Of a stretch of 64,000 nt of DNA, positions 1-64,000 are shown piece by piece. Source of the stretch: Stappia sediminis (GTDB lineage Bacteria > Pseudomonadota > Alphaproteobacteria > Rhizobiales > Stappiaceae). Under the pieces are notes generated by a model. It was not told the origin of the DNA. It saw nothing but the letters and a program-made list of their open reading frames with translations, and did no database searches. Within the stretch, counting starts at the first letter, position 1. Each line of letters starts with the position of its first letter. The position numbers and the translations under genes were made by a program. The stretch covers positions 248,001 through 312,000 of the forward strand of contig NZ_WUMV01000006.1 of the NCBI RefSeq assembly GCF_009826895.1. The letters run 5' to 3'.

Positions 1-2920
1 GGTCGTCAAGCTCGCCGCCTTCCTCGCGGTCGGCATCTGGGTGACGTTTTTTCTCTATGACGGGCCGGGCGAGGTATTCAGCGCAATCGCGAGCAGTCCC
101 GCCGTTACGGACAATTTCACGCAGCCGCTTCGCGGCGGCAACTGGATCGTGATGTCGATGCTGTCGCTGTTTGCGATCCTCATGCTGCCGCGCCAGTTCC
201 ATGTGACGGTGACCGAAAACAACTCGGACGCGGAGCTTCGCCGCGCGACATGGCTTTTTCCGCTTTATCTCGTAGCCATCAATATTTTCGTCGTTCCGAT
301 CGCGGCTGCCGGCATGATTCTCATCAACGACGGCACCAACCCGGACACCTATGTGCTTGCCCTGCCGCTTGCCATGGAAAAGCCGTGGCTTGCCCTGTTC
401 GCCTTCATTGGCGGGCTGTCGGCGGCAACCGCGATGGTCATCGTGGCCACGGTTGCCCTTGCGATCATGATTTCGAACGACCTCGTCATGCCCTTCATCC
501 TCCGGCAAAGTTCGGAGGATGCGGTCATTTCGTCGTCGGGCGACGACATGAGCCGGCTGCTTTTGCGCATCAGGCGTGTCGCGATCTTCTTCATTCTTAT
601 CCTGGCCTATGCCTACTACCGTGCGGCGGGCGATACGGCGGCACTGTCTTCCATCGGCCTTCTGTCCTTCGCCGCGATTGCGCAGTTCGCACCCGCCTTC
701 TTCGGCGGCCTGCTATGGCGACGCGGCACGGCGCGCGGCGCGATCGCCGGCATGACGGTGGGCTTCGCGGTCTGGATCTATACCCTTCTTCTGCCCACAT
801 TCGCGCAGTCGGGGATCATTTCCGGCGACTTCATGACGACGGGTCCCTTCGGGTTGTGGCTCTTCCGCCCGCAGGCGCTCTTCTCGCTTTCGTTCGACCC
901 CTTCATTCATGGTGTCTTCTGGAGCCTGGCGCTCAACCTGATCGCCTATACGCTCGTCTCCATCACCCGCGCTCCTGAACCGATCGAACGGCTCCAGGCC
1001 AATATCTTCGTACCTTCCGAGCTGTCGCCGGCGCCCTCCCTGCGGCTGTGGCGTACGTCCGTCACTGTGGGTGATCTGAAGTCGACGATTGCCCGCTATC
1101 TCGGCGAAGAACGAACCGAGCGCTCCTTTACCCGCTTCGCCCGCGAGCACAATCAGGAGATGGACGAGGCGGAGCTCGCCGATCCGCAGATCCTTCGCTT
1201 TTCGGAGCAGCTGCTTGCAAGCGCCATCGGCGCGGCATCGTCGCGGCTTGTCCTTTCGCTGCTCGTCAAGCGGCGGGATCCTTCGGGCAAGGGCGCGATG
1301 AAGCTGCTCGACGATGCGACCGCCGCCATTCAGTACAATCGAGACCTGCTCCAGACCGCGCTCGACCAGGTGCGCCAGGGCATCAGCGTGTTCGACCGGG
1401 ATTTGCGGCTCATCTGCTGGAACCGGCAGTTCCGTGAACTTCTCGGCTTGCCGGCGGAATACGGTCAGGTCGGCACGCCGCTTGACGCCGTCATCCGTTT
1501 CAATGCCGAGCGCGGCGAATATGGCTCCGGCCCGGTGCCCGCTCTCATTGCGGATCGTATCGACAAGCTCGTCGTTCATCAGGAAACCTTTCAGGAACGG
1601 CTCACCTCCTCGGGAACCGTGCTGGAAGTACGCACCAATCCGATGCCGGATGGCGGCATCGTGACCACATACACCGACATTACCGAAAGGGTGATGGCCG
1701 AAGAGGCGCTTGCCCGCGCCAATGAAACGCTGGAGCGGCGCGTGCGCGAGCGCACGCAGGAACTGACCCGCGTCAACGAGGAACTGGTGCGCGCCAAGCG
1801 GGAGGCGGACGAGGCGAACATCGGCAAGACCCGTTTTCTGGCCGCTGCCGGACACGACATCCTCCAGCCGCTTAACGCTGCACGCCTTTACGCATCGAGC
1901 CTGGTTGAAAGGTTCGCCGACAGCGAGAACCGCGATCTCGTGCGCAACGTCGAATCCTCGCTTGAATCGGTGGAGGAGATCATCGGCGCGGTCCTCGACA
2001 TTTCCCGTCTCGATACCGGCGCGCTGAAGCCGGAGTATTCGGTTTTCCGCCTTGAGGAGATTTTGGACCCGCTTCGGAAGGACTTCGGCCCCATTGCCCG
2101 GGAAAAGGAACTCGACCTCAAGATTCTGCCGACGGATATTTCGGTTCGTTCGGACCGCAGGCTCCTCCGCCGCCTCCTCCAGAACCTCGTCTCCAACGGC
2201 ATCAAGTACACTGCGAGCGGCCGGGTTCTCGTCGGCGTTCGGCGGCGCGCCAACAAGGCGGTGGTCGAAATCCACGATACGGGCATGGGCATTCCCAGCT
2301 CGAAGAGGAAACTGATCTTTCTGGAGTTCCACCGCCTGGACGACGGTGCGCGGGTAGCGCGCGGTCTCGGGCTCGGCCTTTCGATTGTCGAACGCATATC
2401 CCGGGTGCTCGATCACCCGGTCGAACTCGTCTCAACCGTTGGCAAAGGCTCCATTTTCCGCGTCGATTTGCCGATAGCAGCGGCAATTCCCGCCGATCAG
2501 CCTGCCCCGCAGCCGGCGATTGCGGCCAATCAGCTTGACGACATGCTGGTCCTCGCCATCGACAACGAGCCGAACATCCTCGCTGGAATGTCCGTGCTCC
2601 TGACCGGGTGGAATTGCCGGGTCATTACCGCAGCCGATGCGAAAGAAGCGGCCGCGAAAATACAGGAAATCGGCGAACGGCCGGACATCCTGCTAGTCGA
2701 TTATCATCTCGATGAAGGTACGGGCGTCGATGCGGTCGTATCCCTGCGCTGGAAGTTCGGCGCGGACCTCCCGGCAATCCTGATTACGGCGGACCGTTCA
2801 CGTGCCGTACGCGCGGAAGCGGAAGACAAGGACATCGAATTGCTCAACAAGCCGGTCAAGCCCGCGGTGTTGCGCGCGCGCCTGTCCCGCCACCACAGCA
2901 GTCCGCAGGCTGCCGAATAG
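1..2920 (+). CDS. CrbS-like hybrid sensor kinase with SLC5 symporter domain (5' partial)
   Basis: The reading frame is open to the first base, so the 5' end lies outside the window; the first ATG at 41 is internal. Residue numbers count from that ATG. Domains in order: the rest of a sodium:solute symporter (SSS/SLC5) membrane domain to about 320; a STAC-like linker (about 343-430); a PAS domain (about 445-545); a coiled coil; a HisKA domain with H605 in FLAAAGHDILQP; an HATPase domain (about 700-800); and a C-terminal receiver with phospho-acceptor D887 in LLVDYH. This is the NahK/ErcS and CrbS/MxtR type of kinase. In gamma-proteobacteria CrbS senses or transports acetate-like acids and drives acs and symporter genes through CrbR. 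The next gene is a matching LuxR-type regulator, converging on this one. The true ligand here is inferred. Confidence 0.9.
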   Translation, partial: VVKLAAFLAVGIWVTFFLYDGPGEVFSAIASSPAVTDNFTQPLRGGNWIVMSMLSLFAILMLPRQFHVTVTENNSDAELRRATWLFPLYLVAINIFVVPIAAAGMILINDGTNPDTYVLALPLAMEKPWLALFAFIGGLSAATAMVIVATVALAIMISNDLVMPFILRQSSEDAVISSSGDDMSRLLLRIRRVAIFFILILAYAYYRAAGDTAALSSIGLLSFAAIAQFAPAFFGGLLWRRGTARGAIAGMTVGFAVWIYTLLLPTFAQSGIISGDFMTTGPFGLWLFRPQALFSLSFDPFIHGVFWSLALNLIAYTLVSITRAPEPIERLQANIFVPSELSPAPSLRLWRTSVTVGDLKSTIARYLGEERTERSFTRFAREHNQEMDEAELADPQILRFSEQLLASAIGAASSRLVLSLLVKRRDPSGKGAMKLLDDATAAIQYNRDLLQTALDQVRQGISVFDRDLRLICWNRQFRELLGLPAEYGQVGTPLDAVIRFNAERGEYGSGPVPALIADRIDKLVVHQETFQERLTSSGTVLEVRTNPMPDGGIVTTYTDITERVMAEEALARANETLERRVRERTQELTRVNEELVRAKREADEANIGKTRFLAAAGHDILQPLNAARLYASSLVERFADSENRDLVRNVESSLESVEEIIGAVLDISRLDTGALKPEYSVFRLEEILDPLRKDFGPIAREKELDLKILPTDISVRSDRRLLRRLLQNLVSNGIKYTASGRVLVGVRRRANKAVVEIHDTGMGIPSSKRKLIFLEFHRLDDGARVARGLGLGLSIVERISRVLDHPVELVSTVGKGSIFRVDLPIAAAIPADQPAPQPAIAANQLDDMLVLAIDNEPNILAGMSVLLTGWNCRVITAADAKEAAAKIQEIGERPDILLVDYHLDEGTGVDAVVSLRWKFGADLPAILITADRSRAVRAEAEDKDIELLNKPVKPAVLRARLSRHHSSPQAAE

Positions 2921-2967
2921 TAAACGGCCGCCGCCTGCGGACCGCCTCCGGCTGTTTCGGGCAAGGC

Positions 2968-3636
2968 TTACGCTCCAAGAGCTGCCTGCCACTGCCCCTG
3001 TTCGATCTTGGATGCCGCGATCACGGCCTGCGTGCGGCTTTCGACGCCCAGTTTCTGCAGGATAGCGGAAACATGCGCCTTCACGGTCGCTTCCGAAACG
3101 CTGAGTTCATAGGCAATCTGCTTGTTCAAAAGCCCTTCCGAAAGCATCATCAGCACACGCACTTGCTGCGGTGTGAGCGTGGAAAGCCTTTGCACCATTC
3201 CGGCCACGGCATCGTCTTCGCTGGTCAGGTCCACATCCGGCGGCGTCCAAGTACCACCTTCCATGACCATTTTCACAGCCTCGCGGATGACGTCGATGCC
3301 GAGCGATTTCGGGATAAAGCCGGAAGCTCCGAACTCCATGCAGCGCCGGATCGCGGAATGATCCTCGTTTGCGGAGACGATCACCACCGGCACCGACGGA
3401 TACTGCGCGCGAAGGTACATCAGCCCGGAAAATCCGCGCATTCCCGGCATCGAGAGGTCGAGCAGCACGAGGTCGACTTCCTCGCGTTTGTCGAGTTCCG
3501 CCACCGCATCTTCAAGTGTGCCGACCTCGGATATGCCCGCATCGGCATAAAGCATCTCCAGCGTCCGTCTCAGCGCGCCGCGAAACAACGGATGGTCGTC
3601 GGCGATTACGAAGTGATATGAAGCGTTTTCCGCCAC
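2968..3636 (-). CDS. LuxR-family response regulator (CrbR/ErdR-like)
   Basis: 222 aa. The N-terminal receiver has acidic residues near 13-14 and phospho-acceptor D60 in LVLLDLSMPG. The C-terminal LuxR/FixJ helix-turn-helix includes LTPQQVRVLMMLSEG and NKQIAYELSVSEATVKAH. I chose the GTG at 3636 because a perfect GGGAGG lies 6-9 bases upstream and homologues begin just before the receiver; a longer frame upstream lacks both. It converges on the CrbS-like kinase (47 bp between stops) and diverges from the symporter operon at 3955. In the CrbS/CrbR system this regulator activates acetate-use genes, so the divergent symporter operon is a likely target (inference). Confidence 0.9.
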   Translation of the reverse strand: MAENASYHFVIADDHPLFRGALRRTLEMLYADAGISEVGTLEDAVAELDKREEVDLVLLDLSMPGMRGFSGLMYLRAQYPSVPVVIVSANEDHSAIRRCMEFGASGFIPKSLGIDVIREAVKMVMEGGTWTPPDVDLTSEDDAVAGMVQRLSTLTPQQVRVLMMLSEGLLNKQIAYELSVSEATVKAHVSAILQKLGVESRTQAVIAASKIEQGQWQAALGA

Positions 3637-3719
3637 GCTACTCCTCCCATGGCGCCGATTTCCACCGGCTGCATAGACCGGGCAAGACCGCTGGTCGTCA
3701 GCGAGTATAACTGCCCGTC

Positions 3720-3738
3720 CCGTCTTCATAAAAGACGG
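3720..3738. promoter_or_regulatory. Perfect inverted repeat between response regulator and symporter operon
   Basis: CCGTCTT-CATAA-AAGACGG: 7-bp perfect arms with a 5-base centre. It is the clearest symmetrical element in the 318-bp gap 3637-3954, which otherwise holds no gene I can support. Its place between two divergent starts and its 19-bp size fit a dimeric LuxR-type regulator site. A transcribed hairpin is the alternative. Confidence 0.4.
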
Positions 3739-3954
3739 AATTCCCCTCGACAAAAGAGTGCACCGAATGCGGGCCTGCGGCAAGCTGTGCGCCGCCGGCT
3801 TGGCGCCGAGGCATCCCGGTCCAGGCAAAAGCGGATTGAACAAGCATGGACGACTGCGCCAAATGCCTGTCGTCTTCGCGGCTATGAAGCCGTAATCCTT
3901 GTAAGCATCGCCAAGGTGCCGGTAAAAGGTCTGGAGGACGGTGGGAAGGACGAG

Positions 3955-4269
3955 ATGGCCCAGACCATACGATTAGGTTTCAATCCTCGGGCTGCGTGGC
4001 GCACCCGCACGAGGCTGCTGACGTTGATTGCGGTTGCCCTCTTGTTGGTGGCCGGTATCGGGCCGCTTGCTTCGGTCATCATCCGTGGCCCTATCGAAAT
4101 CGCAGGCTTCATGATCGATGAGGCGGGCGCCGCAATCTTGTGCATGGGCGTCCTTACGCTCATTTCCTTCCGTCTTTGCACGACTTTTGAATATATCGAC
4201 AGGCTGATCGCCGACGAGCCCGGGGAAGGCCCGTTCGCCGTTCCCGGCAAGGGAGAAGCCGAATCGTGA
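3955..4269 (+). CDS. Small two-helix membrane protein, probable symporter partner
   Basis: 104 aa with two hydrophobic segments (about residues 20-45 and 50-75) and a charged C-terminal tail. The ATG follows a GGGAAGGA stretch. The stop overlaps the GTG of the next gene (GTGA at 4266-4269), so the two are translationally coupled. Several SSS transporters have a small membrane partner encoded just upstream (for example DUF4212, DUF485 or YhdT types). This one fits by size, topology and position, but I cannot place it in a named family. Confidence 0.7.
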   Translation: MAQTIRLGFNPRAAWRTRTRLLTLIAVALLLVAGIGPLASVIIRGPIEIAGFMIDEAGAAILCMGVLTLISFRLCTTFEYIDRLIADEPGEGPFAVPGKGEAES

Positions 4270-5849
4270 AGATCATTGGCCCCGTCGAACAAGCTCCGAG
4301 CAATCGCCGCTATGTGGCATTCGCAGCCGGGCTCGTGGCACTCATGACGGTGCTTGCGGCTCTGGACCGTCTCGGCGTGCCGGAAACGCTGATTCGCTTC
4401 GTGATGTTCGCCAGCCCCCTTGTCGCCTTCATCTTCGTAGGTCTTGCCTATGGCACGGTTTCTCCCAACGGCTATCTCGTGGGCGACCGGAACGTGCCTG
4501 CCGGGCTAAACGGCCTTGCCATCGGCGCCAGCATCATCGGCGGTTCGCTTTTCATCGGGCTCGCGGACGCTTTGCGTTTGTGGGGAGCGGAAGGTTATTT
4601 CATTCTTGCTGCATTGACCGGCGGTCTCTATCTGGCCGGCTTTGTCTTCGCGCCTTACCTCAGACGTACGCAAGCTCTTACTCTTCCCGATTTTTTCGGC
4701 CGAAAATACAACAGCAGCACCCTCAGGCTTCTGGGTGCGCTCGTTCTCGTTGGCGCTTTGTTGCCGCTTTTTCTGGCGGAGGTCGAAATCGCAGGCTGGC
4801 TGTTCGGCGCGCTCTTCGGGCTTTCCCGTCAAGCCGGCGTTTTCTCGGTGCTCGCCATCCTCCTGCTTACTGTTCTTCTGGGAGGAATGCGCTCGCTCAC
4901 CTGGGGACAGGCGGCCCAGGCGGTCACCCTGGCCGCGGCGTTCGCGCTGCCTGCCTTCTATCTGTGGCTGAACGGCGATGAAGGCTCGTCTTTCGCCGCA
5001 TCGGTATCGGATGCCGGCATCGCCGCCAGATACCTTCCGGCCGCATTTCAGGGCATGCTTTCATCGTTGTCCTTCGTAGAACTTGGAACGTTGACGGCAA
5101 GCATTCTTCTGGGCACCGCGTGTCTGCCTCACATTCTGACCCGCAGCCTTGTCGCTGCAAGCCCCGGCGTTGCCCGTCGTTCCTTCGCCTGGGGCCTTGC
5201 GTTTCTCGCCGCGTTTTTCGCGGTTGCAATTGTCTATTCCCGGCAAATCCAATGGCAGCCAACGGCGGAAGAACCGCTCTTGTGGGGAAATGCCGTCGGT
5301 GGAATTCCGCCAGCACTTTCCGGTCTCGTATGGATCGGTGCCTTTGCAGCAACGCTGTCCACGGCAGCGGGAACGCTCGTCATCCTGGGCGGCACGCTCG
5401 CGCATGACGTTTATTCCCATGCGATCGATCGCATGACGCCGGCAAGCCGCAAGGTTTTCGCCGCCCGTCTGGCCGTTGTAGGGCTTTGCCTTTTCGCAGG
5501 CTGGTTCGCACTCAAGCGTCCCGTGGAGCTGGCAACACTCGTGGCCATGTCCTTCTCGCTTGCGGCAAGCGGGTATTTCCCGGTTCTCGTCCTGTCCATC
5601 TGGACACGCGGCATTTCGTGGACCGCGGCCCTGGCCGGAATGGTCGCCGGAATTGCCGGTTCGGGCGGATATTTCGCAGGCGTTGAGTATTTGGGAATGG
5701 ACGAATTGCTCGGCGTCTCGCCATTGGCCAGCGCGGCATTTGGAGTGCCGGCCGGCTTCCTCGCGTCATTGTTCTTCCACGCCGGCGAATGGGCACACAG
5801 GTTTTCAATACGTGGCCGCCCGCCGAAGACAGCCGCCAAATCGATTTGA
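4266..5849 (+). CDS. Sodium:solute symporter (SSS/SLC5 family, ActP/MctP-like)
   Basis: 527 aa with about 13 hydrophobic segments. The family pattern is visible in YLVGDRNVPAGLNGLAIGAS near residue 73 (the usual Gly-Arg before TM2) and in the conserved TM2-3 region with GGLYLAG and LTLPDFFGRKY. It starts with GTG inside the stop of the upstream small protein. Known relatives carry acetate, pyruvate or other monocarboxylates with sodium or protons. Linkage to a CrbS/CrbR-like pair favours a short organic acid, but substrate cannot be read from sequence. Confidence 0.85.
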   Translation: MKIIGPVEQAPSNRRYVAFAAGLVALMTVLAALDRLGVPETLIRFVMFASPLVAFIFVGLAYGTVSPNGYLVGDRNVPAGLNGLAIGASIIGGSLFIGLADALRLWGAEGYFILAALTGGLYLAGFVFAPYLRRTQALTLPDFFGRKYNSSTLRLLGALVLVGALLPLFLAEVEIAGWLFGALFGLSRQAGVFSVLAILLLTVLLGGMRSLTWGQAAQAVTLAAAFALPAFYLWLNGDEGSSFAASVSDAGIAARYLPAAFQGMLSSLSFVELGTLTASILLGTACLPHILTRSLVAASPGVARRSFAWGLAFLAAFFAVAIVYSRQIQWQPTAEEPLLWGNAVGGIPPALSGLVWIGAFAATLSTAAGTLVILGGTLAHDVYSHAIDRMTPASRKVFAARLAVVGLCLFAGWFALKRPVELATLVAMSFSLAASGYFPVLVLSIWTRGISWTAALAGMVAGIAGSGGYFAGVEYLGMDELLGVSPLASAAFGVPAGFLASLFFHAGEWAHRFSIRGRPPKTAAKSI

Positions 5850-5888
5850 CGTACGAGCTACCAATCCATCCCACCTGCCGGAGTGTAG

Positions 5889-7140
<1,252 letters not shown>

Positions 7141-7168
7141 GCACGGCCCTTCTCATTTCCGGCGCTTC

Positions 7169-7245
7169 AGAGCGCTTGTCCTGAAAGCGGGATCGCTTTC
7201 GTGGATCAAGAATTCGCTCCAGAATCAATATCTTGAGAATACGGC
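7169..7245 (+). repeat. Intergenic palindromic repeat, family A, copy 1 (partial)
   Basis: Matches the first ~70 bases of the copy at 13321 in the same orientation: AGAGCGCTT, a degenerate AAAGCGGGATCGCTTTC hairpin, then AAGAATTCGCTCCAG and ATCAATATCTTGAG. The second hairpin of the full unit is missing. It contains no reading frame. Confidence 0.8.
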
Positions 7246-7277
7246 CACGGGGTAACTGCGGATTGCGCTTTCCCCGC

Positions 7278-7757
7278 TCAGGTTCCGTGATAATGCAGGG
7301 TAAGGCTGCGCTGATGGCCGACCGCGCGGTGCTCGATCACATAGATCTCCTGCCACGTGCCAAGGTCGAGCTGCCGGTCGACGACTGGAACCTGCAGGCT
7401 CACGCCGGTCAGCGCCGTCTTGACATGCGCGGGCATATCGTCCGGCCCCTCGAGGGAATGTCGCCAGCCGAAGTCGGCGGGCGCCAATCTGTCGAGCGCG
7501 TCAAGGATATCCGCCTGGACGTCCGGGTCTGTGTTTTCCTGAACGGTGAGCGAAGCCGAGGTATGCCGAAGAAAAAGCGTCAGCAGCCCGTCACAGGCAT
7601 CGACCGTTGCCAGCCATTGATTGATACTTGCCGAGATTCCCAGCAAGGAGCGCCCTTGCGTTGAAACGAGCAGCCGCCCCATATGCTGCTTGAGTTCGCG
7701 CGCTTCCTCGTCAAGCGTCCATGCGCCAATACCGGCGCCACCGCCTCTCCTTGGCAT
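7278..7757 (-). CDS. YjbQ/UPF0047 family protein (secondary thiamine-phosphate synthase type)
   Basis: 159 aa from the ATG at 7757. The UPF0047 signature is clear: LLTLFLRHTSASLTVQENTDPDV, WRHSLEGPDDMPAHVK, LGTWQEIYVIEHR. E. coli YjbQ has weak thiamine-phosphate synthase activity that can bypass thiE; the normal role is unclear. Homology with other members begins only around residue 26, so the ATG at 7682 (134 aa) is a real alternative. The ATG at 7757 is preferred only because a G-rich stretch (GGTGGGGATC) precedes it. Inverted copies of repeat family A flank the gene. Confidence 0.85.
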   Translation of the reverse strand: MPRRGGGAGIGAWTLDEEARELKQHMGRLLVSTQGRSLLGISASINQWLATVDACDGLLTLFLRHTSASLTVQENTDPDVQADILDALDRLAPADFGWRHSLEGPDDMPAHVKTALTGVSLQVPVVDRQLDLGTWQEIYVIEHRAVGHQRSLTLHYHGT

Positions 7758-7787
7758 GATCCCCACCCCCCGCAGGTTTTGGCCCCG

Positions 7788-7898
7788 GAGCATATCACGC
7801 AAAATCCGGATCGGATTTCGCGACAAGGATATGCTCAAGACATTGATTCTGTGCCATTTTCCACCAAAGCGATTCCGCTTTCTTGGAAAGCGCTCCAG
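7788..7898 (-). repeat. Intergenic palindromic repeat, family A, copy 3 (full)
   Basis: Reverse complement of the copy at 13321-13434. On the minus strand: GGAGCGCTTTCCAAGAAAGC, a GAATCGCTTT arm, ATCAATGTCTTGAG, then a hairpin with GAGCATATCC/GATATGCTC arms around AAATCCGATCCGGATTT. It is almost full length and lies in the 286-bp gap 7758-8043, which holds no other feature I can support. Confidence 0.85.
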
Positions 7899-8043
7899 AG
7901 GAAACTATGCGGTTCGTCCGCTCAATGTGCAAGGCACGGGCTTGAACCCCGCACTTGTGGAAAGTTACCAAAGGGGAGACACTTGACTGCCGCGAAGCCG
8001 AATGGGCTTGCGGCCCGAGAGTACGGTTGGATACTGCGACGCC

Positions 8044-9009
8044 ATGGCCGATCTTGACCCTGACCTTTTCCTGAACGAGGCGATCTCGCCCGAGACGAGA
8101 GAGTTCAACGCAGAACTCGTCGCCCGGCTTACGGCACTGCCGGATCAGTGGGCCTATCCTCCGGCGTTGATACGCGAGCGGCGCGCACAAGGTCTCGGCC
8201 CCTTCCCGCTGCCGCCCAAGAGCGAGCGGGCGGAAACGATATCGATATCCGGGCCGCATGGCGATATTCCCCTGCGCATTATTCCGCCTGGCGGGCGGGC
8301 GCCCGTCGGCGCGTATCTCCATATTCACGGAGGCGGCTGGACGCTCGGCGCGGCCGACCAGCAGGACCCCCGCCTTGTCGAGATCGCCGACAACACCGGG
8401 CTCGTCATCGTCTCGGTGGACTATCGGCTTGCGCCCGAACACCCCTATCCGGAAGGCCCTGACGATTGCGAGGCTGCCGCTCTCTGGCTCTTGTCCGAAG
8501 GGGCACTCAGGTTCGGCATTGAATGGTTTTCGATAGGCGGCGATTCGGCCGGCGCCAATCTGACGGCGGCAACTTTGCTGCGGCTTCGCAAGTCGTACGG
8601 GCGGTCCCCCTTTTCGGCTGCCGTCTTCATTTGCGGCTGCTTCGACCTGACGATGACGCCGAGCGTGCGCTCCTGGGGTACGGAAAAGCTCGTGCTGAAC
8701 ACACGTGATATCGAAATGTTCGCACGCCACTACCTCACGCGTGGCGGCGACCCGGCGAACCCCGACATCTCCCCGCTATATGCCGACCTGTCGGATTTGC
8801 CGCCCGCGCATTTCGTTGTCGGCACGCGCGATCCCCTGCTGGACGATACGCTCTTCATGGCAAGCCGCTGGCGCGCCGCAGGCAACGCTTGCGAGCTGGC
8901 GGTCTTTCCCGGCGGGTGCCATGTGTTCCAGCATTTCCCGATCGGGATCGCGGAACAAAGCAACGCAGCGATAGATCGGTTCCTGACGTCGCGCTTGAGC
9001 AGATCGTGA
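8044..9009 (+). CDS. HSL-family alpha/beta hydrolase (esterase/lipase)
   Basis: 321 aa. Hormone-sensitive-lipase-type esterase: oxyanion HGGGW (95-99), nucleophile GDSAG with Ser168, Asp in GTRDPLLDD, and His in GGCHVFQHF. It probably hydrolyses short acyl esters in the cytoplasm. I use the ATG at 8044; an upstream in-frame ATG at 8002 would add a non-conserved 14-residue leader, and neither has a strong ribosome site. A hot-dog thioesterase gene follows after 78 bp. Confidence 0.88.
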   Translation: MADLDPDLFLNEAISPETREFNAELVARLTALPDQWAYPPALIRERRAQGLGPFPLPPKSERAETISISGPHGDIPLRIIPPGGRAPVGAYLHIHGGGWTLGAADQQDPRLVEIADNTGLVIVSVDYRLAPEHPYPEGPDDCEAAALWLLSEGALRFGIEWFSIGGDSAGANLTAATLLRLRKSYGRSPFSAAVFICGCFDLTMTPSVRSWGTEKLVLNTRDIEMFARHYLTRGGDPANPDISPLYADLSDLPPAHFVVGTRDPLLDDTLFMASRWRAAGNACELAVFPGGCHVFQHFPIGIAEQSNAAIDRFLTSRLSRS

Positions 9010-9087
9010 CCGGCATCAACAGCTGGCAAGAATAACGAACCACTGTGCACACCGGGCAGCTCACGTCCGGAGACAAGGAATGAAGAC

Positions 9088-9954
9088 ATGTCTGCCGTGG
9101 AGACGCTGTTTTCCTTCGTGAACCGGTGGGAGTGCGACGAAAACGACCACCTCAACGTCCAGTTCTATTTCTCCCGCTTCGACGAGGCCGACCGTCAGTT
9201 TCGCCTCGTCACGGGACTGAGCGATGCGCTGGTGGGCACGCGCCGTGTGCGCCATGTACGCTATCACAGCGAGCTCGTGACTGGGGATGTGCTCATCGTG
9301 CGTTCGTTCGTCGCCTTCGACGGACCGCACATGCTCACCGTGGTTCACGAGATGTGCACGGACGAGGGCAACCTCAGCGCGACGGCGATCGACGGCTACG
9401 AAGTTGCCGAAACCGCCATCCGCGAGTTGAGGCGCCGTTTCAAGGCGTTCGAGCGGGAGATGCCGGACGAGGCGCTGCCGCGCGGTCTCTCCGCCGCACA
9501 ACCCTCCTTCAAGGTCAATCCCGATGCGCTGATGAAGGCGGGGGCCAGGATCGTCAACCGTTCGACCATCACGGCGCGAAATCTCGGGCCGGACGGCCGC
9601 GCCGACGATGAACTGGCGCTGGCCCGCTTTACCGAAGGCGCGCCGCATGTCTGGAACCTGACCCCCATGACCAGCCGCTGGCTCGCCGAGCGCGGGCTCG
9701 GCCGTGTCGCGGTGGAAATGAAGCTCGCCTGGGCGGGGCCCATAAAGGCCGGAGACCCGGTCATCGTCATCAGCGGCCCGGTGGCGGCGGCAAAGTCCAC
9801 CTTCACCTTCCGCCATCACCTGTTCGAAGCGCGGGCGAGCCGGCTTGCGGCGATCTGCGATGTCGTGGCGTTGACCATGGGCCTTGAGACACGCAAGGCG
9901 GTGCCGCTCGAAGACGACATCCGCAAGTCGATCTCCGAAATGTCAATCGCGTAG
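9088..9954 (+). CDS. Double hot-dog thioesterase-like protein
   Basis: 288 aa. The N-terminal half has a 4HBT-type hot-dog start (WECDENDHLNVQFYFSRFDEA, with the usual Asp/Asn/His region). The second half repeats the fold (HVWNLTPMTSRWLAERGLGRVAVEMKLAW). Family members hydrolyse acyl-CoA thioesters; the substrate is unknown. AAGGA lies 9 bases before the ATG. The upstream esterase, same strand and 78 bp away, could share a transcript. Confidence 0.75.
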   Translation: MSAVETLFSFVNRWECDENDHLNVQFYFSRFDEADRQFRLVTGLSDALVGTRRVRHVRYHSELVTGDVLIVRSFVAFDGPHMLTVVHEMCTDEGNLSATAIDGYEVAETAIRELRRRFKAFEREMPDEALPRGLSAAQPSFKVNPDALMKAGARIVNRSTITARNLGPDGRADDELALARFTEGAPHVWNLTPMTSRWLAERGLGRVAVEMKLAWAGPIKAGDPVIVISGPVAAAKSTFTFRHHLFEARASRLAAICDVVALTMGLETRKAVPLEDDIRKSISEMSIA

Positions 9955-9975
9955 GGAGGCGCTCTCCGGCGGCGC

Positions 9976-10470
9976 CTACTGGTCGGAACTTTCGAATTCG
10001 TCGCGCAGATCCTTCATCAGGCCGAAGAACCGTCGCATCGCCTTTTCGGTAAAGTCCAGCGCGCGGTCGATCTGCTCTTCGTCGTTTTGGGTCAGGGCGC
10101 CGGAGGGAGCGTCCGTCTTCGGCATCACGTCTTCTTTAGATATTCCGTTCAGCGCCTCGTCCGCCGCCCGGCTGATGGCAAGTATCTTCGCCTCCAGTTC
10201 GTCGTTGCGCGCGGAGAGCTTCTCGACTTCGCTTCTGAGTTCGTCGATTTCGTCTTCCAACGCGCGCTGCGCATCCGGAACGGGCGCGCAGCGCCAGGCG
10301 TCGTTCACATTCTGGCACAGTGAAACGAGACCGCTCTCCCGGTCGACCCGAAGAAAACCCCCGTCCGTTTCCTCCAGGCCGTAGCGGTCCCGGTCGAGCA
10401 CATCTTCCTGGGCAAAGGCCGTTTGCGCCAGCAGCATGCCAAGCAGTAACGCAATCACCCTTGGAATCAT
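9976..10470 (-). CDS. Secreted coiled-coil protein of unknown function
   Basis: 164 aa. A signal peptide ends at AQTAFA (residue 20). A short region with two cysteines follows (LCQNVNDAWRCAP, perhaps a disulphide), then a strongly charged coiled coil (about 65-105) and an acidic tail. The start at 10470 has GAGG 8 bases upstream; an ATG 24 bases earlier lacks this. It is likely periplasmic. I do not recognise a named family. Confidence 0.75.
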   Translation of the reverse strand: MIPRVIALLLGMLLAQTAFAQEDVLDRDRYGLEETDGGFLRVDRESGLVSLCQNVNDAWRCAPVPDAQRALEDEIDELRSEVEKLSARNDELEAKILAISRAADEALNGISKEDVMPKTDAPSGALTQNDEEQIDRALDFTEKAMRRFFGLMKDLRDEFESSDQ

Positions 10471-10557
10471 CTTGGTATCCTCGCGGCAAGCCATTGAGAT
10501 ACAATCATAACGGCTTTGAAGCTCGAGGGCATCAAGCGAGCGGCGATTTGTCGCCGG

Positions 10558-11178
10558 TTATTCCGCGCTATAGGGCTCCCGGTCGCTTTTCAGCGCGTCT
10601 TCCAGAAGTTCAAGGCTGTCTTGTCCCCAGAACACTTCGCCCTTCCAGACGTAGCTTGGCGAGCCGAACACACCCGCCTCGACCGCCTCTTGCCGATGAG
10701 CTTCATATCGCTCGGCGATTTCGCTTCCGTCCGCTGCGGTCAGGATCTGCTCGCCATCGACGCCGAGATCGTCGAGAATCGCCTTCAGCACGTCACGCTC
10801 GGCGATATCGCGCTCCTCGGCCCAGCAAGCCCGGAAGACGCGATCGGAAAATGCGCTTATCGGCCCTCCTTCGCGTGCAAGCACGATCACGACGCGATCG
10901 GCCAGTCCTGCATTCGTCGGAAAATGTTTGGGGTGAAGGTTCAGCGGAAGGTCACGCTTTTCCCGCCAGCGCTGCAGATCGAGAAGTCGATAAGCCTGAC
11001 GTGCGGGGTGGCGCTTGCCAAGTGGCAGCCCACCCGTTTCTGCAAACACCTGGCCAAGGTTTACGGGCTTGAAACGCACGGCATAACCGTATTCGTCCGC
11101 AAGCTTCAAAAACGCCTGGTGGCCGATATAGGCCCACGGCGAAACCTGGGTGAAGTAATAATCGATAACGCGCTGCAT
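10558..11178 (-). CDS. 2-hydroxychromene-2-carboxylate isomerase family protein (DsbA fold)
   Basis: 206 aa. It has YYFTQVSPWAYIG at the N-terminus, the HCCA isomerase/GST-kappa start where Ser replaces the DsbA cysteine pair, and FGSPSYVWKGEVFWGQDSL near the C-terminus, typical of the family. Biochemically known members use glutathione in naphthalene breakdown, but no other aromatic pathway gene is nearby, so a general glutathione-linked role is as likely. The DNA ligase gene lies 57 bp upstream in the same direction. Confidence 0.88.
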   Translation of the reverse strand: MQRVIDYYFTQVSPWAYIGHQAFLKLADEYGYAVRFKPVNLGQVFAETGGLPLGKRHPARQAYRLLDLQRWREKRDLPLNLHPKHFPTNAGLADRVVIVLAREGGPISAFSDRVFRACWAEERDIAERDVLKAILDDLGVDGEQILTAADGSEIAERYEAHRQEAVEAGVFGSPSYVWKGEVFWGQDSLELLEDALKSDREPYSAE

Positions 11179-11235
11179 TGAGCGATCTCCGCTGAGAATT
11201 TTCGGCGGCTACCCTGCGCGCGCATGGCCCGTGTT

Positions 11236-12867
11236 TCAAGCCTTCTCGTCTTCGTTCACCAAAGCTTCAAGAAGATCGATGCGGTCGGCTTCCGCAGGCG
11301 GCTTGTCCCATCTAAGGCGCGCTACACGCGGAAAGCGCATGGCAAGGCCCGATTTATGCCGCTTCGAGCGCGCAATTCCTTCAAACGCGACCTCCAGTAC
11401 AAGTCCGTTTTCCTTCGTGTGGACAACCTCACGCACGGGGCCGAAGCGGTTCAGCGTATTGTTGCGCACGAAGCGATCTATCTCGAGCAGCTCCTCGTCG
11501 GTGAACCCGAAATAGGCCTTGCCGACCGGTACGAGTTCACCTTCACGCCAGACGCCGAACGTGTAATCGGAATAGTAGGACGAGCGTTTGCCGTGCCCGC
11601 GCTGCGCGTACATCAGCACCGCATCGACGAGGAACGGATCCCGCTTCCACTTGAACCAAAGTCCTTTCGGCCTGCCCGGAACGTAGGGCGCATCCCGGCG
11701 CTTGAGCATGACGCCCTCAATCGCCGCCGCGTCTTCACCAGCCTCGAATTGCGCCGGGTCTTCTCGCGCGTCTGCAAGCTCTTCCCAGCTTGAAAAGCCG
11801 ACCATGGGCGAAGCATGAAGCGCCGGATGAGCGAGGCGGTCGAGAAATCCCTCCAGCCTGTCGCGCCGCTCCTCGAACGGTCGTTCGCGCAGGTCTTCTC
11901 CGTCGAGCGAAAGGAGATCGTAGGCGCGGATGCCGACCGGAGCGGATTTCATCAGCGCCTTCGTCACGGTTTTTCGATTGAGGCGCTGTTGAAGCGCGTT
12001 GAAGGACTGAACGCGCCCGTCGACCATGACGAGAAGTTCGCCGTCGATCGCGGCATCGAAGTCGAGTTCGTCGACAAGATCGGGAAAGGCGGCGGAGATA
12101 TCGTCGCCGGAACGCGAAAAAAGCCTGCGTTTCAACGCGCCGTTCCGCTCCCGCCCGGCGGATGCCTGAACGCGGATGCCGTCCCATTTCCATTCGGCGG
12201 CGAAATGCGCAGGGTCGAGACGTTCGAAATCCGCCTCCTCTATCGGATGTGCCAGCATCGGCGGGCGAAAGGGTGCCGGATCATCTGTTTCCGGCTTCTG
12301 CGCACGGCCTTCCGCCCAGGCAAAAAGGCCTTCATAGGGTGGCTTGAGGCCATGCCAGACCTGCTCCACATCGTCGGGCGACAGTACCCCCAGGCCGGCC
12401 ACCGCCGTTTTCGCAAGCCTTGCCGACACGCCGATGCGCATGCCCCCGGTCACGAGCTTCAGGAGTGCCCAGCGCCCGGTCTCGTCCAGCGTGTCGAGCC
12501 AGCCGGATACAAACCCCGGCACTTCCGTCTTGCCGGCCTTCGCCAGTGTCTCGACCACTTCGGACAATCTTGGCGGGGCCGCGTTCACGCCTTCCCGCTT
12601 CGGCCACATGAGTGCGATGGTCTCGGAAAGGTCGCCCACGAAATCGTAGGAGAGCGCAAACAGCACCGGGTCGGCCCGCTTGCCGATCAGTGCGCGCAGC
12701 ATCGCGGGCTTGGCGTGCCGGAAGTCGAGTTCATTTGTAAGGGCCGCCAGCGCCAACCCGCGCTCCGGATCGGGCGTGGAGGCGAAATAATCGGTCAGAA
12801 GGGCAAGCTTCGCATTGCGCCTCGGCTCGAAGGATAGGCGGTCGAGCAGTCTTGCGAAGTCCCGCAT
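11236..12867 (-). CDS. ATP-dependent DNA ligase of the Lhr-Core/MPE/Exo repair set
   Basis: 543 aa. N-terminal DNA-binding domain (1-180), then the nucleotidyltransferase domain with the adenylation motif KWDG (Lys227), followed by FSRSGDD, DGELLV, IEGVMLKR and WFKWKRD, which match ligase motifs III, IIIa, IV and V, and an OB-fold C-terminus ending in MRFPRVARLRWDK. It seals nicks with ATP. Named in databases as the cisplatin damage response ligase, it usually clusters with a metallo-beta-lactamase exonuclease, an Lhr-type helicase and PdeM. The exonuclease is close (13485), but here the helicase pair sits 20 kb away. An NTF2-like gene ends 16 bp upstream, in operon with it. Confidence 0.93.
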   Translation of the reverse strand: MRDFARLLDRLSFEPRRNAKLALLTDYFASTPDPERGLALAALTNELDFRHAKPAMLRALIGKRADPVLFALSYDFVGDLSETIALMWPKREGVNAAPPRLSEVVETLAKAGKTEVPGFVSGWLDTLDETGRWALLKLVTGGMRIGVSARLAKTAVAGLGVLSPDDVEQVWHGLKPPYEGLFAWAEGRAQKPETDDPAPFRPPMLAHPIEEADFERLDPAHFAAEWKWDGIRVQASAGRERNGALKRRLFSRSGDDISAAFPDLVDELDFDAAIDGELLVMVDGRVQSFNALQQRLNRKTVTKALMKSAPVGIRAYDLLSLDGEDLRERPFEERRDRLEGFLDRLAHPALHASPMVGFSSWEELADAREDPAQFEAGEDAAAIEGVMLKRRDAPYVPGRPKGLWFKWKRDPFLVDAVLMYAQRGHGKRSSYYSDYTFGVWREGELVPVGKAYFGFTDEELLEIDRFVRNNTLNRFGPVREVVHTKENGLVLEVAFEGIARSKRHKSGLAMRFPRVARLRWDKPPAEADRIDLLEALVNEDEKA

Positions 12868-12883
12868 TGCCGCCCGTCCCCGT

Positions 12884-13303
12884 TTACGCCTCGTTGACGA
12901 TCATCGCGATGCGCCAGTCCTCGCCTTCCAGCATGAGGTGGTAATGGCAGGTGAACTCAAGGATCGGCTCGTCCTCGCGGTCATCCTGCGACCATGCAAG
13001 CGAAACGAGCGCCGTCGTTCCGCTGACATGTGCGGATATCACCTCGAAGTCGGAATGGACAACATCTTCCTTTTCAAGCGCTTCCAGGAGCTTCTCGATG
13101 TTTTCCAGAAGCTCTTCCTCATCGGCGAAATGCGTGCCCCGCCCGAATTGCCAGATGGTTACGGGAAAGGCGAAACAATCGGCGATTGCATGCGGATCGT
13201 AGTCGTCGAAACCCGCGCGATAGGCCTCGAAGAGTTCGGCGATCGCCGCCTGAGCCTCTTCTTCATACGCGTCTTCCGCGACCTGTATGTTTTCGTGTTC
13301 CAT
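12884..13303 (-). CDS. NTF2-like/SnoaL-type protein in the DNA ligase operon
   Basis: 139 aa, acidic. An NTF2-like cone fold is suggested by AAIAELFEAYRAGFDDYDPHAIADCFAFP, LVSLAWSQDD and FTCHYHLMLEGEDWRIAMI. No catalytic residue set can be assigned. The start has GGGAGG 8 bases upstream; an earlier in-frame ATG lies inside a palindromic repeat and is unlikely. The stop is 16 bp from the DNA ligase start on the same strand, so the two are probably co-transcribed. Whether it acts in repair is unknown. Confidence 0.8.
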   Translation of the reverse strand: MEHENIQVAEDAYEEEAQAAIAELFEAYRAGFDDYDPHAIADCFAFPVTIWQFGRGTHFADEEELLENIEKLLEALEKEDVVHSDFEVISAHVSGTTALVSLAWSQDDREDEPILEFTCHYHLMLEGEDWRIAMIVNEA

Positions 13304-13320
13304 CTCAAGCGCCTCCCGCC

Positions 13321-13434
13321 TAGAGCGCTTTCCACGAAAGCGAGATCGCTTTCGTGACAAGAATTCGCTCCAGGATCAATATCTTGAGCATATCCTTGTA
13401 GCCAAGTCCGATCCGGATTTGGCAGGATATGCTC
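13321..13434 (+). repeat. Intergenic palindromic repeat, family A, copy 2 (full)
   Basis: Two hairpins in tandem. The first, 13333-13356, has perfect 11-bp arms (CACGAAAGCGA / TCGCTTTCGTG, 2-base loop). The second, 13386-13434, has perfect 10-bp arms (GAGCATATCC / GGATATGCTC). A linker GAATTCGCTCCAGGATCAAT joins them. Copies are at 7169 and 7788. It fills the gap upstream of the NTF2-like gene. Such units are common between genes in Rhizobiales. Confidence 0.88.
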
Positions 13435-13484
13435 GAGTTTTCCGACAGGTATCGGAAATTGCGGCAATATCACGGTTTTCCTGC

Positions 13485-14531
13485 TTACGCTCCACTTGAT
13501 TCAGCTGTTTCGCCGCTGTCTTCATATCCGATCATGTTGAGGGGTCGCGCTTTCAGCCCCGCCGTCTTGCACCAGTGGACAAGCGCCTCTTCCGCCCCGT
13601 GCGTGACCCATATTTCCTCGGCCCCCGTTTCCAGGACGGTTGCGCACAGGTCGTCCCAGTCGGCGTGATCGGAGATGATCAGCGGCAGTTCGGCGCCACG
13701 CTGGCGCGCGCGTGCCCTCACCCGCATCCAGCCGCTGGCAAGGGCGGTCGCAGGATCGCCGAAGCGCCTTGCCCAGCGGTCGGCTAGCTGGCCGGGCGGC
13801 GCGATCACGATTTCGCCCGCCAGTTCCTTGCCGCGCTTGCCGACAGGCTCCAGCGGGCCAAGCTCCACCCCTTCTTCCTCATATAGCCGGCACAGCGTCT
13901 CAAGCGCGCCATGCAGGTAGATCGGCTTGTCGTATCCGGCTTGACGAAGCAGCGCGATCACCCGCTGCGCCTTGCCAAGTGCATAGGCCCCAACCAGATG
14001 CGTCTTGTCAGGAAAGAGCCGCAACGACTTCAAAAGCTTCGCAATCTCGTCCTCCGCTTTCGGATGGCGAAACACCGGCAGACCGAAAGTCGCTTCGGTG
14101 ATGAAGATATCGCACGGCAGAAGTTCGAAGGCCGCGCACGTCGGGTCGGCCTGTCGCTTGTAATCGCCCGAGACGACGATCCGGAAGCCTGAGAAATCGA
14201 GCCTGATCTGGCAGGAGCCGAGCACGTGGCCTGCCGGGTGGAAGGAAACTTCCACATCGCCCATGCGCAAGCTTTCGCCCATTGTCGCCTTCTCTGACGA
14301 TCCGGCGAAATCCTCGCCGTAGCGCGCCGCCATGATCTTCAGCGTTTCGCCACTTGCCATCACCGCGCCGTGGCCCGCACGGGCGTGGTCCGCATGGCCG
14401 TGCGTTATCAGCGCGCGTTCCACCGGTCGCACGGGGTCGATATGGAACCCGCCGGCGGGGCAGTACAGTCCAGCCTCGGTCAAGGTTAGCCGATCGGTAG
14501 GTATGGCTCTTCCCCTGTATGGACTCACCAA
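13485..14531 (-). CDS. Metallo-beta-lactamase DNA exonuclease of the ligase-associated repair set
   Basis: 348 aa. Metallo-beta-lactamase fold with THGHADHARAGH (HxHxDH), HPAGHVLGS, SGDYKRQ, a beta-CASP-like region, and the late His in IISDHADWD. The ligase-associated family acts as an exonuclease in DNA repair. The start is uncertain: TTG at 14531 and GTG at 14528 are the only in-frame options before the conserved GLYCPAGGFHIDP, and neither has a good ribosome site. It is upstream of the NTF2-like and ligase genes on the same strand, separated by 181 bp that carry a repeat. Confidence 0.9.
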   Translation of the reverse strand: MVSPYRGRAIPTDRLTLTEAGLYCPAGGFHIDPVRPVERALITHGHADHARAGHGAVMASGETLKIMAARYGEDFAGSSEKATMGESLRMGDVEVSFHPAGHVLGSCQIRLDFSGFRIVVSGDYKRQADPTCAAFELLPCDIFITEATFGLPVFRHPKAEDEIAKLLKSLRLFPDKTHLVGAYALGKAQRVIALLRQAGYDKPIYLHGALETLCRLYEEEGVELGPLEPVGKRGKELAGEIVIAPPGQLADRWARRFGDPATALASGWMRVRARARQRGAELPLIISDHADWDDLCATVLETGAEEIWVTHGAEEALVHWCKTAGLKARPLNMIGYEDSGETAESSGA

Positions 14532-14738
14532 GCGATTTCATGCGCTTGGCGACCAAGATAGGTCATCTTCGCCCGCTGTCACGAAAACCGTGAACCGGTT
14601 AGTTCCCCACAAGCCTCACCAAAGCAACGCGAGCCCTGCCAGAGACACGCGCGTCGTTCAGTCTCTGTTCAACTCCCTGTCGGAAAATCCCTGCAGCATC
14701 GGGCACGCCTTGCGGGTGCCTGAAGGGAGGTACGAATA

Positions 14739-15584
14739 ATGAAGTGGCTTGCCGCATTTCTAGGTGCGACGCTTTTCGCCGTTGTCTGCTTGCCCGTGCC
14801 GGCTTTCGCCGACATCGTTCATTTGAAGTCGCTGCGAAGCGGGCGCTATGTCACGCTCGATGTGGACCGCGCGGGCCTTCTTGCCGCCACCGCGCAGAAA
14901 AAGCGCAATGCCGCCAAGCTCGAACTTGTGCGCCTTTCCGGCAATCGCATCGCTTTTCGCGTGCCGACGAACAATACGTTCGTGCGTGCGGGCGTTGGCG
15001 ATCGTACGCTTCTGTCCGCCGGCAGCCCGCGCATCGAGGGCTGGGAAACCTTCGAGATGCATCCTCTCTCCCGCCACCGTTTCGCGCTTCGCTCGCTCCG
15101 GAACGGGCGTTATGTGCGGGCTGGCGTCGGCCGCGCTTCGCTGCTTGCCGCAGTCAGCAGGAACATCGGTGAATGGGAAACCTTCGAACTCGTCAAGGCG
15201 CAGAGCAGGCCCCATGCCAGAAAGCCTGCGATCCCTTCGCTCCACGGCAACTGGCAAATTCGCATGGTACGTGGAGAGGATGGGCGCCTTGCCCCCGTCG
15301 CCCCGGTCCTTGCCCAGGCCGCGAAGATCGAGGTCGGGCGAACGGGCCGCTTCACCGCCTTTACCGGCTGCAACGAGATTGCCGGCCGCCTCTCGCAGGA
15401 CCGTACCCGCATACGCGTTTCGCGCGTCGTCGCCACGAACAGGGGCTGCTCGGGCAAGCGCGGCGAACTGGAGCGCCGGTTCCTTGGTGCATTGCGCTCC
15501 GCCATTCGCGTGAACGGCAACCGCCAGCGGATGACGTTTTACGAACGCGGCGGCCGCCCCCTCATGGTGATCGCTCAAAACTAG
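14739..15584 (+). CDS. Secreted fascin-like/META domain protein
   Basis: 281 aa. Signal peptide to about residue 24 (VPAFA). Three related units follow (LKSLRSGRYVTLDVDRAGLL, NNTFVRAGVGDRTLL, NGRYVRAGVGRASLL, the latter two followed by WETFE), as in fascin-like beta-trefoil repeats. The C-terminal half (about 170-281) is a META/HslJ domain: GNWQI, FTGCNEIAGRL, and a second Cys in NRGCSGKRGELE that may bridge to the first. GGGAGG lies 8 bases upstream. It is probably periplasmic; META proteins are linked to stress and motility, but the role here is unknown. Confidence 0.8.
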   Translation: MKWLAAFLGATLFAVVCLPVPAFADIVHLKSLRSGRYVTLDVDRAGLLAATAQKKRNAAKLELVRLSGNRIAFRVPTNNTFVRAGVGDRTLLSAGSPRIEGWETFEMHPLSRHRFALRSLRNGRYVRAGVGRASLLAAVSRNIGEWETFELVKAQSRPHARKPAIPSLHGNWQIRMVRGEDGRLAPVAPVLAQAAKIEVGRTGRFTAFTGCNEIAGRLSQDRTRIRVSRVVATNRGCSGKRGELERRFLGALRSAIRVNGNRQRMTFYERGGRPLMVIAQN

Positions 15585-15683
15585 ACCCGATCTGCTTTCG
15601 GGCGGCATCTGCCTTGTTTTCATGTTGCAATCGGCTTTTCGACTTTGACCATGACGGGTCACTCGCGAAGGGACTGCCGAAAC

Positions 15684-16433
15684 ATGCCTCAAGCTTCTGC
15701 CGCCTCGAACCACGATTTCCTGCAAACCGATTGCAGCACTCGGGTAATGCGCCTCGACTGGCCGCGCATCCTTGCCGATCTCGACGCCTTCGGCTTTGCG
15801 ACGACGGGCCCGCTTTTGACCCGCGAAGAGTGCAAAGCGCTCGCGGCATCCTACGAAGACGACAGCCTGTTTCGCACGCGCATCGTCATGGCGCGCCACG
15901 GCTTCGGCAGCGGGGAATACAAATATCTCGCCTATCCCCTGCCGAACCTTGTCCAGTCCTTGCGCACAAGCCTCTACCCGCATCTGGCCCCGCTTGCGAA
16001 TTCGTGGTCGCAGATGACCGGGCGGGGAGTTTCCTTCCCCGACCACCATGCCGAATTCCTCAAGCGTTGCCACGACGCCGGCCAGACGCGGCCGACGCCA
16101 CTCCTGCTTCGCTACGGGCAAGACGATTTCAACTGCCTGCATCAGGATCTTTACGGCGACCACGTCTTCCCCCTGCAGGCAGCCTTTCTCCTGTCCGACC
16201 CCGGTTCTGATTTCTCGGGCGGCGAATTCGTTCTGACGGAACAGCGCCCGCGCCAGCAGTCGCGCGCATCCGTCGTGCCGCTAACGCAGGGCGAAGCGGT
16301 GATCTTCGCCGTCAACGAGCGTCCTGTGAAAGGAACGAAAGGCACGTACCGGGTCCGCATGCGCCACGGCGTCAGCCGCATCAGGCAAGGCAATCGCCAC
16401 ACGCTGGGCGTCATCTTCCACGACGGGGCCTGA
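15684..16433 (+). CDS. 2OG-Fe(II) oxygenase superfamily protein
   Basis: 249 aa. The double-stranded beta-helix shows an iron triad of His and Asp in NCLHQDLYGDHVFP and His in RVRMRHGVS. The nearby Arg (SRIRQGNRHTLG) would bind 2-oxoglutarate. The substrate is unknown. I chose the ATG at 15684 because GAAGGGA precedes it; in-frame ATG 15651 and TTG 15645 lack a ribosome site. It lies 99 bp after the META protein on the same strand. Confidence 0.85.
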   Translation: MPQASAASNHDFLQTDCSTRVMRLDWPRILADLDAFGFATTGPLLTREECKALAASYEDDSLFRTRIVMARHGFGSGEYKYLAYPLPNLVQSLRTSLYPHLAPLANSWSQMTGRGVSFPDHHAEFLKRCHDAGQTRPTPLLLRYGQDDFNCLHQDLYGDHVFPLQAAFLLSDPGSDFSGGEFVLTEQRPRQQSRASVVPLTQGEAVIFAVNERPVKGTKGTYRVRMRHGVSRIRQGNRHTLGVIFHDGA

Positions 16434-16437
16434 TCGA

Positions 16438-16992
16438 TCAGTTCGGCATGACCGAAAAATAGAAAACGTAAAACAGGCACCAGAAGCCGAGCCAAATCGC
16501 AGCGGCAAGACGTTCCTTCCTGGCCTTTCGCAATCCGGCAAAGGCGATACGCGCAAGCAGCACAGCCAAAGCGAAACGGGCAAATCGCGCCGCGAAACCG
16601 AGCCCCAAGAATGCCGCAGCCGGAATCTGCAGGATTGCCGACTGGACTGCGAATATCTTGAAGGGAACGCCCGTCACCGCACCAACGAAGACTGCGAGTG
16701 GCCAATTCTCCGTCATCGCCACACGCGTTTCGGCAATCATTCCTGCCGATATTGCCGGAATGGCATCCAGCAGCTCTGTAACCCCTGCCGCATCATGACC
16801 GGCGGCAACAATCATCACCGCCCCACCTGCCACCGCGCCAAGCGCCGCCGATACGCAAAGCGCGAACGCCCTCTTCATGCCGAAGCGGATTGCCGCGTAG
16901 GTCAGAAGAACATCGGGAACGATGAAGAAGACGGTCGCCTCGGCAAATCCCCACGCGAAAGCTGCCAAATGCCAGGGCACTGTCAGTCCCAC
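16438..16992 (-). CDS. Polytopic membrane protein at the end of the phospholipid operon
   Basis: 184 aa with about five hydrophobic segments, beginning WHLAAFAWGFAEATVFFIVPDVLLTYAAIRFG. Its GTG start at 16992 (or GTG 16980) overlaps the end of plsC, so translation is probably coupled. A weak likeness to DedA/VTT-type membrane proteins is possible (acidic and proline residues in the first re-entrant-like region), but I cannot confirm it. Position suggests a membrane-lipid role (inference). Confidence 0.7.
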   Translation of the reverse strand: MGLTVPWHLAAFAWGFAEATVFFIVPDVLLTYAAIRFGMKRAFALCVSAALGAVAGGAVMIVAAGHDAAGVTELLDAIPAISAGMIAETRVAMTENWPLAVFVGAVTGVPFKIFAVQSAILQIPAAAFLGLGFAARFARFALAVLLARIAFAGLRKARKERLAAAIWLGFWCLFYVFYFSVMPN

Positions 16993-17624
16993 ACCGGCAG
17001 GTGCAGCTCGCTCGCAAGGCGCTTCATCTTCGCCTCGTAGCGGGCCATGAACGCGGCAATGTCTTCCTCGCCGAAGAGCGCATCGCCCACCGCGATATCG
17101 CAGTTGAACGGCACCAGAATGAAGGAGCCTTTCGGCAGCGCCCTTCCCAACCCGTGCATGAAGATCGGGATAACGGGCACCTCGGGGCAACCGCGCGCAA
17201 GATGCGCGATCCCCTTCTTGAAGCCGGAAAGGTGCTCCGGTTCGCCGCGCGACCCTTCGGGAAAAAGGATCAGGATATCCCCGCGCGCAAGCGCATCTTC
17301 GCAAGCCTGTAGCGGATTTGCGCCTTCTTTCGCCCCGCCCTGCCGATCTATAGGCAGAATGCCGATGATGTTCGTCGCAAACCACGCGAGGAACCGGTTC
17401 TTCAGGAAATAGTCCATCGCCGCGACGGGGCGGATACGCGGCAGGTCGCGCAAGGGGAAAAGCGCGATCAGCGTCAGCGTGTCGAGGTGCGAATTGTGGT
17501 TGGCGGCAAGCACCGCCGGACCGTGATCGGGAAGCTTCTCCCGCCCGCGCAGGTTCACGCCAAGCAGGATCAGAAGCACGGGGCGGATGACCAGCGCGAA
17601 GAAGACGAGGCGAAGAAGCTTCAT
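16983..17624 (-). CDS. plsC: 1-acyl-sn-glycerol-3-phosphate acyltransferase family protein
   Basis: 213 aa. An N-terminal membrane helix, then the acyltransferase motifs NHNSHLD (HX4D catalytic pair), FPEGSRGEPE, and VPVIPIFMHG. PlsC makes phosphatidic acid from lysophosphatidic acid at the inner membrane. It sits third in an operon after a CDP-alcohol phosphatidyltransferase and a CdsA, with 7 bp between cdsA stop and this start. This could be a second, specialised copy rather than the housekeeping PlsC. Confidence 0.88.
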   Translation of the reverse strand: MKLLRLVFFALVIRPVLLILLGVNLRGREKLPDHGPAVLAANHNSHLDTLTLIALFPLRDLPRIRPVAAMDYFLKNRFLAWFATNIIGILPIDRQGGAKEGANPLQACEDALARGDILILFPEGSRGEPEHLSGFKKGIAHLARGCPEVPVIPIFMHGLGRALPKGSFILVPFNCDIAVGDALFGEEDIAAFMARYEAKMKRLASELHLPVWD

Positions 17625-17631
17625 CGCGCCC

Positions 17632-18570
17632 TCACGCGTAGAAATAGCGGATGATGTGGAAGAAGGCGGGTGCCGCGTAAGTCAGGCTGTCGACCCGGTC
17701 GAGGATACCCCCGTGTCCGGGGATCAGACCGCTAGAATCCTTCACCTTCAGGTCGCGCTTCAGCGCGGAGATCGTCACGTCGCCGATGAAGCCGGCAGCC
17801 GCGATCGCGGCACCCGCGAAGGCCGACCAAAGCGGATCCATCACCGTCAAAAACGGCCCGAGAAAGACGGCGAGAAGCGTCGTTGTCGCCAGCCCGCCGA
17901 GGAAACCCTCCCACGTCTTCTTCGGGCTCACCTTCGGCACGATCGCGTGCCGCCCGAACATTTTCCCCCAGGTGAACTGTGCGACATCGTTGAACTGCGT
18001 CAGGAATACGAGAAAGAGAAGCAGCCCCGCTCCGCCCGCCGGATTGCCGATCTCCCGCCCCAGGAACATCAGTCCCGCCAGATGGCTCAGCGCGAAGACG
18101 GTGATCATCAAACCCCATGTGTAGGTGCCGACAGCGCGCAGGAAGCCTTCCGTCTCGCCGCGCAGCGTGATCACCATCGAAAGGAGCAGGAACATCCACA
18201 CGGGAATGAAGACGATGAACATCCCGTACCAGTTGCTGTAGACCCAGTAGAACTGGATCGGCACGGCAAGATAGGCCCACAGCAGCACTTCCCGGTCGAT
18301 GCGGCGCGTCGGGATAAGCGAGAAATATTCCTTCAGCGCCAGGAACGACAGGAAACCGAGGAACACAACGGAAGCAGCAGGCCCGATCAGGATCGCGACG
18401 GTGAAGACGCCGATCATCCACCACCAGGATTTCACGCGCGCGACCAGTTCGTCCGCTCCGGAAACGCCCTTGCGCGAAAGAACGGCGACGATGCCGCTTG
18501 CGACGAGAAGCAACGCATAGATGCCGATCAGCACCTGATGGACGGTCGACAATTCCCCGAACATGCTCAT
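17632..18570 (-). CDS. cdsA: Phosphatidate cytidylyltransferase
   Basis: 312 aa with about eight membrane helices and the CdsA signature SALKRDLKVKDSSGLIPGHGG followed by ILDRVDSL, with its acidic metal-binding residues. It makes CDP-diacylglycerol from phosphatidate and CTP. Start ATG overlaps the stop of the upstream phosphatidyltransferase (18567-18570, ATGA). The arrangement resembles E. coli ynbA-ynbB, a set outside the main phospholipid pathway. Confidence 0.9.
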   Translation of the reverse strand: MSMFGELSTVHQVLIGIYALLLVASGIVAVLSRKGVSGADELVARVKSWWWMIGVFTVAILIGPAASVVFLGFLSFLALKEYFSLIPTRRIDREVLLWAYLAVPIQFYWVYSNWYGMFIVFIPVWMFLLLSMVITLRGETEGFLRAVGTYTWGLMITVFALSHLAGLMFLGREIGNPAGGAGLLLFLVFLTQFNDVAQFTWGKMFGRHAIVPKVSPKKTWEGFLGGLATTTLLAVFLGPFLTVMDPLWSAFAGAAIAAAGFIGDVTISALKRDLKVKDSSGLIPGHGGILDRVDSLTYAAPAFFHIIRYFYA

Positions 18571-19175
18571 GCGCTTTCCCCTTCGGCCAGGGCCGCCTTT
18601 GCCCGGCGGAATATCGTGACTATAGAAAGAACGACGGCGATCCAGCCCGCGAAATCCACGTAAGGGGCCGGATCGAGCCCTAGGCCGATGAAAAAGCCGA
18701 GCGCTCCGAAAAGCGCCGCCCGGTCGCTCTTGCCGAACGGCCCGTCATAGCGCCTGCTCGCGCCGATTGTCTGACCCAGCACACCGGTCAGTTCTGCGGC
18801 CCCCGCCAGGACGACGAAAAGGATGACGGGAACCGCAGCGCCGTCGGAAAGCAGGGCGAAGGGCAGGTAAAGCGCGGCATCCGCCATCACGTCCGTCAGT
18901 TCGTTCAGGATCGCGCCGAGCCAGCTTTTCTGCCCAAACTCGCGCGCCAGCATCCCGTCGATAGCGTTGAGCGCCATGCGCGAGAACAAAAGCACCGGCA
19001 GCAACAGGAAGGGCCATCGCGACGCAGGCTGAAGCGCCATCCAGAGGCCGAAGGCAAGGCTCGCGATAAAAGCTGCAAGCGTCACCTGATTTGCCGTCAC
19101 GCCTCGCCCCTCAAGCCAGCGGCAGAATGGGCGCAGCAGGTTCTGGAAGCGGGGTTTCAGATCGTAGATGGTCAT
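18567..19175 (-). CDS. CDP-alcohol phosphatidyltransferase family protein (YnbA-like)
   Basis: 202 aa, about six membrane helices. The CDP-alcohol motif is intact as DGMLAREFG...GAILNELTDVMAD (DGxxAR, then Gly and two Asp). The family joins an alcohol to CDP-diacylglycerol. It opens the operon with cdsA, plsC and a membrane protein, so one transcript could make phosphatidate, activate it and use it. The alcohol (glycerol phosphate, inositol phosphate or other) cannot be told from sequence. Confidence 0.85.
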   Translation of the reverse strand: MTIYDLKPRFQNLLRPFCRWLEGRGVTANQVTLAAFIASLAFGLWMALQPASRWPFLLLPVLLFSRMALNAIDGMLAREFGQKSWLGAILNELTDVMADAALYLPFALLSDGAAVPVILFVVLAGAAELTGVLGQTIGASRRYDGPFGKSDRAALFGALGFFIGLGLDPAPYVDFAGWIAVVLSIVTIFRRAKAALAEGESA

Positions 19176-19275
19176 CTGATCTTCAAATCCGATGGCTGCA
19201 ATCAGTCAAAAAACAAATCCCGAAATGAATAACTTCAGCTGATTAAAGAACCGTAAGACCCATCGCCTGCGGAAC

Positions 19276-19303
19276 AAAAATGGGGCAGCCGAAGCCGCCC
19301 CAT
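19276..19303 (-). terminator. Intrinsic terminator of the fadB operon
   Basis: On the minus strand: ATGGGGCGGC, loop TTCG, GCTGCCCCAT, then a T run. The 10-bp stem has one G-U pair and a stable UUCG loop, and begins 27 bases after the fadB stop. The rest of the gap 19176-19329 holds the promoter region of the phospholipid operon, with no further feature I can support. Confidence 0.8.
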
Positions 19304-19329
19304 CAATCAGCAAATAAAGCCGGGCAACG

Positions 19330-21546
19330 TCACGCCGCCTTCTTGGCCTCTTCCTCCGCCTTGGGCGGGAAGCGGCCGTAGAAGGTCTCGTCGCTCTTGG
19401 CCATATCGCGCAGGAGCTTGTTCGGCTTGAAGCGCGGGCCCCACTTCTTGGTGAACTTCTTGAGCATCTCGACAAAGGCGGTCGTGCCCATGTTGTCGAT
19501 ATAGCTCAGCGTTCCGCCCGAATAGGGCGCGAAGCCGAAGCCGAGGATGGAGCCGACATCCGCCTCGCGCACGTCGGTGAGGCAGTTTTCCTCGAAGATG
19601 CGCGCCGTCTCCAGCGCCTGCATGCCGAGAAGGCGCTGCTTGAGTTCCTCTATGTTAAAGCTGTCGGCTGGCTTCGCCGGGCCGACAACCTCCGAGATAC
19701 CGGGCCAGAGCGACTTCTCCTTGCCCTGGTAGTCGTAGAAGCCCTTGCCGTTCTTGCGCCCGAAGCGCTCGCGCTTGACCACCATCGCTTCCAGGATGTT
19801 GTCGAGCGGGCCTTCGACATAGTTGACGCCAAGGTCCTTGCGCGTCGCCGAGACGATCTTCCACGCAAGGTCGAGCGCCACCTCGTCGCCGAGCGAAAGC
19901 GGCCCGACCGGCATTCCCGCCATGCGGCCCGCGTTCTCGATCATTGCCGGCGGCACGCCATCGGCAAGCATCATCAGCCCTTCGCGGATGTAGGTCATCA
20001 CCACGCGCGAGGTGTAGAAGCCGCGCGAGTCGTTGACCACGATCGGCGTCTTCTTGATCGCCTTCACATAGTCGAGCGCCATGGCAAGCGCACGGTCGCC
20101 CGTCTTCTTGCCCATGATGATTTCGACCAGCATCATCTTGTCGACGGGCGAGAAGAAGTGGATGCCGATGAAGTTCTTCGGGCGCTTCGACGCCTCGGCA
20201 AGTGAAGTGATCGGCAGCGTGGAGGTGTTGGAAGCGTAGATCCCGCGCGTTTTCATCGCGGCTTCCGCCTTTTCCGTCACCACGCGCTTGATTTCGCGGT
20301 CCTCGAACACGGCCTCGATCACGAGGTCGCAATCGGCAAGCTGGTCGTAGTCGACCGTGGCCGCGATCTTCGAGAGAAGCTTTTCCTTGTCTTCTTCGCT
20401 GGCCCGGCCGCGCTTCACCGCCTTCGACATCAGCTCGTCGGAATGCGCCTTGCCCTTGTCGGCTGCTTCCTGGTCGCGGTCGATCAGCACGACGTCAATA
20501 CCGGCCTTGGCGGTAACATAGGCAATACCCGCTCCCATGAAGCCCGCACCCAGAATGCCGATCTTCCTGATCTTGTTCGGCCGCACGTCCGTCGGGCGTC
20601 GCGCGCCCTTGTTCAGTTCCTGCATGGAAACGAAGAGCGAGCGGACCATGTTCGCCGCTTCCTTCGACTGAAGGACGTTGGCGAAGTAGCGGCTTTCCAC
20701 CGTCAGCGCCTGGTCCATCGGCAGAAGCAGGCCCTCGTAGACGGAATGAAGCACACCGCGCGCGCCGGGGTAGTTGTCATAGGTCTCGCGACGGTAGATC
20801 GCATTCGCCGCCGGCCAGAACTGGAAGCCCGCGGGCGAATAGATCGGCCCGTTCGGCAGCTTGAAGCCCTTCTTGTCCCAGGGCTTCACCGGGTCGACGC
20901 CGGCTTTCAGCAGCTTCTTCGCCGCCGCGACCAGCTTCTTCGGTGCGGCCAGTTCGTCGACAAGCTTCATGGAAAGTGCCTGGCCGGCGCGCAGCGTCTT
21001 GCCCTGCATCAGGAACTGCAGGCCCTGCTGGCCGTCCGCCATGCGCATCACGCGTTGCGTGCCGCCCGCACCGGGGAAAAGGCCGACCTTGACTTCCGGC
21101 AGGCCCATCTTGAAGGCGTCGCTCTCGTCCGCCACACGCGCGTGGCAGGCAAGCGCAAGCTCCGTCGCCCCGCCCATACAGGTGCCGTTGATCGCCGCGA
21201 CGAAGGGTTTGCCGCAGGTTTCGAGCTTGCGGTAGATCAGGGAAAGCCGCCGCGATCCCTCGAAAAGCTCCTTCGCCGCCCCTTCCGGGTCGCTGCTGCG
21301 CTTCTTGTGGAACTCCTTCAGCAGCCTTTCGAGCATGGTGAGGTCCGCGCCGCCGGAAAAAGCCGCCTTGCCGGAGGTAATCACCACGCCATTGATCGCC
21401 TCATCGGCGACAACGTCGTCGATGATCTGGTCGAGATCGTCCATGACGGACATGTCGATAACGTTCATCGACTTGTCGGCCATGTCCCAGGTGACGAGCG
21501 CGATCCCGTCGGCGTCCGTCTCAAGGGTGAAATTCTTGTAGGTCAT
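19330..21546 (-). CDS. fadJ: 3-hydroxyacyl-CoA dehydrogenase/enoyl-CoA hydratase fusion (FadB/FadJ type)
   Basis: 738 aa. N-terminal enoyl-CoA hydratase with the oxyanion-hole and Glu regions (SGKAAFSGGADL, GTCMGGATELALACH, PEVKVGLFPGAGG). The NAD-binding Rossmann motif GILGAGFMGAGIA starts near residue 333, and FIGIHFFSPVDKM carries the dehydrogenase His. It performs hydration and oxidation in beta-oxidation. AGGAGG precedes the ATG. It lies 21 bp after a thiolase gene, which would be its partner subunit or enzyme, and shares a transcript with it and the acyl-CoA dehydrogenase. Confidence 0.93.
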   Translation of the reverse strand: MTYKNFTLETDADGIALVTWDMADKSMNVIDMSVMDDLDQIIDDVVADEAINGVVITSGKAAFSGGADLTMLERLLKEFHKKRSSDPEGAAKELFEGSRRLSLIYRKLETCGKPFVAAINGTCMGGATELALACHARVADESDAFKMGLPEVKVGLFPGAGGTQRVMRMADGQQGLQFLMQGKTLRAGQALSMKLVDELAAPKKLVAAAKKLLKAGVDPVKPWDKKGFKLPNGPIYSPAGFQFWPAANAIYRRETYDNYPGARGVLHSVYEGLLLPMDQALTVESRYFANVLQSKEAANMVRSLFVSMQELNKGARRPTDVRPNKIRKIGILGAGFMGAGIAYVTAKAGIDVVLIDRDQEAADKGKAHSDELMSKAVKRGRASEEDKEKLLSKIAATVDYDQLADCDLVIEAVFEDREIKRVVTEKAEAAMKTRGIYASNTSTLPITSLAEASKRPKNFIGIHFFSPVDKMMLVEIIMGKKTGDRALAMALDYVKAIKKTPIVVNDSRGFYTSRVVMTYIREGLMMLADGVPPAMIENAGRMAGMPVGPLSLGDEVALDLAWKIVSATRKDLGVNYVEGPLDNILEAMVVKRERFGRKNGKGFYDYQGKEKSLWPGISEVVGPAKPADSFNIEELKQRLLGMQALETARIFEENCLTDVREADVGSILGFGFAPYSGGTLSYIDNMGTTAFVEMLKKFTKKWGPRFKPNKLLRDMAKSDETFYGRFPPKAEEEAKKAA

Positions 21547-21567
21547 TCTATCCTCCTGAGACCGAAA

Positions 21568-22776
21568 TCAGACGCGCTCGATGATCGTCGCCGTGCCCAT
21601 GCCGGCGCCGATGCAAAGCGTCACCAGCGCGGTGTTGAGGTCGCGCCGCTCCAACTCGTCGAGAACCGTGCCGAGGATCATCGCGCCGGTCGCGCCCAGG
21701 GGGTGGCCCATGGCGATCGCCCCGCCGTTGACGTTCACCTTCTTCGGGTCGAGGTCGAAGGCCTGATGGTAGCGCAGCACCACGGAAGCGAATGCCTCGT
21801 TGATCTCGAAGAGATCGATGTCCGAAAGCTGCATCCTGGCGTTTTTCAGAAGCTTTTCGGTAACGTCCACCGGCCCTGTCAGCATGAGTGCGGGTTCTGA
21901 GCCGATGTTTGCGAAGGCCTTGATGCGCGCGCGCGCCGTAAGACCCGCCTTCTTGCCGGCCTTGCGCGAGCCGATGAGCACGGCAGCCGCACCGTCCACG
22001 ATGCCGGACGAATTGCCGGCGTGGTGCACGTGGCGGATCTTCTCCACCTCCGGATGCGCCTGGATGGCGACCGCGTCGAAACCGCCCATGGAGCCCATGA
22101 TCTCGAACGAAGGGTTGAGCGAGCCGAGCGCCTGCATGTCGGTATCGGGACGCATGTGCTCGTCACGGTCGAGGATCGTGATACCGTTGATGTCCTTCAC
22201 CGGCACGACGGACTTCTTGAAATAGCCCTTGTCCCAGGCGTTCGCCGCGCGTTTCTGGCTTTCCACGGCATAGCCGTCGACGTCGTCGCGCGAGAAGCCG
22301 TATTTGGTGGCGATCAGGTCGGCGGAAACCCCCTGCGGCATGAAGTAGGAGGGAATCGCCACTTGCGGGTCGACCGGCCATGCTCCGCCGGACGCGCCGA
22401 TGCCGACCCGGCTCATGCTTTCCACGCCGCCCGCGATCACCATGTCGTGCTGGCCGGACATCACCTGTGCGGCGCCGAAATTCACCGCGTCGAGGCCCGA
22501 GGCGCAGAACCGGTTGAGCTGCACGCCCGGCACCGCCCTGTCGTATTTCGCGGCGAAGACGGATGCACGAGCGATATCGCCGCCCGCCTCTCCGACCGGG
22601 TCGACACAGCCAAGCACCACGTCGTCGACAAGGTTGGTGTCAAGCTCGTTGCGTGTCCGCACGGCTTCCAGCGCGCTCGCTGCAAGGCGCACCGCCGGCA
22701 CCTCGTGCAGCGCCCCGTCCTTCTTGCCGCGCCCGCGCGGTGTGCGCACGTGATCGTAGATGAATGCGTCAGGCAT
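21568..22776 (-). CDS. Acetyl-CoA C-acyltransferase (thiolase)
   Basis: 402 aa. Thiolase with active Cys near residue 91 in [12 protein letters not shown], His in [10 protein letters not shown] and Cys in CIGAGMG. It cleaves 3-ketoacyl-CoA to acetyl-CoA and a shortened acyl-CoA. The ATG at 22776 has AAGGAGG 6 bases upstream; an in-frame ATG five codons earlier does not. Middle gene of an operon with an acyl-CoA dehydrogenase and the FadB-type fusion, so a FadA-type role is likely. Confidence 0.93.
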
Positions 22777-22824
22777 ATGTGCCTCCTTCAATCGAATTCA
22801 TGCGTTCAAGTAAGAAAGTGCGGC

Positions 22825-23982
22825 TCACAGGCTGCGCGCGATCAGCACTTTCATGATCTCGTTCGTTCCCGCGTAGATACGCTGCACGCGTGCGTCCGCA
22901 TACAGCCGCGCGATCGGATATTCGTTCATGTAGCCGTAGCCGCCATGAAGCTGCAGGCATTCGTCCATCACCTTGCACTGGAGGTCCGTGGTCCAGTATT
23001 TGGCCATGGAGGCGGTCACCGTATCGAGCCCGCCTTCCAGGTGCCTGGCGATGCAATCGTTGACGAAGACCTTGCCGATGGTCGCTTCGGTCTTCATTTC
23101 GGCAAGCTTGAACTGGGTGTTCTGGAAATCGATGATGGCCTTGCCGAAGGCCTTTCGTTCCTTGACGTAGTCGAGCGTGACGGCGAGCGCGCGCTCGATA
23201 GCCGCCATCGCCTGAATGGCCACGATCAGGCGCTCCTGCGGAAGCTGCTCCATCAGCTGATAGAAGCCCTTGCCCTCGTCCTGGCCTAGAAGCGCGTCCG
23301 CCGGCACGCGCACGTTGTCGAAGAAAAGCTCCGACGTGTCGTTGCCCTTCAGGCCGATCTTGTCGAGGTTGCGCCCGCGCCGGAAGCCTTCCACCTCGTC
23401 CGTCTCGACGATAAAGAGCGAGGTGCCTTTCGCGCCGGCCTTGGGGTCGGTCTTGGCGACGACCACGATGAGGTTGGCAAGCTGGCCGTTGGTAATGAAG
23501 GTCTTGGAGCCGTTGATGACGTAGTGATTGCCGTCTTTTTGCGCCGTCGTCTTGATGCCCTGGAGATCGGAGCCCGCGCCCGGCTCCGTCATGGCGATCG
23601 CGCCGATGAGATCGCCGGAAACGAGGCCCGGCAGCCAGCGCTTCTTCTGGTCTTCCGAGCCGTAGTGCAGGATGTAGGGCGCGACGATGCCGGAATGGAG
23701 CGCAATGCCGAAGTGGTCGAAACCGTCGAGCCCGAGCCGGTTCATGATCGCCGCCTCATGGGCGAAGGAGCCTCCGACCCCGCCGTATTCCTCAGGGATG
23801 GCAGGGCACAGGAACCCGCTTTCGCCGGTCTTCTTCCAGGCTTCGCGCGTCACGCATCCCGCCTCGACCCATTCCTCGTAGCCGGGCGCGATTTCCTGCT
23901 CCAGGAAGCGGGCGAAAGCGTCGTCGAGGAGCTTCACCTCCTCATCCATCCACTGCGGTTCGGCGACGTCGATTGCGGCCAA
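22825..23982 (-). CDS. Acyl-CoA dehydrogenase
   Basis: 385 aa from a TTG start. FAD-dependent acyl-CoA dehydrogenase motifs: AIAMTEPGAGSDL, SKTFITNGQ, and catalytic Glu near residue 373 in IYAGTNEIMK. Typical family length is about 380. I chose TTG 23982 because GGGAGG lies 8 bases upstream; ATG 24033 lies 17 codons earlier, has no ribosome site and adds a basic leader absent from the family. First gene of the thiolase-FadB operon. A candidate MerR operator lies 85 bp upstream. Confidence 0.9.
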   Translation of the reverse strand: MAAIDVAEPQWMDEEVKLLDDAFARFLEQEIAPGYEEWVEAGCVTREAWKKTGESGFLCPAIPEEYGGVGGSFAHEAAIMNRLGLDGFDHFGIALHSGIVAPYILHYGSEDQKKRWLPGLVSGDLIGAIAMTEPGAGSDLQGIKTTAQKDGNHYVINGSKTFITNGQLANLIVVVAKTDPKAGAKGTSLFIVETDEVEGFRRGRNLDKIGLKGNDTSELFFDNVRVPADALLGQDEGKGFYQLMEQLPQERLIVAIQAMAAIERALAVTLDYVKERKAFGKAIIDFQNTQFKLAEMKTEATIGKVFVNDCIARHLEGGLDTVTASMAKYWTTDLQCKVMDECLQLHGGYGYMNEYPIARLYADARVQRIYAGTNEIMKVLIARSL

Positions 23983-24066
23983 TTTCGTTTCCTCCCGAAT
24001 TTTTCGGCTTCGCTTCTTGGTATCGGCTTGCATCACATGCTGATGAACGGTTCAAACTATGCGTGC

Positions 24067-24074
24067 TTACGTAA
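24067..24074. promoter_or_regulatory. Candidate MerR operator before the acyl-CoA dehydrogenase-thiolase-fadJ operon
   Basis: Perfect palindrome TTACGTAA, 85 bp before the TTG start. Read on the minus strand its surroundings are GTTACGTAAGC, close to the core of the site before merR (TTTACGTATGC). It is the weakest of the three related sites. Confidence 0.45.
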
Positions 24075-24130
24075 CTGACTTCATACGCTACCGCTTCGGC
24101 GGAACCTCAGGTAGCGGCCACATGCGGGTC

Positions 24131-24153
24131 CCCTCTCCCTCGAAGGGAGAGGG
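24131..24153. repeat. Interspersed hairpin with perfect 10-bp arms
   Basis: CCCTCTCCCT-CGA-AGGGAGAGGG, followed by TTAGGGTGAGGG. This sequence type is scattered between genes in many proteobacteria. It sits downstream of the large acyl-CoA dehydrogenase, where it could stop or protect that transcript. Confidence 0.75.
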
Positions 24154-24199
24154 TTAGGGTGAGGGTGCTCGAATTCCGTTACATGCAAACAACCTCAAA

Positions 24200-25996
24200 T
24201 CAAAAAGCCTCGGCGGCAACGCCCATCATGGTGTCCGCGCCGGACGAGATACGCGCCAGATGCGCGCCCGTTTCCGGCATGACACGCTGCATGAAATGCC
24301 TGCCGAATGCGAGCTTCGCGTTCAGCCAGTCTTCCTTGCCCTCAGCCCCGGCGGAAATTTTCGCGTTTGCCGCCTTGGCGATCTGCGCCCACATGAAGCC
24401 GAGCGCGACCAGCCCGAAAAGATGCATGTAGTCGGTGGAGCCGGCACCTGCGTTGTCGGGGTTCTGCATTGCGTTCTGCATGAACCACATGGTGGCCTTC
24501 TGCAGGTCGTCGAGGCCGGATTTCAGCGGGCCGGTAAAATCCTTGAGAGCGTCGTCCTCGCCGTTTTCCTTGATGAACGCCTTGACGTCCTCGAAGAAGG
24601 CCATAACGGCGCGCCCGCCGTTCTTCGGCAACTTCCGGCCTACGAGGTCGAGCGCCTGAATGCCGTTCGCACCCTCGTAGATCATGGTGATGCGGGCATC
24701 GCGCGCGAACTGCGACATGCCCCATTCCTCGATGTAGCCGTGCCCGCCGTACATCTGCTGCGCCTGGATGGCGTTCTCGAAACCCTTGTCGGTCAAAACG
24801 CCCTTGATGACCGGCGTCAGCAGGCCAAGATAGTCGTCGGCCTTCTGGCGCTCACCTTCGTCGGCCGAGCGATGCGCGACGTCGGACTGGAGCGCCGTCC
24901 AGAGCACAAGCGCGCGCGCCGCCTCGTTGAAGGAGCGGATGTTGAGCAGCACCCGGCGCACGTCCGGATGCACGATGATCGGGTCGGCCTTGGCATCGGG
25001 GTTCTTCGCACCTGTCAGCGCGCGGCCCTGCAGGCGTTCGCGGGCGTATTCCACCGCGTTCTGATAAGCGACTTCGGATTGCGAGAGCCCCTGCACGCCT
25101 ACGGCGAGCCGCGCCTCGTTCATCATCACGAACATGGCGTTGAGACCGCGGTTTTCCTCGCCGATCAGCCAGCCCGTCGCATCGTCGTAATTCATGACGG
25201 CGGTGGAGTTGCCGTGAATGCCCATCTTCTCCTCGATGGAGCCGCAGGAAACGCCATTGCGGTCACCCGCGTTGCCGTCCGCATCGGGCAGGAACTTCGG
25301 CACGACGAAGAGCGAGATGCCTTTCACGCCTTCCGGCGCACCCTCGATGCGTGCCAGCACCAGGTGCACGATGTTTTCGGTAAGGTCGTGCTCGCCGGCG
25401 GAGATAAAGATCTTCTGGCCGGAAATCTTGTAGCGGCCGTCGCCCTGCGGCACGGCCTTCGTCTTGATCATGCCGAGGTCGGTGCCGCAATGCGGCTCGG
25501 TCAGGTTCATCGTGCCGGACCATTCTCCGGAGGCGAGCTTCGGCAGGTAAAGCGCCTTTTGCTCCTCGCTTCCATGCACGAGAAGGGCGGCCGCCGCCCC
25601 TTGCGAAAGGCCTGGGTACATGGCCCATGCCAGGTTGGCGCTGGACATGAATTCGCCGATGATGGCGTTGAGCGTCGTCGGCAGGCCCTGCCCGCCGTAT
25701 TCCTCGGGCAGGGAAAGGGCGATCCAGCCGCCTTCCTTGTAGGTGTCGTACGCCGCCTTGAAGCCATCCGGCGTCGTCACGCTGCCGTCGTCGTTGCGTT
25801 TGCAGCCCTCTCTGTCGCCGACCACGTTCAGCGGCTGCAACACTTCCTCGCAGAATTTGGCGCCCTCGCCCAGGATAGCCTCGACGAGATCCGGCGTCGC
25901 TTCGCCGAAGCCCGGCAGATTGGAATAACGCTGATAGCCCAGTACGTCCTCAAGCAGGAACATCACGTCTTCGACTGGGGCCTTGTAGCTCGGCAT
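24200..25996 (-). CDS. Large acyl-CoA dehydrogenase (DmdC/FadE-like, extra C-terminal domain)
   Basis: 598 aa, longer than standard members because of an added C-terminal helical domain. Motifs: [23 protein letters not shown], and the catalytic-Glu loop [18 protein letters not shown] near residue 438. Relatives act on medium or long acyl-CoA or on 3-methylmercaptopropionyl-CoA (DmdC); substrate is not determined. The ATG at 25996 has GGGAGG 8 bases upstream. It is transcribed alone, with a strong MerR-type operator about 56 bp upstream. Confidence 0.9.
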
Positions 25997-26051
25997 CTGA
26001 AGCACCTCCCGGCAGTTGTCTCGTCGGATACGCTATTCAGCTATCCAGACC

Positions 26052-26071
26052 TTACGTTTGCGTAAACGTCA
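26052..26071. promoter_or_regulatory. Candidate MerR operator before the large acyl-CoA dehydrogenase
   Basis: TTACGTTTGCGTAAACGTCA. Its reverse complement contains TGACGTTTACG, 11 bases identical to the site before merR, and the two agree at 16 of 22 positions over the longer window. It also holds TTACG/CGTAA arms. It lies 56 bp before the start, a usual promoter position. The remainder of 25997-26216 shows nothing else I can support. Confidence 0.65.
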
Positions 26072-26216
26072 CCTTGGGTGGTATATACGCCACGGACCAG
26101 CACACGGCAACCTGTATCCTATGAGCAGCGCTTGGATAATCGGGATCAATTTCGTGATTTTGAAGAATAATCGAGCGGATTCGGCAACGAAATGCTCTGG
26201 CCCCGATGGGATCAGG

Positions 26217-26993
26217 TCAATCCTTGCGGAACACCACGCCCGCCAGCCAGCCGGTCAAAAGCGCAAGCATCACGGCGGCAGCCCCGTATATCGGAGCGTA
26301 GCGGTGCGCCAATGAAAAGGTAAGCTGCTCGAACCCCGTCTTGGCTATCGTCAGGTTCTGTTCCTGTGCGGCAAGCAGTGCTCCTCCCCTCAAAAGGTAG
26401 GTCGTCACCTTGTATTCGCCGACCGGCACGTTCGACGGCAGCGGGATCGTCGTGCGAAACAGGTTCTGGCTCAGGAACTCGATGGAATGAATGCGTTCCG
26501 CGTAAAGCGCGTTCTGTATCCTGAGCCGCAGGAACGCGTCCCGGAAGTCGTCCCGGTCGGAAAACGGCACATTCGATTTGCCGACGATCGGGAGATTGAC
26601 GTTGTGCAGGCCGATCTGGAGTTTTTCCAGTACGGGCCTGGTGGCCATGTCGACGGAAGGCCGGGTCAGGTGGGCGGCGTAAAAGCCCGGCACCTGCCTG
26701 TAGTCTTCAGCGTCGCGGTTGACCCACAACCCCAGAAAACGTCCTTTCCGCCGGACTGTCGTGCGTTGCGGCGGGCCGGTGACGATGATCGCGAGATCGT
26801 AAGGTTCGGCTCTTGCGACGGTTGCCGCATCGCGTGCGATTTCGCCGAAGACGACGATTTCCGTACCGGTAAAGTTCGATTCGATCTTCACCTTGTCGGA
26901 TGAAAGGGCGGCGATCAGGCTTTCCGCTTTGGCAGCACTCGCGCACGCCAGCAAGGCGGCAGCGATGACAAGCCCTCCTGCAAGCCGTCTCAT
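26217..26993 (-). CDS. TIGR02186 family membrane-anchored protein
   Basis: 258 aa. Signal peptide to about residue 23, a beta-rich periplasmic domain (VKIESNFTGTEIVVFGEI, LAIIVTGPP, VPVGEYKVTTYLLRGG) and one C-terminal membrane helix (about 235-253). Function is unknown, but the family is regularly paired with TauE/SafE-type exporters, as here. Start overlaps the exporter stop (ATGA, 26990-26993) with GGGAGG just upstream. Confidence 0.87.
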   Translation of the reverse strand: MRRLAGGLVIAAALLACASAAKAESLIAALSSDKVKIESNFTGTEIVVFGEIARDAATVARAEPYDLAIIVTGPPQRTTVRRKGRFLGLWVNRDAEDYRQVPGFYAAHLTRPSVDMATRPVLEKLQIGLHNVNLPIVGKSNVPFSDRDDFRDAFLRLRIQNALYAERIHSIEFLSQNLFRTTIPLPSNVPVGEYKVTTYLLRGGALLAAQEQNLTIAKTGFEQLTFSLAHRYAPIYGAAAVMLALLTGWLAGVVFRKD

Positions 26994-27919
26994 GGCAACC
27001 TCCCGGACACCACGGACACGGAGTAAAGCTCCTCCGGCTGGACGATCAGTCCGACGGCGAAACGCACGCCGACGGCGAGCACCAGCAGCGCAAGCAGCAG
27101 CCTCAGTTGGTCGCCGCGAAGTTTCTGTCCGGTACGCGCGCCGAATTGCGCCCCGATCACGCCGCCCACCATCAGGATCATCGCCAACACGATATCGACC
27201 GACTGCGTGGAGACGGCGTGCAGAAAGGTCGCAGCCGCCATGGTGACGAGAATTTGCAGGAGCGACGTCCCGATGACGATATTCGTCGGAACCCTGAGGA
27301 TATAGATCAGCGCCGGCACCATCATGAACCCGCCGCCGATGCCGAGCACCGCGCCCAAAAAGCCGATCGACGAGCCCAGGAAGATGATCGGTATGACGCT
27401 GACATAGAGCCTGGACTGGCGAAAGCGCATCTTCAGCGGCAGGCCGTGGATCCAGTTGTGCTTGCCCGGCATACGCGTGTGATGCGCGCCCCCCGCCCGC
27501 CTGCGCGACATGGCGCGGGCGGATTCGATGAGCATCAGAACGCCGATGGTTCCCAGAAACGTAACGTAGGACAGCGAGATGACGAGATCGAGCTGGCCGA
27601 GGCTTCGCAGGATATCGAAAATCCAGACGCCGAGCGCGGAGCCGACAACGCCCGAGGCGAGCAGCATTCCCGCAAGCTTGAAGTCGATTGCCTTGCGCCG
27701 CCAGTACGACAGTACGCCGGAGGCTGAGGAGGCGACGATCTGCGTCGTTACCGTCGCGACCGATACCGCGGGCGGAATGCCGGAGAAGATCAGGAGCGGC
27801 GTCAGAAGGAACCCGCCGCCGATGCCGAAAAGTCCGGACAGGAAGCCGACTGCACCGCCCATGCCGAACACGGTGAACATGTTCACCGGAAGCTCAGCGA
27901 TGGGAAGGTAGATCTGCAC
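26990..27919 (-). CDS. TauE/SafE family sulfite/organosulfur exporter
   Basis: 309 aa with about eight membrane helices in two repeats, each with the family glycine pattern (GFLSGLFGIGGGFLLTPLL and GFLGAVLGIGGGFMMVPALI). TauE-type proteins export sulfite, sulfoacetate or similar anions. It is coupled to the TIGR02186 protein. A perfect 21-bp inverted repeat lies 37 bp upstream. Confidence 0.9.
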   Translation of the reverse strand: MQIYLPIAELPVNMFTVFGMGGAVGFLSGLFGIGGGFLLTPLLIFSGIPPAVSVATVTTQIVASSASGVLSYWRRKAIDFKLAGMLLASGVVGSALGVWIFDILRSLGQLDLVISLSYVTFLGTIGVLMLIESARAMSRRRAGGAHHTRMPGKHNWIHGLPLKMRFRQSRLYVSVIPIIFLGSSIGFLGAVLGIGGGFMMVPALIYILRVPTNIVIGTSLLQILVTMAAATFLHAVSTQSVDIVLAMILMVGGVIGAQFGARTGQKLRGDQLRLLLALLVLAVGVRFAVGLIVQPEELYSVSVVSGRLP

Positions 27920-27955
27920 GATATACCACTACGACCTAGTTACAGGCTTTGCAAA

Positions 27956-27976
27956 GCACCATGCAAAACATGGTGC
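27956..27976. promoter_or_regulatory. Perfect inverted repeat upstream of the TauE operon
   Basis: GCACCATG-CAAAA-CATGGTGC: 8-bp perfect arms and a 5-base centre, 37-57 bp before the exporter start. It may be a repressor operator. Since podJ ends 95 bp upstream on the same strand, it could instead act as a weak terminator, but no clean T run follows. Confidence 0.45.
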
Positions 27977-28070
27977 CAATCGGATAAGGCTTCAGTCACG
28001 GCAATGCTGTCAACGCTGAATACGCCGCCGTAGTCATATTGTATGAGAACGTGGCGAACCGGTCGAAACT

Positions 28071-31000
28071 TCAGATCGAGCGGCCAAGCAGCGTCCTCAG
28101 AAGCGTGCTGTCGATTTCGCCCGTCACCGGCAGTCCCGCTTCCTTCTGGAATGCGCTCACCGCCGCCCTGGTCCGCGGGCCCATCTGCCCGTCGGCGGCA
28201 CCGGGATCGAAGCCCAGCGTCGCCAGCATCTTCTGGGCGCGGCGCACCATTTCCGCCGGATCTTCGGTAAGCGAGGCCTCCGACACATTCCCGGCGGGCG
28301 CCGACCAGGTCGGATCGGATGCGACTTCATTCGCCGCCGGATCCACGGGGCTCGGCTTCCAGGTATCGACCGCAAGGCTCGCTTCGGCCATTTCCTCCTT
28401 GGAAAGGATGTTCGCCACCTCGTCGCGTTTCTTGGCAGCTTCCTGGTCGCCTTGCTTGGCCGCAAGCGCGAACCACTTGTAACTTTCGATCAGGTTCTTC
28501 TCGGTACCGAGGCCGCGTGCATAGAGAATGCCGAGGTTGTATTGGCTGTCGCGCACGCCAAAGTTCGCGGCACGCTCGAACCAGTCGGCCGCGACGTCGA
28601 AATCCGGATCGCCGGAAATCCCCTCCGCATGCAGCACGGCGAGATTGTGGGTCGCCTTGGCGCTGCCCTTGTCCGCGGCGCGGCGATACCACAGCCGTGC
28701 CGTTTCCAGGTTCTTTTCGACCCCCTGGCCTTTTTCGTAGAGGCTGCCGAGGCGGTACTGCGCGGGCGCGAGCCCGCCTGCCGCCGCCCGTTCGTAGTAT
28801 TTGACGGCCTTGGAAAGGTCGGGGGCAACTCCCTTGCCCTCGGAATAGCGCACCGCCACTTCGAAAAGTGCCTTGGGATCACCATTTTCAGCCGCCTGGC
28901 GCAGGGTGATCGGACCAATCGTTTCCGGCAATTCATCGGATCCCGGGGACGCTTTGGCCGCATCGCCGGCCGTGATGTTGGCGGGCTTCTGCTGGATCGT
29001 TCCCGGTGGAATTGCCGGAACCGAAGACCCGAAGGCGTTGGCAACGCCGCTCGGCGGTGCGAACGCCAGGTTTTCGCCGCCGGCGCTTGCCGGTGCGGAT
29101 GGCTTGGCCGTAGCGGGGGCTTCGGGCGCCTGCGGCACTGTCTTCGGCGCTTCAACCGCCGCCGGAGCCTGCGCAATCGCAACCTCCGTCTCGGCTTGCG
29201 GCGATTGCACCGCGGATTCCTGCGCCGCGGGAGGGCTTTTCGCCGGCGGTTTGCGGGTGGAAGCTGCCCTGGGCGGCGCGTCCGCTTTTTCTCCCACCGA
29301 TGCGGAAACGGTCTTGATCGGCGCCTTCTCGCTTGCGGTTGCGGTCGTGGGCGTAGCCACGACCGGCTCGGCCACATCGCTGACGGCGACCTCTCCCCCG
29401 GACGGCGCGACAAGACGGAAGACCTGCAGGGTACCGAGCGCGATCACCACTGCGGCTGCGGCAAGCAGGATCGCACGGCGGCGCGAGGGGGTGGGCGCCC
29501 CGCCCGCCTTGGCCGGCTTGTCCTCGGCGGCCGGGGCTTCAGGGGCGGCGGCTGTTTCTTTCGCGGGCTCCGGATCGGCGCGAAGTGCTGCCATCGAGGC
29601 GGCGATTTCCGCCCGGATTTTTTTGCGGCTTTCGGTATTGCCCGCGTCCTTGCCGTCGTCCGCCTCTGCGGCGGGCTCGGCCTTCTTGCGGCCGATGGCG
29701 GGAAGGCGGCCCTTCAGCCAGCCCATCCTTCCGCCGCTTTCCTCTTCACCGCCGTCGGAAGGTTCGGTGCGCCGCGGTTCGTAGGCCGCTTCGGCTGCCG
29801 CGGCCTGTGCGGCGCGGCGTGCTGCGGCGATGAAGTCCGCCTTGCGGTTGCGTGCTTCCTCCTGCGGCGAAGCCGGCGTCTTGCGTTCGCGCGAAACTTC
29901 CGTCGTGCGCGGCAGGTTGCGCGCGGCCGGAATGCCGGAGCCCGGTTCCAGCGGGCGGTCGGCGTCCGGATCGGCCGTTTTCGCGTCTTGCGATCCGCGC
30001 TCGAAGGTTTCCGCCGGTTCCAGCGTTGCCAGCCGGTCGTTGATCGATGCGAGCAATCGCTGGATATCGCCGGTTTCCTGGCGAGAGCGCTGGTCGGTCT
30101 CGTCCGCCGCCGAAAGCAGGCGCCTCAGGTCGCCGCGCAGTCCCTCGACGATGGCGTCGGGCACTTGCGCCGCGCCCTCGCCCCCTTGCCCCATGCCGGA
30201 TACGCGCTTTTCCGCCTCGTCGATCACGGAGGAAAGTCGCGAGACCTTTTCCTCGATGTGCCTCAGCACCTCGTCATCATCGGTGGCGCTACCGCGCCCG
30301 ACCGCCTCGGCGAGCTCGCGGATGCGCGCTTCCAGATCCTCTCCGGGGCGATCCTCGACGATCGCGCGGCGAAGGCCGGCGATTTCCTCATGGATCCGGC
30401 CAAGCGCCTTCGGATCGGAGGAAACTTCGCCGTCGAGCCTTTCGTTGAGCCGCTGGATGCCTTCCTCAAGCCGCAACAGGGCGTCGGCATCGAAGGCGGG
30501 CGCATTCGCCTCCCCGTCTATTCTGAATTCCGGCATCTCCAGCGCGTCGATCTTGCCGTCGATCGCGGCCAACCGCTTTTCGAGCAGGGTAAACGCGGCA
30601 TCGTAGCTCTTGGCCGCGCGGGCGTGCTCGATCCTCTCCAGCCTGTCGACGATATCGTCGAAGCGCGCGTCGACCTCGTCGAATTTCGACGGTTCCTGGC
30701 GGCTGCGGTCCTCCGCCAGCATTGCGGTGATCTCTTCGAGCCGCTCCTGCAGCCTGTCGACGGCAACCGCGTCCGGCATGCGGTTTTCCATCGACGTGAG
30801 CCGTTCGGAAAAGCGCCGCTGCTCGGCCAGATAACCGTCCACATCGTCGAGCCGGCGCGTCACCTCGCCAAGCCGGTCCTCGATCCCGGTGACGAGTTCG
30901 CTCACGTCCATGCGCTCGACGAGGGCGCGAAGACCGCGCACCTCCTCCCCGAGCACCTCCAGGTCCTGGCCGTTGCTGCGCTCGGCAAGCCCCTCCAGGC

Positions 31001-32033
31001 GCCGGCCGATGTCATGCACGTGCCGGTCGAGCGTTTCGACCTGCTCGGCGCGCGGCATCAGGCGAAAGGCGTTTTCCACCTCGCCAAGCCGCTGTCCGAT
31101 CCCGTCCAGAAGCGATGGGTCGACGGATGAGCGCGAAAGCTCGTCTAGCCGCTCCACCAGATGGGCGTATCCGCTCTCCAGCGACTTCAGCAGCCCTTCG
31201 ACGTTGGAGCGGTTGAGGCTCGCGCGCAGATCGGCGATCTCGTTGCGAAGCGCATAGACCAGCCGGTTATCCCCGCGGTCGGACTTCAGGCCTTCGACGG
31301 CGCTCGCAAGCCGGTGGAATTCGCGGGTGTCCGATGCATCGGCCTCCGCATCGCGGGTCTTGATCGCCTCGCGCAGGCTCTCGATCTCCCGGCGCATGCA
31401 GGCCAGATACTCGTCCTGCGGGCCGCCCATCCGGTCCATTTTGCTGGAGATCTCGCGAAGGAGCGGTTTTATGTCATCATCGCGTTCGCCTGCGCTGGCA
31501 TGCGCGGGGGCGACTTCGGGCGAAACCGGCCGTGAGTGGGCTGCAGCGCGCGGCGCCTCGGCTCTTCTGGAAGCGTTGTGCGGGCGTTCTTCGTTCGGAA
31601 GCGGATTTTCCCTGGCGGCCGGTGGAGCATCGTCTTCCTCCGAGCGGCCGGAAAGGTCCTCCACCCGCCGGTCCAGCCTGTCGAGCGCGCGCAGCACGGA
31701 TTCGATCCGCCCGGCGCGAGCGTCCGTGTCGCGCGTTTCTTTGCCCCGTCGGCCGTCGCCACGTTCACCTGATCCCTCGCCGGCAAGCCCCGGCACGAGC
31801 CGCTCGAGAGCGGCCGCCACGTCTTCCAGTTCCTCGCGCGCGCTGCGGCCGTAGCCGCCGGGGTTGGCCGTCGCAGATCCGGTCAGCCGTTCGGCTTTCC
31901 GTCCCGCATCGGCAACGTCGCGCCGCCGGTCGCCAACGTACCAGTCGTCGGTGAACGAGCCGCCATATCCCGCCTCGGGTTCCGGCGCATTGGGGCCTTT
32001 CCCATGATCGCGATATCGAACAGTCCGGGACAT
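28071..32033 (-). CDS. podJ: PodJ-like polar organizer with coiled coils, Sel1 repeats and peptidoglycan-binding domain
   Basis: 1320 aa. A long charged cytoplasmic part with extended coiled coil (about 310-650), a low-complexity Ala/Glu/Lys region, one membrane helix (about 851-871, AILLAAAAVVIALGTLQVF), a Pro/Ala-rich periplasmic linker, four Sel1-type repeats (about 1045-1210, for example AQYRLGSLYEKGQGV and SQYNLGILYARGLGT) and a C-terminal PG_binding_1 domain (about 1258-1319, MLATLGFDPGAADGQMGPRTRAAVSAFQ). This order matches PodJ, which organises the cell pole in Caulobacter and in Agrobacterium. It is transcribed alone. The PodJ name rests on domain order; other DUF-type coiled-coil Sel1 proteins are the alternative. 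Confidence 0.78.
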   Translation of the reverse strand: MSRTVRYRDHGKGPNAPEPEAGYGGSFTDDWYVGDRRRDVADAGRKAERLTGSATANPGGYGRSAREELEDVAAALERLVPGLAGEGSGERGDGRRGKETRDTDARAGRIESVLRALDRLDRRVEDLSGRSEEDDAPPAARENPLPNEERPHNASRRAEAPRAAAHSRPVSPEVAPAHASAGERDDDIKPLLREISSKMDRMGGPQDEYLACMRREIESLREAIKTRDAEADASDTREFHRLASAVEGLKSDRGDNRLVYALRNEIADLRASLNRSNVEGLLKSLESGYAHLVERLDELSRSSVDPSLLDGIGQRLGEVENAFRLMPRAEQVETLDRHVHDIGRRLEGLAERSNGQDLEVLGEEVRGLRALVERMDVSELVTGIEDRLGEVTRRLDDVDGYLAEQRRFSERLTSMENRMPDAVAVDRLQERLEEITAMLAEDRSRQEPSKFDEVDARFDDIVDRLERIEHARAAKSYDAAFTLLEKRLAAIDGKIDALEMPEFRIDGEANAPAFDADALLRLEEGIQRLNERLDGEVSSDPKALGRIHEEIAGLRRAIVEDRPGEDLEARIRELAEAVGRGSATDDDEVLRHIEEKVSRLSSVIDEAEKRVSGMGQGGEGAAQVPDAIVEGLRGDLRRLLSAADETDQRSRQETGDIQRLLASINDRLATLEPAETFERGSQDAKTADPDADRPLEPGSGIPAARNLPRTTEVSRERKTPASPQEEARNRKADFIAAARRAAQAAAAEAAYEPRRTEPSDGGEEESGGRMGWLKGRLPAIGRKKAEPAAEADDGKDAGNTESRKKIRAEIAASMAALRADPEPAKETAAAPEAPAAEDKPAKAGGAPTPSRRRAILLAAAAVVIALGTLQVFRLVAPSGGEVAVSDVAEPVVATPTTATASEKAPIKTVSASVGEKADAPPRAASTRKPPAKSPPAAQESAVQSPQAETEVAIAQAPAAVEAPKTVPQAPEAPATAKPSAPASAGGENLAFAPPSGVANAFGSSVPAIPPGTIQQKPANITAGDAAKASPGSDELPETIGPITLRQAAENGDPKALFEVAVRYSEGKGVAPDLSKAVKYYERAAAGGLAPAQYRLGSLYEKGQGVEKNLETARLWYRRAADKGSAKATHNLAVLHAEGISGDPDFDVAADWFERAANFGVRDSQYNLGILYARGLGTEKNLIESYKWFALAAKQGDQEAAKKRDEVANILSKEEMAEASLAVDTWKPSPVDPAANEVASDPTWSAPAGNVSEASLTEDPAEMVRRAQKMLATLGFDPGAADGQMGPRTRAAVSAFQKEAGLPVTGEIDSTLLRTLLGRSI

Positions 32034-32425
32034 ATGGCTGGCCTCGTGGTCCTGTCGTCCTGCGCCCGCCGCAATCGGGCGCGAAAAATTCGGGGTGGTT
32101 CCTTCCGGCCCGGTACGGAGGAACGGGAGCCTGGATTCACCGCGTTAACAATTTGCGACTTAGGGTAAACAGCTGGTTAATTTCCCGGAAAATTGCGTCA
32201 TTCTGCGAGGTTTTCCGCTCGAGAGGGTTAAAAAAGAAGCTCAACGTTAACCAGGTTTAATCCGGCCCGACGCAGGGAAACATTGACGTTTACGTATGCG
32301 TCAAGTAAATCTTCGCCCAATCCAACCACAAGGCATAGGCCGAGTCGCGCTTGCGGCGGGTCTGGCGCGCAAGGCATTTCGGCGCGAAGACCGCCCGATC
32401 GCCGGAACACGAAAAGAGACAGAAG
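32034..32425. other. Divergent promoter region, podJ and merR
   Basis: 392 bp without a gene I can support. The half nearer podJ is rather AT-rich (32150-32280), with GGTTAA-type runs where promoters may lie. The half nearer merR carries the operator at 32283-32304. Short frames here have neither ribosome sites nor recognisable products. Confidence 0.6.
32283..32304. promoter_or_regulatory. Candidate MerR operator before merR (autoregulation)
   Basis: 22-bp imperfect palindrome: TTGACG at the left, CGTCAA at the right (perfect 6-bp outer arms), with the palindrome TACGTA at 32291-32296 inside. It lies 122 bp before the merR start. Related sites stand before both beta-oxidation units. The form resembles operators of LiuR-type MerR regulators in proteobacteria. 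Confidence 0.65.
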
Positions 32426-32884
32426 ATGAGCGAAGCGCTCTCCGTAAACAACAACGACATCGTCGAAGCCGTCGCGGCGAAGGACCAGTCCACCAGGAAG
32501 ACGCATTTCACCATCGGCGATCTCGCCAAGGAGTTCGGCGTGACGCTGCGCACGCTGCGTTTCTACGAGGACAAGGGCCTGATCAATCCGAAGCGCGAAG
32601 GCCTGAACCGCATCTACACCCGCCGCGACCGCGCGCGGCTGAAGCTCGTCCTCATGGGCAAGTCCGTCGGCTTTTCGCTTGCCGAGATCCGCGACATGCT
32701 CGACCTTTACGACCTGCGCGACGGTCAGGTGACGCAGCTGAAAGTAGCGCTTTCGAAGTTCAACGAGCAGATCGACGTTCTGAAGAAGCAGCGCTCGGAC
32801 ATCGACCGCGCGATCGAGGAACTCGGCCGCACGGTCGAGATCGTCGGCGGCATGCTCAAGGCCAAGGAAGGTGAAGAAGCCTGA
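32426..32884 (+). CDS. MerR-family transcriptional regulator (LiuR-like, fatty or branched-chain acid catabolism)
   Basis: 152 aa. An N-terminal low-conservation stretch, then the MerR helix-turn-helix FTIGDLAKEFGVTLRTLRFYEDKGLI from about residue 28, the wing RIYTRRDRARL, and a C-terminal coiled coil (about 105-147). There is no Cys-rich metal site, so it is not a metal sensor. MerR proteins of this kind sense acyl-CoA-type signals and control acyl-CoA dehydrogenase and branched-chain acid genes. Operators related to its own upstream site precede both beta-oxidation units at 24-26 kb, which supports that role here. Confidence 0.85.
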   Translation: MSEALSVNNNDIVEAVAAKDQSTRKTHFTIGDLAKEFGVTLRTLRFYEDKGLINPKREGLNRIYTRRDRARLKLVLMGKSVGFSLAEIRDMLDLYDLRDGQVTQLKVALSKFNEQIDVLKKQRSDIDRAIEELGRTVEIVGGMLKAKEGEEA

Positions 32885-32913
32885 GCGCGGGCAGATCCAG
32901 CCGTATTACGAAT

Positions 32914-32962
32914 GTCATCCCGGGCGCGGCGCAGCATGAAATGCTGCTCCGCAGAGCCGGGA
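32914..32962. repeat. CCCGGG-type intergenic hairpin downstream of merR
   Basis: Begins GTCATCCCGGGC and ends GCCGGGAC, with an inner perfect hairpin GCAGCAT-GAA-ATGCTGC (32931-32947). It belongs to the common alphaproteobacterial family of GTCATCCCGG palindromes seen also at 37362 and 40527. It probably ends or protects the merR transcript. No gene is visible in 32885-33202; the rest is the left arm of the element starting at 33050. Confidence 0.7.
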
Positions 32963-33049
32963 CCTCCCTCCGCACGCCCTGCCCTCTCTTTTTCCGTCCA
33001 CGCCGCCTGCCCCCGGCCTGTTCGGGGACGACCCACGCATAGACCGCGC

Positions 33050-33610
33050 GTCAGTGTATTTCCCTGAAATGAGCGGGCTTCGCCCGCAGCAGATGTCTGG
33101 GCCCCGGCTCTCGCGACGTGCGTTCCGCACACGCGGGCCGGGGTGACGTTCTTCGTTTAACTGGGCCTTGCAGCGAATTGCCATCTCTGATTGCAATTGG
33201 AGATGGTTGCTTACGTCTACATCCTCGCATCAGCTCGCAATGGAACTCTCTATGTGGGAGTGACTACCGATCTACCCCGAAGAATGTACGAACATTCGCA
33301 AGGGCTCCATGACGGCTTTACAAGGCAAAATAACGTCAAACGCCTTGTCTACGCGGAAGCCTTCTCGCAAATAGACGAGGCCATTGCGCACGAAAAACGA
33401 CTGAAAAAATGGAAGCGTTCGTGGAAGATCGAGCTGATCGAAAAGTCCAATCCCGAGTGGTTGGACCTCAACACGATATGACCTGAGCGACAGAGCTGAA
33501 TTCACGAAGAACGTCACCCCGGACAAGCGACGGCAAAGCCGAGCGCCGATCCGGGGCCCAGACATCTGTTGCGGGCGAAGCCCGCTCATGTCCTGAGGAA
33601 ATGTGCTGAC
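33050..33610. mobile_element. Candidate mobile unit: GIY-YIG gene inside ~107-bp imperfect inverted repeats
   Basis: The left arm 33050-33156 and right arm 33504-33610 are each 107 bp and are reverse complements in blocks. The outer block matches at 11 of 14 positions (GTCAGtgtATTTCC against GTCAGcacATTTCC). A middle block of 39 bp (33069-33107 against 33551-33589) has one mismatch. An inner block of 19 bp (33138-33156 against 33504-33522) is perfect. Unrelated spacers of 30 and 28 bp separate the last two. The only gene inside is the small GIY-YIG nuclease. I see no clear target-site duplication and no transposase. Confidence 0.6.
33203..33481 (+). CDS. GIY-YIG nuclease superfamily protein (UPF0213 type)
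   Basis: 92 aa, a bare GIY-YIG domain. YVY (4-6) and YVG (17-19) form the GIY-YIG pair, with Arg27, His31 and catalytic Glu64 in HEKRLKKWKR. Such domains cut DNA with a divalent metal. The ATG at 33203 matches the usual family start; an earlier TTG (33191) adds four residues. Its codons are visibly richer in A and T than the flanking genes, which fits transfer. It lies between long inverted repeats, so it may be the payload or agent of a small mobile unit. Confidence 0.88.
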   Translation: MVAYVYILASARNGTLYVGVTTDLPRRMYEHSQGLHDGFTRQNNVKRLVYAEAFSQIDEAIAHEKRLKKWKRSWKIELIEKSNPEWLDLNTI

Positions 33611-33644
33611 TCGAGGGAGAAACGGCGCCTGGGGGAAGCCCCCC

Positions 33645-34373
33645 TCAATCCGCCAGCAGCTTCGAGGCCGTGAAGGGATAAAGCCGCCCGTCGCCGAGCA
33701 GGAAGGCGGAGAAGCGCTTTTCGATGAAAATTCCCGCCCATGCTTCATCGAGCACGTTCAGCCCGCCGGTCAGCACGCCGAAGGCCGGCAGCACCAGACG
33801 TTCGCCGTCGGTGGCGAAGCAGGGCCGGCGGATGGAGCGGCCGTAGCGGCGGATGCGCCCTGCCGGGTGCAGGTGGCCCGCCACTTCGGCAAAGCCCTCT
33901 GGCCCCGGCTTCGGCTCGTGCCGGAAGGTGAGGCCGGAAAGCCGCACTTCGTCCGCGGTCTCTCCGCACAACTTCAAAGGGGCGATCGGATCGTGATTGC
34001 CGGTCACCCAGATCCATTCGCGCCCAAGCTGCAGCGTGGTCAGCATGGCCCGGTAGGCAGCGGGCAGCCGGTCCGATCCGTGCCTGTCGTGGAAGCTGTC
34101 GCCAAGCGCGATCACCCGGTGCGGATCGAAGGCGTCGATAGCGAGCTTGAGCTTTTCGAGAGTCGCCGCCGTGTCGTAGGGCGGCAGCATGAGGCCGCGC
34201 CGGGCGAAGCTCGATGATTTTTCAAGGTGAAGGTCGGCAACCACAAGCGTGTGTTCGTCCGGCAGCCACAGCGCGCCGCTGTCGTGCAGGCCGACGAGCG
34301 CGCCGGCGATCGACATGTCATGACATACCGGCACGAATGGCCGTGCTTTCTTAGCGGCTGCGAAGCCCCTCAC
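33645..34373 (-). CDS. pdeM: Ligase-associated DNA damage response endonuclease (PdeM/MPE)
   Basis: 242 aa. Calcineurin-like metallophosphoesterase with ADLHLEK, LGDSFHD, GNHD and GHLHP metal-binding motifs. In Pseudomonas the homologous MPE is a manganese-dependent single-strand DNA endonuclease encoded with the Lhr-Core helicase, Exo and ligase. The GTG start at 34373 overlaps the helicase stop (GTGA) and has GGGAGG about 7 bases upstream, so translation is coupled. An internal ATG at 34316 is a weaker choice. Confidence 0.92.
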   Translation of the reverse strand: MRGFAAAKKARPFVPVCHDMSIAGALVGLHDSGALWLPDEHTLVVADLHLEKSSSFARRGLMLPPYDTAATLEKLKLAIDAFDPHRVIALGDSFHDRHGSDRLPAAYRAMLTTLQLGREWIWVTGNHDPIAPLKLCGETADEVRLSGLTFRHEPKPGPEGFAEVAGHLHPAGRIRRYGRSIRRPCFATDGERLVLPAFGVLTGGLNVLDEAWAGIFIEKRFSAFLLGDGRLYPFTASKLLAD

Positions 34374-36886
34374 CCCATTGCCTCCCTGATCAGGTCGTCC
34401 GCCGCTTCGGCGAGCAAAACTTCCTGCGCCTCGCCGTAGACGGGCTCCCGGCCGATTTCCAGCATCACGGGAACCGCCAGCGGCGAGACTTTCTCAAGGG
34501 CAGTATGCGTGATTCGACCCTGAATACGTGTAAGAAGTTTGTTCAATCTAGAGATATCCAAAAGTCCTGTCGCCGCATCGTGCCATGTGGCCCGTAAAAG
34601 GATGTGGTCGGGCTCGTGAGAACGCAGAACATCGTAAATAAGATCGGATGAAACGGTGATCTGCCTGCCGGATTTCTCCTGTCCGGGATGGCGGCGCTCT
34701 ATCAGCCCGGCAATGACGGCGCAAGCGCGGAAGGTGCGTTTCATCAGGCTGGATTCGGCAAGCCAGGCATCGAGATCGTCGCCCAGCATGTCCTCGTCAA
34801 AGAGTTCCCTTAAGGAAATTTGCCCAGAGGAAACTCGGTGCGACAAATCGCCCAGCCCCCACACCGCCAGTGCATAATCATTGGCGACGAAACCCATCGG
34901 TCTTGCGCCCGTTCGCTCCAGCCGCCGGGTCAGCAGCATGCCGAGGGTCTGATGCGCGAGCCTCCCGTCGAAGGGATAGCAGACGAGGTAGTGCTTGCCC
35001 GCGCGCGGGAACGTTTCGATCAGCAGTCCGTCGCGGCTTGGCAGCAGCGAGCGGGCTTTCTGGATTTCCAGCCATTCGCGCACCTGCCCCGGCAGGACGC
35101 TCCACGAACTGGGGTCGGACAGCGTCTGCCGCACGCGCTCGGCCAGATAGGTCGACAGCGGAAACTTGCCTCCCTGATAGGACGGGATCTGCGGGCTTTC
35201 GGCGCGCGAGCGCGAGACATAGACCTCGTTTTCGCGAATACCCTCGAAGCGCAGGATCTCGCCGCCGAAGATGAAAGTGTCGCCCGCCGTCAGTTGCTCG
35301 ACGAACCATTCCTCGATCTGGCCAAGCATCCGCCCGCCCCGCCCGACCGGCGTGCGCCGCCCGTCCGCCTTGGAGCGTATCAGCCGCACCTTCAGCATCG
35401 GCGCCTCGACGATGGTGCCGACGTTAAGGCGGTATTGCTGGGCAAACTTCGGGTGCGCCACGCGCCATGTCCCGTCGGCGGTCTTCTTCAGCCGCGCATA
35501 GCGATCGTAAGTCCTGAGCGCATAGCCGCCGGTCGCCACGAAATCGACGACGCGCTCGAAGGTTTCCCAGTCAAGCTTGCGGTACGGTTCGGCGGAAATG
35601 ATCTCGTCGTACAGGTCATCCGGCCTGAAGGGTGCCGCGCATGCCATGCCGAGCACATGCTGCGCCAGAACGTCGAGCGCGCCTTCGCGCAAGGGCGGCG
35701 TGTCCTGCGCGCCCTCTTTTGAGGCTTCGAGCGCCGCTTCGCATTCGATCACCTCGAAGCGGTTCGCCGGCACGAGGATCGCCTTTGACGGCTCGTCCAT
35801 GCGGTGGTTCGCCCGGCCGATCCGCTGGGCAAGACGGCTTGCCCCCTTCGGCGCGCCGACGTTGACGACAAGGTCGATATCCCCCCAGTCGATGCCGAGG
35901 TCGAGCGATGATGTCGACACGATCGCCCGCAAGGATCCCGCCACCATCGCCGCTTCCACCTTGCGCCGCTGGCCGACATCGAGCGAGCCGTGATGCAACG
36001 CGATCGGCAGGTTGTCGTCGTTGATGCGCCAAAGCTCCTGAAACAGCATCTCCGCCTGGCTGCGCGTGTTGACGAAGACGAGCGTCATGCGGTGCTCTTT
36101 CAGCACCTCGTAAAGGTCGCCCAGCGCATATCGCGCCGAATGGCCGGACCACGGCAGGCGCTCGCCCGTTTCAAGGATCGTGATATCGGGCTCCGCTCCG
36201 CCGGCCACCGTTACAAGTTCGGAAAGGTGCCGTTCGTCCCCCTTTGGCTGGGCGACCAGATAGGCGCGCAGGTCGTCGGGCTCGGCAACTGTGGCCGACA
36301 GGCCGATGGTCTTGAGCTTCGGCGCGAGCTTTCTCAGCCTTGCAAGCCCGAGAGACAGCAGGTCGCCGCGCTTGGAGGTGACGAGCGCATGCAGCTCGTC
36401 GAGGATCACCGTATCGAGGTCGGCGAAAAGCCTTTCGCTCGCCGGATCGGACAGAAGCAGCGCGATCTGTTCCGGCGTCGTCAGCAGGATGTCGGGCGGC
36501 ATCTGCTTCTGCCGCTGGCGCTTGTGGGAGGGCGTGTCGCCCGTGCGCGTCTCGATGCGGATCGGCAGCCCCATCTCGCTGACGGGCGCTTCCAGGTTTC
36601 TGGCAATGTCGACGGCAAGCGCCTTGAGTGGCGAGATATAAAGCGTGTGCACGCCCTGCCTGCCCGCCTCGCCGGGCTTTCGTTGGCCGCGTCTGGTCAG
36701 GTCGACAAGGCTCGGCAGAAATCCGGCAAGCGTCTTGCCGGCACCCGTCGGCGCGATCAGCAGCGTCGAGCAACCGGCTCCCGCCCGCTCCAGCAGGTCG
36801 AGCTGATGCGCCCTGGGGCTCCAGCCCCGGGCCTTGAACCAGTCCTGAAAAACCTTCGGCAGGGGCTCGTCGGCAGGCGCGTGCAT
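34370..36886 (-). CDS. Ligase-associated DNA damage response DEXH-box helicase (Lhr-Core)
   Basis: 838 aa from the ATG at 36886. Superfamily 2 helicase: Walker A APTGAGKT (45-52), DELH box near residue 160, SATVAEPDDL motif III, and motif VI QRIGRANH, then the winged-helix and Lhr-type C-terminal domains. It unwinds DNA 3'-5' in repair. The in-frame ATG at 36967 would add 27 non-conserved residues and begins next to a palindromic repeat, so I chose 36886. It forms a coupled pair with pdeM. The ligase and exonuclease of the same set are 20 kb away. Confidence 0.92.
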   Translation of the reverse strand: MHAPADEPLPKVFQDWFKARGWSPRAHQLDLLERAGAGCSTLLIAPTGAGKTLAGFLPSLVDLTRRGQRKPGEAGRQGVHTLYISPLKALAVDIARNLEAPVSEMGLPIRIETRTGDTPSHKRQRQKQMPPDILLTTPEQIALLLSDPASERLFADLDTVILDELHALVTSKRGDLLSLGLARLRKLAPKLKTIGLSATVAEPDDLRAYLVAQPKGDERHLSELVTVAGGAEPDITILETGERLPWSGHSARYALGDLYEVLKEHRMTLVFVNTRSQAEMLFQELWRINDDNLPIALHHGSLDVGQRRKVEAAMVAGSLRAIVSTSSLDLGIDWGDIDLVVNVGAPKGASRLAQRIGRANHRMDEPSKAILVPANRFEVIECEAALEASKEGAQDTPPLREGALDVLAQHVLGMACAAPFRPDDLYDEIISAEPYRKLDWETFERVVDFVATGGYALRTYDRYARLKKTADGTWRVAHPKFAQQYRLNVGTIVEAPMLKVRLIRSKADGRRTPVGRGGRMLGQIEEWFVEQLTAGDTFIFGGEILRFEGIRENEVYVSRSRAESPQIPSYQGGKFPLSTYLAERVRQTLSDPSSWSVLPGQVREWLEIQKARSLLPSRDGLLIETFPRAGKHYLVCYPFDGRLAHQTLGMLLTRRLERTGARPMGFVANDYALAVWGLGDLSHRVSSGQISLRELFDEDMLGDDLDAWLAESSLMKRTFRACAVIAGLIERRHPGQEKSGRQITVSSDLIYDVLRSHEPDHILLRATWHDAATGLLDISRLNKLLTRIQGRITHTALEKVSPLAVPVMLEIGREPVYGEAQEVLLAEAADDLIREAMG

Positions 36887-36974
36887 GGGTTCAGAGATAG
36901 TCTCGATTTGCCGCCCGGTCGAGGTTCCATCGAACACCGCATTGCAATCGCTTGCCGGACCAGCCATTTAAAAA

Positions 36975-37019
36975 GCATGTCCCCCAGAAGTGGGCACCGG
37001 TTTTGGGACAAGGACATGC
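36975..37019. repeat. Rhizobial intergenic palindrome (GCATGTCC type)
   Basis: Arms GCATGTCC and GGACATGC are perfect (8 bp) with an inner GTGGGCACCGGTTTTGGGAC. This is a widely scattered Hyphomicrobiales element and resembles the second hairpin of repeat family A (GCATATCCTTGT against GCATGTCCTTGT on the opposite strand). It lies between the divergent helicase and DUF6460 genes. Confidence 0.8.
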
Positions 37020-37065
37020 GAGCTTCGAATATCGCAAACGGCGAAACGGCAGGACACTTCAGGAT

Positions 37066-37338
37066 ATGGCGAACACGTCTTTGGATAAATTTCTCGGCGG
37101 CTCACCGGGGCGCGTTGTCCTCCGCCTCGTATTCCTGTCCTTCGCCGTCGGCGTCATCATGTCCGCGCTCAACCTCTACCCGCTCGACCTTCTGGAAGGC
37201 GTCGTCGATTTCGTGCGCGAGCTTTGGCGCACGGGCTTCGAGGCGCTTGGCCGCGTCGGCGAATATTTCGTCCTCGGCGCCATGGTCGTCGTGCCCGTCT
37301 GGGTGGTGCTCAGGCTTTTGAGCATGGGTAAACGCTGA
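37066..37338 (+). CDS. DUF6460 membrane protein
   Basis: 90 aa. LDKFLGGSPGRVVLRLVFLSFAVG starts a first membrane helix (about 17-36); a second lies at about 60-82 (EYFVLGAMVVVPVWVVLRLL). Sequence and length fit DUF6460, found in Hyphomicrobiales and of unknown function. The in-frame frame upstream passes through a repeat and is not used. Confidence 0.8.
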   Translation: MANTSLDKFLGGSPGRVVLRLVFLSFAVGVIMSALNLYPLDLLEGVVDFVRELWRTGFEALGRVGEYFVLGAMVVVPVWVVLRLLSMGKR

Positions 37339-37361
37339 GGGCCGCGATCACGAAGGACCTC

Positions 37362-37402
37362 ATCCCGGACCAGTGAGGCGAAGCCGAACGCCGATCCGGG
37401 AT
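37362..37402. repeat. CCCGG-type intergenic hairpin between convergent genes
   Basis: ATCCCGGA (37362-37369) and TCCGGGAT (37395-37402) are perfect arms; the sequence between, with GGCGAAGCCGAACGCCG, is close to the right spacer of the GIY-YIG element at 33523-33550. It sits between two stops and may work as a two-way terminator. Confidence 0.7.
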
Positions 37403-37435
37403 CCAGCGCATCATTCGCGCGCAAGCGCGGCAATT

Positions 37436-38338
37436 TCAAACATACTCCCCCGCGACCCGATGCAATGTCGCGTGGCGCCGCGCAAGCCGGTCGATATCGG
37501 TGAGATATCCCCCTCCGATGACGCCCGCCAGCGGAAAGCCGGCATTGGCAACCGTTCGGATCACGAAGCGGTCACGCGCCTCCAGCCCTTCGTCGGAAAG
37601 CGCCAGCCGGCCGAGCCTGTCGTCCTCGTGCGGGTCGACGCCTGCGTTGAAAAACACGATATCGGGGCGGAACGTCCTCAGGATTTCAGGCAGGTTTTCG
37701 CCAAGAACGGCCAGATAAGCCTCATCGCCGGTCTTGTCGGGAAGTGCGATATCGAAGCTCGACGGCACTTTCCTCACCGGATAGTTCTTCTCCGCATGCA
37801 TGGAAAAGGTGAAGACATCCCGGTCGCCTGCGAAAATCTCCGCCGTTCCGTCGCCCTGGTGCACGTCGAGGTCGACGACAAGCGCCCTTGAGATCAGTCC
37901 GCTTGCCTGCAATACCCTGACCGCGACCGCAACGTCGTTGAAAACGCAGAACCCCGCGCCGTGGCTCTTTCGCGCGTGGTGGCTGCCGCCCGCCGTGTTG
38001 CAGGCAATTCCATGCTCCAGCGCCAGCATCGCGGTCAGCACCGTTCCCGCAACCGCGCATCTGGCGCGCATGCCGACGGCTTCCGTCATCGGCAGGCCGA
38101 TCTCGCGGGCGATCTTCGCAGGCACGTCGGATGAAAACACCTGATCCACGTAAGTGCGGTCATGGGCAAGCGACACCCACTCGGCGGGAGCAGGCGCGGG
38201 GATAAAATATCCGTCCTCCGCGACGATGCCGTCCTCGACCAGAATTTCGGCAACCCGCCTGAACTTGTTCATCGGGAATCGGTGCCCTTGCGGCAGTTCT
38301 GCCCGGAAGGCGGGATGGTGAACGATCGGCAACGGCAT
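37436..38338 (-). CDS. Histone deacetylase superfamily protein (class II HDAC/AcuC-like)
   Basis: 300 aa. Zinc-dependent deacetylase motifs: [19 protein letters not shown] (active-site His pair), LDVHQGDGT (Asp and His metal ligands) and [10 protein letters not shown]. Bacterial members remove acetyl groups from small amines or from lysines (AcuC acts on acetyl-CoA synthetase). With a CrbS-type acetate system in the same window an AcuC-like role is conceivable but unproven. The ATG at 38338 is preferred to a GTG three codons earlier. Confidence 0.88.
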
Positions 38339-38560
38339 GGCGGTCACGATAGCCGCCTTGTCGCGGGACGGAAAACGAAATTGCTCATGACGCCTCGTCG
38401 GGGTTCTGAATCACCTTTGTTTCCCTTTTCGGGCACGAATTTGCCCCGTCCGGAATTTTCCTCGCGGCCTTTTGCGCCCATCTGAAACCTGCCTGAAACC
38501 GATTGACCGTTCGACATCTGTTCTATACGCAATTGCGGCCATTCCGATCAGGTTCGTTTC

Positions 38561-39931
38561 ATGGATTCCGCAGCTTCCCCCCAAAGACCTTTCGACGTCA
38601 CGAACCGCAGCGTTCTCATGATTGCGGTGCCAATGACGCTTGCCTACCTGTCGACGCCGATCCTCGGCCTTGTCGACACCGCCGTCATCGGCCAGTTGGG
38701 TAATGCGGCGCTCATCGGCGGCATCGCGCTCGGCGGCATCCTTTTCGACCTCGTCTTCACGACCTTCAATTTCCTGCGCTCCGGCACCACGGGCCTGACG
38801 GCGCAGGCCGTCGGTTCCGGTAACGCCTTGCAGGAACACGCGGTTTTCTTCCGCGCCAGCCTGCTTGCGATCGGCCTTGGGCTCGCCGTCGTCCTCCTTC
38901 GTGCACCGATATTGGAAACCGGGCTTCTCGCCATGGGCGGCAGCGCCGGGGTTCAGGCCGCGACCCGCGATTATTTCATGGTCCGCGCGCTTTCCGCGCC
39001 CTTCGCCCTCATGAATTACGCCATCCTCGGCTGGTTCATTGGCCGCGGGCAGGCTGGAACGGGGCTCGTTCTCCAGACGATCCTGAACGGCCTGAATATC
39101 GCCCTTTCCGTGCTTTTCGTCATCGGATTCGCCTGGGGCATCACAGGCGTCGCAGCGGCAACAGTCGTCAGCGAGACCGCCGCCTGCCTGATCGGTTCCA
39201 CGCTCGTCGCCCGCGCCATGCGTGGCCGCCCATTGCCGACACTTGCGCAAGTCCTTGAAAAGGCTGAATTCCGGCGGATGATCGCGGTCAACCGCGATAT
39301 CATGATCCGCTCGTTCACGCTGCTTTTCGCCTTCGCCTTCTTCACCGCACGCTCGGCGGCACAGGGCGATACGATCCTTGCCGCCAACGCGATTCTTGAG
39401 AAATTCTTCCTGATCGGCGGCTATTTCCTGGACGGTTTCGCCACCGCCGCAGAGCAGCTCTGCGGGCGCGCCATCGGCGCGCGCTATCGTCCGGCGTTCG
39501 ACCGGGCGGTCAGGCTCACGCTTGTCTGGGGCTTCGTGCTGGCCGGGCTGGCGGCCGTTGTATTCTGGGGCGCGGGCGACGCCATCGTCGCATTTATCAC
39601 GACGGCAGAGGATGTGCGGAAAATCGCGGGAGACTACCTCTTTTGGGCAGCACTCACGCCCGTTTTCGGCGTGCTCGCCTTCCAGATGGACGGTATTTTC
39701 ATCGGCGCCACATGGTCGCGGGACATGAGGAACATGATGCTCATTTCGCTTGCCATATACCTTGCAAGCTATTTCGTCCTGTTCCCGCTTCTCGGCAACC
39801 ACGGCCTCTGGCTGGCGCTGGAGATCTTCCTCGGCATTCGTGGCATTTCGCTCAGCTACATCTGCCGGATTCGCGCAGCCGAAACGTTCCCGGCCGTATC
39901 AGGCCACAGACCTTTGGAAAAGGCGGGTTAG
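38561..39931 (+). CDS. MATE family efflux transporter (DinF-like)
   Basis: 456 aa with twelve membrane helices in two bundles. The start is typical of the DinF branch: AVPMTLAYLSTPILGLVDTAVIGQLG, then FLRSGTTGLTAQAVG. It would export organic cations or drugs against sodium or protons. Substrate unknown. Its stop overlaps the convergent acetyltransferase stop by 4 bp. Confidence 0.92.
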   Translation: MDSAASPQRPFDVTNRSVLMIAVPMTLAYLSTPILGLVDTAVIGQLGNAALIGGIALGGILFDLVFTTFNFLRSGTTGLTAQAVGSGNALQEHAVFFRASLLAIGLGLAVVLLRAPILETGLLAMGGSAGVQAATRDYFMVRALSAPFALMNYAILGWFIGRGQAGTGLVLQTILNGLNIALSVLFVIGFAWGITGVAAATVVSETAACLIGSTLVARAMRGRPLPTLAQVLEKAEFRRMIAVNRDIMIRSFTLLFAFAFFTARSAAQGDTILAANAILEKFFLIGGYFLDGFATAAEQLCGRAIGARYRPAFDRAVRLTLVWGFVLAGLAAVVFWGAGDAIVAFITTAEDVRKIAGDYLFWAALTPVFGVLAFQMDGIFIGATWSRDMRNMMLISLAIYLASYFVLFPLLGNHGLWLALEIFLGIRGISLSYICRIRAAETFPAVSGHRPLEKAG

Positions 39932-40467
39932 GCGGGTTTGTCTATCCGCCAGAAACGGCAAACCTCTTCGCGATTGCGCGACGGCGTATAAACCAGCCGT
40001 TCTCCCACTTCCCTCATGCCGAGCTTTTTCAAGAGATGATGCGACACCGCGTTTTCCGGCTGGGCGCCTGCCTCGACCGCATTCGCGTCCAACCGCGAAA
40101 ATGCCGCATCGACGGACGCTGCGGCAGCTTCGAATGCATAACCTTTTCCCTGCGCGTTCTCGGCAATCCAATATCCAAGCTCCAATACCCCTGCATCATT
40201 CTCGCTCTGCTCAAGCCTGAGCCAACCGATGATACCGCCGTCCGCCCTGGCGGTGATAACCATGGGCCAGATGCGAGCGTTCGCCGCGGCATCGAGCCTG
40301 CTTGAGATCAGCCTTTCCGCCCCCTCTGCCGTGAGCGGATAGGGCCAAGACGCGACCCAGCGGCTGATTTCGGGCGTGAGCAACTTTGCAAGCGCTTTAG
40401 CATCCTCAAGGCGGACGATACGTAAATGCAGGCGTTCGCTATCAATGGCGAAATCAGTGGAATTCAT
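39928..40467 (-). CDS. GNAT family N-acetyltransferase (RimJ/RimL type)
   Basis: 179 aa. SERLHLRIVRLEDAKALAKLL start, GIIGWLRLEQ core, ELGYWIAENAQGKGYAFEAAAA (acetyl-CoA binding loop QGKGYA) and NAVSHHLLKKLGM late motif. It transfers acetyl groups to protein N-termini or small amines. Substrate cannot be told. Start at 40467 has no strong ribosome site. Confidence 0.88.
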   Translation of the reverse strand: MNSTDFAIDSERLHLRIVRLEDAKALAKLLTPEISRWVASWPYPLTAEGAERLISSRLDAAANARIWPMVITARADGGIIGWLRLEQSENDAGVLELGYWIAENAQGKGYAFEAAAASVDAAFSRLDANAVEAGAQPENAVSHHLLKKLGMREVGERLVYTPSRNREEVCRFWRIDKPA

Positions 40468-40526
40468 TCTTTTGGTTCAACTTTCAATGCCGAGCTTAAT
40501 GGTTGTCGCGCTCTACCTTCCCGGCT

Positions 40527-40617
40527 CGTCATGCCCGAGCTTGACCCGGGCACCCAAGCCACTTCGAAGCTTTACTTCGATGTTCAATGGGTTGCCGGGT
40601 CGCGCCCGGCAATGACG
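40527..40617. repeat. Long CCCGG-type intergenic palindrome between choV and acetyltransferase
   Basis: CGTCATGCCCGAGCTTGACC at one end and GGGTCGCGCCCGGCAATGACG-like sequence at the other pair over about 90 bp, with an inner CTTCGAAG/CTTCGATG section. This is the full form of a palindrome common in alphaproteobacteria. It lies 40 bp after the choV stop on the same transcript, so it may end or stabilise the choXWV message. Confidence 0.75.
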
Positions 40618-40656
40618 ATGGAGAGAACACAGCAGGTGGAAAGTCCGCCTGGCCGC

Positions 40657-41694
40657 TTACCGCAGGCAATCGAGGATTTCGCCATCACCGATAAGGCCGA
40701 CCGGCGCCCCTGCCTCTTCCACGACGACCGGGGTTTCGCTGCCGCGTTTCAGGGCGATCACGTCGCGCACCGGGGTTTTGGCCTCGCAGCGCGGTGCCTC
40801 CTTAATGTTTGAAACCGCAGCCCCGTTCACCGGCTTCATGATGTCTCGCGCGCGAAGCACGTTGAGCGGGTTCATGTGTCCGACGAAATCCGCGACGTAT
40901 TCCGTTGCAGGTTGCTGCACGATCTGCTGCGGCGTGCCAAGCTGGATGACGTGACCGCCTTCCATGATGGCGATGCGCGAGCCGATCTTCGCAGCCTCGT
41001 CAAGATCGTGGCTGACGAAGATGATCGTCTTGTTGAGCTGATCCTGAAGGGCCAGCAACTCGTCCTGCAGCCGGTCGCGGATCAGCGGATCGAGCGCGGA
41101 AAATGGCTCGTCCATCAAAAGGATCGGCGCATCGGTGGCAAACGCGCGGGCAAGGCCGACGCGCTGCTGCATGCCGCCCGAAAGCTCGTGCACGTATTTG
41201 TCGCCCCATTCGGCAAGGCCGACAAGCTCAAGCTGGTGGCCGACCTTTTCCGCCCGTTCCGCCTTGCCCATGCCGGAAAGCTCCAGCCCGAAGCCGACGT
41301 TTTCGCGAACCGTGCGCCACGGCAGAAGCGCGAACTGCTGGAAGACCATGGCGATGCGCGAGCGGCGAAGACGGCGCAGCCGCTCCGGGTCGCAGGTGGT
41401 GGGGTTCACCCATTCGCCGTTGTCACGCACCTCGACCGAGCCGCGGATGATCTTGTTGAGCCCGTTGACCCCACGCAGGAGCGTCGACTTGCCTGAGCCT
41501 GAAAGGCCCATCAGCACAATCACCTCGCCCTCGACGATATCGAAACTGGCGCCCGCGACACCGAGGATCTGGCCGGTTTCGGCCTGGATTTCGGCGCGCG
41601 TCCTGCCGGCATCGATCAACGGCAGCGCCGTTTGCGGCTTGTCGCCGAATACGATGTCGACATCCTTGAACCTGACAATCGCCTCGCCGCTCAT
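40657..41694 (-). CDS. choV: Choline ABC transporter ATP-binding protein
   Basis: 345 aa. Walker A GLSGSGKST (63-71), Q-loop FQQFALLPWRTV, signature LSGGMQQRVGLARA, Walker B ILLMDEPFSALD, and a C-terminal CBS-like region (about 280-345), as in ProV/OpuAA and ChoV. It drives choline uptake. The start overlaps the choW stop (ATGA, 41691-41694). Third gene of choXWV. Confidence 0.93.
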   Translation of the reverse strand: MSGEAIVRFKDVDIVFGDKPQTALPLIDAGRTRAEIQAETGQILGVAGASFDIVEGEVIVLMGLSGSGKSTLLRGVNGLNKIIRGSVEVRDNGEWVNPTTCDPERLRRLRRSRIAMVFQQFALLPWRTVRENVGFGLELSGMGKAERAEKVGHQLELVGLAEWGDKYVHELSGGMQQRVGLARAFATDAPILLMDEPFSALDPLIRDRLQDELLALQDQLNKTIIFVSHDLDEAAKIGSRIAIMEGGHVIQLGTPQQIVQQPATEYVADFVGHMNPLNVLRARDIMKPVNGAAVSNIKEAPRCEAKTPVRDVIALKRGSETPVVVEEAGAPVGLIGDGEILDCLR

Positions 41695-42536
41695 GATCCT
41701 CCTCCGCTTTCCTTCGTACGGAAGAACCGGTCGAGCACGATGGCGATCAGGACGATCGATATGCCGACCTCGAAGCCTTGCGCGATATTCACGCTGTTGA
41801 GCGCGCGAAGGGTCGGCACGCCGAGACCGTCAGCACCGACGAGCGCGGCGATCACCACCATCGACAGCGACAGCATGATGGTCTGCGTCAGACCCGCCAT
41901 GATCTGCGGCAGGGCGTAGGGAAGCTCCACCTTCCAAAGAAGCTGGGACTTCGTGGCGCCGAAAGCCTCGCCCGCCTCCAGAAGCTGTTTTGGCGTAGAG
42001 GAAACGCCAAGCTGGGTCAGGCGGATGGGGGCGGGAATGGCGAAGATCACCGTCGCGATCAGGCCCGGAACCATGCCCAGCCCGAAGAGAATGAGCGCGG
42101 GGATGAGGTAAACGAAGGTCGGGATCGTCTGCATCAGATCAAGAACCGGCCGCATGGCGGAAAAAAGCCTCGGCCTGTGAGCGGCGGCTACGCCGAGAGG
42201 TACGCCGACGATCATGCATACCGTCGTCGCGCCGATGACGAGCGCCAGCGTTTCCGTCGTCTCTTCCCAGTAGCCCTGGTTGATGATGAGAAGAAGGCTT
42301 CCCACCACGAAGGCCGTGAAGGCGACGGTGCGGTGGACGAGATAGCCGAGAGCGCCGGCAGCCACCACGACAACGAGGGGGTGCGGCGTCTGCAGGAGCC
42401 AGAGGATGGCGTCGATCATGGTCTCCAGCGCGACCGATATACCGTCGAACACCCAATAGGCGTTGTCGGTCAGCCAGTCGACGAAGGCGCGCGCCCAAGG
42501 CCCGATGGGAATCTTGTGGTCAGTCAGCCATTCCAA
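41691..42536 (-). CDS. choW: Choline ABC transporter permease
   Basis: 281 aa with about seven membrane helices. The binding-protein-dependent permease loop EAGEAFGATKSQLLWKVELPYALPQI contains the EAA motif. Length and sequence match ChoW/ProW. It is separated from choX by 76 bp containing a strong hairpin and overlaps choV. Confidence 0.93.
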   Translation of the reverse strand: MEWLTDHKIPIGPWARAFVDWLTDNAYWVFDGISVALETMIDAILWLLQTPHPLVVVVAAGALGYLVHRTVAFTAFVVGSLLLIINQGYWEETTETLALVIGATTVCMIVGVPLGVAAAHRPRLFSAMRPVLDLMQTIPTFVYLIPALILFGLGMVPGLIATVIFAIPAPIRLTQLGVSSTPKQLLEAGEAFGATKSQLLWKVELPYALPQIMAGLTQTIMLSLSMVVIAALVGADGLGVPTLRALNSVNIAQGFEVGISIVLIAIVLDRFFRTKESGGGS

Positions 42537-42575
42537 GGGAATGCCTCATGGGTTTTTATGAGTCAGGAAGCGAAA

Positions 42576-42596
42576 CGCCGGGGAAGAACCCCGGCG
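42576..42596 (-). terminator. Hairpin between choX and choW (partial terminator or mRNA stabiliser)
   Basis: CGCCGGGG-AAGAA-CCCCGGCG, perfect 8-bp GC stem, starting 17 bases after choX stop on the minus strand and followed by TTTCGCTT rather than a clean T run. Such hairpins after binding-protein genes let the cell make more binding protein than membrane parts. Confidence 0.7.
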
Positions 42597-42612
42597 CTTA
42601 TTTGGCGGACAA

Positions 42613-43560
42613 TCAGAGGCCGAGAGCCTGCTTGACGGCGGGAATCCCCTCGCCGCCGTCGAGGGTCTTCACACCGGCAAGCCATCCCTCGAAGGTGGCC
42701 GGCTGTTCCTTCAGCCATGCGGCGGCGGCCTTTTTCGGATCCTCGCCGTCATTCAGGATCGCGCCCATGATCTCGTTTTCCATCGAAAGCGTGAACTTGA
42801 GATTTTCCAGGAGCTTGCCGACGTTCGGGCATTCCTTGGTGTAGCCGGCACGAACGTTGGTGTAGACGGTCGCGCCGCCGTAGTTCGGGCCGAAGATGTC
42901 GTCGCCGCCGTCAAGATAGGCCATCTCGAAGCTGGCGTTCATCGGATGCGGCTCCCAGCCGAGGAAGACGATGTCCTCATCACGCTTGGTCGCGCGAGCG
43001 ACCTGCGCCAGCATGCCCTGTTCGGAGCTTTCCACGACCTCGAAATCCTTCAGGTCGAAGGTATTCTGGTCGATCATGTCGATGATCAGGCGGTTGCCGT
43101 CATTGCCCGGTTCGATACCGTAGATCTTGCCGTCGAGATCGTCCTTGAACTTGGCGATGTCGGCGAAGGACTTGAGGCCTTTGTCGTAGGTGTATTTGGG
43201 AACGGCGAGGGTATACTTCGCTCCCTCAAGGTTCTCGCGCACCGTCTCGACAGAACCGTCCTCGCGGTAGGCCTTGATGTCGCCTTCCATCGTCGGCATC
43301 CAGTTGCCGAGGAAGACGTCGATATCCTTGTTCTTGAGCGAAGCGTAGGTGACAGGGACGGAAAGGATTTTCACGTCCGTCTCATAGCCGAGCGCATCGA
43401 GAACCACCGTGGTTGCGGCGGTGGTGGCGGTAATGTCGGTCCAGCCGACATCCGAGAAGCGGACCGTCTTGCACGATTCCGGATCGGCGGCGAAGGCGGG
43501 GCCCGAGGCGAGCCCGAACACCAGGGCGGCGGCGCCGAGTCCAAATTTGACAGTCTTCAT
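42613..43560 (-). CDS. choX: Choline ABC transporter substrate-binding protein
   Basis: 315 aa. Signal peptide to about residue 24 (GPAFA). Aromatic residues that line the choline box in ChoX can be seen in context: Trp in SDVGWTDI (with Asp), Trp in FLGNWMP, Tyr in KYTYDKG, Trp in FLGWEPHPMN. It captures choline in the periplasm and delivers it to ChoWV. GGAGGAG lies 6 bases before the ATG. It diverges from betI, with the BetI operator in between. Confidence 0.94.
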   Translation of the reverse strand: MKTVKFGLGAAALVFGLASGPAFAADPESCKTVRFSDVGWTDITATTAATTVVLDALGYETDVKILSVPVTYASLKNKDIDVFLGNWMPTMEGDIKAYREDGSVETVRENLEGAKYTLAVPKYTYDKGLKSFADIAKFKDDLDGKIYGIEPGNDGNRLIIDMIDQNTFDLKDFEVVESSEQGMLAQVARATKRDEDIVFLGWEPHPMNASFEMAYLDGGDDIFGPNYGGATVYTNVRAGYTKECPNVGKLLENLKFTLSMENEIMGAILNDGEDPKKAAAAWLKEQPATFEGWLAGVKTLDGGEGIPAVKQALGL

Positions 43561-43869
43561 GAAAGCTCCTCCTGAATTACGGATAGATTTTGGAGTGACG
43601 GATCACCGTCAGCCATTTGTTCCCCGGCGCGTGCAAGGTCGCGCCCTTGTTTTTTAATTTCATATTCCTGCCGGTTCGCCAGCCTGTTTTCGCGCAACCT
43701 GCGATGCAGGGCGCGACCTCCAGCGATGCGATCCGCGATCAATAAAATCACTTTTCGTTTGCTTTGGCAAATCTTCCCTGAAAACGGCTTTTTTTGTTGA
43801 TTGAACAGCCAATCAAAATTATCTCTGGGCTCTGTTGGGTTTTTTGGAACGGAGCCTGGATCGGAGCGC
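43561..43869. other. Divergent choX-betI regulatory region
   Basis: 309 bp without a gene. It is AT-rich near 43740-43830 and holds the BetI-type inverted repeat at 43797-43816. Nothing else symmetrical stands out. Confidence 0.7.
43797..43816. promoter_or_regulatory. Candidate BetI operator
   Basis: TTGATTG-AACAGC-CAATCAA: 7-bp perfect arms, 20 bp overall, 54 bp before the betI start and 237 bp from choX. BetI proteins bind this kind of AT-rich inverted repeat and let go when choline is present. Control of betI-betA-betB is likely; control of choX is possible. Confidence 0.7.
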
Positions 43870-44448
43870 ATGCCAAGGATCGGAATGGAGAGCGAGCGGC
43901 GCAAAGCGCTGATCGACGCGACCGTGGCTACAATCCACGAGCGCGGCTTCTCCGACGCCACGATTTCGGAAATCGCCAAGCGCGCCGGCGTCTCCGGCGG
44001 GCTGGCGCACCACTATTTCGGATCGAAGGCGGGGCTGCTCAACGCGACGATGCGCGCACTCCTGACCGATCTTTCGCGGGAGACGCGGGAGCGCATGGCG
44101 AGCGCGAAAAACGCGCGAGAGAGAATCAGCGCCAGCATCGGCGCGAGCTTTGCCACGAATCAGTTCCAGCCGGCGCTGATTTCCGCTTGGCTCGCCTTCT
44201 ACCTGCAAGCGCGCGTGGAACCGGAAACACGGCGGCTCCTGCACATTTACCACAGACGACTCGTGTCGAACCTCGCGCACGACTTCGCCAGCCTCCTGCC
44301 GCGCGACGAAGCCCGGCGCGCGGCGGAAGGAACGGCGGCGCTGATCGACGGGCTCTGGCTGCAGCGCGTCTTCGCCGACGGCCCGCCACAGCCGCGATCG
44401 GCAGTGCGCATGGTCGAGGACTACGTCGAAAGACAACTCGGGACCTGA
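43870..44448 (+). CDS. betI: Choline-responsive TetR-family repressor BetI
   Basis: 192 aa. Starts [18 protein letters not shown] like BetI of other bacteria, with a helix-turn-helix at about 27-46 ([22 protein letters not shown]). Represses choline oxidation genes in the absence of choline. An in-frame ATG... frame extends upstream to 43801 but that part overlaps the operator and is not conserved. First gene of betI-betA-betB. Confidence 0.93.
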
Positions 44449-44453
44449 ACGAA

Positions 44454-46121
44454 ATGGCTCAAGCCACATACATCATCGTCGGAGCGGGCTCCGCGGGTTG
44501 CGCTCTCGCCTATCGGCTCTCGGAAGACCCGGGAAACCGGGTGCTCGTGCTGGAGTTCGGCGGCACGGACGCCGGCCCCTTCATCCAGATGCCGGCGGCC
44601 CTCAGCTACCCGATGAACATGTCGCGCTATGACTGGGGCTTCGAAACCGAGCCCGAACCTCACCTGGGCGGACGCAGGCTCGCCACTCCGCGCGGCAAGG
44701 TCGTCGGCGGATCGTCCTCGATCAACGGCATGGTCTATGTGCGCGGCCACGCCTGCGACTACGACACATGGGCGGAAATGGGCGCCAGGGACTGGGACTA
44801 TGCCCATGTGCTTCCCTATTTCCAGCGCATGGAAAGCGCGCATCACCCGCACCTTGACGAAGAGCCGGGCGTGCGCGGCGCGAACGGCCCGCTGCACATC
44901 ACGCGCGGGACGAAATGGAATCCGCTTTACGCCGCTTTCGTGGAAGCCGGCAGACAGGCCGGATACGAGGCGACGCACGACTACAACGGGCTGAAGCAGG
45001 AAGGCTTCGGCGATATGGAAATGACGGTGTGGAAGGGCCGCCGCTGGTCGGCGGCGAACGCCTACCTGAAGCCGGCGCTCAAGCGCCCCAATGTGGAACT
45101 CGTCAAGGGTGCCTTCGTTACTCGAGTCCTTTTTGAGGGCAAGCGCGCCGTCGGCGTTGAATACGAGCGCGGCGGCAGGATCGAAACCGCCCATGCGGAC
45201 GGTGAGGTGATCCTTGCCGCCTCCTCCATAAACTCGCCGCGCATCCTCATGCTTTCGGGCATCGGCGACGGCAAGGCTCTCTCCAGCCTCGGCATTCCGG
45301 TTATCGCCAACCGCCCCGGTGTCGGCAAGAACCTGCAGGACCATCTCGAGCTCTATATCCAGCAGGCGTGCTCGCAGCCGATCACGCTCTACAAGCACTG
45401 GAACCTCGTCTCAAAAGGCATGATCGGCCTGCAATGGCTGCTTCAGGGCAAGGGGCTTGGTGCCTCGAACCACTTCGAGGCCTGTGCCTTCATCCGCTCG
45501 AAAGCGGGCGTGAAATACCCCGACATCCAATACCATTTCCTGCCATTCGCCGTGCGCTACGACGGCAAGGCGGCGGCCGAAGGCCACGGCTTCCAGGCGC
45601 ATGTCGGGCCGATGCGCTCCAAATCGCGCGGACGCATCACCCTCACCTCGCCCGACCCGAAGGCAAATCCCTCGATCCTCTTCAACTACATGTCGCATCC
45701 TGACGATTGGGAAGACTTCAGGACGGCGATCCGCCTGACGCGGGAAATTTTCGGGCAAGATGCCTTCGCGCCGTATCGGGGCGAGGAAATCCAGCCGGGA
45801 GAAGCGGTGCGGAGCGACAAAGAACTGGACGCCTTCATCCGCGAACACGCGGAAAGCGCCTATCACCCTTGCGGGACCTGCCGGATGGGGGCTGCCGCCG
45901 ATCCGAATGCGGTCGTCGACCCGGAAGGCCGGGTAATCGGCGTCGAAGGTCTTCGCGTCGCCGACAGTTCGATCTTCCCGCAGATCACCAACGGCAACCT
46001 GAACGGCCCATCGATCCTCACGGGCGAAAAGATGTCCGATCATATCCTGGGTCGTACGCCCCTGCCGCCTTCCAACCAGGAGGCATGGATCCACCCCGAC
46101 TGGGAAACGGCCCAGCGCTGA
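44454..46121 (+). CDS. betA: Choline dehydrogenase
   Basis: 555 aa. GMC oxidoreductase: FAD-binding [17 protein letters not shown] at the N-terminus, [20 protein letters not shown] (GMC signature 1), [15 protein letters not shown] (signature 2), and the late active-site region [10 protein letters not shown] and TNGNLNGPS. Membrane-associated oxidation of choline to betaine aldehyde, and onward in part. The ATG comes 5 bases after the betI stop. Choline sulfatase (betC), present between these genes in some rhizobia, is absent here. Confidence 0.94.
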
Positions 46122-46225
46122 AACCGTAGCTCCCCCGCCGATTGAACGCCTCAGCGGCGGAGCGTACCCTTTCTAACCTTCTTTCGGGATCGCCAGATAT
46201 CCCGCGCCTCAAGAGGACCATGCCG

Positions 46226-47689
46226 ATGCGCGCCCAGCCGACCGCCTCGCACTACATCAATGGCGAATACATCGACGATGAAAGCGGCGCACCGCTGGAA
46301 AGCCGCTATCCGGCAACGGGCGAAGTGATAGCGACGCTGAACGTAGCGACGCACGCCACGATCAACGCAGCCGTTGCCGCCGCACGCAGGGGCTTCAAGG
46401 TCTGGTCCGCCACGCCTCCGGCGGAGCGAGGCCAAGTGCTGCTCCGCGCAGCGCAAATCCTGCGCGAGAAAAACCGCGAACTTTCGGAACTCGAAACGCT
46501 CGACACCGGCAAGCCCTTGCAGGAAACGCTGGTGGCCGATGCCGCCTCCGGCGCCGACTGCCTTGATTATTTCGGCGGTCTCACCCGAACGCTGACCGGA
46601 GAGCATATCGACCTTGGCGGCTCCTTCGCCTATACGCGCCGCGAGCCTCTTGGCGTCGTCGCCGCGATCGGCGCCTGGAACTATCCGATCCAGATCGCCT
46701 GCTGGAAAGCGGCTCCCGCTCTTGCCTGCGGCAACTCCGTTGTCTTCAAGCCCTCGGAACTCACCCCGCTATCAGCCCTCAAGCTTGCCGAAGCCCTGAG
46801 CGAAGCCGGACTTCCCGAGGGCGTCTTCAACGTGATCCAGGGCCTCGGCGAGACGGGCGCGCATCTGGTCTCGCACCCCGATGTCGCGAAGGTTTCGCTG
46901 ACAGGCTCCGTGCCGACCGGCATCAGGGTCGCCGAAGCAGCGGCGAAGACACTCAAGCACGTGACGCTGGAACTTGGCGGCAAGTCACCGCTGATCATTT
47001 TCGACGATGCGGATGTGGAGAACGCCGTCTCTGCGGCGATCAACGCGAACTTCTATTCCACGGGGCAAATTTGCTCCAACGGCACGCGCGTCTTCGTGCA
47101 AAAGGGCATCAAGGACGCCTTCCTGAAGCGGCTTGCCGAACGCACGGCCCTGGCCCGGCTGGGCGATCCGCTGGATGAGGAAACGCACATCGGCCCGCTT
47201 GTCTCCGAAAGCCAGATGGACAAGGTGCTTTCCTATATGAAGCTGGGCGCCGAAGAAGGCGCACGGCTTGTTTGCGGCGGCGGCCGGGCGGAGGTTCAAG
47301 GTTTTGCCGAGGGGCTTTTCGTGGAACCGACCGTGTTTGCCGATGTCGCCGACCACATGCGGATCGCGCGTGAGGAAATCTTCGGACCCGTCATGTGCGT
47401 GCTCGACTTCGATACGGAAGATGAGGCGGTCGCCCGCGCCAACGCCACCGAGTTCGGCCTGGCAGCCGGCGTGTTCACCGGCAATCTTGCGCGGGGGCAC
47501 CGCGTGGTCGCCGCCCTTCACGCCGGCACCTGCTGGATCAACACCTACAACCTCACCCCTATCGAAATGCCCTTCGGCGGCTACAAGCATTCGGGCTTCG
47601 GCCGCGAGAACGGCCATGCGGCCATCGAGCACTACAGCCAGATCAAGTCGGTCTACGTGGAGCTTGGGAATGTTGAGAGTGCTTATTAA
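46226..47689 (+). CDS. betB: Betaine-aldehyde dehydrogenase
   Basis: 487 aa. Aldehyde dehydrogenase with ELGGKSPL (catalytic Glu), catalytic Cys283 in [12 protein letters not shown], and NAD-binding [11 protein letters not shown] and LTGSVPTG. It oxidises betaine aldehyde to glycine betaine, a compatible solute and carbon source. I use the ATG at 46226 (MRAQ, as in other BetB); an ATG two codons earlier is possible. It follows betA by 104 bp. Confidence 0.94.
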
Positions 47690-47747
47690 GAACCAGGCAT
47701 TACGATCTGAAAACACGTATTGATTTTTCTCGATTCCAGGATTGCCA

Positions 47748-48389
47748 ATGCTGACGATTTGGGGACGCAAGACTTCATCCAACGTCCAGGCGGCGATGTG
47801 GTGCGTCGCGGAGCTTGGACTGCCCTTCACACGCCATGATGTGGGCCACAAATACGGCGGAAACGATACGCCCGAATTCCTGACGATGAACCCGAACGGA
47901 ACCGTTCCCGTTCTTCAGGACGGGGATGGCGAGCCCATTTGGGAGACTGGCGCGATCCTGCGGCATCTCGCCAATCGATACGCGCCAGCGCCGTTCTGGC
48001 CGTCAGAGCTTGAAGCGCGAACGCAGATCGACAAATGGACCGAGTGGGCCAAGATCAACATTGCCGCCGGCTTCACAGTACCGATCTTCTGGCAGGTGGT
48101 GCGCACCGCGCCGAAGGACAGGAACGAAGCCGCAATCAAACGAGGCATCGATGCACTGGGCAAGAAGCTCGATATCGCCGAAGCACGCCTTGCCTCCCAT
48201 GCCTTTCTGGCCGGAGACGACTTCACGCTTGCCGACATCCAGTTCGCGCATGTTCTTTTCCGCTATTTCGACATTGAAATCGACCGCCCGCAGCACCCCT
48301 CACTGCGGCGCTACTACGACAGGATGACGGAACGCCCGGCATTCAGGGAGCATGTCATGGTGTCATACGAGGACCTGCGGGTCACCTGA
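47748..48389 (+). CDS. Glutathione S-transferase family protein
   Basis: 213 aa. Thioredoxin-like N-terminal domain (LTIWGRKTSSNVQAAMWCVAELG, active Ser near residue 10), GSH-binding NPNGTVPVLQDGDGEPIWETGAI (cis-Pro and Glu-Thr), then an all-helical domain with LADIQFAHVLFRY. Role is general conjugation or reduction; substrate unknown. It ends 8 bp inside the convergent tetR gene. Confidence 0.9.
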   Translation: MLTIWGRKTSSNVQAAMWCVAELGLPFTRHDVGHKYGGNDTPEFLTMNPNGTVPVLQDGDGEPIWETGAILRHLANRYAPAPFWPSELEARTQIDKWTEWAKINIAAGFTVPIFWQVVRTAPKDRNEAAIKRGIDALGKKLDIAEARLASHAFLAGDDFTLADIQFAHVLFRYFDIEIDRPQHPSLRRYYDRMTERPAFREHVMVSYEDLRVT

Positions 48390-48981
48390 CGAAATCTTCT
48401 TCCAATGAGGCGATGGGCAACATCGCAGCATCGACAATCCCCTGAAGCGCCCGCCGGTCGGGCGCGGTCTTCGCCAGGACGTTGAGCCCCTGTGCGACGC
48501 AGACGAGGTAGCGTGCGAAATCCGCCGGCTCAAGATGCCCGGGAAGGCTTGCCCTGTCTCGCTCCAGCGCTTTGCGAAAGGCCGCTTCCAGTTTGTCGAA
48601 ATGCTCTTTCATGATCGCCTGGACGGCGTCATCCCGGTCAGCCAATTCCATGAAGGAATTGGTGCCGAAACACCCCCATTGCCGGCGGCCCGCGACGATG
48701 CCGTCCATCAGGTAATCGAAATAGGCGCGGATGCCTTCCCGCCCGCTGGGGGCCGCTGCAATCAGGTCGATACCCTCGCGCGTCACGTCATCAAGATAAA
48801 GGCCGATGGCGGCAAGGAATAGATCGCGCTTGTTGCCGTAAGCCGCGTAGACGCTGCCGGGGTTAAGCCCCATGGCGGCACAGATCTCCTGCATTCCGGC
48901 GCCCGTAAAGCCGCGCTGCCAGAACACCTCCAATGCGCCAGCGAGCGCCTCTTCTTCATCGAATTCGCGATGGCGAGCCAT
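48382..48981 (-). CDS. TetR-family transcriptional regulator
   Basis: 199 aa. N-terminal helix-turn-helix (FTGAGMQEICAAMGLNPGSVYAAYGNKRDLF) and a C-terminal ligand domain of the AcrR/TetR_C type with GCFGTNSFMEL. CAGGAT sits close before the ATG at 48981. It diverges from the symporter operon at 49178, and inverted repeats lie in the gap, so it probably represses that operon. Confidence 0.9.
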   Translation of the reverse strand: MARHREFDEEEALAGALEVFWQRGFTGAGMQEICAAMGLNPGSVYAAYGNKRDLFLAAIGLYLDDVTREGIDLIAAAPSGREGIRAYFDYLMDGIVAGRRQWGCFGTNSFMELADRDDAVQAIMKEHFDKLEAAFRKALERDRASLPGHLEPADFARYLVCVAQGLNVLAKTAPDRRALQGIVDAAMLPIASLEEDFVR

Positions 48982-49090
48982 ATCCTGCGATACCGCAAAT
49001 GAAATTCGCTTGCAAGGCAAAGCGTTACCCAAGGTTTCGTTGCCAGCCCTGCAATTCTTGAATTGACATTCAAAATTTTTCATGAATTCT

Positions 49091-49102
49091 CATTCAAGAA
49101 TG
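49091..49102. promoter_or_regulatory. Candidate TetR operator between tetR and symporter operon
   Basis: CATTCAAGAATG, perfect 5-bp arms around AA. A related CATTCAA lies at about 49068 and TTGAATTGACATTCAA nearby, so this AT-rich patch (49055-49102) holds several repeated half-sites. It sits 76 bp before the operon start and 110 bp from tetR. Confidence 0.45.
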
Positions 49103-49177
49103 CGAGAGCGGCATGAGGCAGGGAGGAAAATACGCCGCCGCTCCCGCAGGAAAAAACCTCTTCCTGGGAGTGAAACA

Positions 49178-49498
49178 ATGAACGCCTACAAGAAGGAGTG
49201 GACGTCGACGCTCGTTTTCGGCGCACTCTACGTCGTTCTCGCGCATACCGGCCTGTTCGCCATCGCGTTCGGTGTCGACAACGACACCCGCGTACTCGGC
49301 TTTCCGCTGCACTACTTCATCGCGATAGTCCTCGGCTCCGCCGGCATCCTGGCCGTATCCATCGTCTGGAACCGCTACGCCGACCAGTTGGAAAGCGAGA
49401 TCGAGGCGGAAAACAACAAGACAGCGCCTGAGGCCGCATCCGCGACCGGCGCGCTCGCAGCCGCGAACGGCTTCGCCCGGGAAGGAGCGCAGTCATGA
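49178..49498 (+). CDS. Small two-helix membrane protein, probable symporter partner
   Basis: 106 aa. Two hydrophobic segments (about 10-32 and 45-64, with GFPLHYFIAIVLGSAG between and in the second), then a charged Ala/Glu tail. GGGAG is 8 bases upstream. The stop overlaps the symporter start (ATGA, 49495-49498). The GFP-x-x-F pattern recalls small partners of SSS transporters (YhdT, DUF4212 types), but family assignment is open. It is not similar to the partner at 3955. Confidence 0.75.
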   Translation: MNAYKKEWTSTLVFGALYVVLAHTGLFAIAFGVDNDTRVLGFPLHYFIAIVLGSAGILAVSIVWNRYADQLESEIEAENNKTAPEAASATGALAAANGFAREGAQS

Positions 49499-51135
49499 GC
49501 GAAGCCGACTGGCAGATCCAGAATATCTGGCTGGGCATGGGGATCACGCTTGCGGTCTTCGCGCTCTACTACATCGTCGCCGTCATCTCCAACAAGAAGA
49601 CGCATACCTCGGCAGACCTTTATCTGGCCGGCAGATCGATCGGGCCGGTGGTGAATTCGCTCGCTGCCGCCTCCACCTGGATGAGTGTCGCCACCTTCCT
49701 CGGCGTCGTCGCCCTTATCCAGCAACTGCACCTGCCCTTCGTCTACATGTGGATCCAGCTCATCCTGAGCGTGCCTCTGCTGGTGCTGCTTTACGGCGCA
49801 TCGCTCTGGCGGTCCGGGGTCTACACATCCGTTCACTTCGTGCAGATGCGTTACGGGCGCTCCGCCGGATATCTCGCCGCCGTGTGGATGCTGCTCATCA
49901 TGCTCATGTACATGATCGGCCAGTTCATCGGCATCGCGAAGGTATTCGAGGTTCTTCTCGGCCTTCCCTACACGCCCTCGCTCATAATTTCCGCGCTGGT
50001 GATCACCGGCTATATCACCGTCGGCGGCATGAAGGGCGCCACCTACAACGACGCGATCCAGATGGTGATCATGATGGTCGCCCTGCTCGTGCCGCTGGCC
50101 GCGATCCTCAAACAGATGGGTGTCGCCGGATACTGGTTCCCGCCGCTCGGCTACGGCGACCTGACGGATGTTCTTCTGGAACGCCTCCCGACGTTCTTCG
50201 ACCTCAAGTACGAACCTCGCTTTTACCTGGCGCTGTTCGTCGCGCTGACGCTTGGCACGCTCGGCCTGCCGCAGCTTGCCCAGCGGGTCCTGACATCGTC
50301 GAGCATCCGCACCGCGCGCCGCGTCGTGCCGTGGTTCTGCCTCTGGGTGGGACTGATGTTCCTCGGCACCTATGCCATGGGCTTTGCCGGCGTCTACCAC
50401 TTCGCCTCGATCGGCGAGACGCTGACACCGGAAGCCGCCGACAAGACGACGCTCCTGCTCAATCTCGCCTACAACCCGGAATGGGTGAGCGCCTTCGTGA
50501 TCGCAGGCGTTCTGGCGGCAGGCGTTTCCACGATCGCCGGCCTCATGATCGGCATCGCAACGGTCGTCGGCCATGACATCGTCGGCAGCTTCAAGCCCGA
50601 AATGCCCGAAATCAAGAAGCTGCGCTGGGGCTACGTCGCGCTTGCGGGAACGGGTGTGGTCTCCATGCTCGTCTCACTCGATCCTCCGGCGTTCCTGATC
50701 ACCAGCATCTTCTGGGCGTTCGGCCTTTGCGCGACCGCCGTAACCCCGATGGTGGTGCTCGGTGTCTGGTCGACGCGGATCAACTTCTGGGGCGCGATCT
50801 TCGGCAGCACCGTTTCCGGCCTGCTCTACATAGCCCTGTCGCCATATGTGTTTCCCGACTTCTCGATCGGCAGCGGGCTGATCGCCAAGCTCGGTTACTC
50901 GGTGGCGCTGATCACGGTGCCGGTCGGTTTCATCCTGACGATCCTCGGATCGCTCGCCGCCGAACGCGCATTCGCCGGCGTCGCCGCGGGCGAACTGTCA
51001 CGCGCCCAGGCGATGGTGGAAGGCATGCACGGCTGGGCGACCGTCACACGCGAGCGCTACAACGGCGTGCAGTGGCTCCTGATCCTCTGCGCGCTTTGGG
51101 TGCCGGTCCTGATTTGGGGCCTGCAGCCGTGGTAG
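49495..51135 (+). CDS. Sodium:solute symporter (SSS/SLC5 family)
   Basis: 546 aa with about 13 membrane helices. It has the family pattern LYLAGRSIGPVVNSLAAASTWMSVATFLG near residue 42 and GGMKGATYNDAIQMV. The class includes acetate/glycolate and pyruvate carriers; substrate is unproven. The two upstream and downstream small membrane proteins overlap it, and a haloacid dehalogenase follows, which favours a short carboxylic acid. Confidence 0.87.
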   Translation: MSEADWQIQNIWLGMGITLAVFALYYIVAVISNKKTHTSADLYLAGRSIGPVVNSLAAASTWMSVATFLGVVALIQQLHLPFVYMWIQLILSVPLLVLLYGASLWRSGVYTSVHFVQMRYGRSAGYLAAVWMLLIMLMYMIGQFIGIAKVFEVLLGLPYTPSLIISALVITGYITVGGMKGATYNDAIQMVIMMVALLVPLAAILKQMGVAGYWFPPLGYGDLTDVLLERLPTFFDLKYEPRFYLALFVALTLGTLGLPQLAQRVLTSSSIRTARRVVPWFCLWVGLMFLGTYAMGFAGVYHFASIGETLTPEAADKTTLLLNLAYNPEWVSAFVIAGVLAAGVSTIAGLMIGIATVVGHDIVGSFKPEMPEIKKLRWGYVALAGTGVVSMLVSLDPPAFLITSIFWAFGLCATAVTPMVVLGVWSTRINFWGAIFGSTVSGLLYIALSPYVFPDFSIGSGLIAKLGYSVALITVPVGFILTILGSLAAERAFAGVAAGELSRAQAMVEGMHGWATVTRERYNGVQWLLILCALWVPVLIWGLQPW

Positions 51136-51635
51136 GCTCAGCAGCCGGACAAACAGGCTTCCGGGGGCTCACCGCCCTCGGAATGCCGGTTACCGGGCTG
51201 ATGTGGAGCACAGGCGTCTTTCTCGGGCGATCAGACGACATAGGCGGGCTGGACATACCCTTGGCCCAGGCCTTTGCGGTTGTCACCGTCGGCGGACTTT
51301 CGCAGACATTGGCTATATGGTTCGGCCTGGCCGCCGTAACCTGGGCGATGACGCGCCTCTTCGGTGCTAGGATCGGTTTTCCGAAGCTTCTTGCGGTCTA
51401 TTCCGCAGCAGCCGCGCCGCTGTGGGTGGCGGCACCCGCCGCCGCCCTTCACCTCAGCAGCGAGATCGTTCCGCGGGAACCGACACTGATCGTCGCCATC
51501 GCCGGTGTCGCGCTCTTTTTCTGGAAACTGTCGGAAAGCCTTGCCATGGCCTGCGACTGGACAAGGCTCAGAGCCTGCGGCGCCCTCATCTGCACGGGCG
51601 TCTTCATGGCCAGTTTCATCTCACTTTATGCATAG
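51129..51635 (+). CDS. Small membrane protein of unknown function in the symporter operon
   Basis: 168 aa with about four hydrophobic segments (about 40-65, 75-95, 105-130, 145-165). The GTG at 51129 overlaps the symporter stop; an ATG at 51183 is an alternative (150 aa). Coding is supported by the long hydrophobic pattern and tight spacing to the dehalogenase (21 bp). I do not recognise a family. Confidence 0.6.
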   Translation: MVGSAAGQTGFRGLTALGMPVTGLMWSTGVFLGRSDDIGGLDIPLAQAFAVVTVGGLSQTLAIWFGLAAVTWAMTRLFGARIGFPKLLAVYSAAAAPLWVAAPAAALHLSSEIVPREPTLIVAIAGVALFFWKLSESLAMACDWTRLRACGALICTGVFMASFISLYA

Positions 51636-51656
51636 ACAACAACCGGGAGCATCCCA

Positions 51657-52394
51657 ATGACCATCAAAGCCATCGTCTTCGACGCCTATGGAACGCTCTA
51701 TGACGTTCAGTCGGTATCGTCGATCACCGAGGAAAAGTTTCCGGGAAAGGGCGAGCTGATCACGCAGGTGTGGCGGCTTAAGCAGCTTGAATACACCTGG
51801 CTGCGTTCGCAGATGGGCGCTTTCCACGACTTCTGGGCCGTTTCGCAGGAATCGCTTGCCTATACGCTCGACTGCATCGGCATTCCCTATGAGAAAGCGG
51901 TCTTCGAGGAGATCATGGCGAAATACCGCCATCTCGACCCATATGCGGACAGCATCAGCGCGCTTGAAGCGCTGAAGGGGAAACAGCGGGCGATCCTTTC
52001 CAACGGCAGCCAGGACATGCTGGACGACCTGATCCGCAACACCGGGCTCAACGCTCACCTGGAGGCTTGCGTCAGCGTAGACGCCGTTCAGATCTTCAAG
52101 CCGAACAACAAGGCCTACGAGTTGATCGAGGACAAGCTCGGTGTGAAGCCGGAAGAGGTGCTCTTCGTCTCCTCGAACGCCTTCGATGCCTGCGGAGCAA
52201 AGAACTTCGGCCTCAAGGTAGCCTGGATCGAAAGGGTTACGGCGGAAGCGCTGAGAGCCGAGATCGCCGGCCTCGACAAGGCGGGCCCGACTACGATGTT
52301 CAAGATCCTGCGCATGCGCATGGAGCACTTCGGCATGGATCCGGATTATCGGCTTTCCTCGCTCAACGAACTGGCAGGCATCGTGAACGGCTGA
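51657..52394 (+). CDS. Type II haloacid dehalogenase
   Basis: 245 aa. HAD superfamily: nucleophile Asp9 in VFDAYGTLYD, Ser/Asn in LSNGS, Lys in FKPNNKAYE, and VSSNAFDACGA. The YGTLYD and SSNAFD forms are typical of L-2-haloacid dehalogenases, which turn haloacids into hydroxyacids. GGGAG lies before the ATG. Last gene of the symporter operon, converging on arsC with 3 bp between stops. Confidence 0.88.
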   Translation: MTIKAIVFDAYGTLYDVQSVSSITEEKFPGKGELITQVWRLKQLEYTWLRSQMGAFHDFWAVSQESLAYTLDCIGIPYEKAVFEEIMAKYRHLDPYADSISALEALKGKQRAILSNGSQDMLDDLIRNTGLNAHLEACVSVDAVQIFKPNNKAYELIEDKLGVKPEEVLFVSSNAFDACGAKNFGLKVAWIERVTAEALRAEIAGLDKAGPTTMFKILRMRMEHFGMDPDYRLSSLNELAGIVNG

Positions 52395-52397
52395 AGC

Positions 52398-52745
52398 TTA
52401 AAGGATATCCAAGACGGCTTCCGGCGGGCGACCAAGCATGGCTTTCCCGCCGGAAAAGACGACGGGGCGCTCTATCAGGATCGGGTTCGCAGCCATCGCT
52501 GCGACGAGAATGTCCGGGTTGGTAACCTCGGCGAGCTCCATCTCCTTGTAGAGCGCCTCGCCCGTACGCATGAGCTTGCGCGGATCGTTGAAACCGAGCG
52601 CATAGAGAGCGGAACGAATATCCGCTTCGTTCGGCGTATCCTTCAGATATTCGCGCACATGCGGATGCGCGCCTTTTTCTTCCAGAAGCGCAAGTGTTTC
52701 CCGCGACTTGGAGCAGCGCGGATTGTGCCAGATCGTTACCGTCAT
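52398..52745 (-). CDS. arsC: Arsenate reductase (glutaredoxin type, ArsC family)
   Basis: 115 aa. Catalytic Cys11 in NPRCSKSR and the Arg region ILIERPVVF. Reduces arsenate to arsenite with glutathione and glutaredoxin. It starts 6 bp after the pyrD stop, so it shares that operon; no arsenite exporter or ArsR is near, so a housekeeping or Spx-like role is possible. Confidence 0.92.
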   Translation of the reverse strand: MTVTIWHNPRCSKSRETLALLEEKGAHPHVREYLKDTPNEADIRSALYALGFNDPRKLMRTGEALYKEMELAEVTNPDILVAAMAANPILIERPVVFSGGKAMLGRPPEAVLDIL

Positions 52746-52751
52746 TTTCGT

Positions 52752-53849
52752 TTAGTCCTCCCGCACATCGGCCCAGGCATCCACATTGGCGCCCACGGCT
52801 TCGGAAATATGACCAAGTCCGTTTGAATCGAGCTGCTTCGACAGATGCGACAGAATGCGCCTCACAAGGCCCGGCCCCTCGTAGACGAGGCCCGTATAAA
52901 GCTGGATCAGCGTTGCTCCGGCGGCGATCTTCGTCCACGCGGTTTCGGGACTGTCGATACCTCCAACGCCGATGATCGGTAGCTGCGGGCCTACAAGTTT
53001 GCGCATGCGGGCAAGGGCGATCGTCGATTTGCGAAAAAGCGGCCTGCCGGATAGCCCGCCGGCCTCCTTGGCCGTCGCGCTGTCCTTCAAATGATCGCGC
53101 GAGATCGTGGTATTGGAGACGATGAGACCGTCGACCTTGGCGGCAAGAACTTCTTCCGCGATCTCTTCCATGGCCTTGTCGTCGATATCCGGCGCGATCT
53201 TCAGGAAAACCGGCACCTTGCGTCCGACACGCTCAGAGGCATCGTCGCGCGCATGGAGCGACCGCTTCAGGAGATCGCGCAGCGCGTCGCGCGCCTGAAG
53301 GTCCCGCAGGCCCGGCGTGTTGGGAGAGGAAATGTTGACCGTGAAATAAGAGGCAAGGTCCGCAAAAGCCTCGATGCCGGCGACATAGTCGGCGATGCGG
53401 TCCCCGGCATCCTTGTTCGCTCCGACATTGACCCCGACGATGCCGCCGCGATGACGGCGCGCCTCGAGCCGGGCTCGCATCGCCGCATGGCCTTCGTTGT
53501 TGAAGCCGTAGCGATTTATGACCCCGTGATCGGCGGGAAGCCGGAAGACGCGCGGGCGCGGGTTCCCGGTTTGCGCCCTCGGCGTGACGGTGCCGACCTC
53601 GGCGAAGCCGAAGCCGAGACGAAGGACCGCATCGGGAACTTCGCCGTTCTTGTCGAAACCTGCGGCAAGCCCGAGCGGATTGGGAAAAGTCAAATCGAAG
53701 AGTTTGACCGCGAGCCTGCCGTCCGCCGCCGGCTCGCATGCCGGAAACAATCCGGAGGACAGCGCCTTGATCGTAAGCCCGTGCGCCGTTTCCGGATCCA
53801 TGGAAAAAAGCGCCTTGCGGGCGAGGCCATCTACCAGCGACAGGACCAT
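52752..53849 (-). CDS. pyrD: Dihydroorotate dehydrogenase (quinone), class 2
   Basis: 365 aa. Class 2 enzyme with an N-terminal membrane-binding helix region, PNPLGLAAGFDKNGE, the catalytic Ser in NISSPNTPGLR, KIAPDI, and FMN-binding GVGGI and GATLIQLYTG. Oxidises dihydroorotate to orotate with quinone at the inner membrane. Start ATG overlaps the DUF952 stop (TGATG), with GGAGGGG upstream. Confidence 0.95.
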   Translation of the reverse strand: MVLSLVDGLARKALFSMDPETAHGLTIKALSSGLFPACEPAADGRLAVKLFDLTFPNPLGLAAGFDKNGEVPDAVLRLGFGFAEVGTVTPRAQTGNPRPRVFRLPADHGVINRYGFNNEGHAAMRARLEARRHRGGIVGVNVGANKDAGDRIADYVAGIEAFADLASYFTVNISSPNTPGLRDLQARDALRDLLKRSLHARDDASERVGRKVPVFLKIAPDIDDKAMEEIAEEVLAAKVDGLIVSNTTISRDHLKDSATAKEAGGLSGRPLFRKSTIALARMRKLVGPQLPIIGVGGIDSPETAWTKIAAGATLIQLYTGLVYEGPGLVRRILSHLSKQLDSNGLGHISEAVGANVDAWADVRED

Positions 53850-54190
53850 CAAAGCCCCTCCGGGAAGACATGCACTCCCCCAGGCCCGAGCGGAAGGTCG
53901 TTCACCCATCCGACCTTGGCAAGGTCCAGCGAGGCATAGAGATGCGGGAAAAGCGCACCCCCGCGCGATACTTCCCACTTCAAAGCGTCACCCAGCTTTT
54001 CCGCTTCCACGCCGACGAGCAGAAGGCCCGATTGCCCGCCAAAATGCTTTGCGGCGGTTTCGCGAACCTGATCGGCCGATGAAAAATGGATGAAGCCGTC
54101 GGCTTGATCGACCGGAGCCCCGTCGAACCGCCCCGCGCTTTGCGCCTCGGCCCATTGGGTGCTCGTGACGATCTTGTAGATGATTGCCAT
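53849..54190 (-). CDS. DUF952 family protein
   Basis: 113 aa. IYKIVTSTQW start, GFIHFSSADQVRETAAKHF, LLLVGVEAEKLGDALKWEVSRGGALFPHLYASL, the DUF952 pattern. Function unknown; it is often found directly upstream of pyrD in rhizobia, as here. The ATG at 54190 matches family starts; an upstream extension is not conserved. Confidence 0.9.
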   Translation of the reverse strand: MAIIYKIVTSTQWAEAQSAGRFDGAPVDQADGFIHFSSADQVRETAAKHFGGQSGLLLVGVEAEKLGDALKWEVSRGGALFPHLYASLDLAKVGWVNDLPLGPGGVHVFPEGL

Positions 54191-54277
54191 GATGATCCGC
54201 TCCACTCGCTCTGGCGAGCTTTTAGACTTCGCGAATGAGAACGACAAGACTGGCGAACAGGGGTGGACAGGAATATA

Positions 54278-54289
54278 TACCGATAGGTA
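54278..54289. promoter_or_regulatory. Candidate operator upstream of the S24-type repressor
   Basis: TACC-GATA-GGTA, perfect 4-bp arms, extended to TATACC/GGTAAA with one mismatch, 84-95 bp before the repressor start. Self-control by the S24 protein is the natural reading. It also lies 88 bp before the divergent DUF952-pyrD operon. Confidence 0.45.
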
Positions 54290-54372
54290 AACTAATGTCG
54301 GGATAAATTCCTTGCGCCATGCAGGCCGCAACCTCGACATACTGCAGGCCATATCGCCGGAGGAGCGAAGAA

Positions 54373-55020
54373 ATGCTTTCCCATGATCGCGTCTGGGCCG
54401 CGATCGACACGCTCGCCCGCCGTCACGGCCTGTCGCCATCAGGCCTTGCCCGGCGTGCAGGTCTCGACCCTACGACCTTCAACCCGTCGAAACGGGTGGC
54501 AGGAGACGGACGGCCACGCTGGCCCTCGACGGAATCGCTCGCCAAAATCCTTGAGGCGACGCGTTCCGACCTGACCGAGCTGTTCGACATGGTCACCGAC
54601 CGCGACCGTCCGGATCTTGCGGGCAAAGCCCCCAGGCGGACGGTCCCCCTGCTTGGCATCGCCCAGGCGGGCGCGGGCGGCTTCTTCGACGACGGCGGCT
54701 TTCCCGCAGGCACCGGGTGGGACGAGATTACCTTTCCGGACGACGGGCGGGAAAGCGTTTATGCGCTGGAGGTGACCGGCGATTCCATGCATCCGCTTTA
54801 TCGCGACGGTGACATGCTGATCGTCTCTCCCGGCTCCGCCGTCAGGCGCGGCGACCGTGTTGTGGTCAAGACGCTGGAAGGCGAGGTCATGGCCAAGGTA
54901 CTGCACCGGCAGACCGCGCGAAACGTGGAGCTGCATTCGCTCAACCCCGAGCACGAAGCGCGCACGATCGAACTTAAGGACATTGAGTGGATCGCGCGCA
55001 TCATCTGGGCAAGCCAATAG
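54373..55020 (+). CDS. XRE-type repressor with S24/LexA peptidase domain
   Basis: 215 aa. N-terminal helix-turn-helix (LSPSGLARRAGLDPTTFNPSKR), a linker, and a C-terminal S24 domain with catalytic Ser138 in TGDSMHPLYRDGD and Lys166 in VVVKTLEGEV. The linker has AQAGAGG, a possible Ala-Gly cleavage point. No phage genes are nearby, and similar proteins are stable residents of rhizobial chromosomes. Targets unknown. GGAGGAG precedes the ATG. Confidence 0.87.
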   Translation: MLSHDRVWAAIDTLARRHGLSPSGLARRAGLDPTTFNPSKRVAGDGRPRWPSTESLAKILEATRSDLTELFDMVTDRDRPDLAGKAPRRTVPLLGIAQAGAGGFFDDGGFPAGTGWDEITFPDDGRESVYALEVTGDSMHPLYRDGDMLIVSPGSAVRRGDRVVVKTLEGEVMAKVLHRQTARNVELHSLNPEHEARTIELKDIEWIARIIWASQ

Positions 55021-55041
55021 CCGAAGCGGCAGGAGGCGACG

Positions 55042-55848
55042 ATGAACATCAAGGGCTGGTTGATGGTGTTGATCGTAGCGATGGCCGGTGCGGCGGTGCT
55101 GTCCGTCATGCCCGAGCCGCAGGGCGACTTTCGCGAAAGACTGGCGGCAGCCCAACCCCAGCCGCTTATCGATACGCCACCAGTCTACCCTGACAGCATC
55201 CGCAACGTCACCCCCGATGACGTGCTGCCGCATCCGCGGGTCACCGGGCCGCTGAAGCGCGTTGCCGGCGTGCGCCCTCCCCCACCCGAAGAAGTGAAGC
55301 GGGACGATACGCTCGATTTCCAGCGTCCGCTGGTGCTCGACGCGCGCAGCATGCGCGTCAAGAAAACGACTATCAGGCTGGCGCATCTGGCAGGCCCGAC
55401 CCTTGCCGAGAAATGCCCCTCGCGCCTCGGCGGTGACTGGCCGTGCGGGATGCGCGCGCGCACGGCCTTGCGCGGCCTCATCCGCAACTACGCCATACAC
55501 TGCGACGAACAGCTCAGGCTCGGCGAAAACGAGATCCTCGCTAGCTGCACGAAGGGGCCGACCGATCTTTCCCGCTGGATGTTGGAGCAGGGTTGGGCGC
55601 GCCCTACGCAAGTTGCCCCGAAAGACCTGAAGAACCTTTCGCTGGCGGCCCAGGACGACAGAAGGGGACTATGGCAGCTCGACGGTTCTTTTTCCTGGTC
55701 AGGCCCCACCCTGAGCACACAAGTGCAGGAGCCCGACATTCCACTGGACGATATTGAAATCCTGCCTGCTGAAAATCTCGACGCCAGCACGGCTACCCCC
55801 TCCGGCGCGGACGCCACCGGCGACATCCTATGGTCGGAGAGGCCTTGA
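55042..55848 (+). CDS. Thermonuclease-like (SNase family) membrane-anchored protein
   Basis: 268 aa. N-terminal signal-anchor (about 5-23), a Pro-rich linker, and an SNase-like part with KKTTIRLAHLAGP, MRARTALRGLI, DLSRWMLEQGWARPT and AAQDDRRGLW. The family Arg-x-x-Gly/Leu pattern is altered (IRLAHLAGP), so catalysis is not sure. Its 3' end overlaps the convergent SGNH gene by 21 bp. Confidence 0.75.
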   Translation: MNIKGWLMVLIVAMAGAAVLSVMPEPQGDFRERLAAAQPQPLIDTPPVYPDSIRNVTPDDVLPHPRVTGPLKRVAGVRPPPPEEVKRDDTLDFQRPLVLDARSMRVKKTTIRLAHLAGPTLAEKCPSRLGGDWPCGMRARTALRGLIRNYAIHCDEQLRLGENEILASCTKGPTDLSRWMLEQGWARPTQVAPKDLKNLSLAAQDDRRGLWQLDGSFSWSGPTLSTQVQEPDIPLDDIEILPAENLDASTATPSGADATGDILWSERP

Positions 55849-56556
55849 AGCGTCCTGATCGATGAACTGCGTGAGATGGCGCGCCCACGCCTCGAACCCC
55901 GTTTCAGAGGGGTGCACGCCGTCAGAACAGAAGGCATCCGCCGACAGGCCTTTCATCGCAGGGACGTCGATCGCTCCGCGTTCCAGGCAAAGCCTGCTAC
56001 CCACGCGGTTGAACAAATCGGCCCGCAACTTGAGGATTGCGCCCAGAGTGGACGAGATCAGCGGCATCTCGTTCGGGTCCAGGACCTGCGACCAGTAGAG
56101 CCGGCTGTCGGGAAAGCGGGCCTTGAGCGCATACAAAAGCCCGCCGAAGCCCTTCTTGAAACGCCTGCCCGAGTGGAAGTTCTTCACGTCATTGAAACCA
56201 ACGCAAAAAAGGATGTGCGTGTAGGGCGCCGGCTCCAGATTATGCACCACGTGATCGCGCAATTGATCCGAAGTCGCGGAATTGAAGCCAGCGCCGCGCC
56301 ACGCTACCGGGCGGCCCGTTTTCTCGTTCAACGCGCGGGCAAGCGCGGGAGCCAGACCATCTGCCTGCCGCGCGATCCCGACCGCGGCTGCCGAGGAATC
56401 GCCGAGCACAAGGAGGTGGAGCGGCTCGCCCTCCCCTTCGACGTTGCCGCTCGTCGGCCCTTCACCCGGAGGAAGGCGAAGTGAGCGCACCCGCGTCCGG
56501 ATACCTTCCAACGCGTACACGGGAAAGGCGGCCCAGGAAACGAAAGAAGCGATCAC
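55828..56556 (-). CDS. SGNH/GDSL-type hydrolase
   Basis: 242 aa. An N-terminal hydrophobic stretch, then LVLGDSSAAAVG with Ser54, Gly/Asn in VGFNDVKNF, and Asp-His in DGVHPSETG near residue 213, the SGNH set. It may deacylate an exported lipid or sugar; substrate unknown. It follows lysS by 21 bp on the same strand. Confidence 0.87.
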   Translation of the reverse strand: MIASFVSWAAFPVYALEGIRTRVRSLRLPPGEGPTSGNVEGEGEPLHLLVLGDSSAAAVGIARQADGLAPALARALNEKTGRPVAWRGAGFNSATSDQLRDHVVHNLEPAPYTHILFCVGFNDVKNFHSGRRFKKGFGGLLYALKARFPDSRLYWSQVLDPNEMPLISSTLGAILKLRADLFNRVGSRLCLERGAIDVPAMKGLSADAFCSDGVHPSETGFEAWARHLTQFIDQDASRPLRP

Positions 56557-56577
56557 TCCGCGCCCTCCAATGCATCT

Positions 56578-58236
56578 TTATGGCGCAAGTTCGCCGGCAA
56601 GCGCCTTGCGGATCAGCTCGCGCGTCTCATCGATCCCGTAAAGCGCCACGAAGGACCCGAAACGCGGCCCCCTCTCCTGCCCGAGCAGGATTTGGTACAA
56701 CGCGCCGAACCACGCCACCGATACGCCGGGGCCGCCGTCCGGGCTCTTCTTCTTGTGGTCCTGGTAGCGTTCGATCGCACGCGCAACGTCGAGAACGGCG
56801 TTCTGTATCGTTTCGCCATCCGCATCGGCCGGCAAGCTCGCCAGTTTCCGGTCAAGCTCCTCAAGAGCCGCGCGCTCTACATCATCCGGCGCGCGGAATG
56901 TCTTCGTCGGCTTCACGAAATCGTCGAAATAGCGGATCGCATAGCCGACGAGTTCGTCGAGCTTCGGGTGGCTTTGCGCCGTCACCCCCGGTGCATAGCG
57001 TGAAATGAAGGCCCAGAGGACGGACTTGTTTTCCGCATTCGATGCCGAGACGAGATTCAACAGCATGGCAAAGGAGACTGGCATATCCACCTTCGGCGGG
57101 TTGCCGGAGTGGATGTGCCAGACCGGATTGGACAGCTTCTGCTCAGGCGCCATCGCCTCGACCTTCGAAAGGAAGGTGAAATATTCGTCCACCGCCTTCG
57201 GGATGACATCGAAGTAAAGCTTCTTCGCCGCCTTTGGCTTGTTGTACATGTAAAGCGACAGGCTTTCCGGCGAGGCATAGGTCAGCCATTCGTCGATCGT
57301 CAGGCCATTGCCCTTGGACTTGGAGATCTTGCGGCCCTGATCGTCGAGGAAAAGCTCATAGACGTAATGCTCCGGCGGGGTGCCGCCAAGCACCGAGCAG
57401 ATACGGTCGTAGATCGGCATGTTCGGCCCGTGGTCCTTGCCGAACATCTCGAAGTCCACGTCGAGCGCGGCCCAGCGCGCGCCGAAATCCGGCTTCCACT
57501 GCAGTTTCACCTGACCGCCGGTGATACCCTGCGTGATCTCTTCGCCGTCCTCGTCGATGAAAGTGATCGTGCCCGCCCTGGCATCGACATGCTTCATCGG
57601 AACGTAGAGAACGCGGCCGGTCTTGGCCGAAATCGGCAGGAACGGCGAATAGGTGGAACGGCGTTCCTCGCCCAGCGTCGGCAGCATGATATCCATGATG
57701 GCGTCATAGCGCTCGGCAACGCGCCGCAGGATTTCGTCGAACTTGCCGGACTTGTAATACTCGGTCGCGCTTGCGAACTCGTAATCGAATCCGAACGTGT
57801 CGAGAAAGCGCCGCAGCATGGCGTTGTTGTAGTCGGCAAAGCTCGCATAATCCCCGCCGAAGGGGTTCGGCACCGAGGTCAGCGGCTTGTGCAGATGCGG
57901 CTCCAGCAACGACTTGTCCGGCACGTTGTCCGGTATCTTGCGCATACCGTCCATGTCGTCTGAAAAGCAAAGCAGCCTGGTCGGAACCTGATCTCCGGTC
58001 AGAAGACGGAAAGCGGTGCGCACCATCGTCGTGCGCGCAACCTCTCCGAAGGTGCCGATGTGCGGCAGGCCGGACGGGCCGTATCCCGTCTCGAACAGAA
58101 CCGGCCGGTCATGCGAACGCTTTTCCACCCGCTTGACCAGCTTGCGCGCTTCTTCGAACGGCCAGGCTTTGGAAGCCTGCGCCGCCTCTACGAAGGAGGG
58201 CGACAGGTCAAGTTCAGGCAGGGATTGAACGCTCAT
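56578..58236 (-). CDS. lysS: Lysine--tRNA ligase, class I
   Basis: 552 aa. Class I LysRS: HIGH-type PHIGTF (58-63), KMSKS-type KISKSKGN near residue 305, and conserved [13 protein letters not shown]. Class I LysRS is the archaeal type; many alphaproteobacteria use it in place of the class II enzyme. No T-box or other leader is seen. Confidence 0.95.
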
Positions 58237-58504
58237 GTGCGGATGGTTCCGTTGAAGGGGTTGCGTCGATTTTCGCGGAAAACGGGACGCGACATGAGGA
58301 TTGCCACGTTCCGGTCGCGCGGAAACTAGAAAAGCCGGGGCGTCCCGTCAATCTCGACCGCACGCCATTGCGGATATCGTCCTTCGCAGTGTTCTCGAAC
58401 CGAAACCGAACGACCTGAAATTCGAAGGTTGCGTAGGAACGTCCGCCAACTTACTTGTCGTAAGCCAATTAGGCTCCGTGGACAAGAAAGGCGCAGATAT
58501 CCCG

Positions 58505-58918
58505 ATGACTTCGACCGTTTCCCTGCATGACGCGCTAATTTACGTGATGGTGATCACCTCGGCCGCCGACAGCGCGATGACCGACCGGGAACTTTCCTCC
58601 ATGGGCCAGGTCGTGCGTACGCTGCCCGTTTTCAACGGCTTCGACGAGAACCGGATTATAGCGGTCGCCCAGGAATGCGGCGAGCGCCTGCAGGCCAAAA
58701 ACGGCATGAACGACGTGCTCGACCTGATCGTGGCAAGCGTGCCCGAACGCATGCGCGATACGGCTTACGCGGTTGCGGTGGAGATCGCCGCAGCCGATCT
58801 GGACGTCCAGCAGGAGGAATTGCGCCTGCTCCAGATACTGCGCGACAGGCTCGGCCTCGACAAGCTCACCGTCGCCGCGATCGAGCGTAGCGCCCAGGCC
58901 AGATTCCGGACCACTTAG
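58505..58918 (+). CDS. TerB-like tellurite resistance family protein
   Basis: 137 aa, all-helical. MVITSAADSAMTDRELSSMGQVV and VEIAAADLDVQQEELRLLQILRDRLGL are the two TerB/DjlA-type repeats with metal-like acidic pairs. GTG 58478 (nine codons earlier) is an alternative start with AGG close before it. It diverges from lysS; the 268-bp gap 58237-58504 holds a small hairpin (CTTAC-TTGTC-GTAAG at 58450) and nothing else I can support. Confidence 0.82.
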   Translation: MTSTVSLHDALIYVMVITSAADSAMTDRELSSMGQVVRTLPVFNGFDENRIIAVAQECGERLQAKNGMNDVLDLIVASVPERMRDTAYAVAVEIAAADLDVQQEELRLLQILRDRLGLDKLTVAAIERSAQARFRTT

Positions 58919-58935
58919 CATCAATCGGCTTCGAA

Positions 58936-61128
58936 TCAGGCGTTGCCGATCTCGACACAGAACTCCGTTCCGGCGGTCCATTCTACAGGCCTTCCGACAA
59001 AATAGCCTTGCGCGAATGTCACACCCAGTTCGCGCAGGATTTTCATCGTTTCCCGATTTTCAACGAATTCCGCCGTGACTTCGATGCCCAGCTTGTTGGC
59101 CACCGCCACAATGCCAGCCACAATCGTACGCTGGACCTCGTCGCTTGCGACGTCGCCGATGATCGAGCCGTCGATCTTCAGGCAATCGATCTCGAATTGG
59201 CGAAGATAGGCGAACGAGGAAAGCCCCGCGCCGAAATCATCCAGGATGACCCCGCAGCCGCGATCGCGAAGCGCGCGGATGAGCGCTTGAGCGGTCGCCA
59301 TGCTGCGCACCGTAGCCGTTTCCGTAATTTCGAAGGACAGCCGCGTGGCGAGGTCGGGATATTCACCGAGCCTATGAAGCAGAAGATCCTTGAACGCCGG
59401 ATCGCCAACCGACTGCCCCGACAGGTTGACCGAAAGACGCAAATCTTCGGGTGCCGAACGAAGCCGCTGCAGGACGTTGCAAATGACCCAGCGATCGATT
59501 TTCGGCATCAGGCCATGACGCTCCGCCGCCACGATCAACGGAGCAGGCGGCAGCATCTGCCCGTTCTGGCCGACCACCCTCAGAAGCACTTCGTTGTAGA
59601 GGCGCCCACTGTCATCGATGGCTTCGATCGGCATGGTGAACAGGCGAAAGGCATTTTCCTCAAGCGCCTGGCGAATAACCTTGAGATTGCCGATATGCGC
59701 CTGCCGGGCGGCCATTTCCCGGTTGCCCGGCTCGAAAACGAGCGTACGCCCGCCGCCGGTTTCCTTGGCAAGCAGGCAGGCCTGGTCCGCCCATTTCATG
59801 AGGTCGCCCGCGGTAACGGGATTTACGCCGGCATCCTTGCCGTTGAGAAACGCAACGCCGATGCTCGCGTCGACCGTGAAGACGCTTCCGCCCCACTCGA
59901 AGCGCATCGTCTGAATGTTGGAGACGATCTGACGCCCGATTTCCATTGCCCGGCATTCGCCGCGGCAGGACAACAGGAGCGCGAATTCATCTCCGCCAAG
60001 CCGTGCCACCATGGCATCATGGCTCGACTCGAAGGCCTTCAACATTTCGCCGATCTGACATAGCAGCGCATCACCCGCACCGTGGCCGGCAAGGTCGTTC
60101 ACCACCTTGAAATTGTCGAGGTCTATGGTCAGGAGTGCGGCACACTCGCCCTTCTCCGAAGCGTTGGAAATAAGCTCTTCAAGACGTTCCTGAAGTGCAT
60201 ATCGGTTGTAGACACCCGTCAGCGCGTCCTCGCGCGCCCTGCGGCGTATCTCCTTGGCCATCAGTGCGGTTTCGGTAATGTCGCGAATGACCACCACCGC
60301 TCCGGTGATCTCGTCCCTGCCTTCCCTGAAGGGGTACATGCGCACATTTGCGATCTCCGGCGCTTCGCCGGGTTTCGTCAGGTCCAGCTCGAACTCGAGC
60401 GACTCGCCGGCAAAGCAGCTGTCATAATTTTTTCGGCCATGCTCCTCGAACAACGCCCAGCCGATCATGTCGCCCAGGTGGCAACCGATGATATCTTCCG
60501 GTCTGCGGCGGTGATAGGCGGCGTTTGCGTCGTTACAGAATCGGTAGCGATAATCCGTGCCGATCACGCCGACCCGGTCCGTCGTCTGGCGCAGAACCTC
60601 ACGGTACATCGACAGGCGCTGCTTGAGTTCCTGCTGCTCGCTCGCCTTGATCGCGGAAACGATCGCACCGACTATCTCACCTTGACGGTCGCGCACCGGA
60701 ACATGGGATATGTCCAGGATAAAACGCGCGCCTGTGCGATCCGTTTCCCACTCCAGCAAGCGCGTGGTTTCGCCCGAAAGCGCCTGATCGATTGAAGGTT
60801 TGCGCCTCTCGAAAATCTTCTGACCGATCGCGCAGGAAAGCGGCCGCCCGATGACGACGTCTGCTACCAGACTGAAATCATTCAGGAATTTCGCATTCGC
60901 TTCCCAGACTATATAGTTACGGTCGCAAAGCAGCGTCGACGCAGGCGAATTGTCGATGATCGCATCGCGCCTGGCATCGGCATCAAGCGGCGGAACGAGT
61001 GCTTCGGCGCCTGACACGGAACCGGTAGCGTCAGGCCCCGCCGGGAAGACCTGCAGATCCGCCATCGCATCCATCAGTTGGCGCGAAGTGGGTACTCCGC
61101 GCTTTTGCCTGTCCCTGGCACGAGCCAT
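58936..61128 (-). CDS. PAS-PAS-GGDEF-EAL cyclic-di-GMP protein
   Basis: 730 aa. Two PAS domains (about 50-160 and 180-290), GGDEF domain with intact GGDEF near residue 380, and EAL domain with EVLLR near 511, FEITET, DDFGAGLSS and QGYFVGRP, so both catalytic sets look complete. The RxxD inhibitory site before GGDEF is missing (SSHDA). It could make or break c-di-GMP in response to signals bound by PAS. It converges on the TerB gene (17 bp between stops). Start choice (ATG 61128) lacks a strong ribosome site. Confidence 0.92.
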   Translation of the reverse strand: MARARDRQKRGVPTSRQLMDAMADLQVFPAGPDATGSVSGAEALVPPLDADARRDAIIDNSPASTLLCDRNYIVWEANAKFLNDFSLVADVVIGRPLSCAIGQKIFERRKPSIDQALSGETTRLLEWETDRTGARFILDISHVPVRDRQGEIVGAIVSAIKASEQQELKQRLSMYREVLRQTTDRVGVIGTDYRYRFCNDANAAYHRRRPEDIIGCHLGDMIGWALFEEHGRKNYDSCFAGESLEFELDLTKPGEAPEIANVRMYPFREGRDEITGAVVVIRDITETALMAKEIRRRAREDALTGVYNRYALQERLEELISNASEKGECAALLTIDLDNFKVVNDLAGHGAGDALLCQIGEMLKAFESSHDAMVARLGGDEFALLLSCRGECRAMEIGRQIVSNIQTMRFEWGGSVFTVDASIGVAFLNGKDAGVNPVTAGDLMKWADQACLLAKETGGGRTLVFEPGNREMAARQAHIGNLKVIRQALEENAFRLFTMPIEAIDDSGRLYNEVLLRVVGQNGQMLPPAPLIVAAERHGLMPKIDRWVICNVLQRLRSAPEDLRLSVNLSGQSVGDPAFKDLLLHRLGEYPDLATRLSFEITETATVRSMATAQALIRALRDRGCGVILDDFGAGLSSFAYLRQFEIDCLKIDGSIIGDVASDEVQRTIVAGIVAVANKLGIEVTAEFVENRETMKILRELGVTFAQGYFVGRPVEWTAGTEFCVEIGNA

Positions 61129-61293
61129 CGTAACTATTGACGCCTTCGGTATTTATCGTTGAAGGCGATTGAACATTAAACAAGTGAATACTTGGTTTCC
61201 CGATGCGCAAGCCTGGTAAAAATTATCAGGTCGAGGCGATGTCATCGCGCTTCGGCACATCGGCGATTACTACCTTGGATAGAATGCACCTGT

Positions 61294-61686
61294 TCAATTG
61301 ATGACGCGCCGCGGGTCCGGCTTGTCGAGGGAAAAGGTAGGAACGGTGACAAGGAAAAACTCACCTGAGTCCGACTGCATCTGATAAGAGCCCGACATAA
61401 TGCCGGATGCCGTGGTGAGCGGACACCCGGAGGTATATTCGTAACGCTCGCCCGGGCGTATGATCGGCTGCTCCCCCACTACCCCGGCGCCGCGAACCTC
61501 GTTGACCTGGCCATTCGCGTCCGTAATCTTCCAGTATCGTTTCCGGAGCTGAACGGTTTCCTCGCCCAGATTCACGATCTCGACGGAGTAGGCCCAGAAG
61601 TAATGCTTGTCATCCGGATCGGACTCTTCCGCGATATAATATGGCTCAACAGTCACCTGAATATTGCGTGTAACAGATTTATACAT
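61294..61686 (-). CDS. apaG: ApaG
   Basis: 130 aa, usual family length. YKSVTRNIQVTVEPYYIAEESDPD start and NEVRGAGVVGEQPIIRPGERYEYTSGCPL, the ApaG pattern. Linked to magnesium/cobalt balance and to diadenosine tetraphosphate levels in enterics; exact role unknown. In many rhizobia it is a neighbour of metZ, as here. Confidence 0.95.
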   Translation of the reverse strand: MYKSVTRNIQVTVEPYYIAEESDPDDKHYFWAYSVEIVNLGEETVQLRKRYWKITDANGQVNEVRGAGVVGEQPIIRPGERYEYTSGCPLTTASGIMSGSYQMQSDSGEFFLVTVPTFSLDKPDPRRVIN

Positions 61687-62084
61687 CGATCGTTTCTGCC
61701 CAAGCCTGGCTACTAATCCAATTCGAAATTTCGTTATTTTTATCGCACGATCTTGATGCTGTTAATGCAAACTTTCGGGGAAGTGTGAATTGTGATCGCA
61801 AAAGCCGAGTTACATTTTCGCCATGACCAAGTCTACCCTAAAGTTTATGCTGCAACAGAGGCGCCATTTACCAGGAACCTCTCTGTGACTTAAAGAATAT
61901 CAGAGCGGGAATTTTATGCACTATGCAATCTTTAAGAGTAATGCTCAATCTTGTAAAAATGACCTATGTTCAAGGTTTCGAATCCGAAACAAGCTATACT
62001 CGGCGTACATCCCGCCAAGCCGATGTGTTGCGCCGAAACGCCGAATAAGCGAAGAGCATTGAGCCAGAGAATGAAAGGCTCCGG
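61687..62084. other. AT-rich gap between apaG and a phosphatidyltransferase
   Basis: 398 bp without a gene I can support, clearly richer in A and T than its surroundings. It holds a GTTTCG-AATC-CGAAAC hairpin (61975-61990) and an AGAGG/CCTCT repeat near 61857-61882. Both divergent promoters must be here; a small RNA cannot be excluded. Confidence 0.6.
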
Positions 62085-62693
62085 ATGTTCGACGCCAGGC
62101 TTCGCCACATCATTGATCCACCATTGAACGCGGTGGGGCTACGCCTTGCCCGATCGGGTATCGGCGCAAACTCAGTGACGATTGCGGGCTTCGTTTTCGG
62201 GATTGCGGCGGCACTTGCGATCGCTTGGGGGTATTGGCTTTCCGCGCTCGCACTGATAGCGCTCAACAGGCTTGCCGACGGCCTGGATGGCGCGGTTGCG
62301 CGGGCAACCGGAAAGACCGACCTCGGCGGTTACCTGGATATCGTGCTCGATTTCTTTTTCTACGGCGCAGTACCCTTCGCCTTCGCCGCCCAGGACCCGG
62401 CCGCCAACGCCTATTCGGCGGCGGCCCTTTTGCTAGCCTTCTACATGAACGGCGCAACATTCCTGGGATTTGCGGTAATGGCCGAAAAGCGCGGCATGAG
62501 CACGGACATCCATGGCGCGAAATCGCTCTACTATCTGGGCGGTCTGGCCGAAGGTGCGGAGACAATCGCGATTTTTACCGCCATGTGCCTGTTTCCGGCA
62601 TGGTTTTCGATAATCGCATGGGGCTTTGCCGGGATATGCGCGATCTCCGCCTTATCCCGGCTTGTACTCGTCTCGCAGATGCTGCGCGGCTGA
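62085..62693 (+). CDS. CDP-alcohol phosphatidyltransferase family protein (YnjF-like)
   Basis: 202 aa, about six membrane helices. Motif DGAVARATGKTDLGGYLDIVLD has the DGxxAR and final Asp residues with seven rather than eight residues before Gly, as in the YnjF branch. Adds an alcohol to CDP-diacylglycerol; substrate unknown. Second such enzyme in the window (other at 18567). It ends 14 bp from the convergent metZ. Confidence 0.85.
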   Translation: MFDARLRHIIDPPLNAVGLRLARSGIGANSVTIAGFVFGIAAALAIAWGYWLSALALIALNRLADGLDGAVARATGKTDLGGYLDIVLDFFFYGAVPFAFAAQDPAANAYSAAALLLAFYMNGATFLGFAVMAEKRGMSTDIHGAKSLYYLGGLAEGAETIAIFTAMCLFPAWFSIIAWGFAGICAISALSRLVLVSQMLRG

Positions 62694-62707
62694 GGGGCAA
62701 CTGCCCT

Positions 62708-63913
62708 TCAGCCGACGCGATCGAGTGCCCGCGTCAGATCCTGCAGGAGGTCTCCGGCATCCTCCAGGCCGACGGACAAACGCAGCAGTCCATCGGATAT
62801 ATCGAGTTCCGCGCGCGCCTCCTCGCCGATTGACTGGTGCGTGGTCGTCGCGGGATGGGTGATCAGGCTCTTGGCGTCGCCGAGGTTGTTGGAAAGCTTC
62901 ACGAGCCTCAGGGCATTCAGCATGGAAAACGCCCCTTCCTTGCCCCCCTTCACTTCAAGAGCGATCATGGTTGAACCGGCCTTCATCTGACGCCTCACCA
63001 CATCGGCCTGCGGGTGGTCCTCGCGACCGGGGTAGATCATGCGCGTGACGGCGGAATGGCCGGCGAGTTCGTCCGCCAGATATTTCGCCGTGGCCGTCTG
63101 GCGCTCCACGCGCAGCGGCAACGTCTCAAGCCCCTTCAGCATGACCCACGCATTGAACGGGCTCATGTGCGGGCCCGTATGCTTCACGAAAGGCATGACC
63201 TCATCGACGATCCATTCCTCATCGGACAGGATAACACCGCCGAGACACCTGCCCTGCCCGTCGATATGCTTGGTGGCGGAATAGACGACGACATCGGCGC
63301 CGAACTTCATGGGCGATTGCAAAAGCGGCGTTGCGAAAACATTGTCGACGATAAGCCTCGCGCCGACCGAATGGGCGATATCGGCAACCGCCTGAATGTC
63401 GATCACCTCAAGGGTCGGGTTGGTCGGGCTTTCAAGGAAAAGCGCCGCGGTATTGGGCCGAACCGCCCGCTTCCACTGTTCGATGTCGGTCCCGTCGACC
63501 AGGGTCGATTCCACACCGAAGCGCGGCAAGAGCGTTTCCACGATAAACCGGCAGGACCCGAAAAGTGCCTTCGCCGCGACGACGTGGTCGCCCGCCTTGC
63601 AACACGCCATGAGTGCCAGATTGACGGCTGCCATGCCGCTTGCCGTTCCACGCGCGGCCTCCGCCCCCTCAAGCGCCGCGATGCGCTGTTCGAACATGGC
63701 GACAGTCGGGTTCGCATAGCGCGAATAGACGAAGCCGGGTTGCTCGCCGTTGAAACGGGCTTCCGCGAGTTCGGCCGTTTCATAGACGAAGCCTTGCGTC
63801 AGGAACATCGCCTCCGAAGTTTCTCCAAACATCGAGCGCGCCGTCCCGCCGTGAACCAGCGTCGTGGCCGGTTTCCAGTTTCCGCCTTCGGTCGGGTCGA
63901 TATCCTGCGTCAT
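62708..63913 (-). CDS. metZ: O-succinylhomoserine sulfhydrylase
   Basis: 401 aa. PLP enzyme of the Cys/Met metabolism family: YSRYANPT, LESPTNPTLEV, and PLP Lys215 in YSATKHIDGQG. It makes homocysteine from O-succinylhomoserine and sulfide. The ATG at 63913 has CTGGAG 9 bases upstream; two earlier Met codons overlap the leader. Upstream lie an attenuator and a SAM-II riboswitch, so it is controlled by S-adenosylmethionine. Confidence 0.94.
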   Translation of the reverse strand: MTQDIDPTEGGNWKPATTLVHGGTARSMFGETSEAMFLTQGFVYETAELAEARFNGEQPGFVYSRYANPTVAMFEQRIAALEGAEAARGTASGMAAVNLALMACCKAGDHVVAAKALFGSCRFIVETLLPRFGVESTLVDGTDIEQWKRAVRPNTAALFLESPTNPTLEVIDIQAVADIAHSVGARLIVDNVFATPLLQSPMKFGADVVVYSATKHIDGQGRCLGGVILSDEEWIVDEVMPFVKHTGPHMSPFNAWVMLKGLETLPLRVERQTATAKYLADELAGHSAVTRMIYPGREDHPQADVVRRQMKAGSTMIALEVKGGKEGAFSMLNALRLVKLSNNLGDAKSLITHPATTTHQSIGEEARAELDISDGLLRLSVGLEDAGDLLQDLTRALDRVG

Positions 63914-63933
63914 CAGCTTCATCTCCAGAATGC

Positions 63934-63961
63934 AAAAACCCCGGCCGAGAGCCGGGGTTTT
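63934..63961 (-). terminator. Intrinsic terminator (attenuator) in the metZ leader
   Basis: On the transcript: AAAA, CCCCGGC, loop UCUCG, GCCGGGG, UUUUU. A 7-bp GC stem extended by A-U pairs and a U run, 21 bases before the metZ start and directly after the riboswitch. A transcript part just upstream (GCCGGG, 63972 to 63967) can pair with CCCGGC of the stem, giving a competing hairpin. Confidence 0.85.
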
Positions 63962-63969
63962 GAGCACCC

Positions 63970-64000
63970 GGCCTTTTTAGCGACTTGTTTAACGTGGCTG
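63970..64000 (-). promoter_or_regulatory. SAM-II (SAM-alpha) riboswitch, 5' end cut by the window
   Basis: The transcript CAGCCACGUUAAACAAGUCG continues GCUAAAAAGGCC. It follows the conserved 3' half of the SAM-II consensus: P1 strand CCAC, the UUAAA loop, and GCUAAAAAGG, which forms the pseudoknot and SAM site. The 5' half with the GUGG strand lies beyond base 64000. SAM binding should reduce metZ expression. Confidence 0.88.

Follow-up and report, generated by a model that had tools for sequence, protein, structure and literature searches.

The window, by which we mean the whole 64,000-nucleotide stretch of DNA analyzed here, contains at 33050-33156 and 33504-33610 two inverted copies of one sequence (77% identity over a gapped 107-nt alignment), which enclose a single small gene (Table 1). 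The two arms are most similar in a 45-nt block (33066-33110 versus 33548-33592, 93% identity) and at their inner ends, where 19 of 19 nucleotides agree. A 22-mer from the arm core is matched twice in the window against an expectation of 0.02, and none of 100 shuffles reached two matches; the inverted 107-bp arms reported in the first-pass annotation are thus confirmed as more than a product of chance.

The ORF between the arms encodes a bare GIY-YIG domain (Pfam GIY-YIG, E=3.8e-17), which fills the entire length of the predicted protein; its most likely start is an ATG, and the ORF caller places it at a TTG. Residues Y6, Y17, G19, R27, E64 and N83, which we take to be the catalytic positions of the GIY-YIG fold, are among the columns that are invariant over a 23-row alignment that includes the window protein. 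Both the Pfam match and these conserved residues place the protein in the GIY-YIG nuclease superfamily, in keeping with the initial description of the only enclosed gene as a minimal nuclease with its key residues. The gene had also been described as more A+T-rich than its neighbors, and its composition bears this out: its GC content is 0.49 and its GC3 0.59, as against 0.61-0.66 and 0.81-0.85, respectively, in the two flanking genes.

Each of the arms contains a palindrome that begins with CGTCA, continues as a G+C stem and ends in CCA. These palindromes have the CGTC head, paired stem and CCA tail of CGTC REPs, and are recognized as such only under a definition that permits long loops. Their heads face the gene, which is a minority layout found in 9 of 72 two-sided loci, i.e. 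those with strict REPs within 250 bp on both sides.

Table 1. Positions of the gene, its arms and related palindromes in the window
Feature	Position	Strand	Basis
GIY-YIG nuclease gene, 92 aa from ATG (TTG 33191 possible)	33203..33481	+	Pfam; invariant residues of 23-row alignment
Left CGTC REP, CGTCACCCCGG...CCGGGGCCCA, CGTC head toward gene	33098..33148	-	REP scan
Right CGTC REP, outer stem as in left REP, loop differs, CGTC head toward gene	33512..33560	+	REP scan
Inner 19-nt end of left arm, ACGAAGAACGTC on opposite strand; outer end in two-armed dispersed copies	33138..33156	+	
Inner 19-nt end of right arm, identical to that of left arm	33504..33522	-	
Small GCGGGC stem-loop of left arm; central in two-armed dispersed copies too	33073..33087	.	
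Small stem-loop of right arm, as the GCGGGC one of left arm	33571..33585	.	
Outer 14-nt block of left arm, imperfect	33050..33063	.	
Outer 14-nt block of right arm, imperfect	33597..33610	.	
Single dispersed copy of right-arm REP type	37348..37406 (C15:285348-285406, converted)	-	own-genome search
CGTC REP, half 1 of heads-out dimer, 31-bp spacer	40527..40556	+	read directly
CGTC REP, half 2 of the dimer; 2 mismatches from REP of the genome's second GIY-YIG gene	40588..40617	-	
REP-like palindrome of a further type, 3' of MerR-like gene	32913..32964	+	read directly; type recurs in L006 flank and L015

REPs around related genes

A search with the window protein gave matches in 63 of 144 genomes of the class, a single genome having as many as 12. 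The class set studied here comprises 115 loci (six from the window's own genus); it leaves aside several fragments, short or broken, and several matches at the weak end of the list. It divides into 93 loci of type A, defined by a tblastn score of at least 70 bits against the window protein (three loci without a tblastn match were placed by their original search coordinates), and 22 more distant ones. The 300-bp flanks of the gene match each other in inverted orientation with a score of at least 20 in 37 of the 93 type A loci, as against one of 89 when the flanks are taken 500 bp farther out and 1.2% of 3000 flank pairs drawn from different loci. In the type A loci among the best 44 flank alignments most of the repeats are CGTC REPs, whose stem varies from locus to locus and is the same on both sides of a given gene. 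The density of strict REPs around the 93 type A genes is 4.46/kb within 100 bp, compared with 0.2/kb at 500-1000 bp. When longer loops are allowed, a REP lies within 100 bp of 53/93 type A genes (on both sides in 29/93) versus 4/94 control ORFs of the same loci (both sides 0/94), the controls being mechanically called ORFs of at least 120 aa; even under this looser definition no REP was detected within 100 bp of 40/93 type A genes.

A second, named set holds the 80 top-ranking loci among 577 confirmed candidates, a choice that biases it toward close relatives of the query. The titles of its records span Proteobacteria of several classes, Planctomycetota, Omnitrophota, Nitrospirae, Anaerolineae, Dehalococcoidales, Uhrbacteria, Kerfeldbacteria and others. 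As MAG is the label of 69 of the 80 records, binning may have made some of these phylum assignments wrong. A strict REP is found within 250 bp of the gene in 65/80 loci and on both sides in 42/80, at a density of 6.36/kb versus 0.08-0.15/kb beyond 500 bp. Inverted flank matches are seen in 37/76 loci in place, in 0/163 comparisons with shifted flanks and in 238/3000 comparisons between loci, the last figure arising because the REPs of different loci resemble each other. With longer loops allowed, the fraction with a REP within 100 bp rises to 73/80 (both sides 46/80), as against 31/274 control ORFs (both sides 1/274). The association across many taxa is thereby demonstrated at the level of sequence comparison. 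Absence of the arms around related genes, which the first-pass annotation had named as a finding that would count against it, is not what we observe, as CGTC REPs enclose relatives of the gene in many taxa.

This association extends to the internal organization of individual genomes. In 26 genomes with at least two type A genes, the left and right flanks of the same gene match in 44/71 cases, whereas between different GIY-YIG genes of one genome such a left-right match is seen in just 11/196 (the score being the better of both orientations), and none of 1000 within-genome permutations attained the observed mean flank score. The pairing of each gene with its own REP type inside genomes is demonstrated by this comparison. 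The arrangement of the REPs is likewise ordered: in 48 of the 72 two-sided loci the nearest REP on either side has its tail toward the gene. In these tails-inward loci the median distance from stop codon to REP is 5 bp in the named set and 11.5 bp in the class set, and that from REP to start is about 26 bp. Neighboring REP pairs away from any such gene display the tails-inward layout in 23/34 cases. As the layout at the gene matches that of the gene-less pairs, the gene mostly sits where a dimer would have its spacer. Alignable blocks that span no more than the gene and one or both of its REPs are found in differing surroundings, as at L205, L230 and L252 (76-82% identity).

At least three matches to one REP pattern are present in 31/46 genomes with a type A gene and 10/98 genomes without one (p=4.5e-12, ignoring phylogeny, with a single REP pattern and counts transcribed by hand), and 15/46 gene-bearing genomes have fewer than three matches to that one pattern. 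These ten genomes without a type A gene carry 3-47 REPs. A profile search of the ten (E<=0.001) gave matches in four, which in G029 are to a broken type A gene and in the other three are weaker GIY-YIG matches, and no GIY-YIG match in the other six, so overlooked partner genes fail as a full account of the REP-only genomes. The broken gene of G029 (L179) sits in a genome with 3 matches to the CGTC REP pattern and is possibly a relic of a lost partner.

The palindromes around the type A gene L112 (G006) begin with TGTCAT, have very long A+T-rich stems and end in ATCTT rather than CCA. In plasmid AZO_p3 of Azospirillum lipoferum (L303) a GIY-YIG gene, flanked left and right by REP dimers, lies in a suf gene cluster between sufB and sufC. 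Plasmid records with matches number 35, and several of the 15 listed are megaplasmids or chromosome-sized; the 12 matching phage records are all below 60% identity, with 33-40% in the ten listed. In view of the few and distant phage matches and the megaplasmid scale of several plasmids, carriage by phages or plasmids was set aside as the main story.

The 22 more distant GIY-YIG genes have no strict CGTC REP within 250 bp (0/22; two lie 1.5-2 kb away). A different palindrome, CCTGAG..TCGAAGG, is found within 300 bp of 11 of them, in eight cases on both sides, and none occurs farther than 300 bp out in those loci; around 173 type A genes it was seen once at 150-300 bp and not at all closer than 150 bp. 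All eleven of these loci (L124, L125, L129, L130, L132-L137 and L139) fall in a group that we term B1 (n=13), and the nine loci of a second group, B2, have neither the CGTC REP nor CCTGAG..TCGAAGG nearby. Some B1 genes seem to extend into the repeat, giving rise to C-termini like HPELVEG and SSFET..PQDD. In the tree, the A rows, including the window protein, lie on one side of a branch with a support of only 88/34, recovered in 85% of bootstrap trees; B2 is split off at 100/99 and B1 at 98/98, with the exception of the long-branch row L145, which goes with B1. B1 and B2 were named after their repeats were known, and further B1 loci were therefore sampled, with the tree and these six later loci serving as the check. 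Five of the six carry the CCTGAG..TCGAAGG repeat (L277-L279, L282 and L283); L280 was excluded from this sample as not B1, L283 comes from an already sampled genome, and the strand of the gene at L279 is ambiguous.

The tree also bears on the name of the window gene, which had been labeled UPF0213. We take B2, with its TYVGWT..RGR proteins, to be UPF0213 proper, and the label is not confirmed, since NCBIfam yields no match above the cut-off for the window protein and the latter stands apart from B2 in the tree. Its nearest solved relatives are two PDB chains named UPF0213 (E=3.8e-11 and 2.7e-8), and its kinship with UPF0213 is therefore beyond doubt.

Dispersed copies and the sister species

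When the right arm was searched against its own genome (4.79 Mb, 22 contigs), 41 places were recovered at E<=10, of which 20 reach E<0.01. The latter correspond to the two arms in the window and 16 further sites, after neighboring match pieces were merged by hand. Eight of the 16 are two-armed inverted dimers, a share from which decayed halves may have escaped detection; they are joined at GCGGGC/GCGCGC stem-loops with their CGTC ends outward, several also having ACGAAGAACGTC outward. The remaining sites are one-armed, and in at least one of them (L005) a decayed second half is apparent. Being dispersed through the genome, the arms are not the private ends of one element, and a transposon with private terminal repeats was accordingly rejected. 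The second GIY-YIG gene of this genome is flanked on both sides by a different REP (CGTCATTGCCGGGCTTGACCCGGCA), which occurs at 9 places with up to 3 mismatches, two at the gene and seven elsewhere, compared with none in a backward control. Lone palindromes of the window had earlier been likened to the arms. The one at 37348 is of the arm family, the one at 40527 belongs to a dimer whose second half is close to the second gene's REP, and the palindrome at 32913 represents a further type.

The nearest relative, G002, has about 90% DNA identity in the flanks of the window locus. It retains the two neighboring genes, and by visual inspection the place of the window gene holds other sequence and other CGTC REPs. 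Presence of the locus in the same place in all relatives had been named as another finding that would argue against mobility; the gene is absent from this place in G002, and descent as vertically inherited, ordinary intergenic DNA was rejected on this ground. A clean empty site for the gene was seen neither at the window site nor at those of the second gene or the G002 gene, as the relatives compared carry REPs or other sequence instead. The second gene has copies in the two congeners, 82% identical, whose surroundings cannot be aligned. At the site of the second GIY-YIG gene G002 has an unrelated ORF of about 320 aa (L265), and such intergenic sites resemble insertion hot spots.

Of 12 dispersed sites whose flanks were looked up in G002, 10 were compared, L014 giving no match and L012 a weak one that was left out. 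The copy is missing in G002 at four of the ten (L013, L006, L023 and L005), with 6-48 bp there instead; L006 is the least certain of these because its right boundary begins in a repeat. One copy (L022) is common to both genomes, and at five sites the gap is filled with non-aligning sequence. Among these five, the inspected site L015 has REP dimers in the window's genome versus a GIY-YIG gene with different REPs in G002 (L292/L035). The inserts at the missing-copy sites reach somewhat past the palindromes, and inspection of the four by eye revealed no consistent insert boundary or target duplication, in agreement with the lack of a target duplication in the first-pass annotation. Some dispersed copies are, on the alignment of the two genomes, insertion-polymorphic between the sister species. 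The proposal of a minimal mobile unit thus survives in part: blocks of gene plus REP recur in unrelated surroundings and some dispersed copies have empty sites, but the site of the gene itself in G002 holds other DNA and no target duplication was seen.

A candidate nuclease-REP unit and its rivals

We estimate a probability of roughly three in four for the reading of the locus as a nuclease-REP unit, with the GIY-YIG gene enclosed by cognate CGTC REPs and gene-less copies scattered elsewhere. As relatives in many bacteria tend to be enclosed by their own version of the repeat, the GIY-YIG enzyme is probably the partner that the CGTC REPs have lacked. On this reading, a minimal GIY-YIG endonuclease gene would sit between two copies of its cognate CGTC palindrome, from which the gene-less copies, about half of them recognizable inverted dimers, would derive. 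The enzyme may recognize the hairpin of its own REP, as the specificity of the gene-REP pairing suggests, probably in single-stranded form, and would then cut at or beside the CGTC end. We infer single-strand cutting from the hairpin shape of the repeats and from the Ssn family, reportedly a family of site-specific single-stranded nucleases described in Nature Communications in 2025, in which a GIY-YIG enzyme is said to be linked with a Neisseria repeat.

That the enzyme spreads the REPs is a further step, backed by the insertion polymorphism, to which we assign somewhat less than an even chance. By analogy with what is supposed for RAYTs and GTAG REPs, cutting coupled with strand repair or transfer could propagate the REPs and occasionally the gene, a scheme that we likewise offer tentatively. 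More broadly, and again with odds that fall a little short of even, GIY-YIG enzymes might constitute a second, RAYT-independent class that spreads REPs, with at least two sister clades, each linked to a repeat superfamily of its own (CGTC..CCA and CCTGAG..TCGAAGG), co-evolution of every gene with its REP, and a gene that travels as the filling of a dimer.

The strongest rival is a cognate nuclease without mobility, which would cut single-stranded DNA at REPs in the control of uptake or repair, or regulate itself via its flanking REPs, while the repeats spread by other means. Ssn in Neisseria is reportedly presented along these lines. A Neisseria gonorrhoeae relative of the window protein (53% identity), which is clade-A-like, has an adjoining palindrome: the DNA right past its stop codon translates as VIPAQAGI, corresponding to a GTCATTCCCGCGCAGGCGGGAAT-like palindrome, and three CGTC REPs lie within about 750 bp. 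Given this dRS3-like palindrome, Ssn likely belongs to the present GIY-YIG clade. In PMC3733652, the CGTC-1 family of Neisseria is equated with dRS3. The insertion-polymorphic dispersed copies fit spread by a partner enzyme, yet are compatible with this rival too; it has the recognition step in common with the nuclease-REP unit, and the odds of the two are not exclusive. We consider an immobile role possible but doubtful.

It is also conceivable, if unlikely, that the gene encodes a free-standing homing endonuclease that targets an empty REP dimer and enters its spacer by break repair. The usual position of the gene in the dimer spacer, with the REP so close past the stop in tails-inward loci, fits such a process, as does the orthologous site L015, with REP dimers in one species and a GIY-YIG gene plus REPs in the other. 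However, the REP types at that site differ between the species, G002 and G001 have different GIY-YIG genes near one site, and the arms in the window are head-in.

Passive landing, whereby small foreign genes gather in REP-rich intergenic hot spots that tolerate insertion, would account for syntenic sites in sister species that hold other sequence, some with REPs. The flanks matched to each gene, the tight spacing and orientation, and the clade-specific repeat classes are at odds with it, and the within-genome pairing in particular disfavors it, making it improbable. Ordinary intergenic inverted repeats or chance, for which we found nothing beyond the general commonness of hairpins, are contradicted by the loss of flank matches on shifting in both sets and can be practically dismissed.

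Comparison with known systems

The Ssn study is said to describe a repeated target sequence in the same genome as the enzyme, and many homologs with their own sequences, and to concern single-strand cutting and transformation. On this account, the two systems are alike in combining a GIY-YIG enzyme with a repeated sequence of the same genome, and they differ in that the REP-dimer anatomy, the insertion polymorphism and the second clade are additions made here. The parallel between a GIY-YIG enzyme and palindromes, put forward as new in the first-pass annotation, may thus have been partly anticipated. If the Ssn work covers this clade, the basic pairing is already published and the window locus is a new family member; the dimer structure of the REPs, the flank comparison between genes of one genome, the second clade and its repeat, and the sites with a missing copy would still be additions.

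Homing endonucleases of the I-TevI and I-BmoI type carry a GIY-YIG nuclease domain, which they share with the window protein. The latter differs in being only 92 aa long, with no intron recognized at its gene and with repeats on both sides.

CGTC REPs themselves have been surveyed by Di Nocera et al. 2013 (PMC3733652). According to that survey, they are mainly alphaproteobacterial, being found also in Neisseria, Rickettsia and other phyla; their loops measure 4-5 bp (Table 1 of that paper); and the CGTC-3 dimers of A. tumefaciens have two stem-loops in the spacer. These REPs share with the window arms the CGTC head, stem-loop, CCA tail, inverted dimers and spacer stem-loops, the loops in the window being longer than 4-5 bp. 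They stand in that survey as REPs without a dedicated transposase, none having been found, in contrast to the partner gene proposed here. No word beginning with GIY occurs in the text of PMC3733652, the terms GIY and nuclease are absent from PMC12306157, and a literature search of titles and abstracts retrieved none that links GIY-YIG with REPs. A partner gene beside its own repeats makes the question of the CGTC REP enzyme directly testable. Each such genome offers the enzyme together with its presumed substrate, and the gene-REP pairs form a natural series for studying how a 90-residue enzyme chooses its hairpin.

A further close counterpart is provided by RAYTs and their GTAG REPs (REPINs), a parallel drawn at the outset that is sustained by the enclosure of relatives in CGTC REPs across many taxa, with a REP type of its own for each gene. 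Both systems have a single enzyme gene flanked by its own REPs, as the window locus does, and gene-less dispersed inverted dimers. RAYT is a tyrosine (Y1/HUH) transposase that goes with GTAG REPs, whereas the window protein is no Y1 HUH transposase but a GIY-YIG enzyme that goes with CGTC REPs. By analogy, the design is that of the RAYT-REP system, with another enzyme fold and another class of REP.
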